A stretch of 50,264 nucleotides of DNA from Mycobacterium sp. UM_WGJ. Its GTDB lineage: Bacteria > Actinomycetota > Actinomycetes > Mycobacteriales > Mycobacteriaceae. A program made the position numbers and the translations under genes. Numbering within the stretch: position 1 is the stretch's first letter; each line of letters opens with the position of its first letter. The notes beneath the pieces were generated by a model, which saw nothing but the letters and a program-made list of their open reading frames with translations, searched no databases and was not told the DNA's origin. The DNA is taken from contig NZ_AUWR01000075.1 of NCBI RefSeq assembly GCF_000455125.1, forward strand, positions 1-50,264, given 5' to 3'. This document shows positions 1 through 50,264 of the stretch, one piece after another.

Positions 1-1
1 C

Positions 2-214
2 CCCACGGGGCACTGCCCATTTCGTCCGCTGACTGTTTCTGAACTGTTCGTCGGTGAATACAACACCGATATGCCGAATATGCCGTTTCGCGCGGTGGCT
101 ACCCGAGTATTCGACAAGTGGAGTGGGGGTCTGACCACTTGGGACAATTTGTTCCTGCCGGCGCCCTTGCGGTACAGCATGCCCTGCAAATCCTCTGGCA
201 GCGTGCCGGCGTAA
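2..214 (+). pseudogene. Possible 3' fragment of an unidentified plus-strand gene entering from the left edge
   Basis: An open frame runs from the window edge to a TAA at 212-214. Its first 45 or so codons read like protein (for example PLTVSELFVGEYNTDMP and FRAVATRVFDKWSGG). After about position 150 the frame is only the antisense of the carotenoid-oxygenase fragment, so a genuine product would be truncated there. I do not recognise the family. It may be a rearrangement junction or chance. Confidence 0.2.
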
Positions 215-293
215 TCGTCGATGGTGTAGTCATATTCTTCGTGCCGGGGGTCTAGACGGTGAGGTCGGCGTCGGCCGTGTCGGTGTTGGTCAC
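151..293 (-). pseudogene. Broken 5' end of a carotenoid cleavage oxygenase gene
   Basis: A GTG at 293-291 shares GTGA with the stop of the preceding D27-like gene, the usual sign of translational coupling. It opens a 13-codon frame (VTNTDTADADLTV) that ends at TAG 254-252. One frame over, starting at about 255, the sequence reads EEYDYTIDDYAGTLPEDLQG followed by MLYRKGAGRN. This resembles the N-terminal segment of the retinal-pigment-epithelium/carotenoid oxygenase family, where a pattern like GTLPxxLxGTLYRNGPG is typical. After GRN, at about position 151, the family pattern (an HWFDGDG-like stretch) is not seen in any frame. The gene therefore carries one frameshift near codon 14 and appears cut off or rearranged near position 151. 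A sequencing error could explain the first defect but not easily the second. The family cleaves carotenoid or stilbene double bonds with a non-haem iron. Confidence 0.6.
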
Positions 294-976
294 ATTCGGT
301 GCTGTCTGTTGAGGTGAGTGGTGGCTCGGTGAACGCGCAGCGTGCAGGACAATCCGGGCAGGTGCGGGTCGAACTCGAGCGGCATGGCTGAATCCTTGTC
401 GAACACCTTCTCGCAGGCGGACTTGCAGGCCATCAGGCACGAATGTTCCTGCGCCACAACGGCACCGGTTGCTGTATGCATGGCGCATTCCGGGATCTCG
501 TACACCAGTGTTCCGTCGGCTTCGACGCCGGTCCGGTGTATCGGTCCGACCAGAAATGTCGCCACGGACACCCCGGCGTCCATGATCTTGGGATATATCC
601 TGCGAGGGATCAGACCGACGGTGCCGAAGGCGGGCAGCAGGAACCGCAGCCAGCTCCGCAGCCGGGTGGCCACCGCGTCGGAGACCAACTGCTCGACGTC
701 TGCTCTGGGCATTACCGCCACCAATCCGGTGATGGCCCATTCCAATTCCCGGACGAACTGCCCATAGCGGCAGCGCCATGATTCACGGGCGGTCAGCCGG
801 GCCCGGGCGGGGATTCGCCCGGCGTTCACCGCTTGCCATCCGGCCTCGACCGCCGCGCGATCATCGGCGACTTGCCGCAGTAACGGCAGCAGCACCGTTT
901 CGGGTATGTCGCCCACCCGGGCCAGCATGGATCGCATGATCCAGTCATCACGTACGGCGGCGAGCCTGTTATTCAT
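290..976 (-). CDS. D27-like (DUF4033) carotenoid-isomerase family protein
   Basis: This 228-residue protein's C-terminal half matches what I recall of the beta-carotene isomerase D27 C-terminal domain (DUF4033). There is an FLVGP motif at residues 141-145, then LVYEIPEC (Cys164), then a C-x3-C-x3-C cluster (Cys180, Cys184, Cys188), then MPLEFDP and a closing SC (Cys211). Plant D27 isomerises all-trans to 9-cis beta-carotene in the strigolactone pathway; bacterial members are mostly uncharacterised. The N-terminal half is helical and charged, with no signal peptide. The ATG at 976 overlaps the stop of the Mce-associated gene by 4 bp (ATGA). The stop overlaps the GTG of a carotenoid cleavage oxygenase remnant, also by 4 bp. 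The three were therefore probably one translationally coupled operon, with carotenoid or apocarotenoid chemistry as the likely theme. Family call is fairly good; substrate is inference. Confidence 0.72.
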   Translation of the reverse strand: MNNRLAAVRDDWIMRSMLARVGDIPETVLLPLLRQVADDRAAVEAGWQAVNAGRIPARARLTARESWRCRYGQFVRELEWAITGLVAVMPRADVEQLVSDAVATRLRSWLRFLLPAFGTVGLIPRRIYPKIMDAGVSVATFLVGPIHRTGVEADGTLVYEIPECAMHTATGAVVAQEHSCLMACKSACEKVFDKDSAMPLEFDPHLPGLSCTLRVHRATTHLNRQHRM

Positions 977-1590
977 GGCATCTCGACCTTTGCAGCCTTC
1001 CACTGACCATCGAGCCGCTGCATCGTCATCACGATGCGGCTGCGGTCGATGCGTGGCTCCGGTATGTCGGTGTTGGTCACGGTCTGGTCGACGAACAGCA
1101 GCACTTCCATTTGATCCCTGGTCGCCGATTTGACCGCCGAGTCCACGACCACACCGTGCCCGGTCGCTTTGCGCGCTATCAGCACTTGGCGCAGCTGGCT
1201 GCTGGATTGGCGGTACAGGTCCTGGAACTCACCGGACACGCCGTCGAGGACGGTCGCGAAGTTCGTGTCCGGGTTATTGCTGTCGATCGGTGTCAGGGTG
1301 ACTGTGTAGTCCTCTGCCGCCTTCTGGGTTGCCGCGCCGGCGGCCTGAATATCATGACGGCTATTGTCCTGCCACCCCCGGTAGCCGCAACACGCCGCCA
1401 GCGCGAGAACTAGGAGCGCGACGGAGCCGCGGGCCGGGTGCGGCAGGCGTTGTGGCGATGCCGGTGCGGTCTCACCTCGGGTGTCACCGCCGCCGGTGGC
1501 CGTGCCGTCGATATCGGGTGGCTTCTTCCGGGCCTCAGGTGGGTGCAGCAACTGTGTGTCCGGCATGTGTCGGCTCTTTGTCAGTTCCAT
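973..1590 (-). CDS. Mce-associated membrane protein (Mas family)
   Basis: The protein has about 205 residues from ATG 1590, or 197 from ATG 1566. It has a charged, proline-rich cytoplasmic N-terminus, a single membrane segment (VALLVLALAACCGY) and an extracytoplasmic domain. That domain ends in the hallmark pattern of mycobacterial Mce-associated proteins: EVLLFVDQTVTNT, then an SRIVMTMQRLDGQW stretch. Such proteins accompany Mce lipid importers and are thought to stabilise or assist them; here there is no mce operon in view. The start at 1590 has AAGG six bases upstream; 1566 has a weaker AAAGAG, so the start is unsettled. The 3' end overlaps the D27-like gene by 4 bp, tying the two products together. 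A -35/-10 pair lies on this strand at 1702-1730. Confidence 0.85.
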   Translation of the reverse strand: MELTKSRHMPDTQLLHPPEARKKPPDIDGTATGGGDTRGETAPASPQRLPHPARGSVALLVLALAACCGYRGWQDNSRHDIQAAGAATQKAAEDYTVTLTPIDSNNPDTNFATVLDGVSGEFQDLYRQSSSQLRQVLIARKATGHGVVVDSAVKSATRDQMEVLLFVDQTVTNTDIPEPRIDRSRIVMTMQRLDGQWKAAKVEMP

Positions 1591-1701
1591 GGAATGCCTT
1601 GACGCTGCGGTTCGGACTCCGGCGGCATCACCGGCCCGCCATAGGGCAGGGGGATCGTGTGAGGACCTACCGGCGTCGGGTCGTGACTGGTGGACCAATA
1701 G

Positions 1702-1730
1702 TTTGTAACAGGCGTCACCTTCGTGGTCAA
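1702..1730 (-). promoter_or_regulatory. Candidate promoter of the Mas / D27-like operon
   Basis: Read on the minus strand, TTGACC (1730-1725) is separated by 17 bases from TACAAA (1707-1702). The -35 is close to the SigA consensus; the -10 lacks the usual final T. It would give a leader of roughly 100 nt to the ATG at 1590. It faces away from the TetR gene. Confidence 0.4.
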
Positions 1731-1763
1731 CGAGTTCGGGCCGCTCACGCCGGGCGCGCAGAG

Positions 1764-1778
1764 CCGGGATTTTCCCGG
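1764..1778. promoter_or_regulatory. Inverted repeat upstream of the TetR gene, possible operator
   Basis: CCGGGA, a TTT spacer and TCCCGG form a perfect 6-bp inverted repeat. It ends 20 bases before the GTG start of the TetR-family gene, in the divergent intergenic region. TetR proteins commonly bind such sites to control themselves and the divergent operon; that role here is inference. Confidence 0.35.
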
Positions 1779-1798
1779 GGGTTTGCCATGATGGCCAG

Positions 1799-2425
1799 GT
1801 GAGTGGCACGCGAGCGAAACCCGGTCCAGGGCGCCCAGCTGGCATCGACAGCGGCGATACCCGGCAGCGGGTGATCGACGCGGCGTGTCGGTGTTTCGCC
1901 CAGTACGGGTACAGCACGGCGACCAACAGTCTGATCGCCGAATTGGCCGGTGTCACCGCGGGGGCGGTGTACTACCACTACGGGGCCAAGAGCAAACTCT
2001 TCGACGCCGTGTGTGAGACCGTGTACGGCAAGATCATCGCGCGGTCGGCGGAAGTCGCGATGGCCCAGCCGCTTTCGGTGCGCGGACTGCTGCATGCGGT
2101 GCTGGGGGAGTCGATGCGGATCAACCACGAGTCGCCCACGCTGGCCGGGTTCGTCGCCACCGCGCCCATCGACGCGCGGCGTCATCCTGAACTCACCGAG
2201 GCGTTCGCCAAACAGGCCGTCGCTATGGCCGAGACGCTGACTGCAGCTGTGCGCCACGGCCAGGATCACGGCTTGATCCGCGCCGACCGGGATCCGGTGG
2301 CGATCGCGCGCCTGATCAGTACCATCGTCGATGGGTTTGCCCATGCGGCCGCGACTACCAGTCCGGCCGTCATGGATGACATGACCGCCTTGTTCGACTC
2401 TCTGCTGCTGGAAGCCGAGGGCTAG
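1799..2425 (+). CDS. TetR-family transcriptional regulator
   Basis: This 208-residue protein has a basic, flexible N-terminus followed by the TetR helix-turn-helix at about residues 22-68: RQRVIDAACRCFAQYGY, then TNSLIAELAGVTAGAVYYHY. A helical ligand-binding domain fills the remainder. It starts at GTG 1799; the ATGs at 1788 and 1791 run into a stop almost at once or are out of frame. It is divergent from the Mas/D27-like operon with about 208 bp between, so it is the natural candidate regulator of that operon and of itself. The ligand cannot be told from sequence; a carotenoid breakdown product or lipid would fit the neighbours but is speculation. Confidence 0.9.
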   Translation: MSGTRAKPGPGRPAGIDSGDTRQRVIDAACRCFAQYGYSTATNSLIAELAGVTAGAVYYHYGAKSKLFDAVCETVYGKIIARSAEVAMAQPLSVRGLLHAVLGESMRINHESPTLAGFVATAPIDARRHPELTEAFAKQAVAMAETLTAAVRHGQDHGLIRADRDPVAIARLISTIVDGFAHAAATTSPAVMDDMTALFDSLLLEAEG

Positions 2426-2479
2426 ACCGCCGCCGCAGGCCGTAGCGTTGACAGCGGTTCGTGTGGGGGCGTCGTGGCC

Positions 2480-2644
2480 GATTTGATCGCCGATTCCGGC
2501 GTGGACGCAACCACCCTGACGCGAATCTTCACTACGGACGCGGCGGCACCGTTCGGCGGGATCAAGGAGTCGGGTCTGGGCCGGGAGGGTGGCGGCGAGG
2601 GAATCGAGGAGTACCTCGAAACCAAGTACATCGCGCTGGCCTGA
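2480..2644 (+). pseudogene. 3' remnant of an aldehyde dehydrogenase gene
   Basis: The frame ending at TGA 2642-2644 contains [19 protein letters not shown] from 2537, followed by [16 protein letters not shown]. This is the characteristic C-terminus of succinate-semialdehyde and related NAD(P)-dependent aldehyde dehydrogenases. The upstream part ([18 protein letters not shown]) only vaguely resembles the family, and the catalytic cysteine and cofactor-binding regions are absent. This is therefore the last 35-55 codons of a deleted gene. It lies directly after the TetR gene and before rmlC, which reads the other way. Confidence 0.7.
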
Positions 2645-2665
2645 GCCCCACGTCGGGCAGGGCCA

Positions 2666-3229
2666 CTACCAGGCCGGCAGCAACCCGGCAGCACGGACCT
2701 GCTCCAGCGACGGGGCGTCCGCGTCCCGATCCGAGAGCACCAGAGGATGACCGTCGGGCCAGTCGATCCCGATCGCCGGGTCGGTGGCGCAGATGGTGTG
2801 CTCGCGCTGCGGATCGTATTCGGCTGAGCACAGATACATCACCGTCGAATTATCTTCCAGCGCAACAAATCCGTGCGCCAGACCGGCCGCCAGGTACACC
2901 GACCGGCGATCCCGGGCATCCAGCACCACCGCGTCCCAGCGGCCGTAGGTCGGGGAGCCGACCCGGATGTCGACCACGACGTCGAAGACCGAACCCGACA
3001 CGCAGGTGACGTACTTGGCCTGCCCGGGCGGCAGTTGGGCGAAGTGCAGGCCACGCAGCACCCCGGCGCTCGACACCGAGCAGTTGGCCTGGCGCAGGTC
3101 GAAACGGTGCCCGGCGAACGCGGTGAACTCCCGGTCGGTGAACCACTCGAAGAACACGCCGCGGGAATCGGTGTGCTGAGTCGGGGTGAGCTCCCAGGCC
3201 CCCGGGATGGTCAGCTCGCGCGCCTGCAC
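2666..3229 (-). CDS. rmlC: dTDP-4-dehydrorhamnose 3,5-epimerase
   Basis: RmlC epimerises dTDP-4-keto-6-deoxyglucose at C3 and C5, the third step of dTDP-L-rhamnose synthesis. Rhamnose links arabinogalactan to peptidoglycan in mycobacteria, so the pathway is essential. The 187-residue cupin shows the family landmarks: DSRGVFFEWF, VLRGLHFAQ with the catalytic His at about residue 62, QAKYV with Lys at 72, and VMYLCSAEY with Tyr at 132. The M. tuberculosis protein is, as I recall, about 202 residues; this one is shorter at the C-terminus after GLLPAW. The start at 3229 lies one base past the rmlB stop, so the two are co-transcribed with rmlB first. Confidence 0.96.
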   Translation of the reverse strand: MQARELTIPGAWELTPTQHTDSRGVFFEWFTDREFTAFAGHRFDLRQANCSVSSAGVLRGLHFAQLPPGQAKYVTCVSGSVFDVVVDIRVGSPTYGRWDAVVLDARDRRSVYLAAGLAHGFVALEDNSTVMYLCSAEYDPQREHTICATDPAIGIDWPDGHPLVLSDRDADAPSLEQVRAAGLLPAW

Positions 3230-3230
3230 G

Positions 3231-4247
<1,017 letters not shown>

Positions 4248-4281
4248 CTAACGGTGGTGCGACCCGGATTCCCGCTTGCGC

Positions 4282-5139
4282 TTAGGCCCGCGGCGTCAGC
4301 CCGAGTGGGCCGGCCAGCTCGGTCAGCGTCGGCAGCAGGTTCTTCCAGCCGCCCAGCACCTGGATGGTCACCTGATCCGCGCCGGCATCCAAGTGCGCGT
4401 CCAGGCGCGCGGCGATCTCGTCGGCGGTGCCGTGCGCGACCACCGCGTCGATCAACCGGTCACTGCCCGGCGCGCGCACGTCGCGCTCACTGAAGCCCAA
4501 CCGGCGCCAGTTGTTGACGTAGTTGGACAGCCGTAGGTAGAAGCCGACCGCCTCGCGTCCGACCTCGCGGGCCGCGGTGGCGTCCGTGGACAGGACCACC
4601 TTGTGTTCGGGCGCCAGGAACACCGACGGGCCGACCAGCTCGCGCGCACTGGCGGTGTGTTCGGGCGTGGTCAGGTAGGGGTGCGCCCCGGCGCTGCGCT
4701 GCGCCGCCAACCGCAACACCTTGGGGCCCAGTGCGGCCAGCACTCGGCGGCTGTTCGGCACTGCGGCGTCATCGAGGGCGTCCAGGTAGTCGGTCAGGGC
4801 CGCATAGGGGCTGCGGTACTCGGCGGTGGCCTCGGAGTGACCGACACCGATGCCGAGCAGGAACCGGTCCGGGTAGGCGGATTCGATGCGGTGATAGGAC
4901 TCGGCGACCTGTGCGGCCGGCGCGGACCAGATGTTGACGATCCCGGTGGCCACCTGCAGGGTCGAGGTCGCCGCCAGCAGCGGCTCGACGAACGCCAGGT
5001 CGGCGGCCGGTGAGCCGCCCACCCAGATCGCGCCGTAGCCCAGGCGTTCGATCTCGGCGGCCTGCTCAGGAGTGGGGGATCCGAAGGTCCACACCGCGTA
5101 GCGGCCCAGGTCGGGTTTGAGTGCGAACGTGTCCGACAT
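4282..5139 (-). CDS. LLM-class (luciferase-like) F420-dependent oxidoreductase
   Basis: This 285-residue protein has the luciferase-like monooxygenase fold, a TIM barrel binding FMN or, in mycobacteria, usually coenzyme F420. Visible signatures are the N-terminal strand GRYAVWTFGSPTPEQ, AAEIERLGYGAIWVGGSP, the barrel strand LQVATGIVNIWS, and RFLLGIGVGHSEA. It corresponds in position to the gene next to rmlB in M. tuberculosis (Rv3463 in my recollection). The substrate is unknown. It reads into rmlB and may be cotranscribed with it. Cofactor choice is inferred from the family's habit in this genus. Confidence 0.88.
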   Translation of the reverse strand: MSDTFALKPDLGRYAVWTFGSPTPEQAAEIERLGYGAIWVGGSPAADLAFVEPLLAATSTLQVATGIVNIWSAPAAQVAESYHRIESAYPDRFLLGIGVGHSEATAEYRSPYAALTDYLDALDDAAVPNSRRVLAALGPKVLRLAAQRSAGAHPYLTTPEHTASARELVGPSVFLAPEHKVVLSTDATAAREVGREAVGFYLRLSNYVNNWRRLGFSERDVRAPGSDRLIDAVVAHGTADEIAARLDAHLDAGADQVTIQVLGGWKNLLPTLTELAGPLGLTPRA

Positions 5140-5162
5140 CGTGACTCCTGTGCTCGTCGCAG

Positions 5163-6653
5163 TTACTCGGTGGGCAGCGGATACGAGTTGTCGACCGGTG
5201 GGGGTTCGGCGGCCTTGGGGCGCAGCATGGCCGCGACGTCCACCCCGGACGCCTTCAGCGTCTCCAGCACCTTGGCGATGCCCAATGGACTGATACCCAG
5301 CAGACCGCCGATCGCATCCTGGGCATCGCCGGCGCCGCCGACGATCGACAGCCGCTCGATGTCAGACAGCGGCGCGGCCGCGGCCTGGGTGGCCGCAACG
5401 ACCGAGGCCAGCACATCGGGGAGCATCAGCATTCGGGCCGCCTCCGCGCTGTAGCTGTTGAGGGCGTTGGCGATCTCCTTCTTACCCTCGGCTTCGGCGA
5501 GCAGCTTGGCCTTGGTGCCCTCGGCCTCGGCGACCAGGCTCGCCCTGGCGCCGTCGGCCTCGGCCTGGCGCTCCACCCGCAGCGCCTCGGCGGCCGCCTT
5601 GCGCGCGTCGGCTTGGGCTTCACCGGCTTGGCGGGCCGCCTCCGCCTGGGCCTGAGCCGCCAGGATCGCGGCCTGGCGCTGGCCCTCGGCGCGGGCCACA
5701 TCGGCCTGGCGCTGCGCCTCGGCCGGGGCGATCACATCGGCCTGCAGAGCGGCCTGGGCCTGCTCGGCGCGACGCTGCTCCACCTCGATGCGGGCCTGCA
5801 CCCGGGCGGCCTCGGCCTGCTCGACGGCGATACCGACGTCCTTCTCGGCGCGGGCGTGCGCCAGCGGACCGGCCTGGTCGGCTTGGGCGTTCTCCGCCTC
5901 GGTCTGGGCGCGCAGCCGGGCCAGCTCGACGTCGCGCTTCTGGTTGGCGGTGGCGATCGCAGTGTCGGCTTCGGCCTGGGCGACCGCTCCCGCCTGACGG
6001 GCCTTGGCCGACTGGATCTGGGCGTCCCGCTCGGCTTCGGCGGTGCCGACCGTGGCGTCCCGTTTCACCTCGGCGATGCGCCGCTGACCCAGCGATTCGA
6101 GATAGCCGTTGCGGTCGGAGATGCCGGCGATCTTGAGGACGTCGACTTCCATGCCGATGCGGGACAGGTCGGTCCCGGCTTCCTCGACCACGCTGCGGGC
6201 CAGGGTGTCGCGGTTGGAGTTGAGATCCTCGACGGTCATCGTCGCGGTGATGCCGCGCAGGCTCCCGGCGAGGATGTCATTGATCTGGCGCTGCAGATCG
6301 TCGAGGTCCGACGTCAAGAAGCGCTGCACCGCGGTCTGCACGGCGTCGTCGGCCGAGCCGATCCGGACCAGGCCGACGGCTTCCACGTTGACCGGCACCC
6401 CGTTGTTGGACAGCGCGTTCTGCAGGTTGATGCTGACGTTGAACGGCTCCAGCGACATGATGTCGACTCGTTCGATGCCCGGCATCCGGAACCTGGCGCC
6501 GCCGCGAACCACCTTGGGCTGACCGCGCCCGGTGAACACGGCGACCTCGTTCGGCGGGACCTTGATGTAGTTCTGGACGTAGATCATCGGCAATACGACC
6601 AGCAACAGCAGTGCTGCGACGGTGGCGATGGTCACGATCAAGACAAGCGACAC
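5163..6653 (-). CDS. Flotillin-like SPFH/band 7 membrane scaffold protein
   Basis: This 496-residue protein opens with one membrane segment (LVLIVTIATVAALLLLVVLP, residues 3-22). Next comes an SPFH/band 7 domain to about residue 190, including VPPNEVAVFTGRG and EVDVLKIAGISDRNGYLESL. A very long Ala/Glu/Arg-rich coiled coil (about 195-400) with repeated AEA heptads follows, then a hydrophobic C-terminal region. The architecture matches flotillin (FloT/YqiK), which organises membrane microdomains. The NfeD-like gene lies 21 bp upstream on the same strand, the classical flotillin/NfeD partnership. I do not recall this pair at the equivalent place in M. tuberculosis, so it looks like a lineage-specific insertion or a loss elsewhere. 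The client proteins are unknown. Confidence 0.9.
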   Translation of the reverse strand: MSLVLIVTIATVAALLLLVVLPMIYVQNYIKVPPNEVAVFTGRGQPKVVRGGARFRMPGIERVDIMSLEPFNVSINLQNALSNNGVPVNVEAVGLVRIGSADDAVQTAVQRFLTSDLDDLQRQINDILAGSLRGITATMTVEDLNSNRDTLARSVVEEAGTDLSRIGMEVDVLKIAGISDRNGYLESLGQRRIAEVKRDATVGTAEAERDAQIQSAKARQAGAVAQAEADTAIATANQKRDVELARLRAQTEAENAQADQAGPLAHARAEKDVGIAVEQAEAARVQARIEVEQRRAEQAQAALQADVIAPAEAQRQADVARAEGQRQAAILAAQAQAEAARQAGEAQADARKAAAEALRVERQAEADGARASLVAEAEGTKAKLLAEAEGKKEIANALNSYSAEAARMLMLPDVLASVVAATQAAAAPLSDIERLSIVGGAGDAQDAIGGLLGISPLGIAKVLETLKASGVDVAAMLRPKAAEPPPVDNSYPLPTE

Positions 6654-6674
6654 GATTACTGCCTCTCCAGCTGG

Positions 6675-7169
6675 TTACTGAGTGGGTACTGCGACGACGT
6701 GCAGGTAATCGGCGTCGACATCGGCGATGTAGACGCGGGTGGCTTTGGTGAGTGCCTGCGGCTCCGGGCTGATCGCGCGGGACCGGACCCGGTTGCCGTC
6801 GGGATCGACGAAGGCGATCTCACCCCACCCGCCGGGCGGTACGTCGATCGTCACCGTGCCCAACAGGCCGATGTAGGCCGACCGTGCGTGCTGGGAATTG
6901 GATTCCTGCCGGTGCAGATAGGGCAGCACCACGCCATGCAGGATGAAGACCAGCGTGGCTCCAGTGCCCAGGCCCAGTGCGGCCGCGGGCACGGCATTGA
7001 ACCCGGCCCAGGTCCCCACCAACCCGCCGGCACCCGTTCCGACCAGGGCGGCGGACATTCCGGTCAGGCTCAGAAAAGGCATCCCGTCGTGCCCGATATC
7101 GGTCAACAGCAAGGCGGTGAGCAGGGCGATCGCGCCGACGGCGAATGCCGCCAGGTACACCGCCGTCAT
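6675..7169 (-). CDS. NfeD-like integral membrane protein, flotillin partner
   Basis: This 164-residue protein has about three membrane segments: VYLAAFAVGAIALLTALLL, a glycine-rich second segment around residues 33-60, and LGLGTGATLVFILHGVVLP. A soluble C-terminal domain follows (about 95-164) with the look of an NfeD-type OB fold: GLLGTVTIDVPPGGWGEIAF and ADYLHVVAV. NfeD short forms are encoded next to flotillins and are thought to act with them at the membrane. The spacing to the flotillin start is 21 bp, so they form one operon. Gly-Thr-Val-Thr starts a beta-strand typical of the domain. NfeD assignment is from architecture and context and is moderately certain. Confidence 0.7.
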   Translation of the reverse strand: MTAVYLAAFAVGAIALLTALLLTDIGHDGMPFLSLTGMSAALVGTGAGGLVGTWAGFNAVPAAALGLGTGATLVFILHGVVLPYLHRQESNSQHARSAYIGLLGTVTIDVPPGGWGEIAFVDPDGNRVRSRAISPEPQALTKATRVYIADVDADYLHVVAVPTQ

Positions 7170-7241
7170 GACTCCTCCTGCAGGTCGAAGGGCGCCACTA
7201 CACCGATCGTCAGGTCATCCTCGCATGCTGCTGCTGTATGG

Positions 7242-7353
7242 ACCCCGCGGTTTAGCGAGGCTCGACGCAGGAGAGGCGAAGCTGGGGCCGCGGCATTGAA
7301 CCCCGCGGTTTAGCGAGGCTCGACGCAGGAGAGGCGAAGCTGGGGCCGCGGCA
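7242..7353. repeat. Two tandem copies of a 54-bp direct repeat
   Basis: The stretch 7242-7295 is repeated exactly at 7300-7353, with four other bases between (period 58). Each copy begins ACCCCGCGGTTTAGCGAGG and ends GGGGCCGCGGCA, so a CCCCGCGG and a GGGGCCGCGG bracket each unit. A shorter lookalike, CCCGCGGTTCAGCGA, is visible after glmM at about 7.3 kb from the ESX-4 end (27275-27289), which suggests an interspersed intergenic repeat family. The function is unknown. Confidence 0.85.
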
Positions 7354-7368
7354 GAGATCCCCGCTATT

Positions 7369-7397
7369 TTGGCGTGGGAGGCGGATGCGGGTATCGT
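7369..7397 (+). promoter_or_regulatory. Candidate promoter of the infA operon
   Basis: TTGGCG (7369-7374), a 17-bp spacer and TATCGT (7392-7397) match the SigA pattern, with the TANNNT -10 usual in mycobacteria. It lies just after the second repeat copy. It would leave a leader of about 170 nt before infA, long enough for growth-rate or autogenous control. Confidence 0.5.
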
Positions 7398-7572
7398 AGG
7401 TCGACGGTGCGGCGTCCGCGTCGGCTCTTGCGTGTCCAGTCTGAGATTCTTGGGGTTCTACCTCGAATTTTCTGTCACCGGCCCACGTTTTGCAGTCGTA
7501 GTCGATGCTGCGCCGAGGCGGGCGCATGCACATGCGACAAGTAAGTCAGACACGGAGGATCGCCGGAGAGTA

Positions 7573-7794
7573 ATGGCCAAAAAAGACGGTGCAATCGAGG
7601 TCGAGGGTCGAGTGGTCGAACCCCTGCCCAATGCGATGTTTCGCATTGAGCTGGAGAACGGTCACAAGGTGCTCGCCCACATCAGCGGCAAGATGCGGCA
7701 GCACTACATCCGTATCCTGCCGGAAGACCGGGTGGTCGTGGAGTTGTCTCCCTATGACCTGTCCCGGGGACGCATCGTCTATCGGTACAAGTAG
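7573..7794 (+). CDS. infA: Translation initiation factor IF-1
   Basis: IF-1 binds the ribosomal A site during initiation together with IF-2 and IF-3. The 73-residue product is a single S1-type OB fold: [39 protein letters not shown] and ending GRIVYRYK, all textbook. The ATG at 7573 follows a CGGAGAG ribosome-binding site. It heads the operon infA-rpmJ-rpsM-rpsK-rpsD-rpoA-rplQ-truA. Confidence 0.98.
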
Positions 7795-7848
7795 CTCCCG
7801 ACCGCCCGAAGTACGTCAACCAGCGATTAGAACAGGACCACAGCAGCC

Positions 7849-7962
7849 GTGAAGGTGAACCCCAGCGTCAAGCCGATCTGCGACAAGTGCAGGGTGATCC
7901 GTCGGCACGGCCGGGTCATGGTGATCTGCTCGGACCCGCGCCACAAGCAGCGCCAGGGCTAG
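7849..7962 (+). CDS. rpmJ: 50S ribosomal protein L36 (zinc-ribbon form)
   Basis: This 37-residue protein starts at GTG 7849 ([20 protein letters not shown]) and ends RHKQRQG at 7962. The C-x2-C at residues 11 and 14, Cys27 and His32 make the zinc ribbon, so this is the zinc-binding C+ paralogue rather than the zinc-independent form. It sits 54 bp after infA in the canonical place. Confidence 0.97.
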
Positions 7963-8141
7963 CAGCTCGTACCCTGCCCGGCCTGGTCGGGCACAGCCAC
8001 AACTGAATGCAGACCTCCCAGTACCAGTGAGCGGATAGGCCGCCCACACACGCCCGGATCGGAGGCCGGGCCCCGGAGCAGTTGGCCGGGAACGGGCTGG
8101 GATCACAACCTCCGTGACGAAGATGAAAGGGGCATGCCCCC
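7963..8141 (+). other. Non-coding spacer between rpmJ and rpsM
   Basis: This is a 179-bp gap, long for a ribosomal operon. It contains a small inverted repeat TGCCCG (7975-7980) and CGGGCA (7988-7993) with a 7-nt loop directly after rpmJ, and a GAAAGGGG purine run before the rpsM ATG. No gene is seen. It could hold an attenuator or a second promoter for rpsM. Confidence 0.5.
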
Positions 8142-8516
8142 ATGGCTCGACTTGTGGGCGTCGACCTGCCGCGCGATAAGCGCATGGAGATCGCGCTGAC
8201 CTATATCTACGGCATCGGCCGTACTCGCTCCAACGAAATCCTGGCCGCGACCGGTATCGACAAGGACCAGCGCAGCAAGGACCTGACTGACGACCAGCTC
8301 ACCCAGTTGCGTGACTACATCGAGCGCAACCTGAAGGTTGAGGGCGACCTGCGCCGCGAGGTGCAGGCCGACATCCGTCGCAAGATTGAGATCGGCTGCT
8401 ACCAGGGTCTGCGGCACCGTCGCGGCCTGCCGGTGCGTGGCCAGCGGACCAAGACCAACGCGCGCACCCGCAAGGGCCCGAAGCGCACCATCGCCGGTAA
8501 GAAGAAGGCCAGGTAA
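8142..8516 (+). CDS. rpsM: 30S ribosomal protein S13
   Basis: S13 sits in the head of the 30S subunit and contacts the P-site tRNA and the 50S bridge. The 124-residue protein starts [20 protein letters not shown]. It carries the helix-hairpin [14 protein letters not shown] and ends in the basic tail [19 protein letters not shown], all characteristic. It is followed after 5 bp by rpsK. Confidence 0.98.
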
Positions 8517-8521
8517 GACCC

Positions 8522-8932
8522 ATGGCAACCAAGAAAGCGACCGGGCCCAAGAAGGGCCAGAAGACTCGGCGGCGGGAAAAGAAGAACATCCCGCACGGTG
8601 CCGCGCACATCAAGAGCACCTTCAACAACACGATCGTGACGATCACCGACCCGCAGGGCAACGTGATCGCGTGGGCGTCGTCGGGCCACGTGGGCTTCAA
8701 GGGCTCGCGTAAGTCCACCCCGTTCGCTGCGCAGCTGGCCGCCGAGAACGCTGCCCGCAAGGCGCAGGAGCACGGCGTGAAGAAGGTCGACGTGTTCGTC
8801 AAGGGCCCGGGTTCGGGTCGTGAGACCGCGATCCGCTCGCTGCAGGCCGCCGGCCTCGAGGTTGGCGCGATTTCCGATGTCACCCCGCAGCCGCACAACG
8901 GCTGCCGTCCGCCCAAGCGGCGTCGGGTCTAG
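8522..8932 (+). CDS. rpsK: 30S ribosomal protein S11
   Basis: S11 forms part of the platform near the E site. The 136-residue protein has a lysine-rich N-terminal extension ([20 protein letters not shown]). The conserved core follows, with [38 protein letters not shown] and [18 protein letters not shown] at the C-terminus. It lies 5 bp after rpsM and 15 bp before rpsD. Confidence 0.98.
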
Positions 8933-8947
8933 GAGGACTGAAACAAC

Positions 8948-9553
8948 ATGGCTCGTTACACCGGACCCGCCACCCGCAAGTCCCGCCGTCTCGGCGTTGA
9001 CCTCATCGGCGGCGATCAGGCATTCGAAAAGCGGCCCTACCCGCCCGGCCAGCACGGCCGCGCCCGGGTCAAGGAGAGCGAATACCGACTGCAGCTGCAG
9101 GAGAAGCAGAAGGCTCGCTTCACCTACGGCGTGATGGAGAAGCAGTTCCGTCGCTACTACGAGGAAGCTGTCCGTCGCGGCGGCAAGACCGGCGAAGAAC
9201 TGCTGCGCATCCTGGAGAGCCGGCTGGACAACGTGGTTTACCGCGCCGGCCTGGCCCGCACCCGTCGGATGGCCCGTCAGCTGGTCAGCCACGGCCACTT
9301 CACCGTCAACGGTGTGAAGGTCGATGTGCCCAGCTACCAGGTGGCGCAGTACGACATCATCGACGTCAAGGACAAGTCGCTCAACACGGTGCCGTTCCAG
9401 ATCGCCCGTGAGGTCGCCGGCGACCGTCCGATCCCGGGCTGGCTGCAGGTGGTCGGGGAGCGTCAGCGCATCCTGGTCCACCAGCTGCCCGAGCGGGCTC
9501 AGATCGTCGTTCCGCTCACCGAGCAGCTGATCGTCGAGTTCTACTCGAAGTAA
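8948..9553 (+). CDS. rpsD: 30S ribosomal protein S4
   Basis: S4 is a primary 16S rRNA-binding assembly protein and, in many bacteria, the autogenous repressor of its operon. The 201-residue protein begins MARYTGPATRKSRRLGVDL. It has the S4 RNA-binding domain ESRLDNVVYRAGLARTRRMA with QLVSHGHFTVNG, and ends VPLTEQLIVEFYSK. The AGGAGG-like ribosome-binding site lies at the end of rpsK. A strong stem-loop follows the stop, before rpoA. Confidence 0.98.
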   Translation: MARYTGPATRKSRRLGVDLIGGDQAFEKRPYPPGQHGRARVKESEYRLQLQEKQKARFTYGVMEKQFRRYYEEAVRRGGKTGEELLRILESRLDNVVYRAGLARTRRMARQLVSHGHFTVNGVKVDVPSYQVAQYDIIDVKDKSLNTVPFQIAREVAGDRPIPGWLQVVGERQRILVHQLPERAQIVVPLTEQLIVEFYSK

Positions 9554-9557
9554 GACA

Positions 9558-10723
<1,166 letters not shown>

Positions 10724-10731
10724 CGCCCAAC

Positions 10732-10746
10732 CTCTCGATAAGAGAG
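10732..10746 (+). terminator. Small stem-loop after rpoA
   Basis: CTCTC (10732-10736), loop GATAA and GAGAG (10742-10746) form a 5-bp hairpin 8 bp after the rpoA stop, without a U tract. It is weak and more likely a processing or pausing element than a full terminator, since rplQ continues the operon. Confidence 0.35.
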
Positions 10747-10798
10747 CCGTCCCGGCCCTACCTGACACGGGGGTCGGCCCCATTTAGGAGAAGTCGCA

Positions 10799-11359
10799 AT
10801 GCCCAAGCCCACCAAGGGCCCCCGCCTCGGCGGAAAGTCCTCGCACCAGAAGGCGCTGCTGGCCAACTTGGCCACCTCGCTGTTCACTCACGGCCGGATC
10901 AAGACCACCGAGCCGAAGGCGCGGGCATTGCGGCCGTACGCCGAGAAGCTGATCACCCACGCCAAGAAGGGCACGCTGCACAACCGGCGTGAGGTGCTCA
11001 AGAAGATCCGCGACAAGGACGTGGTGCACTCGCTGTTCGCCGAGATCGCCCCGCACTTCGCGGACCGCAGCGGTGGCTACACCCGGATCATCAAGGTCGA
11101 GCCGCGTCAGGGTGACAACGCCCCGATGGCCGTGATCGAGCTGGTTCGGGAGAAGACCGTGACGTCGGAGGCTGACCGCGCTCGCCGCGCTGCGGCCAAG
11201 GCGGACAAGGCTGCCTCCAAGACCGAGAAGGCCGAGAAGCCCGCTGAGGTTGAGGCCGTCGAGGCTGACGAGACGGTCGAAGAGCCGGCCGCCGAGGCGA
11301 CCGAGGCCACCGACGCTGCTGAGGCCACCGATGCGGCCGAGGGTACCGACGAGTCCTGA
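10799..11359 (+). CDS. rplQ: 50S ribosomal protein L17 with acidic tail
   Basis: L17 binds 23S rRNA near the exit tunnel. Residues 1-120 are the conserved core ([59 protein letters not shown]). Residues after about 125 form an Ala/Glu/Lys then Glu/Thr/Ala-rich low-complexity tail ending AEGTDES, an extension usual for mycobacterial L17. Its 186 residues slightly exceed the M. tuberculosis length I recall (about 180). The AGGAGAAG ribosome-binding site precedes the ATG. The 3' end overlaps truA. Confidence 0.98.
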
Positions 11360-12209
11360 CGGTACGGCCGAAGTCGTCCGGCTTCGGCTCGACATCGCCT
11401 ACGACGGCACGGAATTCGCCGGCTGGGCGGTTCAGGCGGGACAGCGCACGGTCGCCGGAGTTCTCGACGAGGCTCTGACGACCGTGTTCCGCACTCCGGT
11501 GCGGTTGTTCGCGGCCGGACGTACCGATACGGGTGTGCACGCCACCGGGCAGGTGGCCCACCTCGATGTTCCGGTTTCGGCGCTACCGCATGCCTATTCG
11601 CGGACCCGGCGGTACGGCGAGCCGGAGTTCCTGGCGCTGACCCGGCGATTGTCGCGCTTCCTGCCGATCGACGTGCGGGTGCTGCGGGTGCAGCGCACCG
11701 TCGCTGAGTTCGATGCCCGGTTCTCGGCGCTGCGCCGCCACTACACCTACCGGTTGTCGACCGCTGCGTACGGGGTGGTGCCGCAGCAGGCCCGCTACAT
11801 CACCGCGTGGTCGCGTCCGCTGGACGTCGACGCGATGGCCGAGGCCTCCCGGACTCTGGTGGGGCTGCATGACTTTGCGGCCTTCTGCCGGCACCGCGAG
11901 GGCGCAACCACCATTCGCGACCTGCAGCGTCTGGACTGGGTTCGCGACGGTGATCTGGTCACTGCGCACGTCAGCGCCGACGCGTTCTGCTGGTCGATGG
12001 TGCGTTCCCTGGTCGGGGCGGTGCTGGCGGTCGGTGAGCGCCGGCGCGATGCCGCCTGGTGCGCCGATCTGCTGAACGCGCAGCGCCGATCCAGCGATTT
12101 CACCGCCGCACCCGCCCGCGGGCTGACCTTGGTCGGCGTCGACTACCCGCCGGACGATCAGCTGGGGGCGCGCACGATCATCACCCGGGATCTGCGGAAG
12201 CCCTGCTGA
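11331..12209 (+). CDS. truA: tRNA pseudouridine(38-40) synthase TruA
   Basis: TruA isomerises uridines 38, 39 and 40 in the tRNA anticodon arm. The 292-residue protein has [22 protein letters not shown] cut here into [16 protein letters not shown], then the active-site [17 protein letters not shown] with the catalytic Asp at residue 66. Later come [12 protein letters not shown] and [17 protein letters not shown]. The only in-frame start codon close to the conserved core is ATG 11331, 29 bp inside rplQ, so the two genes overlap. It ends the ribosomal operon and converges with a cutinase gene 66 bp on. Confidence 0.95.
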
Positions 12210-12275
12210 TCGTCGCGAGATCGTGCTGAACGCAGGTGGCTACTCGAACCTGTCCTGCGAGAACGCCCGACAGCG

Positions 12276-12911
12276 CTACAGCAGGCCGGCGACGAACGAA
12301 GCGGCCTGATTGGTCATGCCCGGTGTGTAGCCGGAGTGCGCGGAGAACATGCGCCCAGGCGAGCAGACCGGGTCGCCATCGGTGCACAGGTCGATGGTCT
12401 TGAATCCGTAGACCGGACTGTTGGTCAGCGGTTGCCCGATCTTGTTCGACGGGTTGCCGAACACCGCGATCGCCGCGACGTGGTCGGCGGCCTCGGGGGG
12501 CAGCGGCGCGGTGAAACCGAAGCCCGGCACCGGTGCCGCCGCCACGATGTCGATGATCGCCGCGCCCTGCGAGTAGCCGCCGAGGACCAGGCGGGTGCCC
12601 GGGCAGTTCTCCACCATCCACATGATGTGGCCGCTGGCGTCGTTGGCGCCGTCGGCGGCCCGGCCAAAGTCATAGCTGGCCGGGTAGTTGACCGCATAGG
12701 CGCCGACCGATCGGGACGTCCGGTTCCGCAAAGCGCTGACCAGGCCGTCGCCGACCCGACCCAGGCCCGGCGGCTCGCTGGTGCCGCGAGCGAACACCAC
12801 CTCGACATCGGGGCAACCGTCAGCCGAGGCGGTCGGCGTCGATGACGCGGTGGGGTCCATCAGCAGCGCTGCGGCAGCGACCCCTGCCGCCAGGACGCGG
12901 AATGCCTTCAT
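12276..12911 (-). CDS. Secreted cutinase-family esterase
   Basis: This 211-residue alpha/beta hydrolase has a signal peptide (residues 1 to about 30, ending TASA). The mature core starts [17 protein letters not shown]. The catalytic set reads GGYSQGA with Ser114, CTDGDPVC with Asp180, and SAHSGYTPGM with His192, all typical. Mycobacterial cutinases hydrolyse lipid esters outside the cell. It lies between truA and a second cutinase 58 bp upstream on the same strand. In position it corresponds to the cut4 gene of M. tuberculosis, next to cut3 and ESX-4, but I have not shown orthology. Confidence 0.94.
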   Translation of the reverse strand: MKAFRVLAAGVAAAALLMDPTASSTPTASADGCPDVEVVFARGTSEPPGLGRVGDGLVSALRNRTSRSVGAYAVNYPASYDFGRAADGANDASGHIMWMVENCPGTRLVLGGYSQGAAIIDIVAAAPVPGFGFTAPLPPEAADHVAAIAVFGNPSNKIGQPLTNSPVYGFKTIDLCTDGDPVCSPGRMFSAHSGYTPGMTNQAASFVAGLL

Positions 12912-12969
12912 GGTGAACGATAGTAGCGAAAATAAGCCTTGATGAGCTAACTAAAACGGGTGGGTCCCG

Positions 12970-13665
12970 TCACGGCGCCAGCGTCGGCGCCGGGCCCGCA
13001 GCCCGCAGCCGGCCGGCGATGAAGTTCGCCGCCTGGCTGGTCAGCGCCGGGATGTAGCCGTCGGTGTGATCGGTCCACTCGTTGCCGGGGCCCTCGTGAC
13101 AGATCGGGTCACCCGGGTTGCACAGGTCGAGAGCCTTCGAACCGAACAGGGCGCTCTGCACGCTGATCGGTCCGCCGGTGCGGTCGGCAGGGTTACCGAA
13201 CGTGGTCACCGCCACCACCTGGTCGGCGTACTGCGCCGGCAGCTGGTTGCCCCAAGTGATGCCGCCGACCTGGGTGCCGGTCACGATGTCGATGACCGAG
13301 GCGCCCTGCGAGTAGCCGCCCAGCACCAGCTGGGTGTCCGGGCAGACTTCAGCCGCCGCCTTGACCCGCTTGATCACGTCGTTGGCGCCGTCGCCGCCAC
13401 CCAGCTGCAGCCGGCCGGCGGGGTAGTTGACCGCGTACTCGTCGACCTTCTTGGAGGTCTGCTGGCGCAGCGAGTCGATCATGGCCCGGCCGACGCGGCC
13501 GACGCCCGGGGGCTCGCTGGTGCCGCGGGCGAAGATGACCTCGACGTCCGGGCAGTCGTAGGCGGTCGCCACCGGGACGACGCTCGGCGCTACTGCCGGA
13601 AGCGTCAGCAGTGCGCCTGCCATCAATGTCGCGGAAAAAATGCTGCTCAGCTGAACAAAACGCAT
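12970..13665 (-). CDS. Secreted cutinase-family esterase, second copy
   Basis: This 231-residue protein has a signal peptide (ending VATA at about residue 35), then [20 protein letters not shown]. The catalytic residues are GGYSQGA with Ser119, LCNPGDPIC with Asp186, and [13 protein letters not shown] with His200. It is clearly paralogous to the neighbouring cutinase and probably cotranscribed upstream of it. It is divergent from eccB4 with 85 bp between. Position matches cut3 of M. tuberculosis. Likely substrates are extracellular or envelope lipid esters. Confidence 0.94.
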
Positions 13666-13750
13666 ACCCGAGATGGTACCGAAGCCCGAATCCGATACCG
13701 ACGGGACTGTGGATGGCCGTATACGGCCGCACCGGTCTCACGAATAGCCT

Positions 13751-14854
13751 GTGGCCGAAATGGCCAGGCGATCGACGACGCAGCTTCAGCTCAGCGCGCA
13801 CCGCTTCCTGGCCCGCCGGATGGAACGGGCGCTGCGGTGCGGGCAGGTCACGGGCGGCGCGGTCCCCGGTCGAAGCGCGCTGGCCCGGGGCTGGCTGGTG
13901 AGCATGGTCGTGGCCGTCGGCGCGATCCTGCTGGCCGTCGTACGGCCACATCCGGTCCTGGGTGATGCGCCGATCGTGCTGGACCGCGCGACCGGGGCGC
14001 TCTACGTCCGCATCGGCGACACGGTGCATCCGGTGTACAACCTCGCGTCGGCGCGGCTGATCACCGGGGCGGCCGACCCTCGACCGGTGGACGGCAACGC
14101 GGTCGGCCGGGCCCGGCGCGGCGCGCCGCTGGGCATCCCGGGTGCGCCGGGCGTGCTCGGGGCGCCACTGCCGGACACGGTGGCGTGGTCGTTGTGCGAG
14201 GACTCGGCCGGCACCGTCCTTTTAGTCGGTGCCGATCCGTCCGGGCGCCTCGACCCACCGCAGGCCATACCGGTCAGCTCCGAAGCAGGGGCAACCTATC
14301 TGCTCCTCGACGGGCGGCGGGTTGCGGTCGACCCTGCTGACCCGCTGCTGGACTCCGCCGTGCCGAGACGGGTCTCGGCGTTGTTGCTCAACGCGATCCC
14401 CGAAGCCCCGCCGGTCGACCTTGGTAGGGCGGGCCCGTTGGTGGGCTCGGCCCCGGCCACGTTGTGCGTGCACTGGCGCGTCGACGAAGCGGCCGGGATC
14501 ACCCTGTCGAGTGGGGCGCGTCTACCGGCGGGGGCGTCGCCGACCGCGCTGGCCCACGCCGACGGGTCTGGCCCCGCCTTGGACGGGGTCTATCTGCCGC
14601 CCGGGCACAGTGCCTACGTGCGGGCGGCCGACACCTCGGGTCACGCGGGCGGTGTCGGCTATCTGATCGCCGAGAGCGGGGTGCGGTTCACCGTCGACGA
14701 CGACGATGCGGCGCGCAGGCTGGGACTGCCCGCAGTGGCCACCGGGGTGCCGTGGCCGCTGTTGGCCGGGTTGCCGGCCGGCCCCCGTCTCAGTCGTGAC
14801 CAGGCGATGCTGAGCCGGGACGCGGTGCCCGGCCCGACAGCGCCCGACCGGTGA
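13751..14854 (+). CDS. eccB4: ESX-4 type VII secretion core protein EccB
   Basis: EccB is a membrane ATP-binding core component of type VII secretion. The protein opens with the EccB signature MARRSTTQLQLSAHRFLARR (from ATG 13760; GTG 13751 gives 3 more residues). One membrane segment follows at about residues 47-64, and then the periplasmic repeat domain. Typical pieces are GALYVRIGDTVHPVYNLASARLITG cut here to LYVRIGDTVHPVYNLAS, and the C-terminal PAGPRLSRDQAMLSRD. At about 367 residues it is shorter than the roughly 470 I recall for M. tuberculosis EccB4, while both ends are intact, so an internal part looks compressed. The last 65 bp overlap mycP4 on the other strand. Confidence 0.93.
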   Translation: MAEMARRSTTQLQLSAHRFLARRMERALRCGQVTGGAVPGRSALARGWLVSMVVAVGAILLAVVRPHPVLGDAPIVLDRATGALYVRIGDTVHPVYNLASARLITGAADPRPVDGNAVGRARRGAPLGIPGAPGVLGAPLPDTVAWSLCEDSAGTVLLVGADPSGRLDPPQAIPVSSEAGATYLLLDGRRVAVDPADPLLDSAVPRRVSALLLNAIPEAPPVDLGRAGPLVGSAPATLCVHWRVDEAAGITLSSGARLPAGASPTALAHADGSGPALDGVYLPPGHSAYVRAADTSGHAGGVGYLIAESGVRFTVDDDDAARRLGLPAVATGVPWPLLAGLPAGPRLSRDQAMLSRDAVPGPTAPDR

Positions 14855-16097
14855 GGGCTGCCAGCAGCAACGCCAATAGGGCCGCCGTGCCGACGATCGC
14901 GGTGCGCAGCCCGGCTGGCGCGGCTTCGGCAGCGGGTTCGAGGTCAGGGGCGGGACGCGACAGAGGCGGGGCGGGCCGGGGCGGCTCGGCGGAGGTGGCC
15001 ACGTCAAAGGTGAGCGCCGCCAACACGTCCACCACACCGGCACCGACGAGATCATCACGCCCGCCCGGTGGGTGATGGGCGGTGGCCCTGATCCGGTCCA
15101 TCACCTGGTGCGGCGTCCACTGCGGAAACCTCGAGCGGATCAGCGCCGCCAGCCCGCTGACCACCGGAGCGGCGAAACTGGTGCCGCTCAACGGCGAGTC
15201 GTCGAGGGTATCGGCCAGCGCATCGCCGACGGTACTCAACGAGAGCACCGCTTCGCCGGGCGCTGCCACATCCACCCACGGACCGGGCAGGGTGAACGCC
15301 GAGGCGACGCCGCGCGAGTTCACCGAGCCCACGGTCAGCACGTAGTTGTCGTACCAGGCCGGCGTGACGATCATGGGTTCCTGGGCCCCGCAACCCTGGT
15401 CGGTGTTGCCGGCTGCTGCGACGACGACGCTGTTCTTGATCTCGACCGCGTACGCCAGGGCAGCGCCCAGCGCGCGGTCGTCGAGTCCGGTACGGGCGGG
15501 CCGGCAGGCCACCGTGGAGATGTTGATCACCGACGCACCCAGGTCGGCCGCGGTACGTACCGCCTTGGCCAGGATGTCGACGTCGCCGATACCTGCGGCG
15601 TCGCCGAGTGCCGCGAACCGGGTGCTGGACGCGCGGATGCCGATCACGGTGGCCAGCGGTGCCACGCCGCTGAACCCGTCGGTCACGGGATCCGCTGCGG
15701 CCGCGATGATTCCGGCGACCAGGGTGCCGTGTCCATCGCAATCCCGGGTGCCGTCGCCGGTGGAGACGTAGTCACCGCCGCCGATCAGTCCGGGTAGCCG
15801 CCGGTGCGGGGCAACACCGGTGTCGATCACCGCGACCCGCTGACCGGCACCGCGAGTGAGCGCCCAGGCCGCCGCCAGGTCCAGCCCGGCGAGCTGGGTC
15901 GGGGCCGCACCTGGCCCCAGCGTGCCCACCGCGCACACCTCACGTTGCACCGTTGGCCGCTCCGGCGTGGCCGGCGCCGGGGCAGGAACCAGGGTGCGGT
16001 CGACCGGCGGCGGTGTAACCGCGCTGGCCGGTGGCGCGGCCGCCGTCACCGCGATCGTGGCGGCCGCCAGTAGCCGAGCGATCCGGGTACGCGGCAC
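14790..16097 (-). CDS. mycP4: ESX-4 mycosin (subtilisin-like protease) MycP4
   Basis: Mycosins are membrane-anchored serine proteases of type VII secretion systems. The 435-residue protein has a signal peptide (to about residue 26) and the subtilase triad: VAVIDTGV with Asp92, CDGHGTLVAG with His123 and LSGTSFAAP with Ser307. The oxyanion Asn lies in VVVAAAGNTDQG. A proline-rich linker and a C-terminal membrane helix (about 400-422) complete it. It starts 3 bp after the eccD4 stop, so the two form a minus-strand operon. Its 3' end overlaps eccB4 tail to tail by 65 bp. Confidence 0.95.
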   Translation of the reverse strand: MPRTRIARLLAAATIAVTAAAPPASAVTPPPVDRTLVPAPAPATPERPTVQREVCAVGTLGPGAAPTQLAGLDLAAAWALTRGAGQRVAVIDTGVAPHRRLPGLIGGGDYVSTGDGTRDCDGHGTLVAGIIAAAADPVTDGFSGVAPLATVIGIRASSTRFAALGDAAGIGDVDILAKAVRTAADLGASVINISTVACRPARTGLDDRALGAALAYAVEIKNSVVVAAAGNTDQGCGAQEPMIVTPAWYDNYVLTVGSVNSRGVASAFTLPGPWVDVAAPGEAVLSLSTVGDALADTLDDSPLSGTSFAAPVVSGLAALIRSRFPQWTPHQVMDRIRATAHHPPGGRDDLVGAGVVDVLAALTFDVATSAEPPRPAPPLSRPAPDLEPAAEAAPAGLRTAIVGTAALLALLLAALTGRALSGRAPRPGSASPGHD

Positions 16098-16100
16098 GGC

Positions 16101-17264
16101 TCAGCCGATACTCAATCCGCGGGCCAGGCTGTAGAACCCGCACACCCAACACGCCAGCGGCGCCAAGGATCCGAGAGCCAGGCCCTCCATCACCTCGGCG
16201 ACCCGCCGGATGAGCGGGGACGCGGTCGGAGCCGTGAAGCCCAGTCCGAGCGCCGTCGCGACAAGCATCACGGCCAGCGCCGCCGGCCATTGCGCCGTTG
16301 TGCTGCTTGCCGCGGCGAGCAGGCCGACCGCCAGTGTGGCGGTACCGCCGGCGATCAGCGCCGCGACCTGCACGCCGTCGGTGTGCGAGCGGGCGCGCAG
16401 TGCCAGCGCCATGCCGGCCGTCGCCGCGAACACTGCGCCGACCATGCGGGGCGCCCCGGCACCCGGTGATCCGGCGACCACCGCGGCAGCGCCCAGAGTC
16501 GCCGACGCCGCAGTCGCCGCAACCAATCCGGTCACCAGGTGGTGCGTCTCGGCTACCTGCGCCGGCACGGCTTGTCCCCGGCGGAACAACCCGGTGGCCG
16601 CGGCCGCCGCTCGGCCGGCGACTCGGAGCATGCCGACTCCGGCGACAACCGCCGCGGCTCCCGCCCGCGGCAGCGCAATTCCTGTCACCGCGACGGTCAT
16701 TCCCGCGACGGCACCCAGTACCGCCAATCCGGCCAGGCAGCACAATGTGGTGCGCACCAACCCGTTGCAGCCACTCGGTGGGACGGCCATCAGGGCGACC
16801 GCGCCGGTGGCCGCGACCGCCAACAGCGCGTTTGGGGCGCCGGGGCCGCCCGGAGTCGCCACGAAGCCGGCCACCCCGGCCAGCCCGGACGCGGCGAGCG
16901 CAGCGCTGAGCCGGCAAGCCGTAGGACTCCATGGGCGCTCGATGTTGCGCACCGCGGCCGCCACCTCTTCGGCGGGATCGTCGAACGACACTTGTGGGGC
17001 CGGACATTCAGCGTGGCTCAACACCAGGGTGGCGCCATCGCGGATACCTTGCTGAGAAAGGGTTTTCGTGCCGTTTAGTGCGGCTCGTCCCGGCTCGAAG
17101 AGCCGATAGGGCCGCAGCGAGTCCGGGCTGGCTAGGCACGGCATCAGCTCGAGGACAGCCGCGATCAGAACCGCCACCGGCACCCTGGACGGGAGCGTCA
17201 GATCGGCGTGCGCATTAGCGGCGTGTACCGCTACCCGACGCAGGCCGGAATCCGGATCTGACAC
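16101..17264 (-). CDS. eccD4: ESX-4 type VII secretion membrane protein EccD
   Basis: EccD forms the membrane vestibule of the type VII channel. The N-terminal ubiquitin-like domain (about residues 5-85) reads LRRVAVHAANAHADLTLP and later GIRDGATLVLSHAE. It is followed by roughly nine to eleven hydrophobic segments to the C-terminus. The start is GTG 17264, supported by AAAGGAGAA eight bases upstream, giving 387 residues. A longer open frame extends upstream but crosses the eccC4 promoter region. M. tuberculosis EccD4 is, as I recall, about 467 residues, so this is a compact version. It is divergent from eccC4. Confidence 0.93.
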   Translation of the reverse strand: MSDPDSGLRRVAVHAANAHADLTLPSRVPVAVLIAAVLELMPCLASPDSLRPYRLFEPGRAALNGTKTLSQQGIRDGATLVLSHAECPAPQVSFDDPAEEVAAAVRNIERPWSPTACRLSAALAASGLAGVAGFVATPGGPGAPNALLAVAATGAVALMAVPPSGCNGLVRTTLCCLAGLAVLGAVAGMTVAVTGIALPRAGAAAVVAGVGMLRVAGRAAAAATGLFRRGQAVPAQVAETHHLVTGLVAATAASATLGAAAVVAGSPGAGAPRMVGAVFAATAGMALALRARSHTDGVQVAALIAGGTATLAVGLLAAASSTTAQWPAALAVMLVATALGLGFTAPTASPLIRRVAEVMEGLALGSLAPLACWVCGFYSLARGLSIG

Positions 17265-17378
17265 GGCACGTTCTCCTTTCGGCTTCGTTGCTCGCACGCT
17301 ACTGATCCGGCTGCGGAGAGGATTGCGACTATCCACAGCCGACTTGCCGGTGAAATCGGCGGTGCCTACGGTGTGCCG

Positions 17379-20300
17379 ATGACCGGTCCAGCGCCGACCG
17401 CGCTCCCACCCGCGTCGCCATCGCGGGATGAAATTGCGGTCGCTGCACCGCCATCGGTGCCGGACTCCGAGCCGCGGATGATTCTGGCCCGGTTGCTGCC
17501 CGCCGCTATGGCGGTGGGCATGCTCGTCGTGACCGCCGTCGCCTACCGCTCGGGCTCCCCGGCCGCACGTAGCCCGGTGTTCGCACTGTTCCCACTGATG
17601 ATGCTCACCTCCGCGGTGACCGCCGTTGTCGCCGGGCGAAGCCACGGACGTGGCAACGACATCGACGAGGACCGCGAGAACTACCTGGCCTATCTCGCGG
17701 ACTTACGGAAGTCTTTGGCAGACAATGCTGCGGCCCAGCGGGCTTGGGCGCTGTGGTCGCACCCAGAGCCAGACGCACTCTGGACGTTGGCCGGCGGGGC
17801 CCGAATGTGGGAGCGCCAACTCGGCGACCCCGACTTCGGCTCGGTGCGAGTCGGGATCGGCCCGGCTGTCCCGGCCAGTCGAGTGGTGGCACCCTCGCGC
17901 GATCCGGTGCGCGGGGTCGATCCGGTCACCGACGCAGCGCTGCGCCGTTTCCTGGACACCTACGCTGCGGTGCCAGACGTACCTGTCGCGGTGACGGTGC
18001 TGGGACCTTCGCCGCTGCTGCTGGACGGCGACAGTGAACGGGCTCGCGGTCTGCTGCGCGCACTGATCTGTCAGCTCGCCGTGCTGCACGGGCCCGATGC
18101 ACTGCTGATCGCGGCCGTGGACGGTCGGCGTTGCGGCGACTGGGATTGGCTGAAATGGCTGCCGCACCATCAGCATCCGTCGGCCACCGATGCCGGCGGG
18201 CCATTGCGCCTGAACTATCCCGGCCTGGCCGCCGCCGAAACCAGCCTGTCCGGCCGCCGGGCCATCGTGGTCAGCGACGACGCCAGCGGCCTTCGGGTGG
18301 CGGAGACAGGCGCCCGAGGTGAGGCGCGCCGCCTGCACGTGACCGCGACGGAGCTGCGTGACGCCGATGACCGCCTTGGCCGGCCGGACTTTCTGACCCG
18401 CGCCGACGCGGTGGTGTGTGCACGGCGCCTGGCGGCGCACGGGCCCGTCGGCGCCGGGGACGCTCAAGGGTGGGCTCATCTGCTCGGCATCGGCGACATC
18501 GACCGCTTCGATGCACCGTCGGAATGGGCACGCGCATCAGCGCAGTCATTGTGCGTCCCGATCGGCACGGACCCGAGCGGAGACCCGGTACGGCTGGACA
18601 TCAAGGAGGCCGCCGAGCACGGTAGTGGACCGCACGGGCTCTGTGTCGGAGCCACAGGTTCGGGCAAATCGGAGTTCCTGCGCACCCTGGTGTTGGGCAT
18701 GGCGGCGCGGCATTCACCCGAGGAACTCAACCTGGTGCTGGTCGACTACAAAGGCGGCGCAACCTTTCTCGGTTTCGAGCAGGTCAACCATGTCAGTGCG
18801 GTCATCACGAACCTTGCCGACGAGGCGCCGCTGGTGGAGCGGATGCGCGACGCGCTGGCCGGCGAGATGCAGCGGCGCCAGCAACAACTGCGCGCCGCCG
18901 GGGCGCCCAGTATCGCCGCATATCGGCAGGTGCGAACGGCGCAGCCGCAGCTGCCGTCCCTGCCTGCACTGCTGGTGATCGTCGACGAGTTCGCCGAGCT
19001 ATTGCACCAGCAGCCCGACCTGCTCGACACCTTTGTCGCCATCGGCCGGCTGGGCCGGTCGCTGGGAATGCACCTATTGCTGGCCAGCCAGCGGCTCGAA
19101 GAGGGCAGGCTTCGGGGTCTGGAATCGCATCTGTCCTATCGGGTGTGTCTCAAGACGATGTCGGCGGCCGAATCCCGGATAGTGCTGGGCAACGGCGAGG
19201 CATACGAACTGCCCAACATTCCCGGAGTGGGGCTCTTGCGCACCGCAGACGGCACGGTGCGGCGATTCCAGACGGCCTACGTCTCCGGGATGTGCCCTGC
19301 TGCCCGGACTGATCCGATCGCGGTCCGCCCGTTCACCGCCGCGCCACTGGGCCCGGTAAGGGAAGCGGCCGAAGCGGGCGGGCGCACCCTGCTGCAGGCA
19401 ATGCTGCAGCGATTGTCCGGGTACGGCCCGGCGGCGCGACCGATATGGCTGGCGCCGCTGGGAGATTCCCCAGCTCTGGGAGCACTCCTCGACGCAGGCT
19501 ACGCTGATCTGACGGTCCCGATCGGCATCGTGGATCGGCCCTTTGAGCAGCGTCGGACTACCTTGTCGCTTCGGTTGGACGGCGGCGGCGGACATGTCGC
19601 TGTCGTGGGTGCCCCGCAGTCGGGCAAGTCGACCGCGCTGCATACCCTGATCGCGGCGCTGTGCGCCACCCACGATGCGACCCGGGTCGCGTTCTACTGC
19701 TTGGACTTCGGTGGTGGGACGCTATCGGCGCTCCGAACCCTGCCGCACGTCGGTGCCGTCGCCGGCATTGGGCAACCGGACCTGGTCCGGCGGGTGGTTG
19801 CCGAGATGGAGGCGATCGTGGCGCGGCGCGAAGCCCAGCGAGCCGACCGCATCGCGCAAGACGAACGCCCGGCCGCGGACGTGTTTATGGTGATCGACGG
19901 ATGGTCCGCGCTGTGCCGCGAAATCGAGGTGGAGGCCAGGATTGTCGCGCTGGCCGCCCGCGGGCTGTCCTTTGGCGTGCACGTGATATTGGGTGCGTCG
20001 CGGTGGGCCGAGGTGCGGCCCGCCTTGCGGGACCTGATCGGCACCCGTATCGAGCTGAGGCTGGGGGATCCGGCCGAGTCCGAACTGGACCGCCGCCAGG
20101 CCCAGCGGGTGCCGCAGGGCCGGCCCGGACGCGGCCTGACCCACGACGGCATGCACATGCTGCTGGCCCGCCCGCAAGGCTGGGAACCGATGCGGCACCC
20201 GGACGGTGCCGTCGCGCCGCCGATCCGGCTGCTGCCGGCCGTCGTCGACCGGGCCGAGCTGGCGGCGACCCCTGCTGGCCTGCCGGTTCTGGGCGTTGAC

Positions 20301-20969
20301 GAACGCGGACTCGAGGCTGTTCCGATTGATTTCGGTCGCCAACCGCACCTGCTCGTCGTGGGCGGCAGTGAGTGCGGCAAGACCTCCGCGCTGCGAACGT
20401 TGTGCCGGGAGCTGGTCCGATGCCACGCCGTCGGCCAGGCTCAGCTGCTGGTGGTCGACTACCGGCGCGGCCTGCTGGACGTCGTGCCGGCCGGGCACTT
20501 GGCCGGTTATGCGATGTCGCGGCCGGCGCTGACAACACTGCTGCCGGAGCTGATCGACCGGCTGGCGAGGCGGATGCCCGGTGCCGACCTCAGACCGCAG
20601 CAACTGCGCGCCGGGTCGTGGTGGTCTGGCCCGCACTTGTACGTGGTGGTCGATGACCACGACCTGGTTGCCGCCGGCGCCGGCAATCCGCTGGCACCAC
20701 TGCTGGAATACCTGCCGCACGCAGGGGATCTCGGACTGCACCTGATCGTGGCCTGTCGCAGCGGGGGAGCGGCCCGGTCGATGTACGAGCCGTTGCTGAC
20801 CGCGCTGACCGATCTGGGCGCGATGACGCTGACGATGAACGGTTTGGCCGGCAGTGCCGCGGACGCCCCGTGGGGTCCGGTCCGCCCGGTGCCCCTGCCG
20901 CCCGGGCGCGGCACCCTGGTCACCCGGTCTGACGGCGAGCGGCTTATCCAGGTGGCTTGGGAGCCATGA
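17379..20969 (+). CDS. eccC4: ESX-4 type VII secretion ATPase EccC (FtsK/SpoIIIE)
   Basis: EccC is the motor of type VII secretion. The 1196-residue protein has two N-terminal membrane segments (about residues 40-85). Three FtsK-like ATPase domains follow, with Walker A motifs GATGSGKSEF (about 424), GAPQSGKSTA (about 745) and GGSECGKTSA (about 995). Walker B-like strands are LLVIVDEFAELL, FMVIDGWSAL and LYVVVDDHDLV. The domains are in one polypeptide, as in other ESX-4 systems. An in-frame GTG at 17373 is an alternative start; neither has a strong ribosome-binding site. The stop overlaps the next gene by 4 bp. It is the first gene of the rightward half of ESX-4. Confidence 0.96.
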   Translation: MTGPAPTALPPASPSRDEIAVAAPPSVPDSEPRMILARLLPAAMAVGMLVVTAVAYRSGSPAARSPVFALFPLMMLTSAVTAVVAGRSHGRGNDIDEDRENYLAYLADLRKSLADNAAAQRAWALWSHPEPDALWTLAGGARMWERQLGDPDFGSVRVGIGPAVPASRVVAPSRDPVRGVDPVTDAALRRFLDTYAAVPDVPVAVTVLGPSPLLLDGDSERARGLLRALICQLAVLHGPDALLIAAVDGRRCGDWDWLKWLPHHQHPSATDAGGPLRLNYPGLAAAETSLSGRRAIVVSDDASGLRVAETGARGEARRLHVTATELRDADDRLGRPDFLTRADAVVCARRLAAHGPVGAGDAQGWAHLLGIGDIDRFDAPSEWARASAQSLCVPIGTDPSGDPVRLDIKEAAEHGSGPHGLCVGATGSGKSEFLRTLVLGMAARHSPEELNLVLVDYKGGATFLGFEQVNHVSAVITNLADEAPLVERMRDALAGEMQRRQQQLRAAGAPSIAAYRQVRTAQPQLPSLPALLVIVDEFAELLHQQPDLLDTFVAIGRLGRSLGMHLLLASQRLEEGRLRGLESHLSYRVCLKTMSAAESRIVLGNGEAYELPNIPGVGLLRTADGTVRRFQTAYVSGMCPAARTDPIAVRPFTAAPLGPVREAAEAGGRTLLQAMLQRLSGYGPAARPIWLAPLGDSPALGALLDAGYADLTVPIGIVDRPFEQRRTTLSLRLDGGGGHVAVVGAPQSGKSTALHTLIAALCATHDATRVAFYCLDFGGGTLSALRTLPHVGAVAGIGQPDLVRRVVAEMEAIVARREAQRADRIAQDERPAADVFMVIDGWSALCREIEVEARIVALAARGLSFGVHVILGASRWAEVRPALRDLIGTRIELRLGDPAESELDRRQAQRVPQGRPGRGLTHDGMHMLLARPQGWEPMRHPDGAVAPPIRLLPAVVDRAELAATPAGLPVLGVDERGLEAVPIDFGRQPHLLVVGGSECGKTSALRTLCRELVRCHAVGQAQLLVVDYRRGLLDVVPAGHLAGYAMSRPALTTLLPELIDRLARRMPGADLRPQQLRAGSWWSGPHLYVVVDDHDLVAAGAGNPLAPLLEYLPHAGDLGLHLIVACRSGGAARSMYEPLLTALTDLGAMTLTMNGLAGSAADAPWGPVRPVPLPPGRGTLVTRSDGERLIQVAWEP

Positions 20970-22135
20970 GCGCATGTCATCGTGCGGTGATCGAGGCAGG
21001 TCCCGTATCGATTCGCCGATTATGTTGCGGCGGAGTGGAATCAGTCGACGCTGTAGCGGCGCTGGAGTGGATCGATGACCCGGTCGGACTGGTCGGCGGG
21101 CAACCGGTGTCGATGGCGGAGCTGCTATGCGACGTATTGGCCTGCCCGCTGCCTGGCGAGTCGGTCGAGCTCATCCACCCATCCTGGTGGCCGGTTCGAA
21201 GGGTGCAACTGCTCACGGCGGCGGCGCGAGAGCTGACCGGCGAGGTCGTGACCCGTTCGCGTGCAACGCTACTGGCGTGTGCATTCCGCGCCGCGGTCGT
21301 GGTGGAGATCGCCGCGGTCCTGGTGGCCGTCACCGGAGCCGAAGGCGCTGATGTCGTTGCCGAGCCGCGCATCGGTTCCCCCGACGAGGTCGCCGACGCG
21401 GTGGCACACCGGATACGTGCGGCGGTTCGGGGTCACCCCGCAGTGGTCGTGATCGACGCACCGGCCGGGATTGGCGGGGCGGGGTTGCTCTCGGCGCTGA
21501 TCGAGCAGCGGCTGCGGCCCGAGGTGCGGGTGACGGTGGTCGATCGGCTGCCGCCGATCCGCCGCGCCGTCGATCCGCCGGTCGCCGAACCGGCCCCTTC
21601 CGGTCGCCGGTTGTGGCTGGGCCCAGCCGCCCTGGTCGGCGGTGTGGTGGCGCTGGCCCTGCTGGCAGGTCACGCGGCGCGCCCGGACATCGAGAATCCC
21701 GTGACCTATCTCGTGGAAAGTCATGTGGCGGTGCAGGTTCCGTCTGATTGGGTGACGCGACGGGTGACGGATGGGCCAGGTTCGGCCCGAGTGGAGGTGG
21801 CGTCGCCCGGCGACCCGCAGCTGGTGCTGCACGTCACCCAGGCGCCCGCCGCCGGCGATACCCTGACCGCCGTCGCCGAACCGTTGCAGCGAGCACTGCG
21901 ACGCGCTGACGCCGAGACGCCCGGGGTGTTCACCGGTTTCAACCCCGCCGGCACCAGCGCGGGTCGGCCCGCGGTGACCTATCGAGAGGTGCGCGACGGC
22001 CACCACGTCGACTGGGCGATCGTGGTCGACCGCGCCGTGCGCATCGGCATCGGATGCCAGAGCGGACCGGGTGGCGAGGCCACCCTGCGCGCGGTGTGTG
22101 AGCAGGCGGTGCGCTCTGCCCACGCCGTCAGCTGA
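20966..22135 (+). CDS. Type VII secretion-associated membrane protein (Rv3446c-like)
   Basis: This 389-residue protein belongs to the T7SS-associated family found beside EccC in ESX-4. It has the family motif HPSWWPVRRV at residues 71-80. A long N-terminal cytoplasmic domain with an ATPase- or actin-like feel (PAVVVIDAPAGIGG) runs to about 215. One membrane helix (217-236) and an extracytoplasmic C-terminal domain with VQVPSDWVTRRVTDG and HHVDWAIVVDRAVRIGIGC (21 or fewer residues each) complete it. The ATG at 20966 overlaps the eccC4 TGA as ATGA, giving translational coupling. The precise role is unknown. Confidence 0.88.
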   Translation: MSACHRAVIEAGPVSIRRLCCGGVESVDAVAALEWIDDPVGLVGGQPVSMAELLCDVLACPLPGESVELIHPSWWPVRRVQLLTAAARELTGEVVTRSRATLLACAFRAAVVVEIAAVLVAVTGAEGADVVAEPRIGSPDEVADAVAHRIRAAVRGHPAVVVIDAPAGIGGAGLLSALIEQRLRPEVRVTVVDRLPPIRRAVDPPVAEPAPSGRRLWLGPAALVGGVVALALLAGHAARPDIENPVTYLVESHVAVQVPSDWVTRRVTDGPGSARVEVASPGDPQLVLHVTQAPAAGDTLTAVAEPLQRALRRADAETPGVFTGFNPAGTSAGRPAVTYREVRDGHHVDWAIVVDRAVRIGIGCQSGPGGEATLRAVCEQAVRSAHAVS

Positions 22136-22268
22136 GGGTCGATGCCGCCAAACGTCAAACGGGGGGATTTGCGCCACTGGCTGGGAGAGCTGCCTTGAGT
22201 CCGGCCATTCGGACCACAGGCCGGCCGGTGGACAATGCACGCAGGCCAGCTCCTCAGCGTCGTTGGGC

Positions 22269-23711
22269 CTAAATCACCGCCCCCACCAGCATGAGCGGTG
22301 CCAGGCCGATCAGCGCCGCCAGTGGTTCGCCGATGGCGGCCAGCGGGTCGCCGGCAGCCAGCTGGGTTTCGAACAGGTTCCAGGCGACCTGGGGCAGGGT
22401 GAAGAACAGGGTGCTGCCCATGTCGATGGGCGGCAGACCGGTGTGGGTCAGCGACAGCTCCTGGAGGCCTTCGGCGTACCAGTTCGCGGCGCCGGCGAGG
22501 AAGGTCGACAGATAACTCGTGATGTCCTCCCACGACCCGTCGAGGTTGAACGCCGCGGTCGCCGAGTTCAGCAGTGGCCCCAGCACGTCGGACATCGTTT
22601 TCGGTGAGATCAGCTGGTAGTTCGCGGGATCGATCAGGTCCTGGTAGGCGTCGGTGAATCCCTGCAGCACACCGTTCCACAGCGCCTCGGGCACCTGGTC
22701 GAGGACGCTTTGGTCGGGCAGGAAACCCATCGGGGTGGCCACATCGGCGTAGCCGGGCGACCAGCCGTTGTCGATGCTGCCGTAGCCCAGGTTCACCAAC
22801 ACAGACAGCGCCGGCTGCAGCAGGTCGGCCAGCGGATTGCCGAACACCGGCAGCAGCCGAAGCGGGGCCAGCAGCGGCAGGCTCGGCGACTCGATCATGT
22901 AGTAGCTGGTCAGGCTGTCGGGATCCAAGGTCGGCAGCGGCACGGCGTTGCTGATCTGCTCCGGCGTCAACCCCAGATACGCGACATGGTTGAAGAGGAT
23001 GCCCAGATACGCGTTGAGGTCGGCCAGCAGATTGATCGGGTATTTCGGGAAGTCGGCGAAGCCGTCGTACTCATAGGTGTAGACCGAGGTCGGCGACACA
23101 TCCGATGGGGCGGCGCCGGAAAACGTCAGCCCCAGGTGTACGGCGTCGGGGTTATCGCCGAACGGGACGGCGAACCGTTCCAGCAACCCGCCGTTGGGGT
23201 TGTTCGGGTTGCCCAGCAGCACGAAGTGCACATTCGCGGGATCAATGCCCTCCTGCTCCAGTCGCGCCATCAGCAGCGAGTCGATGGAGGCGCTCTGCGA
23301 GTAGCCGCTCACCACGACGGGGTTGTCGGCGCTGACTCCACCGGTCGCGATCTGCCGCTGGATCGCCTCTTCGATGATCTGCATGCCCCGGGCTGTCGAA
23401 TTGTCGAACGTCATGCTGAACGGCCCGGTGAACGGATACAGCGACTGCGGTGTGGTCACCGGCAGAAGGTCGCCGGTGAAGCCATGTGGTTGCAGGTACA
23501 ACCTGTCGAACGCGTTGAGCCAGCCCTGGCTGGGGGTTGCGACGAAGCTGGCGCCCATGATCAGGGCGGTGCCGTCCCCGAGCGAGGATCCAGTGCCGGC
23601 TAAGAGCACCGGCGCCGATGTTGCCGCTGGTTGCACCGGCGGAACGACCAGCGCACCGGCGCCGGTGATGGCCAGTCCAGCGGTGAGACAGACGCCCAGA
23701 GTGCGTTGCAT
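22269..23711 (-). CDS. Secreted PE-PPE-domain-type serine esterase without a PE or PPE head
   Basis: This 480-residue protein starts with a Sec signal (LGVCLTAGLAITGAGALVV, cleavage near residue 30). An alpha/beta hydrolase domain of the PE-PPE type then runs through about residue 290. Supporting pieces are GTALIMGASFVATPSQGW, IEEAIQRQI, VVVSGYSQSASID with the nucleophile Ser138, FVLLGNPNNPNGGLLERF and YEYDGFADFPKYPINLLADL. In M. tuberculosis this domain follows PE or PPE secretion modules; here the export signal is a conventional one. The C-terminal 180 residues are hydrophobic and uncharacterised, ending in a segment rich in Leu and Ala. It lies on the opposite strand inside ESX-4, separating the T7SS-associated gene from esxU-esxT. 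Probable substrate: envelope fatty-acid or mycolate esters (inference). Confidence 0.88.
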   Translation of the reverse strand: MQRTLGVCLTAGLAITGAGALVVPPVQPAATSAPVLLAGTGSSLGDGTALIMGASFVATPSQGWLNAFDRLYLQPHGFTGDLLPVTTPQSLYPFTGPFSMTFDNSTARGMQIIEEAIQRQIATGGVSADNPVVVSGYSQSASIDSLLMARLEQEGIDPANVHFVLLGNPNNPNGGLLERFAVPFGDNPDAVHLGLTFSGAAPSDVSPTSVYTYEYDGFADFPKYPINLLADLNAYLGILFNHVAYLGLTPEQISNAVPLPTLDPDSLTSYYMIESPSLPLLAPLRLLPVFGNPLADLLQPALSVLVNLGYGSIDNGWSPGYADVATPMGFLPDQSVLDQVPEALWNGVLQGFTDAYQDLIDPANYQLISPKTMSDVLGPLLNSATAAFNLDGSWEDITSYLSTFLAGAANWYAEGLQELSLTHTGLPPIDMGSTLFFTLPQVAWNLFETQLAAGDPLAAIGEPLAALIGLAPLMLVGAVI

Positions 23712-23930
23712 TTCCCCTCCTCGATGCAGACGACGGGCCCACGCCGCAGTCAGCTCAAGGCTTACGGTCCGCGTTCCGCATTTATGTCATCCAGGCGGTG
23801 GCTCTAGAAGCGGAATGCGCAGAATCGACGCCGGGTGGACGCCCACGGTCGAGGGAACCGAAGCCAGCCGAACGCCGTCGAACTACATATCAGCGCGACT
23901 CGATCGCGGCCGCCGACGGCAGGAGACGAT
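23712..23930. other. Divergent intergenic region before esxU
   Basis: This 219-bp region separates the esterase start from esxU and so must hold the promoters of both. The only clear element is the esxU ribosome-binding site AGGAG at about 23921-23925. I could not single out a convincing -35/-10 pair. Confidence 0.4.
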
Positions 23931-24257
23931 GTGAGCACACCCGCAGCCACCAGCACACTCAGCGCCGACTTCGACGTCATGCGCGCCGTCGCGGCGGCCA
24001 CCGACGCCCGCAACGAGGAGATCCGCGGGATGCTGCAGGCGTTTGTCGGTCGAATGCGGGCGGTGCCGCCGTCGGTGTGGTCGGGCCTGGCGGCCGCCCG
24101 GTTCCAGGACGTCGTGGACCGCTGGAACGCCGAATCCCTGAAGCTGCACCACGCGCTGGCGCGCATTGCCGAGACCATCCGCCACAACGAGCGGGCGCTG
24201 CGCGAGGTCGCCCAGGCCCACTCCCACCACATCGCTGCCGCCGGCGACGGAATCTGA
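23931..24257 (+). CDS. esxU: ESX-4 WXG100-family protein EsxU
   Basis: This is a small helical-hairpin protein of 108 residues, half of the EsxT-EsxU heterodimer secreted by ESX-4. The turn motif W50-S51-G52 ([14 protein letters not shown]) is present, flanked by two amphipathic helices. The start GTG 23931 has AGGAG five bases upstream. It is followed after 12 bp by esxT. The order of the pair agrees with M. tuberculosis Rv3445c-Rv3444c in reverse. Confidence 0.93.
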
Positions 24258-24269
24258 GCGGAGACCCAG

Positions 24270-24566
24270 ATGGATGCCGCATTGTCGTACAACTTCGACG
24301 AGATCGAATATGCCGTCCGCCAGGAGATCCACTCCACGGCCGCCCGGCTCAACGGGGCCCTGGAGGAGCTGCGGTCGCAGATCGCCCCCCTGCAGCAGGT
24401 GTGGACGCGGGAGGCGGCCGGTGCCTACCACGCTGAACAGCTGCGATGGCAGCACGCGGTCAGCGCGCTGAACCAGATCCTGTTCGACCTTGGCGGCGCC
24501 GTCCGCGACGGCGCCGCCGACGTTGCCGACGCCGACTGTCGCGCCGCGGGAGCTTGGGGGAGGTAG
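24270..24566 (+). CDS. esxT: ESX-4 WXG100-family protein EsxT
   Basis: This 98-residue protein is closely similar to the EsxT I recall (LSYNFDEIEYAVRQEIHSTA and LRSQIAPLQQVWTREAAGAY). The turn is W45-T46-R47 rather than the classical W-x-G, a family peculiarity shared with other EsxT proteins. It is predicted to pair with EsxU and be exported by the EccC4 motor. A strong stem-loop 18 bp after the stop ends the operon. Confidence 0.94.
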   Translation: MDAALSYNFDEIEYAVRQEIHSTAARLNGALEELRSQIAPLQQVWTREAAGAYHAEQLRWQHAVSALNQILFDLGGAVRDGAADVADADCRAAGAWGR

Positions 24567-24584
24567 GAGAGGCCGCCCCTAACA

Positions 24585-24626
24585 CGGTGTGGCCCCGGAG
24601 GATGGAGAGCCGACGGGGCCACACCG
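24585..24626. terminator. Strong stem-loop ending the esxU-esxT operon
   Basis: CGGTGTGGCCCC (24585-24596) and GGGGCCACACCG (24615-24626) are perfect 12-bp arms with an 18-nt loop, directly after esxT. No U run follows, as is common for mycobacterial terminators. Confidence 0.7.
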
Positions 24627-24650
24627 GCTCCCACGCCGGCGGTCACCGTT

Positions 24651-24680
24651 TTGACCCGCGCGGATCGCCGCCGGTAAGCT
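24651..24680 (+). promoter_or_regulatory. Candidate SigA promoter of rplM-rpsI
   Basis: TTGACC (24651-24656), an 18-bp spacer and TAAGCT (24675-24680) match the SigA pattern. It lies between the esxT stem-loop and rplM, giving a leader of about 150 nt, long enough for an L13-type autogenous control element. Confidence 0.5.
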
Positions 24681-24839
24681 GCACCGTTGGCGTGCGGTGC
24701 CTAGTGGCACAGCGGGTACTCGGGTCAATGTCGGTCGCCGAGAAATCACCCCGCGTTCACGCCGGACCGGCACCCGGCTCGCTCCGGGATCCGCTAGAAC
24801 CGGGAACGCCCGGCTCGAGTAAAAGAAGAGGTAAGCGCT

Positions 24840-25283
24840 GTGCCCACCTATGCGCCGAAGGCGGGTGACACCACACGTTCGTGGTATGTCATCGACGCCA
24901 CCGACGTGGTGCTCGGCCGGCTCGCCGTTGCGGCAGCAACCCTGCTGCGCGGCAAGCACAAGCCGACATTCGCACCGAACGTTGATGGCGGTGACTTCGT
25001 CATCATCATCAACGCCGACAAGGTCGCCATCAGCGGCGACAAATTGCAGAAGAAGATGGCTTACCGCCACTCGGGCTACCCGGGCGGGCTGCGCAAGCGC
25101 AGCATCGGTGAGCTGATGGAGACCCGTCCCGACCGCGTCGTGGAGAAGGCGATCCTCGGGATGATCCCGCACAACAAGCTGGGGCGTCAGATTCAGCGAA
25201 AGCTGCACGTCTACGCCGGCCCGGTGCATCCGCACACCGCTCAGCAGCCGATCCCGTTCGAAATCAAGCAGGTGGCGCAATGA
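24840..25283 (+). CDS. rplM: 50S ribosomal protein L13
   Basis: L13 is an early 23S-binding assembly protein. The 147-residue product has [53 protein letters not shown] and [18 protein letters not shown], all conserved. The start is GTG 24840, preceded by AAGAAGAGG. The stop overlaps rpsI by 4 bp (ATGA), the usual rplM-rpsI coupling. Confidence 0.98.
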
Positions 25284-25795
25284 CCGAGACCGCATTTGAG
25301 GGTACCGAGGCCATCGACGAGGCCGCCGAGGCCTCTGAGGCCAGCGCGGTTGACGAGACCGTAGAGGTGCACGAAGAGGCCGCGCCGGCTTACCAGCCGC
25401 ACGACCTGGGCCGTCCCATCCAGACCGTCGGCCGCCGCAAGGAGGCCGTGGTGCGTGTGCGCCTGGTGCCCGGCACCGGCAAGTTCAACCTGGACGGACG
25501 CACCCTGGAGGCCTACTTCCCGAACAAGGTGCACCAGCAGCTGATCAAGGCTCCGCTGGTCACCGTGGACCGGGTGGACAGCTTCGACGTCTACGCCCAC
25601 CTCGACGGCGGCGGCCCCTCCGGCCAGGCCGGTGCGCTGCGGCTGGCGCTGGCCCGCGCGCTGATCCTGGTGCAGCCCGAAGACCGTCCGGCTCTGAAGA
25701 AGGCCGGCTTCCTGACTCGTGACCCGCGGGCCACCGAGCGCAAGAAGTACGGTCTCAAGAAGGCCCGCAAGGCTCCGCAGTACAGCAAGCGCTGA
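25280..25795 (+). CDS. rpsI: 30S ribosomal protein S9 with acidic N-terminal extension
   Basis: S9 reaches the P site with its basic C-terminal tail ([17 protein letters not shown]). The conserved core is [40 protein letters not shown] and [15 protein letters not shown]. The first 45 or so residues are an acidic Glu/Ala-rich extension typical of mycobacteria; at 171 residues it is somewhat longer than the approximately 151 I recall for M. tuberculosis. It is translationally coupled to rplM and followed by a long hairpin. Confidence 0.98.
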
Positions 25796-25822
25796 TCTGC
25801 GATTGCATTCTGGCAGCGAGTT

Positions 25823-25854
25823 GGGGGTGCCTTCCGCACGCGGAAGGTGCCCCC
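25823..25854 (+). terminator. Long near-perfect hairpin after rpsI
   Basis: Arms 25823-25837 (GGGGGTGCCTTCCGC) and 25840-25854 (GCGGAAGGTGCCCCC) pair over all 15 positions, counting two G-T wobbles, around a 2-base loop. It lies 27 bp past the rpsI stop. There is no U tract. It probably terminates rplM-rpsI ahead of glmM. Confidence 0.7.
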
Positions 25855-25940
25855 GGCTTGCGTTTGAGGGTGCGTGTTTTCGGTCCGATACCGGCGTGTC
25901 GGGCCGGAGACACGCGCGCTCGCGGCGATAAAGGATAGTT

Positions 25941-27272
25941 ATGGGTCGACTTTTCGGCACCGACGGCGTCCGCGGGGTTGCCAACCGCGAGCTGACCGCC
26001 GAGCTGGCGGTCGCACTGGGCGGCGCGGCGGCCCAGCGGCTCGCCACCGGTACCGGTCGCCGGGTGGCCGTCGTCGGCCGTGACCCGCGGGCCAGCGGAG
26101 AGATGCTGGAGGCCGCGGTCATCGCCGGGCTGACCAGCCAGGGCGTCGACGCACTGCGCGCCGGTGTGCTGCCGACCCCGGCAGTGGCCTATCTGACCAG
26201 CGCGTATGAAGCCGACTTCGGGGTGATGATCTCCGCCTCGCACAACCCGATGCCGGACAACGGCATCAAATTCTTCGGCCCGGGTGGACACAAACTCGAC
26301 GACGCGACCGAGGACCAGATCGAAGACCTGGTGGCCGCCGGACCGGGCTTGCGCCCGATCGGCGCCGAGCTGGGCCGGGTGGTGGACGCCAAGGATGCGC
26401 TGGACTGCTACCTGCGGCACCTGACCGAAACCCATCCCACTCGGCTGGACGGCCTGACCGTGGTGGTGGACTGCGCGCACGGCGCGGCATCGGACGCGGC
26501 GCCGCGGGCTTACCGGGCCGCCGGGGCCACCGTGATCACGATCAACTCCGATCCCGACGGGCTCAACATCAACGAGGGGTGCGGCTCGACGCATCTGGAA
26601 CCGGTGCGCGCCGCGGTGCTGCACCACGGCGCCGACCTGGGCCTGGCGCACGACGGTGACGCCGACCGCTGCCTGGCCGTCGATGCCGCCGGCAATGTGA
26701 TCGACGGTGACGCCATCATGGTCGTGCTGGCACTGGCCATGCGTGACTCCGGAGAACTGGTCGACGACACCCTGGTGGCGACCGTGATGAGCAATCTCGG
26801 GTTGCACCTGGCCATGCGCGAGGCCGGGGTCACCGTGCACACCACCGACGTCGGCGACCGCTACGTTCTCGAGCAGTTGCGGGCCGGAGGATTCACGCTC
26901 GGCGGTGAGCAGTCCGGTCACATCGTGCTTCCCCAGGTGGCCACTACCGGTGACGGCATCATCACCGGCCTGCGTCTGATGGCACGAATGGCGCAGACCC
27001 GGACTCCGCTGGCCGCCCTGGCCTCGGCGATGCGCACGTTGCCGCAGGTGCTGATCAATGTCGAGGTCACTGACAAGGCCGAAGCGGTGGGCCGCCCCGC
27101 CGTGCGTGACGCGGTGCAGCGTGCCACCGACGAACTCGGTGCCACTGGACGAATCCTGTTGCGACCGTCGGGAACCGAGCAGCTCGTCCGCGTGATGGTG
27201 GAAGCCTCCGATGAGGAGACGGCGCGCCGGATCGCGGCAGATGTCGCCGACGCGGTACGCACTCGGAACTGA
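25941..27272 (+). CDS. glmM: Phosphoglucosamine mutase
   Basis: GlmM (MrsA) converts glucosamine-6-phosphate to glucosamine-1-phosphate on the way to UDP-GlcNAc, the step after GlmS encoded 11.6 kb downstream. The 443-residue protein has [14 protein letters not shown], the phosphoserine loop [17 protein letters not shown] with Ser100, and the metal-binding [10 protein letters not shown]. The sugar loop [10 protein letters not shown] and phosphate-binding [17 protein letters not shown] complete the set. Length is normal. It lies 145 bp after rpsI with AGGATAG before the ATG. Confidence 0.98.
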
Positions 27273-27337
27273 ACCCGCGGTTCAGCGAATCTCGGGGAAC
27301 CAGGGAACCCGTCCAACGCTGTCGCCGTCATACCCGT

Positions 27338-27640
27338 ATGGGACGACAACAGCTCTACCTCGACGCCGCCGCGCTGCGGTCGGTGGCGGACCATTTCGAT
27401 GCGACCGCGTCGGCCATTGATACGGCTTCCGGCATCCGGTTGGGCGGGTTGATATTCGACGGCGGTGTTGCCGGACGCGACCATATCGGCCCGGGTGAGG
27501 CGTTACGCCGTGGTCTACAGGCGTGGTTGCCCGAGCTGATGCGCTGGTCGCGGGCCAACGCCGAGATCGCCACGGCACTGCGAGTCGGCCTGGTGCGCTA
27601 TGGACAGGCCGATACCTCTGCGGCCGAACGGGTCGGCTGA
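27338..27640 (+). CDS. Conserved small alpha-helical protein, EspC/WXG100-like (Rv3440c-like)
   Basis: This 100-residue protein, downstream of glmM, is predicted mostly helical: YLDAAALRSVADHFDATASA and LQAWLPELMRWSRANAEIATA. It resembles the ESX-secretion-associated EspC-type family in size and in the start MxxQQLYLDAAAL, but no WXG motif is present. It occupies the place of M. tuberculosis Rv3440c, which has a similar length. It lies one base before the next gene's GTG, so the two are an operon and the pair may act together. Function is unknown. Confidence 0.75.
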   Translation: MGRQQLYLDAAALRSVADHFDATASAIDTASGIRLGGLIFDGGVAGRDHIGPGEALRRGLQAWLPELMRWSRANAEIATALRVGLVRYGQADTSAAERVG

Positions 27641-27641
27641 C

Positions 27642-28967
27642 GTGGCCCAGCGACACGATGTGTCCGGCCGGCTGGCCGAGGGGCGTGAGGCGGTCACGCA
27701 CCTGCAGACCTACGTGGCGGCCTGCCAGCGACGGGGATATCGGCATCCGGAGCTCACCGGCTACGAAGGACAGCTCGCCGACCACTACGACAGCGAAGCC
27801 GGCCTGGACCTGCGAGCGCTCGATGCCGACTGTGTCGGTATGTACGCACTGGCTGACGCTGCCGACGAGGCACTGCGCGCGCAACGACAGCAACTGGTCG
27901 AGTTGGACGGTGCTTGGCGCGGTCCGGGCGCCGACGTGGCCGCGGAGTTCCTGCGCCAGCACTGTGACGCCGCGGCGCAGCTGACGGCCCGGCTGCGCGC
28001 CGTGGCCGGCGCCTGTGGCTCGCTGCGGAATGAGCTGTGGCGGTTGGTCGACGCTAAGGTCGCCGCGGTGTTGGCCGTCGATGAGCGGGCGGGCGCGTAC
28101 CGGTCGTCTTGGCTGGCGGCAGCCCACGCGGTGGCCTCCGGCTCCGAGGACGAACGTGCCACCGAGGTGGTCGACAAGCAGGTGCTGCCGTACGTGGACA
28201 ACGATGTCCGCGTCGAGTGGGTGGCCGCGGTCCGGTCGGCGCGGGACGGCATTGATGCGGCCTACGGCGCCGCGGTCGCGGCGGCCGAGCCTGGGCCGAG
28301 CGTGGTGTTCGCGCTGCCGGGGGACCTGGGACCGGTGGGTCAGCCCGCCGCGGCGGAGCCCGTTGTGCCGTTTTCGGTTGCGCCGATGCCGGGTCTTGCG
28401 GAGGTTCCGCCGGCGCAGCCTGCCGCGGTGGCGCCGGGCCCGCCGGGGCCGGCAGTGGGCGACCCGGCGCCCGCCGGACCGCTCGATGCCCTGCCGGGTG
28501 ATCTTGGCTCGCTTGGAGTGCCCGGCCTGCCCGGCGACCTGGGGTTGCCGTCGACGGGACTACCGGGCGGCGCGGGTGGTGGGCTCGGCGGCCTCGCGGG
28601 CCTGGGCGGGCTGATCCCGCGGCTTATCGATGCGCTCGGCGATCCCGGCGCCGGCCAGGCGCTCGACGAGCCGTTCGATGAACACGCCCGGGGCGACCCT
28701 GAACCCGAAGACCCCGCGGGCCCCACCGATTCCGAGGACGCCGGCGACTCCGAACCGGCAGGCCAGACCGCCGGTGCGGCTGAGGAACCCGAGCCGGCCG
28801 AACTGTCGGAAGACATCGGTCCGCGGCCGGGAGCCGAGGAAACCGCGGACACCGAAGACGCCGAGCAGCCCGGCGAGGCGGACGACCCCCCCGGGCCGGC
28901 CGCTGATGTCGCGCCGAAGACCCCCTGTGAGACCGCCGCCGAAGAGTTGCCGCAGGTAGGGGAGTGA
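27642..28967 (+). CDS. Conserved Ala/Pro-rich protein (Rv3439c-like), possible type VII-type substrate
   Basis: This 441-residue protein starts at GTG 27642, one base after the previous stop. Residues 1 to about 215 are helical (LDADCVGMYALADAADEALRA and LRQHCDAAAQLTARLRAVAG). This N-terminal part resembles PPE/EspB-like long helical bundles. Residues 220-350 are Pro/Gly-rich and repeat GDLG motifs (LPGDLGPVG, LPGDLGSLG, LPGDLGLPS). The last 90 residues are strongly acidic. No signal peptide or membrane segment is seen. Domain order and the small helical partner gene suggest export by a type VII system, but that is inference. It corresponds in place to Rv3439c of M. tuberculosis. Confidence 0.75.
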   Translation: MAQRHDVSGRLAEGREAVTHLQTYVAACQRRGYRHPELTGYEGQLADHYDSEAGLDLRALDADCVGMYALADAADEALRAQRQQLVELDGAWRGPGADVAAEFLRQHCDAAAQLTARLRAVAGACGSLRNELWRLVDAKVAAVLAVDERAGAYRSSWLAAAHAVASGSEDERATEVVDKQVLPYVDNDVRVEWVAAVRSARDGIDAAYGAAVAAAEPGPSVVFALPGDLGPVGQPAAAEPVVPFSVAPMPGLAEVPPAQPAAVAPGPPGPAVGDPAPAGPLDALPGDLGSLGVPGLPGDLGLPSTGLPGGAGGGLGGLAGLGGLIPRLIDALGDPGAGQALDEPFDEHARGDPEPEDPAGPTDSEDAGDSEPAGQTAGAAEEPEPAELSEDIGPRPGAEETADTEDAEQPGEADDPPGPAADVAPKTPCETAAEELPQVGE

Positions 28968-28979
28968 TCCGAGCACTCA

Positions 28980-29017
28980 CATCATGATGCGGTTAAGAAC
29001 GCATCATGATGCGCATC
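28980..29017. promoter_or_regulatory. Twin-palindrome operator upstream of vapB
   Basis: The palindrome CATCATGATG occurs at 28980-28989 and again at 29002-29011, 22 bp apart, or about two helical turns. A further palindrome GATGCGCATC (29008-29017) overlaps the second copy. The set ends 8 bp before the vapB ATG. Spaced palindromes of this kind are how ribbon-helix-helix VapB dimers and VapBC complexes repress their own promoters. Confidence 0.7.
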
Positions 29018-29025
29018 GGAGTACG

Positions 29026-29262
29026 ATGCTGAACGTGAGGACAACCGTGGTCATCGACAGCGACGTCGCTGCCGAGATCGAGCGGCTTCGGCGGCAGGGG
29101 CTGGGGATCAGCGAGGCGCTGAACCTGCTCGCCCGCCGCGGTATCGCCGCATCGGCCAGCGCCCCCGGGTCTCGATATCGTCATCGCTCCACGCCGATCG
29201 GCCTGAAGGTCGATGTCACCAACGTGGCGCAGGTGCTGGACCTGCTCGATGATGACCGGTGA
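29026..29262 (+). CDS. vapB: VapB-type ribbon-helix-helix antitoxin
   Basis: This 78-residue protein (from ATG 29026; GTG 29035 also possible) has the N-terminal beta-strand and helix pattern of ribbon-helix-helix DNA-binding antitoxins. These are RTTVVIDSDVAAEIERLRRQ and ISEALNLLARRGI. The C-terminal part (TPIGLKVDVTNVAQVLDLLD) would wrap the toxin. It lies 6 bp before vapC. The upstream twin palindromes fit autoregulation. Such pairs act as stress-responsive toxin-antitoxin modules and are very numerous in mycobacteria. Confidence 0.85.
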   Translation: MLNVRTTVVIDSDVAAEIERLRRQGLGISEALNLLARRGIAASASAPGSRYRHRSTPIGLKVDVTNVAQVLDLLDDDR

Positions 29263-29268
29263 GCCGCG

Positions 29269-29694
29269 ATGCTCCTAGACGCGAACCTCCTGATGTACGC
29301 GGTCGACGCCGATAGCAAACACAATCCCGTGGCCGCGGCGTGGCTGGAAGAAACGCTGAACGGCGCCAACCGGGTCGGCCTGCCATGGCAGACCATCGGC
29401 GCGTTTCTGCGTATCGTCACTCATCCCAGGGTGACTGCCAACCCCTTGACCGGGCCCCAAGCGTGGGATTACATCGCGGACTGGTTAGCGGTCCCGGTGG
29501 TGTGGATCCCGCCCGCGACCGAAACCACCGCACAGGCATACGCCACTATCTGCGCTCAGATCGAAGTCACCGGCAACCTGGTACCGGACGCGCAGCTTGC
29601 CGCCCTCGCCATCGAGCACGGCGTCGAACTGGCCTCCGCCGACACCGATTTTCAGCGATTCCCCGGTTTGCGCTGGATCAACCCGCTGGCATAA
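29269..29694 (+). CDS. vapC: VapC-type PIN-domain ribonuclease toxin
   Basis: This 141-residue PIN domain has MLLDANLLMYAVD with Asp4, a central LVPDAQLAALAIEHGVEL with Asp107, and SADTDFQRFPGLRWINPL with Asp125 and Asp127. These acidic residues bind the metal for RNA cleavage. The usual second acidic residue after the first helix is not obvious near TIGAFLRIVTHPRV, as in a subgroup of mycobacterial VapCs. The target is probably a specific tRNA or rRNA site, unknown here. It converges with the fatty-acyl-AMP ligase gene 22 bp on. Confidence 0.9.
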   Translation: MLLDANLLMYAVDADSKHNPVAAAWLEETLNGANRVGLPWQTIGAFLRIVTHPRVTANPLTGPQAWDYIADWLAVPVVWIPPATETTAQAYATICAQIEVTGNLVPDAQLAALAIEHGVELASADTDFQRFPGLRWINPLA

Positions 29695-29716
29695 GGCCAA
29701 GCACCCGGCGCGTCGT

Positions 29717-31540
29717 TCAGCCCTGCGCGGTTCCCCAGGACTGCAGCGTCGAGACGATCCTGGCTGCCGCCTCCAGTTCTTCCAGAGACAGTTCGTGGGT
29801 CGGCGTACGCCACTCGGCGAGGACTGCCAGCCTGCCCTCGACGAAGTTCTGCTTGGACTGGCCGCGCTGGATCTTGCCGCTCGAGGTGGTCGGCAGCGAT
29901 ACGTGGTGCACCAAGACCACGGCGTCGGCCGCGATCCCGTGATGGGTTGCGACCGCCAGTCGAATCGCATCGATGATCGCATCGAGGTCGGCCTCAGCGG
30001 CCTGCGCGCTGTCCACCTCGTGGATGATGACCAACTGTCCGACCCCGTTGGGCGGCGCGTCGGTGGCGAAGGCCGCTCCGCGGCCCGACACCAGCACCGG
30101 ACTGCACTGCTGCACCGTGAATTCGATGTCGTTGGGGTAGTAGTTGTGACCGTCGATGGTGATCAGGTCCTTGCAGCGTCCGGTCGTGAAAATCTCACCG
30201 GCACACAGGAAACCGAGATCTCCGGTGCGCAAGAACGGTCCGCGGGCCTGGTCGGCCGGTTCGGCCAGCCTGGCTCCGAACGTCGCCGCCGTTTCCTCCT
30301 GCCTATTCCAATAGCCCTGCGCCACGTTGGGTCCGGCGACCCAGATCTCGCCGATCTCGTCGGGTCCGCAGAGGCGGCGGGTCACTGGATCGACGATGGC
30401 GATGTCGGTCTGCCGTGGCTGACCGCAGCCCACGAAGGTCGCGGCGGCGGGGTCCTCCGGTGCCACATCGACGATGCGGTCCTGTTCCAGCGCGACCCGA
30501 TCGAGGTAGCGCACCCCGGGCACTCCGGCGGGCGATCCGGACGCCACACACAGGGTGGCCTCGGCCAACCCGTACACCGGATAGCACGACGAGAGCTGGA
30601 AACCCGCCGGCGCGAATGCGTCGGCGAACGCCGCCAGTGAGGTGGCGCGCACCGACTCGGCTCCGTTCATGGCGACTGTCATGCAGGAAAGGTCCAGCGC
30701 GGCACGCTCTTCGGGAGTGCTCGTCTCCACGCACCGGTCGTAGGCGAAGTTCGGCGCGGCGGTGATCACGCCCCGATGGGCGGACACCAGTTCCAGCCAG
30801 CGCATCGGGCGCTTGATGAACGCGGTCGGTGACATCAGCGCCGTGCTGGCCCCGACGTAGATCATGGACAGGATGCCGCCGATCAGGCCCAGGTCGTGGT
30901 GCGGTGGCAGCCAGAACACGCCCCTGGCGTTCTCGTCGCCGTTCCACGACTGGCGGATGGCATCGCAGTTATGCAGGATGTTGCCGTGGCTCAGCAGCAC
31001 GCCCTTGGGGGAGCGAGTCGATCCGGAGGTGTACTGGATGGCAGCTGGCGAGTCGATGTTGAGGTCCGGCGTCACCCAGGTGTCAGGGTCGGCGCCTGCA
31101 TCGGTGAAGAACCACTGCTCGGGTTCCCCTGGAATCCCGGCGACCGCGGCTCGGGTTTCCTCGCTCTTCTCGCTGGCGGTGAGCGCGAACTTCGCGGCCG
31201 CGTCGGGGACGACGACCTGCAGGCGCGGCGCCAGTTTCTGATGGACCGGCACCGCCACGGCGCCGGCGTAGAGGCAGCCGAAAAACCCGGCGATGAAGTC
31301 CAGGCCCGGCCGCACCAGCACCAGGACCCGCTCGCCGGCGACGTCGTAGCGTTGCAGGTTCGCCGCGATCGCGCGTGCGCGGCGGTCCAGCTCACGAAAC
31401 GTCAGCTCGCTGCGGCCTTCGTCGTCGCCGTTGTAGGAGAAGCTGAACGCGACCTTGTCACCGAACCGGTCTGCTTGGCGTTGCAGCAGCTCAAACAGGG
31501 TTTGGGCGATGGGCGTTGTCACGGTCGGCGTGAAGTCCAT
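29717..31540 (-). CDS. Fatty-acyl-AMP ligase (FadD/FAAL type)
   Basis: This 607-residue adenylating enzyme activates a fatty acid as acyl-AMP, normally to load a polyketide synthase or acyl carrier. Signatures are IQYTSGSTRSPKGVLLSH (P-loop), LPPHHDLGLIGGILS (typical of FAALs rather than CoA ligases), YGLAEATLCVAS, LRTGDLGFL, and the C-terminal TSSGKIQRGQSK with the catalytic lysine. The start ATG 31540 gives the canonical N-terminus of the family. No polyketide synthase is next to it. An LLM oxidoreductase gene lies 68 bp upstream on the same strand, so the two may be an operon. The lipid product is unknown. Confidence 0.93.
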   Translation of the reverse strand: MDFTPTVTTPIAQTLFELLQRQADRFGDKVAFSFSYNGDDEGRSELTFRELDRRARAIAANLQRYDVAGERVLVLVRPGLDFIAGFFGCLYAGAVAVPVHQKLAPRLQVVVPDAAAKFALTASEKSEETRAAVAGIPGEPEQWFFTDAGADPDTWVTPDLNIDSPAAIQYTSGSTRSPKGVLLSHGNILHNCDAIRQSWNGDENARGVFWLPPHHDLGLIGGILSMIYVGASTALMSPTAFIKRPMRWLELVSAHRGVITAAPNFAYDRCVETSTPEERAALDLSCMTVAMNGAESVRATSLAAFADAFAPAGFQLSSCYPVYGLAEATLCVASGSPAGVPGVRYLDRVALEQDRIVDVAPEDPAAATFVGCGQPRQTDIAIVDPVTRRLCGPDEIGEIWVAGPNVAQGYWNRQEETAATFGARLAEPADQARGPFLRTGDLGFLCAGEIFTTGRCKDLITIDGHNYYPNDIEFTVQQCSPVLVSGRGAAFATDAPPNGVGQLVIIHEVDSAQAAEADLDAIIDAIRLAVATHHGIAADAVVLVHHVSLPTTSSGKIQRGQSKQNFVEGRLAVLAEWRTPTHELSLEELEAAARIVSTLQSWGTAQG

Positions 31541-31608
31541 AGGCCCATCTTGGCCTGCGGAGTGTCCTGGGCCACATCCGGCCCATCGTCGGCCTGCGGT
31601 GCGCTGGC

Positions 31609-32652
31609 TCAGGACGGCAGTAGGGCGCGGAGCTCCTCGACGTAGCGCAGCGCTTCGTCGGGCCCGGTGGCCAGCGGGCCCACCAGCAGCGTGGTCACGC
31701 CGGCCTCGGCGTAGGCGGCGAGTCGTTCGGCCACCAGGCCGCGCGGCCCGACCAGCGAGGTGTGGCGCACCAGCTCGTCGGGCACGGCGGCGATCGCCTC
31801 GGCCTTGCGTCCGGACAGATACAGCTCCTGGATGCGATCGGCGGCGGCCCCAAAGCCGTACCGGGTGGCCAGGTTGTGGTAGAAATTGCGGCCTTTGGCG
31901 CCCATTCCGCCGATGTACAAGGCCAGTTGCGGTTTCACCCAAGCCAGCCGGTCCTCGACGTCGTCGCCGATGGCCAGCGACGCCCCCACGATGACATCCA
32001 GCGGACCCAGCGCCGGATCACGTTTTGCGGCGCCGGCTTTCAAGGACTCGCCCCACACTTCGCCGGACCGTTCCGGGTAGAAGAACACCGGCTGCCAACC
32101 GTCGGCGATCTCGGCGGTCAGTGCGACGTTCTTGGGCCCCAGCGCAGCGATCGAGATCGGAATCCGCGCCCGCACCGGGTGATTGATCAACTTCAATGAC
32201 TTGCCCAGCCCGGTTCCGCGGTCCGCCGGAAGGGGTAGCTGGTAGTGCTCTCCGTCGTAGCTGAGTCGTTCGCGGCGCCACACTGTCCGGCAGATCTCCA
32301 CCACCTCGCGGGTACGTCCCAGTGGGGCGTCGAACGGTACGCCGTGGAAGCCCTCCACCACCTGCGGCCCCGAGGTGCCCAGGCCCAGGGCGAACCGGCC
32401 GTCGGATACGTAGTCCAAGCCGGCGGCTGTCATTGCCAACAAGGTGGGCGTTCGGGTGTAGATCGGCAGGACCCCGGTGAGGAGTTCGACTCGTGAAGTC
32501 TTGGCCGCCAGGTAGCCCAGCTGGCTGATGGCGTCGAACGAGTAGGCCTCCGCGACGGCGATCACGTCGATCCCGGCTTGCTCCAGCTCGATGACCCGCT
32601 CCACCGCTTCCTTGAAGCCGCCCGCGTAGGCCAGCTGTACACCGATCCGCAC
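31609..32652 (-). CDS. LLM-class F420-dependent oxidoreductase
   Basis: This 347-residue luciferase-fold enzyme starts MRIGVQLAYAGGFKEAVERV. It has GIDVIAVAEAYSFDAISQLG, RVELLTGVLPIYTRTPTLLA and GRFALGLGTSGPQVVEGFHG, classical for the F420-dependent group of mycobacteria. It resembles Rv3520c-type proteins in length and motifs. It is only distantly related to the LLM protein at 4282-5139. It sits upstream of the fatty-acyl-AMP ligase on the same strand and could modify the same lipid; this link is inference. Confidence 0.92.
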   Translation of the reverse strand: MRIGVQLAYAGGFKEAVERVIELEQAGIDVIAVAEAYSFDAISQLGYLAAKTSRVELLTGVLPIYTRTPTLLAMTAAGLDYVSDGRFALGLGTSGPQVVEGFHGVPFDAPLGRTREVVEICRTVWRRERLSYDGEHYQLPLPADRGTGLGKSLKLINHPVRARIPISIAALGPKNVALTAEIADGWQPVFFYPERSGEVWGESLKAGAAKRDPALGPLDVIVGASLAIGDDVEDRLAWVKPQLALYIGGMGAKGRNFYHNLATRYGFGAAADRIQELYLSGRKAEAIAAVPDELVRHTSLVGPRGLVAERLAAYAEAGVTTLLVGPLATGPDEALRYVEELRALLPS

Positions 32653-32983
32653 TTATCAGACATACCACGGCAGTCAAAACGCGGTATCGGCACAGTGGGG
32701 TGGTGCCGGCCGCACCGACTACAACCGCGGCGCAGGACCCCGGCCACCGACCGCTCGGCGGCTGGTTGGGCGCCCGAGTACGACACCTCACGGCCGCCGG
32801 GTCACTGGCGGGCCCCCACGACCGTGTCGTTCGCGGGGTCGCTTTTATCACATAAGCCGGTCCTCTTGTGGACGGCAGACGTATCCCAAAAAGAACGCCT
32901 GTCCACTCTCAGGTGAAAAATATGCCGGACCACGAGATATACAAAGTTAACGCCTGTGAGCTTTGAAAACACACGAAAAATAC

Positions 32984-33010
32984 TTGACGGAGATGCTTGT
33001 GTCTTAAGTT
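32984..33010 (+). promoter_or_regulatory. Candidate promoter of the GjpA-like gene
   Basis: TTGACG (32984-32989) and TAAGTT (33005-33010) are separated by 15 bp, slightly short of ideal, in AT-rich surroundings. The candidate operator at 33013-33032 begins 3 bp downstream, where RNA polymerase would start. The leader to the GTG at 33132 is about 110 nt. Confidence 0.45.
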
Positions 33011-33012
33011 CC

Positions 33013-33032
33013 TCACGGATAGTGTTCCGTGA
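33013..33032. promoter_or_regulatory. Perfect inverted repeat at the GjpA-like gene's promoter, probable operator
   Basis: TCACGGA (33013-33019) and TCCGTGA (33026-33032) are perfect 7-bp arms around a 6-bp spacer, a form common for TetR-family operators. It lies directly downstream of the -10 candidate, so binding would block transcription. The cognate regulator is not in the immediate vicinity; the TetR gene at 1799 is far away and its own upstream repeat differs. Confidence 0.5.
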
Positions 33033-33117
33033 CACATCAGTAAGTAAGCGTGAATTCAGGAACAACACGGCAGCGTCACGGCTTCGTAAGGGGCGCCTGC
33101 CGAGGGCGGCACCTCAC

Positions 33118-33125
33118 AAAAGGAG
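33118..33125 (+). promoter_or_regulatory. Ribosome-binding site that picks the GTG start of the GjpA-like gene
   Basis: AAAAGGAG abuts the ATG at 33126 with no spacer, but lies 6 nt before the in-frame GTG at 33132, the ideal distance. The GTG is therefore the likely start. Confidence 0.7.
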
Positions 33126-33131
33126 ATGGCT

Positions 33132-34313
33132 GTGCAGCAAACTCTTCGCCCCTACGTCACCGCCGGCATTGCGATCGTGGGCTCCGGCCTGATCGCAGCC
33201 ACCCCGGCGGCAACCCCGCTGGCGAGTGTCCCCACGATCCGAGATGTTCAGCTCAGTGCACTTGGCGATCTTTGGGCGCCGTGGATCGACCAGTACAACA
33301 TCGCGGCCCAGAACGCCACGGTGCTTGCCAACAACTTCAACGTCGCTCCGAATGTGGTGTTCCAGCAGTTCATCGCCAACCAGTACGCGTTCTTCCAGGA
33401 GATCCTCAACGACCCGTCGAAGATCCCCGACGTGGTCAATGAGATGCAGGAACATCTGCGTGGGGTGATGAATGGCTACACCCTGCTCAATGTCGCCGCG
33501 GATGACCCGATCGCAGCTACCACGATTCTGCATACCCTCAGTGGTGGTGCCGACCTATCCACCTTCACCCTCGGCCACTCGCTGCTCTTCGGGCTTCTGC
33601 CTCAACTGTTGCCGGCCTTCTTGCCCCCCGGTACCGACGTCGAACCGATAAACGCGATCATCAACTTCATCTCGTCACCGATGAGCGGCATGATCATGGG
33701 CATGCTTGGGCCGGGGATAAGCCCCTGGATCGCGCTGCTCAATAGCATCAACGACGGCGACGGCCTGAACGAGACCCTGGCCAATATGGCCGGCGCCTTC
33801 TTCAACGGCGCCACTCTCGATCTCGGCTTCGTGATACCGCTGCTCGGGGATGCGGTCCCCCCGGGCACCATCTCGCATCTGGATTTCGCGTTCGGTGGCC
33901 TGCTTACCCCCGGCTCGGTGGCCAACGCTGACTACACGTACTACGACTCTTCCGGAAACATCGTCGACTCCGTGCCCGCGGTCGGCGGTTCGATCTTCAA
34001 CAGTGTCGGCCTCGCTATCGACGCGTCGGGTTTTCTGGGGGTACCGCTCACGCTCACCGTTGACAGCCATGGGGTCGGCCCGATCGGCGCCATGATGGGC
34101 TGGCAGCAGGCGATGGTCGGCTTGATGGGCGGGGCTGCCTGGAACTGGGACGGCAAGAACCCTGGCCAACCACCCGTGGAGCCGCCGCTGGCCGGATTCT
34201 CCTTCCCCATCATCCCCTCCGACCTCTTCGATGACGGCGGCGCCGGCTCCAGCGTGGGGGACGCGTTCGATTGGACGTACCTGATGGACGCCCTGGCCGG
34301 CCTAGGCGCTTAG
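33132..34313 (+). CDS. Secreted GjpA-like (outer-membrane porin family) protein
   Basis: This 393-residue exported protein has a Sec signal (QQTLRPYVTAGIAIVGSGLI, cleavage after about residue 28). A hydrophobic Asn/Gly/Ile/Leu-rich mature region follows, containing DLWAPWIDQYNIAAQNATV, GMIMGMLGPGISPWIALLNS and AMMGWQQAMVGLMGGAAWN. It resembles the mycobacterial family annotated as outer-membrane porin GjpA, after the Gordonia channel protein. The start LRPYxTAGxAxVG is typical of it. No transmembrane beta-barrel can be proved by eye, so pore activity is uncertain. The GTG start is chosen by ribosome-binding-site spacing. It precedes the PGRS gene on the same strand by 83 bp. Confidence 0.75.
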   Translation: MQQTLRPYVTAGIAIVGSGLIAATPAATPLASVPTIRDVQLSALGDLWAPWIDQYNIAAQNATVLANNFNVAPNVVFQQFIANQYAFFQEILNDPSKIPDVVNEMQEHLRGVMNGYTLLNVAADDPIAATTILHTLSGGADLSTFTLGHSLLFGLLPQLLPAFLPPGTDVEPINAIINFISSPMSGMIMGMLGPGISPWIALLNSINDGDGLNETLANMAGAFFNGATLDLGFVIPLLGDAVPPGTISHLDFAFGGLLTPGSVANADYTYYDSSGNIVDSVPAVGGSIFNSVGLAIDASGFLGVPLTLTVDSHGVGPIGAMMGWQQAMVGLMGGAAWNWDGKNPGQPPVEPPLAGFSFPIIPSDLFDDGGAGSSVGDAFDWTYLMDALAGLGA

Positions 34314-34396
34314 GCCGACACAGCCAGCATGTCGCACGACCCAACTGACAAGTCACAACCGCTCAACAGGACTGTTCACAGGAGAGGTGTTCGAAA

Positions 34397-37300
34397 ATGA
34401 ATCGTCGTCACAGCAGCAGTCAGCGTGGCACTCAGCCGGAGGTGCGCTCGCGGCGCCGCAACCGGGTGGCCGGCGCCAGCAGCGCCGTCGCCGCGTTCCT
34501 GGCTTTCGGCATGGCGCCGTTGGCTTCGGCGCCCCCGGCGCAGGCCGACCTCGATGATCTGTTCAACTTCGATTGGCTCTCCGACATGTTCCCGCAGTCG
34601 GATGCCTCGCCGGCGGACTTCAGCTTCAACTTCGAGCCCATGCCCGCGGCGGACTTCGGCACGGACCTGTTCACCAACTTGTTCTACAACCCGCTCCACA
34701 TGGTGATGGAGTTCTGGATCAATAACCCGTTGGGCGAGTTGGTCAACGGTGCCATCAACGACATCTCCGGGTTGTACCTGATCGGTGATGGTGCCGACGG
34801 AACAGCTCTCAATCCCGATGGCGGTGACGGTGGCTTGTGGTTCGGCGACGGTGGCGCTGGCTGGAGCAGCGACGCGGCCGGTGTTGCCGGCGGTAACGGC
34901 GGCAGCGCCCTCGGCTGGATCGGCAACGGCGGTGACGGTGGGGCCGGCGGCGCCGGCGCGGCGGGCGGCGACGGTGGCGCCGGTGGCTGGTTCATGGGCC
35001 TTGGTGGTGACGGTGGCGCCGGCGGCGACGCCATCACTGCCGGCTTCAGCGGCGGTGCCGGTGGTGACGGCGGTGCCGCGGTGGCCTGGTTCTTCGGCAC
35101 GGGCGGTAACGGCGGTGCCGGCGGTGACGGTGCTAATGGCGCGGCCGGCACATTCGCCAACGGCGGCAGCGGCAACGGCGGCACCGGTGGTAGCGCCGGC
35201 GTTGGCGGTGACGGTGGCCGCAGTGGCTACACCCTCGGCGCCGGCGGCAACGGCGGCGCGGCCGGCACCGCCGGCAACGGCGGCGTGGGGGCTGCCGGTG
35301 ACGCCACTCACCTCAACGGTGGTAACGGCGGCTGGGCCGGTAGCGGCGCCGCCGGCGGTGTCGGCGGTGAGAAGTTCAACGGCCCCCTCGGTGGGGCCGG
35401 CCAGCTCGGCGCCAGCTCAGCCGGCGGTGCCGGTGGCGCCGGCGGCGACGCGGCCAAGGACGGCACCGGTGCCTTCCTCGGCAACGGCGGCATGGGCGGT
35501 TCCGGCGGCCAAGGCGGCGGCCTGGGCTACGGGGCCAAGTTCGGCATCGGCGCGGACGGCGGCAGCGGGGGTGCGGGCGGTGCCGGCATCAACGGCGGCC
35601 TCGGCGGTAGTGGCGGCAGTGGCGGCGGCGGCTTCGGTACTGGCACCGGGGGCGCCGGTGGTAACGGCGGTGCCGGTGGTGCCGCGACCGGTTCCGCACT
35701 AGCTGCGGGCGTCGGCGGGGCCGGCGGTCAGGGCGGCTTCGGCGGTAGCGGCAACGGCACCGGGGCAGCAGGTAACGGTGGCGCCGGTGGAGCCGGTGGT
35801 GCTGGCGCCACCAACGACGCCACCGTGAAGACCACCGGTGGAGCGGGCGGCGGCGGCGGTATGGGCGGGTTCGGCTCCAGGGGCCCCGGCGGCAACGGCG
35901 GGGCCGGTGGTGCCGGCGGTACCGGCACCTTCGCCGGCGGTAACGGCGGCGCCGGCGGTAACGGCGCGAATTACGCCTCCAACGGCGGCATCGGTGGCGC
36001 TGGCGGTAGCGCTACCGGCTGGAACAACGGGACCGGTGTCTACAGCATGGGCGGCAACGGCGGCTCTGGTGGCTATGGCGGCGGCGGGTCCGGCTTCACG
36101 GGTGCCAATGGCGGCAATGGCGGTGTCGGTGGTGCCGGTGGTGCCGGCGCGGCCACCGGCGTCAGCGTGGGCGGCAATGGCGGTGCGGGCGGTGCCGGCG
36201 GTGCCGGCGGAGCCGGCCTCACCGGCGGCACGACGAATGGCGGTAACGGCGCTGCCGGTGGTGCCGGCGGCAGCGGCACGGTCATCGGCGGCAACGGCGG
36301 TGCCGGCGGCGCTGCCGGTCAGCCCGGCGGTACGGCTGGCGCCGGCGGTAATGGCGGCGCCAGCAGCGGCAGCGCGGTGGCGGCGATCGGGAACCCCCTC
36401 GGCATCGCACCCGGTGACGCTCATGCCGGTAACGGCGGTGACGGTGGTGCCGGTGGCGGCCAGGGCGGTAACGGCGGCGCCGCTACCGGCACGGCCAACG
36501 GCGGTAACGGTGGTAACGGCGGTGCCGGCACGGCCGGAGCGGCCGGAGCGGCCGGTAGCGCACTGGCCGGCAAGGCCGGTGGTAACGGCGGTGACGGCGC
36601 GGCCGGCAACGCGGGTGGCAAGGGCGGCGCCGGCGGTTCCGCGACCACCGGTGACGGCGGCCAGGGCGGCAACGGCGGAGTCGGTGGCACCGGTGGCACC
36701 GGTGGCGCCGGCGGTAACGGCGGTACCGACGCCAGTGGCAACGGCTTGGCCGGCGGTAATGGCGGCAAGGGCGGCGCGGGCGGCACCGGCGGCGCGGCCG
36801 GCGCGGGCGGCGCCAGCACCAGCGGAACCGCTGGTGCCGCAGGAACCGTCGGACTCGATGGCAGTGGTGGCCAAGGTGGCGCCGGCGGCAACGGCGGGGC
36901 CGGAGCCGCAGGCACTGACGGCGCGGCCGGCGGCAACGGCACCAACGGCGGTAACGGCGGCAGCGCCGGCAACGGCGGGGCCGGTGGTACCTCGGGCACC
37001 GGCGCCGCCGGCAGCGGCGGAGTCGGTGGCACCGGCGGCGCTGCCGGTGCAGGCGGTAACGGAGGCGCCGGCAGTCAGGGCCAAGACGGCGGTAACGGCG
37101 GCAACGGCGGGGTCGGCGGTAAGGCCGGCGTCGGCGGCGCGGCCGGTACCAGCACCAGCGGACCCGCTGGAACTGTCGGCGGCGATGGCGACGGCGGTGC
37201 CGGCGGTGCCGGCGGTAACGGCGGGGTCGGCGGTGCCGGCGCGGTGGGCGCTAACCACTCGAACGCGGCCGGTGGTAACGGCAGCGCTGCCGGTGATGGA

Positions 37301-37774
37301 GGCAACGGCGGCAAGGGCGGTGCCGGTGGCACCTCCGTCGCTGGTAGCGGCGGGGCCGGCGGGGACGGCGGCCTTGCCGGTGCGGGTGGTGCCGGTGGAG
37401 CTGGCGGCAACGGCGGAACCAACGCCACCGGCGACGGATTCGACGGCGGCAACGGCGCGGTCGGTGGCACCGGCGGCAACGGCGGCACCGGCGGAGCCGG
37501 CGGTGCCAGCACCAGTGGCGCGGCGGGCTCGGACGGCACTGACCGGGCAGGCGGGTCCGGCGGTGCCGGCGGGGCGGGCGGCAAGGGCGGTACCGCCCAG
37601 GGCGCTGGCAACACCGGCGGCGATGGCGGCGACGGCGCGAACGGTGGCAAGGGCGGCAGCCCGGCTGGTCCCGGCGGGGCCGGTGGGGCGGCCGGAACCG
37701 GCGGCACCGGAACCGGCGGTGCCGGCAACGGCGCCCCCGGCACCCCGGGCACTGACGGCGCGCCCGGCGCGTAG
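34397..37774 (+). CDS. PGRS-repeat protein with a Sec signal in place of the PE domain
   Basis: This 1125-residue protein begins with a basic segment (RSRRRNRVAGASS) and a Sec-type signal (AVAAFLAFGMAPLASAPPAQA, cleavage near residue 50). A unique acidic/aromatic stretch with repeated FN and DF residues follows, then NPLGELVNGAINDISGLYLI and GDGADGTALNPDGGDGGLWF. The latter is the linker normally found between PE and PGRS. From about residue 140 it is PGRS: GGxGGxGG triplets rich in Gly, Ala and Asn. It ends GAPGTPGTDGAPGA with no anchor. Classical PE_PGRS proteins need ESX-5; here a general secretory route is implied. An AGGAGAGGT ribosome-binding site precedes the ATG. Internal long-period repeats are listed separately. 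Confidence 0.9.
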   Translation: MNRRHSSSQRGTQPEVRSRRRNRVAGASSAVAAFLAFGMAPLASAPPAQADLDDLFNFDWLSDMFPQSDASPADFSFNFEPMPAADFGTDLFTNLFYNPLHMVMEFWINNPLGELVNGAINDISGLYLIGDGADGTALNPDGGDGGLWFGDGGAGWSSDAAGVAGGNGGSALGWIGNGGDGGAGGAGAAGGDGGAGGWFMGLGGDGGAGGDAITAGFSGGAGGDGGAAVAWFFGTGGNGGAGGDGANGAAGTFANGGSGNGGTGGSAGVGGDGGRSGYTLGAGGNGGAAGTAGNGGVGAAGDATHLNGGNGGWAGSGAAGGVGGEKFNGPLGGAGQLGASSAGGAGGAGGDAAKDGTGAFLGNGGMGGSGGQGGGLGYGAKFGIGADGGSGGAGGAGINGGLGGSGGSGGGGFGTGTGGAGGNGGAGGAATGSALAAGVGGAGGQGGFGGSGNGTGAAGNGGAGGAGGAGATNDATVKTTGGAGGGGGMGGFGSRGPGGNGGAGGAGGTGTFAGGNGGAGGNGANYASNGGIGGAGGSATGWNNGTGVYSMGGNGGSGGYGGGGSGFTGANGGNGGVGGAGGAGAATGVSVGGNGGAGGAGGAGGAGLTGGTTNGGNGAAGGAGGSGTVIGGNGGAGGAAGQPGGTAGAGGNGGASSGSAVAAIGNPLGIAPGDAHAGNGGDGGAGGGQGGNGGAATGTANGGNGGNGGAGTAGAAGAAGSALAGKAGGNGGDGAAGNAGGKGGAGGSATTGDGGQGGNGGVGGTGGTGGAGGNGGTDASGNGLAGGNGGKGGAGGTGGAAGAGGASTSGTAGAAGTVGLDGSGGQGGAGGNGGAGAAGTDGAAGGNGTNGGNGGSAGNGGAGGTSGTGAAGSGGVGGTGGAAGAGGNGGAGSQGQDGGNGGNGGVGGKAGVGGAAGTSTSGPAGTVGGDGDGGAGGAGGNGGVGGAGAVGANHSNAAGGNGSAAGDGGNGGKGGAGGTSVAGSGGAGGDGGLAGAGGAGGAGGNGGTNATGDGFDGGNGAVGGTGGNGGTGGAGGASTSGAAGSDGTDRAGGSGGAGGAGGKGGTAQGAGNTGGDGGDGANGGKGGSPAGPGGAGGAAGTGGTGTGGAGNGAPGTPGTDGAPGA
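36715..37600 (+). repeat. Long-period duplication inside the PGRS domain
   Basis: The modules NGGTDASGNGLAGGNG (about residue 773) with GGASTSGTAG (about 806), and NGGTNATGDGFDGGNG (about 1004) with GGASTSGAAG (about 1037), are separated by the same 231 residues. A related GTSTSGPAGTVGGDG lies between (about 918). This indicates segmental duplication of blocks of about 110-120 residues on top of the GGxGGx triplet repeat. Confidence 0.6.
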
Positions 37775-37793
37775 CCGACAGCGCAACGCGACC

Positions 37794-37827
37794 ACGGTCG
37801 CCGAGTCCACCTGGGCTCGGCGACCGT
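37794..37827. terminator. Bidirectional stem-loop between the PGRS gene and the convergent hydrolase gene
   Basis: ACGGTCGCCGAG (37794-37805) and CTCGGCGACCGT (37816-37827) are perfect 12-bp arms with a 10-nt loop. Beyond one C/T mismatch the pairing extends 4 more bp (CGAC with GTCG). It lies between two convergent genes, so it can stop transcription from both sides. Confidence 0.75.
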
Positions 37828-37902
37828 TGTCGTTTCGCCACGTTTGATTCCGTATTGCCGCTCGGGTCTGAAAGGACTCGACGGCCGCTGCCGTATGCAG
37901 AA

Positions 37903-38742
37903 CTACTTGAACAGTGCGGCGATCTTCTCTTCCGGGCTGGCCGGTTCCGGCAGCGCATCGAGCGCTGCAGTACGGGGGAGGGCCACCCGGGGGTTCGCGA
38001 AGTCGCGGAACGTCTTGTCGCCCACCAGTTGTGCCAGCAGGTATCCGGTCACCAGGGCCCGCACCCGCCGCTGGGTGCGCCGATCCGAGGTCGGCAATCC
38101 GAAGAACCCGGTCAGCCGGCGGCCCTGCGGCAAACCGGCCGGCGACACCTTGTCGATCACCCGCAGGGTGCAATGCTGCCAGGCATGGGCCAGCTCGATC
38201 GCGTTGGACCGCAGTGCCTTCGGGGCGTCGGGACTGCTGAAGACCACGCCCGGCACGTCCAGCCCCAACGCCGCCTGCTCGGCGGGCGGGGTGGTCGCGG
38301 TCGGGAAAATCGCTGCCACCGCTGTGGGTTTCACTGACAGTGTGGCTGCCGCGAAGATCGCGGCCGAACCGCCGAACCCGTGTCCGGCCACCGCGAGCCG
38401 ATCGCGGTCGACACTGATCCGACCCGGCCCCAGCCGGACCTCGGTGGCGATCTCCAGGGCGCGGCCCAAATCAGCAGCCAGATCCAGTACCGAGGGCGCC
38501 AACCCCCGTCCGGTGTCGGGAGCCGCCGCCACGATGCCCCACGAGGCGAAGTGTTCCAGCAGTCCGGCGTAGCGGTCGGTTCCGGTCAGCCAGTCGTGGC
38601 CGAATGCCACCGCGGGAAGCCGGTACCCGGACTGTGGGGTGTACACCACCCCGGCCAGGCCGGCATAGGCCAGATCGCCGCGCAGGACGCGATGCGGTCC
38701 GGGTCGGGTCAACGCGGTGTAAAGGCGCTTGATGCTGGCCAT
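37903..38742 (-). CDS. Alpha/beta-hydrolase-fold protein lacking the nucleophile serine (Rv3438-like)
   Basis: From ATG 38742 the protein has 279 residues, equal to what I recall for Rv3438, which lies at this place in M. tuberculosis. A longer frame to 38847 is possible but adds a poorly conserved, basic segment. The dienelactone-hydrolase-like core shows RLPAVAFGHDWLTG, HFASWGIVAAAPDTGRGL and LAVAGHGFGGSAAIFAAATL. At the nucleophile elbow (G-x-S-x-G), the sequence is G120-H-G122-F-G124: glycine replaces the serine. It may therefore be inactive as an esterase or use other chemistry. It is divergent from glmS, with the starts 120 bp apart. Confidence 0.85.
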   Translation of the reverse strand: MASIKRLYTALTRPGPHRVLRGDLAYAGLAGVVYTPQSGYRLPAVAFGHDWLTGTDRYAGLLEHFASWGIVAAAPDTGRGLAPSVLDLAADLGRALEIATEVRLGPGRISVDRDRLAVAGHGFGGSAAIFAAATLSVKPTAVAAIFPTATTPPAEQAALGLDVPGVVFSSPDAPKALRSNAIELAHAWQHCTLRVIDKVSPAGLPQGRRLTGFFGLPTSDRRTQRRVRALVTGYLLAQLVGDKTFRDFANPRVALPRTAALDALPEPASPEEKIAALFK

Positions 38743-38861
38743 CTGATGACCGTAACGCACGGGGGATTCGGCCAGGAGCACCTTGCTTGGCGCGCGACGG
38801 GTATCCCGCTGACCTGCGCGATTCATGGGGGCTGCCTGCCGGTGCACTACCCTGAACAGCT

Positions 38862-40730
38862 ATGTGTGGAATCGTCGGCTACGTCGGGCAACGCCCTGCT
38901 CGCGACGTCGTCGTCGAGGCCCTGCGCCGCATGGAATACCGCGGCTATGACTCCGCGGGAATCGCCGTCGTCGACGGGATCGGGCAGCTGACCGTCCGGC
39001 GTCGCGCCGGCCGGCTGGCCAACCTGGAAGCCGAACTGGCCGCGACCGATCCCGCCCTGCTGGTCGGGGGCACCGGGCTGGGCCACACCCGCTGGGCCAC
39101 CCACGGCCGCCCCACCGACCACAACGCCCACCCGCACTGCGACGCGGCCGGCAAGTTCGCCGTGGTGCACAACGGCATCATCGAGAACTTCGCGATGCTG
39201 CGCGACGAACTGGAACGCGCCGGGGTGGAGTTCACCAGCGAGACCGACAGCGAGGTGACCGTTCACCTGCTGGCCCGCCAGTACCGCGAGGGCGACACCG
39301 CCGGGGACTTCGTGGCCTCGGCGCTGGCGGTGCTGCGCCGACTGGAGGGCCACTTCACCGTGGTGTTCGCCCACGCTGATGAACCCGGCACCATCGTGGC
39401 GGCGCGTCGATCCACCCCGCTGGTGGTCGGTATCGGTGACGGCGAGATGTTCCTGGGCTCCGATGTGGCGGCGTTCATCCCGTACACCCGCGAAGCCGTC
39501 GAACTGGGCCAGGATCAGGCGGTGGTCATCACCGCCGATGGCTACCGCATCTCTGACTTCCACGGCAACGACGACACTGCCGCCGCTCGCCGATTTCACA
39601 TCGACTGGGACCTGTCGGCCGCCGAGAAGGGCGGCTATGAGTACTTCATGCTCAAAGAGATCGCCGAGCAGCCCACCGCGGTGGCCGAGACTCTGCTGGG
39701 GCACTTCGAGGACGGCCGAATCGTTCTCGACGAGCAGCGCTTGAGCGACCAAGAGTTACGTGAGATCGACAAGGTGTTCGTCGTGGCCTGCGGCACCGCC
39801 TACCACTCCGGTCTGTTGGCCAAGTACGCGATCGAGCACTGGACGCGGTTGCCGGTGGAAGTCGAGCTGGCCAGTGAGTTCCGCTACCGGGACCCGGTGC
39901 TGGATCGCAGCACGCTGGTGGTGGCGATCAGCCAGTCCGGCGAGACTGCCGACACCCTCGAGGCTGTCCGGCACGCCAAGGAGCAGAAGGCCAAGGTGCT
40001 CGCGGTCTGCAACACCAACGGCTCGCAGATTCCCCGGGAGTGCGACGCGGTGCTCTACACCCGGGCCGGGCCGGAGATCGGCGTCGCCTCCACGAAGACG
40101 TTCCTGGCGCAGATCACCGCGAACTACCTGGTCGGTCTGGCGCTGGCGCAGGCCCGGGGCACCAAATACCCCGACGAGGTCGAGCACGAGTACCGGCAAC
40201 TGGAGGCGATGCCCGACCTGGTGTCGCACGTGCTGAGTGGCATCGATTCGGTCGCCGAGTTGGCGCGGCAGTTCGCGTCGTCCAGTGCGGTGCTCTTTCT
40301 CGGCCGCCACGTCGGTTACCCGGTGGCGCTGGAAGGCGCGCTCAAGCTCAAAGAGCTGGCCTATATGCATGCCGAGGGGTTTGCCGCCGGTGAACTCAAG
40401 CACGGCCCGATCGCACTGATCGAGGACGACCTTCCGGTGATCGTCGTGATGCCCTCGCCCAAGAACGCGGCGATGCTGCATTCCAAGCTGCTGTCCAATA
40501 TTCGCGAGATCCAGGCCCGCGGTGCCGTCACCATCGTGATTGCCGAGGAGGGCGACGATACGGTGCGCCCCTACGCCGACCACCTGATCGAAATCCCTGC
40601 GGTGTCAACGTTGTACCAGCCGTTGTTGTCGACCATCCCGCTGCAGGTGTTTGCCGCCGGGGTGGCGCAGGCGCGCGGCTACGACGTGGACAAGCCGCGC
40701 AACCTGGCCAAGTCGGTCACCGTCGAGTAG
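38862..40730 (+). CDS. glmS: Glutamine-fructose-6-phosphate aminotransferase (isomerising)
   Basis: GlmS makes glucosamine-6-phosphate from fructose-6-phosphate and glutamine, the first committed step to UDP-GlcNAc, supplying GlmM encoded upstream. The 622-residue enzyme has the N-terminal amidotransferase domain starting MCGIVGYVGQRPARDVVVEA, with Cys2 becoming the nucleophile. GLGHTRWATHGRPTDHNAHP follows. Two SIS domains come after it: VACGTAYHSGLLAKY, AISQSGETADTLEAV and GAEIGVASTKTFLAQ-like (PEIGVASTKTFLAQ). The C-terminus is VDKPRNLAKSVTVE, as always. No glmS-type ribozyme is visible upstream; the spacer to the hydrolase start is only 119 bp. Confidence 0.98.
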   Translation: MCGIVGYVGQRPARDVVVEALRRMEYRGYDSAGIAVVDGIGQLTVRRRAGRLANLEAELAATDPALLVGGTGLGHTRWATHGRPTDHNAHPHCDAAGKFAVVHNGIIENFAMLRDELERAGVEFTSETDSEVTVHLLARQYREGDTAGDFVASALAVLRRLEGHFTVVFAHADEPGTIVAARRSTPLVVGIGDGEMFLGSDVAAFIPYTREAVELGQDQAVVITADGYRISDFHGNDDTAAARRFHIDWDLSAAEKGGYEYFMLKEIAEQPTAVAETLLGHFEDGRIVLDEQRLSDQELREIDKVFVVACGTAYHSGLLAKYAIEHWTRLPVEVELASEFRYRDPVLDRSTLVVAISQSGETADTLEAVRHAKEQKAKVLAVCNTNGSQIPRECDAVLYTRAGPEIGVASTKTFLAQITANYLVGLALAQARGTKYPDEVEHEYRQLEAMPDLVSHVLSGIDSVAELARQFASSSAVLFLGRHVGYPVALEGALKLKELAYMHAEGFAAGELKHGPIALIEDDLPVIVVMPSPKNAAMLHSKLLSNIREIQARGAVTIVIAEEGDDTVRPYADHLIEIPAVSTLYQPLLSTIPLQVFAAGVAQARGYDVDKPRNLAKSVTVE

Positions 40731-40743
40731 CAGGAGCCCTTCA

Positions 40744-41301
40744 GTGCGGGAATTGTTGGCGGCGGCGTGCGCCGCGTTGGCAGTGCTTATTCCGGTACCC
40801 AACGCCGGTGCGGCGAACGAGGTTCCCGACCTCGACCCGCTTTTTGACGACAGCGGACCGCTGCCGGGCTCGGTGGCTGACCTCACCGGAATCCCGGATC
40901 TGGCATTTACCACCCCGTCGGGTCTGGCCTGCCGCAAAAGTCGCGGGAAGGTGACGCACAGTGTGGCCTGTGCCGGGAACCTGGTCGGCGCCCCGGCGGG
41001 AAGCCGCAGCGTGAGCCTGGGGACCGTCCATGCCGACGGCAACGGCCCGGCGCAGTTCATGCCGATGGCGCCCGCCGGGCTCCTCGGCGATCCCGGAAAG
41101 GTTCCGACGATCATGTTGGCGCCCGGTCACAAAATCGTGTTCTGGGACTTCTCACCCACCGAATCGCTGGTGTGCGGCGCTCCGATGGGCACCGAAGTGG
41201 CCTGCGTGCTCAAGGCCGCGCGCGAGAACAGCGCCAAGAGCGGCGGCCCGACGGTGACACACGGATTCGTCATCGCCGCCCCGCACAGCGACGTCTTCTA
41301 A
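40744..41301 (+). CDS. Secreted four-cysteine protein, twin 1
   Basis: This 185-residue exported protein starts at GTG 40744 with AGGAG seven bases upstream. The signal peptide is RELLAAACAALAVLIPV, cleaved near NAGA (residue 22). The mature part has LFDDSGPLPGSVADL and four conserved cysteines (LACRKS, VACAGN, LVCGAP, VACVLK). It also has the strongly conserved APGHKIVFWDFSPTESLVCG and VTHGFVIAAPHSDVF. It is paralogous to the protein at 44019-44567. No known domain is recognised. The four cysteines suggest two disulphides. It lies 13 bp after glmS and may be cotranscribed with it. Confidence 0.85.
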   Translation: MRELLAAACAALAVLIPVPNAGAANEVPDLDPLFDDSGPLPGSVADLTGIPDLAFTTPSGLACRKSRGKVTHSVACAGNLVGAPAGSRSVSLGTVHADGNGPAQFMPMAPAGLLGDPGKVPTIMLAPGHKIVFWDFSPTESLVCGAPMGTEVACVLKAARENSAKSGGPTVTHGFVIAAPHSDVF

Positions 41302-41404
41302 CCCGCCAACGGTTCGCGGCACTGCCGGAAACCGGTTGCAGCAACTCGATTTGTGTGCCGTTGTCCGTCGAAAACTCGGCGGCAACCGCGGCGACGATGA
41401 GACG

Positions 41405-42334
41405 ATGCAGCCGTTGCTGTCGACCATCGAGCTGACATCAGGGAGAACGGGCTTGTCCAACGCCGATCCTGCCGTTCACTTCAACCGGCCCAGGCTGCTC
41501 CTGATCCTCGCTATGACGATCTTCTTCGTCGCGTCCTACGTCGTCACCGTCGCGCTGTATGAGCGCGCGGGATGCGGATGCCCGCGCCACCTCACCGAAG
41601 GACTGGCGTCGGCCGATGGCACGACCGTGACCGTCGACATCGAGGATCTCCAGACGGTGAAGGGAACCCTGACCGGCAAGGTCACCATCACCCCGGGGCC
41701 TGCACTGCTCGATCCGGTCCGGCACGGGCTCACCGAGGACCTGAGCCTCGCGGTGCACTCCGCGGTCACGCCGACGAAGCGCACCTGGACCAAAGGCACG
41801 GTGCCCGGTGAGTTCCCGGTCCCCTTGACCATCTCCGGTAATTCGTCGAAGTGGCCGTTCGATCACTACCAGACCGGGCCCATCACCGTCGACGTCGTGC
41901 GTGGTGATGCCACGATTCCCGAACGGATGTCGGTGACGTTCGTGGACCACATCGCCGGTTGGAAGAACGAGATTGTCAGCGACCGCGAGGACGGTGGCCC
42001 GTACCGCATCACGCTGCACCGGTCGCCGAGCACGATGGCTTTTGGTGCCGTGATCGTCGGTGTTTTGATCGCCTTGGCCGCGGTGGCCGTTGTGGTCGCC
42101 AACCTGACGTTGCTGGGCTGGCGCAAGTTCCAGCCGCCGATGACAACCTGGTATGCGGCAATGCTTTTCGCGGTGGTCCCGCTGAGAAACGCGCTGCCCG
42201 ACTCTCCGCCGATCGGATCCTGGATCGACGTCACGATCACGCTCTGGGTGATCGTCGCGCTGGTGATGTCGATGCTGCTGTACATCTACTGCTGGTGGCG
42301 CGACCTGAAACCCGAGCCGGTCACGCAGGCCTGA
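41405..42334 (+). CDS. DUF4436-family membrane protein
   Basis: From ATG 41405 the protein has 309 residues; a TTG at 41453 (LSNADPAVHFNRPRLL) is an alternative. It has an N-terminal membrane helix (LLLILAMTIFFVASYVVTVAL). A beta-rich extracytoplasmic domain of about 175 residues follows, with VTVDIEDLQTVKGTLTGKV and FVDHIAGWKNEIVSDRED. A C-terminal bundle of three or four helices comes last (AFGAVIVGVLIALAAVAVVV, AAMLFAVVPLRNALPD and LWVIVALVMSMLLYIYCWW). This layout, and the pairing of a lumenal domain with a P(L)RNxxPxxPPIG loop, is that of DUF4436 proteins. Function is unknown. Confidence 0.8.
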   Translation: MQPLLSTIELTSGRTGLSNADPAVHFNRPRLLLILAMTIFFVASYVVTVALYERAGCGCPRHLTEGLASADGTTVTVDIEDLQTVKGTLTGKVTITPGPALLDPVRHGLTEDLSLAVHSAVTPTKRTWTKGTVPGEFPVPLTISGNSSKWPFDHYQTGPITVDVVRGDATIPERMSVTFVDHIAGWKNEIVSDREDGGPYRITLHRSPSTMAFGAVIVGVLIALAAVAVVVANLTLLGWRKFQPPMTTWYAAMLFAVVPLRNALPDSPPIGSWIDVTITLWVIVALVMSMLLYIYCWWRDLKPEPVTQA

Positions 42335-42348
42335 CACGAGTGAGCGGC

Positions 42349-42975
42349 ATGTCCGTCACCGTCGATGAATTCCATCTTGCCGATCCGGCTGACACGTGGC
42401 GCGCGGCCGGTTTCAGCGTGGACCCCGACGACGTCTGCCGGGTGGGTGACGTCCGGCTGCGGCTGTCCGGAGGCGGCAGCGGCATCCTGGGGTGGGTATT
42501 GCGGGGCCTACCCCAAGACGGCCCGCTCGACGGCATTCCCACCTCCCGTTCCGCCGCGGCGGCCGCGGAGCCGGCCACACATCCGAACGGCGTGACCTCG
42601 ATCGATCATGTTGTGCTGTTGTCTCCCAACCTGTCTCGGACCGTGCAGGCGTTGGTCGCGGTCGGGCTGCAGTCGCGCCGGGTACGCGACGCCGAATTCG
42701 GCGGCCGGCCGATGCGGCAGATCTTCTTCCGGCTGGGGTCGGTGATCCTCGAAGTCGTCGGGTCGCCCGACGCCGCGGAGGACGGCCCGTCATCGCTGTG
42801 GGGTATCACCTACGTCGTCGCCGATATCGAGGCGACGGCGTCGTTCTTCGGCGAGCGCACGTTGCCGGTGAAGGACGCCGTGCAGCCCGGGCGCCGGATC
42901 ACCACACTGCGGCATCGCGATCTGGGCATGTCGGTCCGCACCGCGATGATCTCGCCGCCTATTCTCAGCCGATGA
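42349..42975 (+). CDS. VOC-superfamily (glyoxalase-like) protein
   Basis: This 208-residue protein starts at ATG 42349 or GTG 42340. Residues 1-80 form a lead-in domain ([20 protein letters not shown]). A vicinal-oxygen-chelate domain follows with [36 protein letters not shown] and [19 protein letters not shown]. The paired beta-alpha-beta-beta-beta halves are recognisable and His/Glu metal ligands are plausible (H of IDHV, E of ILEVVG). The substrate is unknown. Its TGA overlaps the RNase HI ATG by 4 bp, so the two are translationally coupled. Confidence 0.85.
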
Positions 42976-43520
42976 CCGAATCCACCGATCCTGATGGCGT
43001 CGGATCTCTTGCTCGCGGAACTACACCGCTCGCCGAATCCACCGATGACGTGGTCGTCATCCACACCGACGGTGGGTGCCGGCCCAACCCGGGTCCCGGC
43101 GGTTGGGGCGCGGTGCTGCGCATGCGCCACCACGTCCGCGAGATGTGCGGTGGCGAGCCCGGCGAGACGAGCAACAACCGGATGGAGCTGACCGCTCCGA
43201 TCGCGGCGCTGGAAGCCCTCACCCGGCCCGTGGTGGTACATCTGCACACTGACAGCACCTACGTGCGCAATGGCATCACCAAGTGGGTGTCGGGCTGGGA
43301 GCGCAACGGCTGGCTGACCGCCGCCAAGCAGCCGGTGAAGAACGTCGACCTGTGGCAACGGCTTCAGGCCGCCTGCGCGCGTCACCAGGTCGAGTGGTTC
43401 TGGGTGAAAGGCCATTCCGGGGTTGCCGACAACGAGCTGGCCGATGAGCTGGCGACGCGGGGTCTGCGGGAAGCGATCGCCGATGCTGCCAGGCGCGCTT
43501 CCTCGGTGAGCGCCACGTAG
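42972..43520 (+). CDS. rnhA: Stand-alone ribonuclease HI
   Basis: RNase HI cleaves RNA in RNA-DNA hybrids and clears R-loops and Okazaki primers. The 182-residue protein has a 27-residue extension before the core. The catalytic set is complete: [13 protein letters not shown] with Asp33, NNRMELTAP with Glu72, [11 protein letters not shown] with Asp94, VKGHSG with His148, and ELADELA with Asp158. The start ATG 42972 overlaps the VOC stop as ATGA. In M. tuberculosis the RNase HI domain I know of is fused to a phosphatase (Rv2228c); here it is single-domain. Confidence 0.96.
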
Positions 43521-43523
43521 GAG

Positions 43524-43880
43524 TCAGCCGCCCACCGCAGCGAGATAGCCGCCTATGCCCATAGCGCACGCCACGGCGGTCAGCACCAAGGTCGCGACGG
43601 CGTAGGGCCAGGCCCGGTGACGGCGCACCAGTCGCACGATGGTCACCGCCGTTCCGATCGCGCCGACCGCAGCGGCAGCCGCGAATCCGGTCATGATTGC
43701 CGTGACGCCTGCATCGATATTGCAGGTTGCGGGCGGGCAGTAGTCGGTGAAGGCCATCATGAACAGTCCCAGGACCGCGGCCACAGCACCGCCGACGAAC
43801 GTCAGGACCAGTGCTGAGACAGACCCGGCGAGATCGCCCCGCGAGATCGGCGGTTTCGGTGGTGGCTGGCGCTGGGTCAT
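43524..43880 (-). CDS. Small membrane protein of unknown function
   Basis: This 118-residue protein has a proline-rich cytoplasmic N-terminus (MTQRQPPPKPPISRG) and three membrane segments: VSALVLTFVGGAVAAVLGLF, TAIMTGFAAAAAVGAIGTAV and YAVATLVLTAVACAMGIGGY. A short cysteine-bearing loop (DYCPPATCN) lies between the first two and would face outside. It converges tail to tail with rnhA, with 3 bp between, and is divergent from twin 2. No family is recognised. Confidence 0.75.
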   Translation of the reverse strand: MTQRQPPPKPPISRGDLAGSVSALVLTFVGGAVAAVLGLFMMAFTDYCPPATCNIDAGVTAIMTGFAAAAAVGAIGTAVTIVRLVRRHRAWPYAVATLVLTAVACAMGIGGYLAAVGG

Positions 43881-44005
43881 CTTCGGGGATGCTACCGATG
43901 CGCGTGCTCGCGGAGGCGAGGTTCGGGTGCCGTGGATGCACGCGGTGGGCCGATGACGTTGACCGCAGCGCCCGTCGCTCGTAGTTTCAAGAGTTCACGG
44001 CGAAC

Positions 44006-44012
44006 AAGGAGG
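44006..44012 (+). promoter_or_regulatory. Strong ribosome-binding site that decides the TTG start of twin 2
   Basis: AAGGAGG at 44006-44012 lies 6 nt before TTG 44019. Starting here gives a protein whose signal peptide and length agree with its paralogue at 40744; upstream ATGs would add a basic stretch without parallel. Confidence 0.7.
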
Positions 44013-44018
44013 CTCCGC

Positions 44019-44567
44019 TTGGCGTGGCGGGAACTGGCAGTGGCGATCGCCTCGGTGGCGGCGTCGATGGCGGTCCCCGACGCCGTAGCGGCCCCGGGTG
44101 TCCCCGACTTGGGTTCTTTGATCGACGACAGTGGGCCGCTGCCCGGTTCGGTCAGTGACCTGCAGGAGGTCCCCAACGTGGTCTTCGCGACCGACTCCGG
44201 GCTGCTCTGCAGGATGCGGCAGGGCAAGATCACTCACGACGTCAACTGTGCCGGCGACCTTCCGGGGGCGCCGCGCGGCGCCGGAGCGGTAGAGCTGCCC
44301 GGAATCTACGGCAAGGAAAGCATTCCGGCGCGTTTCCTTCCCGCTGCGCCGGACGCTCTGGCCGCCGCAAACCCGCCGGCCGCAAAGCTTCCGGTGGGCC
44401 ACAAGATCGTGTTCTGGGACTTCTCACCCGCCCAGTCGATGGTCTGCGGGGTCCCGCCGTCCACCGATTTGGTCTGTGTGCTCAAAGAACCCCAGGTGTC
44501 CGGTGCGGAGGGTCCGGTGGCCACCCACGGCTTCGTCATCGCCGCACCGCAGAGCTGGGTCTTCTAG
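44019..44567 (+). CDS. Secreted four-cysteine protein, twin 2
   Basis: This 182-residue exported protein starts at TTG 44019, chosen for the AAGGAGG six bases upstream and for agreement with twin 1. The signal peptide is WRELAVAIASVAASMAV, cleaved near VAA (about residue 24). The mature region matches twin 1 throughout: LIDDSGPLPGSVSDL, LLCRMRQGKITHDVNCAG, VGHKIVFWDFSPAQSMVCG and VATHGFVIAAPQSWVF, with the same four cysteines. The two genes lie 2.7 kb apart with DUF4436, VOC and RNase HI genes between, so duplication was followed by insertion or rearrangement. Function is unknown. Confidence 0.83.
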   Translation: MAWRELAVAIASVAASMAVPDAVAAPGVPDLGSLIDDSGPLPGSVSDLQEVPNVVFATDSGLLCRMRQGKITHDVNCAGDLPGAPRGAGAVELPGIYGKESIPARFLPAAPDALAAANPPAAKLPVGHKIVFWDFSPAQSMVCGVPPSTDLVCVLKEPQVSGAEGPVATHGFVIAAPQSWVF

Positions 44568-44572
44568 GCCAG

Positions 44573-45310
44573 TCACGGATGCCGGGCGGTGACTCCACCG
44601 TCGACGACGATCTGGGTTCCGGTGATGAACGACGCCCGCGGCGACATCAGGAACGCCACCGCCTGGGCCACCTCGGCCGGTTGACCGATTCGGCCCAACG
44701 GCGCAGCGGCCACGAAGCCTGCCGCGACCTCTTCGACGTCGAGCGCGATCTGCAGCATCGGGGTTTCGATGAAGCCGGGGCAGACCGCGTTGACGCGGAT
44801 TCCGGCCGGGCCCAACTGGGCGGCCATCGACCTGGTCAGCCCCAGCAGTCCGGCCTTGGAGGCGCAGTAGGCGGGGATGAACGGGTTGGCGGTCAAGCCC
44901 TCGATGCTCGAAATGCCGACCACCGCCGGGTCGCCACCGGCCCGGGCGACAGCCTCCAGATGCGGCAGCATCAACTGCACGAGCATCGCCTGCGCGCGCA
45001 AGTTGACATCCATTACCGCATCCCAGGATTCGGCGGTGTAGGCGCCTACCGGTTCGGGCAGAACCCGGCCCGCGGCGTGCACCAGTCCGTCGATGCCATC
45101 GAGTGCCTCGGCCGCGACCGCGACCGCGGCGGGCATGCCGGCGTCGTCGCACACGTCGACCACCGCGCCGGGCATCCCCAAACTCTCGGCCACCTCCTGG
45201 ACCGCCGGGGCGATGTCCCACAACGCAACCCGGCGCCCCTCGGCGACAAGGGCTTGGGCGCAGGCCCGGCCGATCCCCGATGCCGCCCCGGTGATGACAA
45301 CTCCGCTCAC
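44573..45310 (-). CDS. Short-chain dehydrogenase/reductase
   Basis: This 245-residue classical SDR has the Rossmann motif [18 protein letters not shown], then LVHAAGRV, the catalytic Ser in [10 protein letters not shown], and YCASK with the Tyr-Lys pair. The C-terminal [14 protein letters not shown] and [13 protein letters not shown] complete it. The start GTG 45310 shares GTGA with the stop of the Baeyer-Villiger monooxygenase gene, so the two are translationally coupled. A plausible division of labour is alcohol-to-ketone oxidation by the SDR and ketone-to-ester oxidation by the monooxygenase (inference). Confidence 0.94.
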
Positions 45311-47244
45311 CTGCGCGCTCCCTCTGTGATGACGAACTGCGACCAATCCGGTTCACGCACCGCCGACCAGTACTCGTCGAGCCGCCACGGGCTCACCGTG
45401 TGGATCTCGCCGTCGGCGTTTTTGAAGTAGGAATGCTTGATCGCCGGATGAGCCCAGACCGTCTGGGCGATCGCGGCCTGGGTGGCCTGCTGCCACTCGG
45501 TGGCGGCCTGCACGGTCGGCTCGATCGAGTGCAGCTGTTCACCGGCGAGCTTGGCTAGGCAGGCGTCGATGTAGCGCATCTCCAACTCGGAGTTGAAGAT
45601 CAGGCTGCCGCCGTGTGCCAGATGCGCCCCGGGCCCGTAGAGCACAAAGAAGTTCGGGAAGCCGGGCACGGTGATGCCCAGGTGTGCATACGGTTTGTTG
45701 CCCCACAGCGCGTGTAGATCGGTGCCGCCGCGGCCGGTGATGCGCATCGGCCACAACACGTCGGTGTGCCGAAAGCCGGTGGCGTACACGATCACGTCCA
45801 CCTCGTGGTGGACGCCGTCGTCGGTCTCCACCCCTTGCGGGGTGATCGAGCGTATCGGGGTGCGGATCAGCTCGACATTGTCGCGCCGCAGGGTTTTGAG
45901 CCAGGTTCCGTTGTCCTGCAGGGTGCGCTTGCCGGTCGCCGGATAGTCCGGCAGTACCTTGGCCAGCAGCTCGTCGTCGTCACCCACCTGATCGGTGATC
46001 CAGGCGGTGAACATCTGCCGGGCCAGGGCGTTGATCTCGCTCACCGCGTAGTCCTGGTCGGGATAGTCCGGGTCTACCCGGGCGGCCTCCAGTCCCTTGT
46101 CGGCGCCGGGCCACAGCAGCAGGAAGCGGTACCAGCGGCCGTAGAACGGCAGGTGCTGCAACGCCCAGTGCACCCCGTCTTCGACGGCGTCGTGATACAT
46201 CGGGTTGGGGAACATCCACTGTGCGGTGCGCTGAAACACCGTGAGGTGCGCTACCTTCTCCGCGATCGCGGGTGCGATCTGAAATCCGCTGGCACCGGCC
46301 CCGATCAGTGCTACCCGCTTACCGGTCAGGTCGACGCTGTGGTCCCACGCCGCGGAGTGAAATGCGCGTCCGGCGAAGCTGTCCGACCCGTCGAGATCGG
46401 GCAGATGCGGCCGGTTGAGCTGACCGACCGCGGTGATCACCGCGCGCGCCGGCAGCGTGGACTGCGAACCGTCGGCGGCGCGAGTGGTCAAGGTCCAGGT
46501 TCCGATGCCCTCGTCCCAGACGGCGTCGGTGACCTCGGTGCCCCACCGAATGTGCTCGTTCAGGCCATGTTTGGTGACCAGATCGGTGAAGTATGCCCGC
46601 AGCTCGGGCTGTTCGGCGAAGTAGTGGCCCCAGTCGTTGTTGGGTTCGAAACTGTAGCAGTAGAAGTGGTTCGCGACGTCCACCCGGGCTCCGGGATAGT
46701 CGTTCTCCCACCAGGTTCCGCCCGGGCCCTCGTTCTTCTCGATGATCGTGAAGGGAATACCGGCCTGCGCGAGCCGGATTCCGGCCAGCACACCCGATTC
46801 GCCGCAGCCGACCACCACCACCGACAGCTCCGCGGCGCGTGCCGGGTCCAGGGGTGCGGGCCGTCGTGGATCGCGGCCTTCGAGGTCGAGTTCTTCGGAG
46901 AGCAACCCCAGGTAGGCGTCGGGCACGGTCTCGCAGGCCGCCCAGTCCATCATCTCCTTGACCAGCTCGGCGGGCAGGGGAGCGGGCTGCGGGCAGCCAC
47001 GGTCGCGATAGTCGATGATCACCGGCAGCGCTTCGGCGCGGGCGCGGGCCTTGTCCTCCTCGGACATGAACCCCTGGATCTCGTTGAGGAAGATCCCGTT
47101 CTGCCGGAACTCCCGGATGAAGCGGGGGTCGCCGGTGATGTGCACGCACGACAGCAACAAGGTGGGGATCGAGACCTGCTCCAAAGCGGCGGCGATCTCG
47201 GAATCGGTGGTGGTGAACGGTTCCCCGGCGTAGCGGTTGCGCAA
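45307..47244 (-). CDS. Flavin-dependent Baeyer-Villiger-type monooxygenase
   Basis: The protein has 645 residues from TTG 47244, which has GGGGAAGGG upstream; TTG 47325 would add 27 residues but has no ribosome-binding site. An N-terminal extension typical of one mycobacterial subgroup ([29 protein letters not shown]) precedes the FAD Rossmann motif [20 protein letters not shown]. The BVMO fingerprint lies in [12 protein letters not shown], and the NADPH-binding motif is [28 protein letters not shown] is another group marker. Such enzymes insert oxygen next to a ketone in steroids, terpenes or fatty ketones using NADPH and O2. Coupled to the SDR downstream. The substrate is unknown. Confidence 0.93.
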
Positions 47245-47364
47245 CGGCTCGGCCCTTCCCCTGTATTCGCTACTGTGCGACGCGAAATTGAGTCGGACGA
47301 TACGCGAGGCGCTGAGGCTGATCAAGGGTTGGGTGCGGTGGCGCCGGCTCCCGACGCGGTCAGC

Positions 47365-48279
47365 TCACCCGGCGGCGTCGATCTTCGTGGTGATCGAGGC
47401 GAGGATTTCCTGCGCCGCGGTGGCCGGGATGCTGTTACCGCAGACATCGGCCTGCGCGACGAGGTTGTTGCGGATGGTCAGGGCGTCCTGGCATGACCAG
47501 CCACCGCCGCCCTCACTGATCGCTGTTGTCTTGACGAGCTCATCGGACTCGGTGACCTCGGTGACGGTCCAGAAGACGCGCGGCTCATTGTCGCCAGGGG
47601 TCACGGTCATGTTCAGGGTGCGGCCGGCGCACCTTTTCCACTTGTCGCGCTGCTTGGTGTAGAAGGCCTGCGCGTTGTCCGCCCGGGGAAAGGCCGCCAC
47701 CGATACCAGCAGGCCGTGCTTCAGGTCGTGGGTGTCGATGTCGGGTGGGCTGTACCAGCGTTGCCAGCGGATGGCGGTCCAGCCGGTGCCGGCGTAGACG
47801 GGTCCCGAGGCGACCGAACTGATGCCCTGGCAGTCGGCGTCCACCACGGTGACCTCATCCATCGCCTCACCACTGGCCACGACGCCGAGTTCGGGATCGG
47901 CCACCGCCGCGGCGAGGACTTCCTGCCGGGGCAGCAACCCCTCGATCTTGGAAACCGGGACCGGTGCCTTGTCAGTGGATGCCGACGCTGTCGCCGGGGT
48001 CGTCGTCTTTGCGGCGGGCTTGGCAGTGTCGTGCTGGCCGCGCCCGGACAGTGTCACGGTGAGCACGACGCCGATCACCGCGATCACGGCGACCGTGGCC
48101 AACAGCGTCCACACCTTGCGGCGGTTGGGCCCTGGCGACCACGGTGGGGGACCGCCGAGCCCAGGCGGCAGCAGCGGCGGCGGGAACGGTCCCCCCGGAA
48201 CCGGCGGGATGGGCTGGTTCATGGGCGCGAAGGGGGGCTGCTGGTATGGATTGGGCGTCGGACCGTGCGGTTCGTTCAT
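47365..48279 (-). CDS. Membrane-anchored protein with PknH_C-like sensor domain
   Basis: This 304-residue protein has a proline-rich cytoplasmic N-terminus (PPVPGGPFPPPLLPPGLGG) and one membrane helix (VWTLLATVAVIAVIGVVLTV, about residues 54-73). A Thr/Ala/Lys linker leads to an extracytoplasmic domain of about 200 residues with the PknH_C look: LLPRQEVLAAAVADPELGVV, DCQGISSVASGPVYAGTGWT and VFWTVTEVTESDELVKTTAI. Cys residues at DADCQG, KRCAGR, WSCQDA and ADVCGN would form two disulphides. There is no kinase domain, so it is a free-standing sensor or lipoprotein-like relative. The start ATG 48279 is preceded by a weak purine run (GGGGGCACC, read on this strand). It is divergent from the rhomboid-like gene. 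Confidence 0.83.
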   Translation of the reverse strand: MNEPHGPTPNPYQQPPFAPMNQPIPPVPGGPFPPPLLPPGLGGPPPWSPGPNRRKVWTLLATVAVIAVIGVVLTVTLSGRGQHDTAKPAAKTTTPATASASTDKAPVPVSKIEGLLPRQEVLAAAVADPELGVVASGEAMDEVTVVDADCQGISSVASGPVYAGTGWTAIRWQRWYSPPDIDTHDLKHGLLVSVAAFPRADNAQAFYTKQRDKWKRCAGRTLNMTVTPGDNEPRVFWTVTEVTESDELVKTTAISEGGGGWSCQDALTIRNNLVAQADVCGNSIPATAAQEILASITTKIDAAG

Positions 48280-48393
48280 GAGGTGCCCCCAGATCCCCTC
48301 GGGGCCGATCGCAGGCGGATGGGCCCGATTTTCCCAGAGGCTATCAGCGGATGGTCTGTCCGTGTCTGCATCAGCCGTGCGACGCTGTACGCC

Positions 48394-49041
48394 GTGGCCG
48401 ACGTCAGAACGCGCCTGGCTGCGGTGTGGCACTTCGTGCACACCGCGCCGCTGACTTACCTATGGCTGGCGGTGCTGGGCGTCACCACCCTCATCCAGCA
48501 CCTGGTCGGCCCGCGCCTGCACACCATGCTCGTCGAGCAGTCCACCAACCTGCATCACCTGGCCACCGACCCGCTGGAGGTGCTGGTCTCCAGCCTGTTG
48601 TGGATCGACGGCAAGGACTGGTCGCCGTATCTGGTGCTGTTCACCCTGTTTCTGGCCCCGGCCGAACACTGGCTGGGGCACCTGCGCTGGCTGATGGTCG
48701 GATTGATCTCCCACGTCGGCGCCACCTATGTCAGTGAGGGCGCGCTCTACGCACTGATTCACCTGCACCGCGAATCGGAGCGGTTGACCTTCGCCCGCGA
48801 CATCGGCGTCAGCTACTTCCTGGTGGGCGTGATGGCAGTGCTCACCTACCGCATCCGTCGGCCGTGGCGCTGGGCCTACCTGGCCGGTCTGGTCGTCATC
48901 TTCACCGTGCCTCTGCTCATCAATCCCGACTTCACCGCGATCGGCCACGCCGCCGCGGTGGTCATCGGATTGTGCTGTTACCCGCTGACTCACCCCCACC
49001 ATCCGCCGCGACATCCCCCGAGCGTCGTCGGCGGCCACTAG
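48394..49041 (+). CDS. Rhomboid-like multi-pass membrane protein (Rv3434c position)
   Basis: This 215-residue protein starts at GTG 48394 and has about six hydrophobic segments, including TYLWLAVLGVTTLIQHLV, YLVLFTLFLAPAEHWLGHL and YLAGLVVIFTVPLLI. The conserved NLHHLATDPLEVLVSSLLWI and HWLGHLRWLMVGLISHVGAT match mycobacterial proteins annotated rhomboid-like. The rhomboid catalytic GxSG motif is not evident, so protease activity is doubtful. Next to nnr, it occupies the place of M. tuberculosis Rv3434c. It ends in a His/Pro-rich tail. Confidence 0.82.
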   Translation: MADVRTRLAAVWHFVHTAPLTYLWLAVLGVTTLIQHLVGPRLHTMLVEQSTNLHHLATDPLEVLVSSLLWIDGKDWSPYLVLFTLFLAPAEHWLGHLRWLMVGLISHVGATYVSEGALYALIHLHRESERLTFARDIGVSYFLVGVMAVLTYRIRRPWRWAYLAGLVVIFTVPLLINPDFTAIGHAAAVVIGLCCYPLTHPHHPPRHPPSVVGGH

Positions 49042-49073
49042 CCTGACAATCGCGGGCAGTCCGAGGAGGGCAA

Positions 49074-50264
49074 GTGCGGCATTACTACAGCGTCGAGGTC
49101 ATTCGCGCTGCCGAAGCACCGCTGTTGGCGAGCCTGCCCGACGGTGTGTTGATGCGCCGGGCCGCGTTTGGGCTGGCGACCGCGATCGCTCGGGAACTGG
49201 CCGCGCGCACCGGCGGGACCGCCGGACGCAACGTGTGCGCGGTGGTGGGGTCCGGCGACAACGGCGGCGATGCGCTGTGGGCGGCCACGCTGCTGCGCCG
49301 GCGCGGCGTGGCGGCCAGCGCCATCCTGCTCGACCCTGCGCGCGCCCACGCCAAAGGGCTTGCAGCGTTCCGGCGTGCCGGCGGCCGGATCGTTGACACC
49401 GTGCCGCCCGCAACAGATCTGGTGATCGACGGAGTGGTCGGCATCTCTGGGCGCGGCCCGTTGCGGCCGAACGCCGCCGAAGTCTTCGCCGCGGTTGAGG
49501 CGGCGGGCATTCCGGTGGTGGCTGTCGACATCCCCAGCGGCTTGGATCCGCACACCGGCGCGGCGGACGGTCCCGCGGTGAACGCCGCGCTCACCGTCAC
49601 CTTCGGTGGCCTCAAACCGGTGCACGCGCTGGGGCAGTGCGGGCGGGTCGAGCTCATCGAGATCGGCCTGGACCTGCCGGACACCGACATTCATTCGTTG
49701 ACCGCTGCCGACGTCGAGGCCTGCTGGCCGGCGCCCGGCCCCCGCGACGACAAATACACCCAGGGCGTCACTGGAATCCTGGCCGGCTCGGCGACCTACC
49801 CGGGCGCGGCGATCCTATGCGCCGGGGCAGCGGTGGCGGCCACCTCTGGCATGGTGCGCTACGCCGGAAGCGCTGATGCCCAAGTGGTTTCGCACTGGCC
49901 GGAGGTGGTGGCGGCGCCCAGCCCGGCAGCCGCCGGGAAGGTGCAGGCATGGGCAGTCGGTCCCGGTCTTGGCACCGGCGAGCAGGCTGCTGCCGCACTG
50001 TGGTTCGCGCTCGGCACCGATCTTCCGGTGATCGTCGACGCGGACGCGCTCACCATCCTGGCCGCCCACCCGTCGCTGGTGGCCGACCGCACCGCCCCCA
50101 CCGTGCTCACTCCGCATGCCGGCGAATACGCCCGCCTAGCCGGACACCCGCCCGGGCCGGACCGGGTGGGCGCGGCCCGCGAGCTGGCCGACCGATTCGG
50201 GGCCACGGTGCTGTTGAAAGGCAATGTCACCGTGGTAGCGGACCCCTCCGGCGGTTCAGCGAGG
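49074..50264 (+). CDS. nnr: Bifunctional NAD(P)HX epimerase / dehydratase (3' end outside the window)
   Basis: Nnr repairs hydrated NADH and NADPH: the N-terminal YjeF_N domain epimerises S/R-NAD(P)HX and the C-terminal carbohydrate-kinase-like domain dehydrates it using ADP. From GTG 49074 with CCGAGGAGG upstream, 397 codons are present. RHYYSVEVIRAAEAPLLASL and VVGSGDNGGDALWAATLLRR belong to the epimerase, with VIDGVVGISGRGPLRPNA. The dehydratase begins DDKYTQGVTGILAGSATYPG and includes VIVDADALTILAAHPSLV and LTPHAGEYARLAG. The reading frame stays open to the window edge. It lies 32 bp after the rhomboid-like gene. Confidence 0.96.
   Translation, partial: MRHYYSVEVIRAAEAPLLASLPDGVLMRRAAFGLATAIARELAARTGGTAGRNVCAVVGSGDNGGDALWAATLLRRRGVAASAILLDPARAHAKGLAAFRRAGGRIVDTVPPATDLVIDGVVGISGRGPLRPNAAEVFAAVEAAGIPVVAVDIPSGLDPHTGAADGPAVNAALTVTFGGLKPVHALGQCGRVELIEIGLDLPDTDIHSLTAADVEACWPAPGPRDDKYTQGVTGILAGSATYPGAAILCAGAAVAATSGMVRYAGSADAQVVSHWPEVVAAPSPAAAGKVQAWAVGPGLGTGEQAAAALWFALGTDLPVIVDADALTILAAHPSLVADRTAPTVLTPHAGEYARLAGHPPGPDRVGAARELADRFGATVLLKGNVTVVADPSGGSAR

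Follow-up and report, generated by a model that had tools for sequence, protein, structure and literature searches.

Gene content and order at the locus

The window, the 50,264-nucleotide stretch of Mycobacterium sp. UM_WGJ DNA that was analyzed, carries near its start three minus-strand genes joined in succession by ATGA and GTGA overlaps (Table 1). These encode a single Mce-associated-type protein (MAS), a D27-like protein (D27L), and the stub of a carotenoid cleavage oxygenase (CCO1). As the earlier note had described, the genes overlap by 4 bp: the MAS stop lies within the ATGA at 973–976, which also starts D27L, and the D27L stop lies within the GTGA at 290–293, which also starts the oxygenase fragment. 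The assignment of this fragment to a carotenoid oxygenase was borne out by a match at 67% to residues 15–47 of intact CCO1. MAS is named for its position, since the gene follows mceF in relatives; among the family models searched, none matched it above cut-off.

Remnants lie on either side. The CONV piece (tblastn match 5–172, 77% over residues 115–170; blastn match 18–156) belongs to a convergent gene for a secreted-type protein that follows CCO1 in mycobacterial relatives. The aldehyde dehydrogenase-like remnant matches the aldehyde dehydrogenase (ALDH) of the intact cluster at 32%, and its intact counterpart borders the cluster, adjoining the rfbC/rfbB flank.

Table 1. Genes and remnants at the locus, in window coordinates.
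Feature	Position	Strand	Basis or remark
CONV internal piece, ~residues 115–165	5..155	+	tblastn and blastn; touches contig edge
CCO1 stub (ACO-type carotenoid cleavage oxygenase)	156..293	-	~first 46 codons, out of frame with own start, cut by deletion
D27L, D27-like protein, 228 aa, open frame	290..976	-	Five cysteines and PF13225 resemblance
MAS, single Mce-associated-type protein, 205 aa, open frame	973..1590	-	Position after mceF in relatives
mceF 3' remnant, last transporter gene of lost operon	1591..1683	-	blastn to G285 and nonchromogenicus loci (tail of MceF C-terminus)
TetR-family regulator, orthologue of intact-cluster regulator	1799..2425	+	PF00440 E 1.5e-13; 91% to G246
2-oxoacid dehydrogenase E1-alpha 5' remnant	2465..2535	+	blastn to L053:12395-12325
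Aldehyde dehydrogenase-like gene 3' remnant	2537..2644	+	blastn to L052:15453 and L053:200

Of 17 other assemblies, 15 have the order MAS-D27L-CCO1 and all have D27L-CCO1; the three-gene pattern is therefore not due to chance. The ATGA overlap is common to the window and its Mycolicibacter relatives (e.g., L020). The GTGA overlap is absent from the nearest relatives, in which a few bases separate the D27L stop from the start of CCO1; it exists in the window because the D27L frame extends four codons beyond the relatives' stop. A Nocardia copy (L015) has a D27L/CCO1 overlap of 4 bases. We also considered whether the three genes were all strictly coupled by 4 bases in the Mycolicibacter ancestor and rejected this, as D27L in the relatives ends before CCO1.

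D27L and plant D27

The landmarks of the D27 C-terminal domain attributed to D27L are present: FLVGP, VYEIPEC, C180-x3-C184-x3-C188, and PLEFDP...SC211. Five cysteines (C164, C180, C184, C188, and C211) are invariant in all 18 aligned copies. Together with their flanking motifs, they occur in the order seen in two fragments that we take to represent plant D27, with different spacing. D27L has in common with plant D27 (the DWARF27 beta-carotene isomerase, PF13225) a W/FLxGP motif, a V/I-x-x-C step, C-x3-C-x3-C, and P...SC in this order, five cysteines, and additionally has a carotenoid oxygenase gene as neighbor. It differs from plant D27 in the spacing between cysteines one and two and before the last cysteine, and in being bacterial and linked to an Mce operon.

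The plant fragments match PF13225 (D27-like_C, DUF4033) at E-values of 1.6e-33 and 2e-34. The earlier note had looked to DUF4033 for a match of the 228-residue protein; the match obtained (16.9 bits, E 0.0063) falls below the curated Pfam cut-off of 27 bits, and D27L differs from plant D27 in this respect as well. PF13225 was found at E≤1 in 16 of the 18 D27L members, with 0.0063 the best value. Among four members examined singly, it ranked first in the window copy, second after DUF6410 in two, and was absent from one. A search of 396 actinobacterial genomes gave nothing above cut-off and no match in one D27L carrier (G099); besides the window's genome, there were four matches of 17–18 bits that resembled chance.

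Profile-profile comparison (hhalign) aligned D27L with D27 over 75 columns (E 1.1e-4, probability 56%), and none of 300 shuffles did equally well. The alignment spans the FLVGP and PxxxxxxSC flanks, with the two C-x3-C-x3-C cores offset by one step. An hmmsearch with the D27L profile matched the plant fragments at E-values of 0.003 and 3.5, separating one of the two from shuffles, while the same profile found no significant match in the PDB (best E 1.7). The AlphaFold2 model of D27L (mean pLDDT 78.6, pTM 0.76) is helical in its N-terminal part, and its C-terminal part is composed of two strands, helices, and two strands. The cysteine order and the profile-profile result support D27L as a distant D27-type protein, as had been proposed from its motifs.

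Three further matches were rejected as D27L. That in G072 covers 59 residues (E 6.7e-5), and none of the nine query proteins matched nearby; of those on contigs C32 and C14 of the window's genome, the first lies in a frame that reads as an acyl-CoA dehydrogenase and the second in one that reads as a peptidase-like protein. No D27L match was found in collections of plasmids and phages.

The carotenoid oxygenases

Intact CCO1 matches PF03055 at E-values of 5.1e-111 (Nocardia copy) and 2.6e-114 (mycobacterial copy). Its best solved relative is the Synechocystis apocarotenoid-15,15'-oxygenase (ACO, 2biw; E 3.8e-64), with 220 bits as compared with 117 bits for lignostilbene dioxygenase. The match is full length, and four catalytic histidines (H170, H219, H288, and H469), aligned with residues that we take to be the iron ligands of ACO, are invariant in all 18 copies. 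Unlike ACO, CCO1 is located in an Mce-linked cluster. With NCBIfam models, carotenoid and stilbene substrates could not be told apart for CCO1 (162 vs 168 bits, both far under cut-off). The second oxygenase of the cluster, CCO2, is closest among solved structures to lignostilbene/NOV-type (LSD/NOV) dioxygenases, and its best NCBIfam model is LigStilDioxAlpha (375 bits, cut-off 800); the substrate may therefore be a stilbenoid or another isoprenoid.

The intact cluster in relatives

All 17 other D27L assemblies, from mycobacteria and Nocardia, have full-length CCO1 directly downstream and mceF upstream of D27L on the same strand, so the oxygenase expected beside D27L in relatives is indeed there and intact. 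Of the two outcomes that the earlier note had named as refuting its reading, a missing DUF4033 hit arose in part, the match lying under the cut-off, and neighbors lacking a carotenoid oxygenase were strongly contradicted. The earlier note saw an operon of three genes; its link to lipid import stands and intact versions exist, but the system is far larger, comprising ~25 genes that include a whole yrbE-mce operon. The YrbE permease (MlaE, PF02405; E 6e-58 and 6.9e-59) and MCE-domain genes (PF02470; E 5.2e-15 for MceF and 4.6e-9 for MceA) are positioned upstream of D27L. Eight genomes were examined for gene content. The seven with D27L all have P450, SDR, Rieske, E1 alpha/beta, FadD, ACAD1, TetR, CCO2, YrbEA/B, MceA/F, and CCO1; the eighth (G187) lacks D27L and keeps CCO1 alone. 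Approximately ten cluster genes have acyl-CoA, ring-oxidation, or ketoacid-dehydrogenase functions.

In each of three intact genomes searched in full, the motif CACTATTATATTRGT is present exactly once, at the P450/SDR promoter; E1-alpha and CCO2 each have related half-site pairs upstream. A search of the window's whole genome did not find the motif. The window TetR protein has as its best NCBIfam model the ScbR autoregulator-receptor family (74 bits, cut-off 150) and scores 18.9 bits against the KstR model (cut-off 280). TetR probably controls the cluster genes via a conserved AT-rich putative operator.

Decay at the window's locus

The blastn remnant map has three junctions, and the window locus is a relict in which three deletions took the importer, P450, SDR, Rieske, CCO2, and most of the catabolic genes, together with the greater part of CCO1; the frames still open are those of MAS, D27L, and TetR. 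The CCO1 stub contains an early stop and a change of frame and is cut at a deletion junction at ~155/156; its ~46 codons stop well before the first iron ligand, and it lacks the family profile and the histidines. The pathway had been described as disabled at the cleavage step. CCO1 is broken, as claimed, but the losses at this locus extend to the importer, SDR, and the other oxygenases.

No close copies of MceA, CCO1, or CCO2 were found elsewhere in this genome; the best other matches (45%, 44%, and 40%, respectively) are far below orthologues. The 45% MceA match, on another contig, is a paralogue, and only the mceF 3' remnant represents the lost operon. Three other places carry CCO-family sequence. 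The dN/dS of D27L between the window and nonchromogenicus is 0.25, as compared with 0.13–0.22 among the intact copies compared. For MAS it is 0.27–0.31 in three usable comparisons; the other three of the six, those with herak, were left out due to dN above 1, which indicates alignment or frame error.

Discussion

With moderate confidence, we read the intact cluster as a system for Mce-type import and catabolism of an external carotenoid or apocarotenoid, and we infer its substrate, direction of import, and order of steps as follows. The YrbE/Mce transporter and MAS would carry the hydrophobic substrate over the envelope. D27L would be a D27-type enzyme with iron or an Fe-S cluster and would catalyze double-bond (cis/trans) isomerization, and ACO-type CCO1 with LSD/NOV-type CCO2 would cut the polyene into aldehydes. 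The methyl-branched chain may be broken down by ALDH, FadD, paired acyl-CoA dehydrogenases, a ChsH2-like/thiolase-like pair, and the 2-oxoacid dehydrogenase, and P450, the Rieske oxygenase, ferredoxin, and SDR may attack the ring end.

The Mce4/KstR cholesterol import and catabolism cluster of mycobacteria is likewise composed of an importer, catabolic enzymes, and a regulator. The intact cluster shares with it the YrbE/Mce importer, MAS, P450, Rieske oxygenase, FadD, acyl-CoA dehydrogenases, ChsH2-like and thiolase-like proteins, and a TetR-type regulator; it differs in having two carotenoid oxygenases and D27L, and its regulator is not KstR. To our knowledge, few Mce systems have established substrates, and no paper linking Mce systems with carotenoids was found among the literature matches listed. 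Rv0654 of M. tuberculosis presumably adjoins the Mce ATPase gene mkl, and we know of no D27-like partner for it. Rv0654 (MtCCO) and Rv0913c are described as carotenoid oxygenases of a mycobacterium that makes no carotenoids (PMC5133782). The MmGI-1 island of M. massiliense brings together an mce operon and beta-oxidation genes; unlike the intact cluster, it does not contain the one carotenoid oxygenase mentioned in the available text, in which a D27-like protein goes unmentioned (PMC4263727).

The ChsH2-like, thiolase-like, P450, and Rieske genes also recall steroid clusters, and these along with the lignostilbene-type affinity of CCO2 would suit import and degradation of another bulky lipid or phenolic (stilbenoid, diterpenoid, or steroid-like), with the oxygenases cutting a non-carotenoid double bond and D27L having a different role. 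We consider this somewhat unlikely, as CCO1 is clearly nearest to ACO among solved structures and its constant D27-like neighbor would otherwise be hard to account for. It is less probable still that the likeness to D27 is a convergent short cysteine motif and D27L an unrelated cysteine-rich metal protein. The sub-threshold PF13225 score, the cysteine cores out of register, and the modest HMMER E-values of the plant fragments fit convergence, but a single alignment that takes in both flanks and is unequaled by shuffles argues against it, as does the functional context of CCO1 adjoining D27L throughout.

D27, two CCDs, and a P450 are described as the core strigolactone gene set (PMC5133782), and counterparts occur in all seven D27L genomes examined. 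These enzymes could make a carlactone- or strigolactone-like signal, with Mce exporting or recycling the product; the autoregulator-receptor affinity of TetR and the presence of CrtI above cut-off in all three Nocardia carriers examined are in keeping with such biosynthesis. However, none of six mycobacterial genomes (four intact carriers, the window's genome, and G187) has CrtI above cut-off. CrtI is just one marker of carotenoid synthesis, but a cell-made substrate is therefore unlikely there, no in-house carotenoid precursor being evident in the four carriers. Because of this, and because many of the cluster's enzymes degrade acyl-CoA, the context favors import and catabolism, and we regard biosynthesis as very improbable. 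Of the apocarotenoid pathway suggested earlier, the link between carotenoid oxygenase and import is retained and strigolactone-like biosynthesis is not favored. As for the window's genome, MAS and D27L might still function with another Mce system or oxygenase: both frames are open, the D27L dN/dS is just slightly over that of intact copies, and other CCO-family places exist. This is unlikely, as the promoter motif and entire upstream operon are lost, the D27L frame is without its normal end, and low dN/dS is compatible with recent loss.

It is conceivable, at low probability, that soil and host-associated mycobacteria and Nocardia possess machinery devoted to 9-cis-apocarotenoids of the plant type, such as carlactone, compounds resembling strigolactones, or the precursors of these. 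Plants use the same kinds of enzyme to make strigolactones, and finding a bacterial D27 with two CCDs and a P450 on an Mce importer would then mean that plant apocarotenoid signals are read, remodeled, or consumed. The chemistry of D27 is known mainly from plant strigolactone synthesis. If bacteria do couple a D27-type isomerase with an apocarotenoid oxygenase, this would inform where such chemistry arose and how widely it is used, and the 17 intact loci provide a concrete gene set for functional work.

Intact clusters in relatives

We compared eight genomes, seven carrying both the D27-like gene (D27L) and an intact first carotenoid cleavage oxygenase (CCO1) (G285, G246, G065, G291, G154, G133, and G099), along with G187. 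All seven D27L genomes have a P450, an SDR, a Rieske oxygenase, 2-oxoacid dehydrogenase E1-alpha and E1-beta, FadD, an acyl-CoA dehydrogenase, TetR, a second carotenoid cleavage oxygenase (CCO2), YrbEA, YrbEB, MceA to MceF, D27L, and CCO1; MceA and MceF alone were matched by name, and the frames between them are MCE-like by clustering. Six of the seven also have a second acyl-CoA dehydrogenase, a 2Fe-2S ferredoxin, a ChsH2-like OB/zinc-ribbon protein, a thiolase-like protein, and a lipoyl protein. The E1/FadD part of G291 lies ~20 kb away, and the count of extra genes there is limited to the fetched stretch. The G285 cluster spans ~28 kb between rfbC and the pair CONV/mmsA (CONV being a convergent secreted-type protein gene that follows CCO1 in mycobacterial relatives), and the same flanks occur in the window and in C4, another contig of its genome.

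In G246, a block is inserted between the cluster SDR and P450 (L053:17065-19499, L034:1-11684), comprising a second 2-oxoacid dehydrogenase, monooxygenase-like frames, and a FadD-like gene. One Nocardia cluster has a 557-amino acid protein between CCO1 and CCO2 (L015:10749-12422), relatives of which adjoin the cluster elsewhere; it matches no Pfam or NCBIfam family.

D27L matches occur in 9 of 301 genomes of the family, or 8, the window's own included, once a 59-residue, chance-like match in G072 is dropped. A scan of named genome contigs yielded 13 D27L loci from 60 candidate stretches: in Mycolicibacter nonchromogenicus, engbaekii, longobardus, and heraklionensis; Mycolicibacillus trivialis and koreensis; Mycobacterium intermedium, [Mycobacterium] fortunisiensis, and Mycobacterium sp. 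1274756.6; and Nocardia inohanensis, uniformis, yamanashiensis, and acidivorans. Across the phylum, D27L was found in two of 396 genomes (the window's own and G099), and it was absent from all plasmid and phage records searched. Counting once the loci whose contig, going by its length, is common to both collections (G246, G133, and G099) gives 17 other assemblies, including the nearly identical L013 and L023. The earlier note's observation is correct and its lead good. The intact oxygenase gene that it suggested seeking in relatives follows D27L on the same strand, with mceF before D27L, in all 17. The Mce-associated-type gene (MAS) is present in 15, and was not found in L017 and L021.

CCO1 at an identity of at least 60% occurs in 8 of the 301 family genomes, seven with D27L and the eighth being G187, another genome of the genus. 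There, CCO1 (72%) stands alone between mmsA and rfbC within the fetched stretch (L067; G187:C97:126724-128139). Apparently this island has left a second remnant in G187, unlike the one in the window.

A remnant at the contig edge

The three overlapping frames reported in the earlier note lie where it placed them, and the D27 landmarks that it listed are all found in D27L. The frame downstream, which the note called a broken carotenoid cleavage oxygenase, does encode the beginning of such an enzyme, with a shifted frame and an early stop.

Features of the window locus
Feature	Position	Strand	Remark
MAS	973-1590	minus	ATGA overlap with D27L
D27L	290-976	minus	GTGA overlap with downstream GTG-started frame
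TetR	1799-2425

The match to CCO1 DNA ends near base 156, and directly adjoining it is the interior of the relatives' CONV. A second CONV piece opens contig C4, followed by frames for an mmsA-like aldehyde dehydrogenase, an acyl-CoA dehydrogenase, and a dehydrogenase, as in relatives. The two pieces thus place the contig break inside CONV, and the oxygenase deletion inside the contig. CONV itself (L013:10276-11034), cut by deletion and divided between two contigs in the window's genome, has no Pfam or NCBIfam family match.

Of what intact relatives have, the window retains, in left-to-right order, the CONV piece; the CCO1 5' end together with D27L, MAS, and the tail of mceF; the region of TetR; and then a 71-base E1-alpha start and an aldehyde dehydrogenase-like tail before the flank. 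Three junctions explain the gene loss (155/156, 1683/1684, and 2535/2537). The best other matches in the window's genome, which is rated 100% complete, reach 45% for MceA, 44% for CCO1, and 40% for CCO2, as against about 64-95% identity among intact clusters. The dN/dS of the window D27L is 0.25 against nonchromogenicus and 0.16-0.17 against three others, near the range among intact copies (0.13-0.22). Decay of D27L is therefore not yet visible, and by this measure the cluster was probably lost recently.

Cleavage oxygenases

In the two copies examined, CCO1 from relatives proved a complete PF03055 protein. The solved structure nearest to nonchromogenicus CCO1 is that of Synechocystis apocarotenoid-15,15'-oxygenase (ACO), at 220 bits; a further carotenoid cleavage dioxygenase scores 138 and lignostilbene dioxygenase 117. 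The CCO1 residues H170, H219, H288, and H469 align with ACO histidines that we take to be its iron ligands. All four are invariant across the 18 copies compared, which come from the 17 assemblies and from G187. CCO2 is nearer to lignostilbene/NOV-type enzymes. NCBIfam models leave the substrate class of both oxygenases undecided.

Promoter elements

The element CACTATTATATTRGT lies upstream of the P450 in all seven intact genomes, followed in six by a second element, AC(T/C)AATTAGT. In G246, where the insertion splits P450 and SDR, CACTATTATATTRGT precedes each gene, and the second element is degenerate before the P450. Whole-genome searches found CACTATTATATTRGT once per genome, at the P450/SDR promoter, in G285, G291, and G065 (three of three), and nowhere in the window's genome. 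With up to one mismatch, the second element has 16 copies in 341,019 bases, counting overlapping stretches and matches, versus a mean of 0.35 expected from 20 first-order resamples; none is in the window. These copies represent 12 distinct places by our count, the separate E1/FadD block of G291 among them. Each either belongs to the P450/SDR promoter or precedes E1-alpha, CCO2, or TetR/SDR2. We infer that the cluster TetR binds these elements. Among NCBIfam models, the window TetR scores highest on the ScbR autoregulator-receptor family, at 74 bits against a cut-off of 150; proteins of this family bind lactone signals.

Probable relationship of D27L to plant D27

The D27-type identity proposed in the earlier note most likely holds as remote homology but falls short of the PF13225 (D27-like_C) cut-off, the window D27L scoring 16.9 bits against 27. 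PF13225 matches 16 of 18 D27L members at E≤1; of four members taken singly, the window's has it as top family, two place it behind DUF6410, and one lacks it. In a search of 396 genomes, four others gave PF13225 matches of 17-18 bits and carrier G099 gave none, which makes the D27L score weak by itself. As plant reference we used two D27 fragments, both of which Pfam assigns to D27 (E 1.6e-33 and 2e-34). Profile-profile alignment of D27L with these covers 75 columns (E 1.1e-4, probability 56%), a score reached by none of 300 column-shuffled controls (best 28.1 versus 34.8). In a plain HMMER search, the D27L profile matched one fragment at E 0.003; the E-value of the second was 3.5. D27L and the fragments have five cysteines in a common order, with spacing that differs on both sides of the C-x3-C-x3-C core; since the profile alignment holds the distance to the last cysteine, the two cores fall one C-x3 step out of register. 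These comparisons make remote homology to D27 the most likely reading for D27L, outside formal PF13225 membership. In passages of two papers, Arabidopsis D27 proteins are given, with a question mark, as 4Fe-4S (proteomics; PMC7672563) and one is described as 2Fe-2S (PMC6243122).

Proposed function

Phytoene desaturase (TIGR02734) scores above cut-off in three of nine genomes, all Nocardia, and below it in all six from mycobacteria, which comprise four intact carriers, the window's genome, and G187 (best 89.9 versus 238.1 bits). Judged on this single marker, carriers among the mycobacteria would not synthesize carotenoids, which favors an imported substrate there; for Nocardia, with carriers above the cut-off, the substrate may be either imported or made in the cell. 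M. tuberculosis, according to part of a review (PMC5133782), has two carotenoid oxygenases without carotenogenic genes.

No description of the cluster was found among the matches listed for open-licence full-text literature, by titles and abstract beginnings. The main text of a phylogenomic study of mce operons (PMC1810536) has no word starting with carotenoid, oxygenase, or P450, dioxygenase-type words being uncounted; its mce7 operons, like the intact cluster, have a single downstream Mas gene. MmGI-1, as presented in part of PMC4263727, is a different island.

Beyond the note's observation, the broader result is the intact cluster that relatives carry. Its best reading is as an Mce-linked system for importing and catabolizing a carotenoid-type substrate, in which the substrate, its direction of movement, and an isomerase function for D27L are what we infer.
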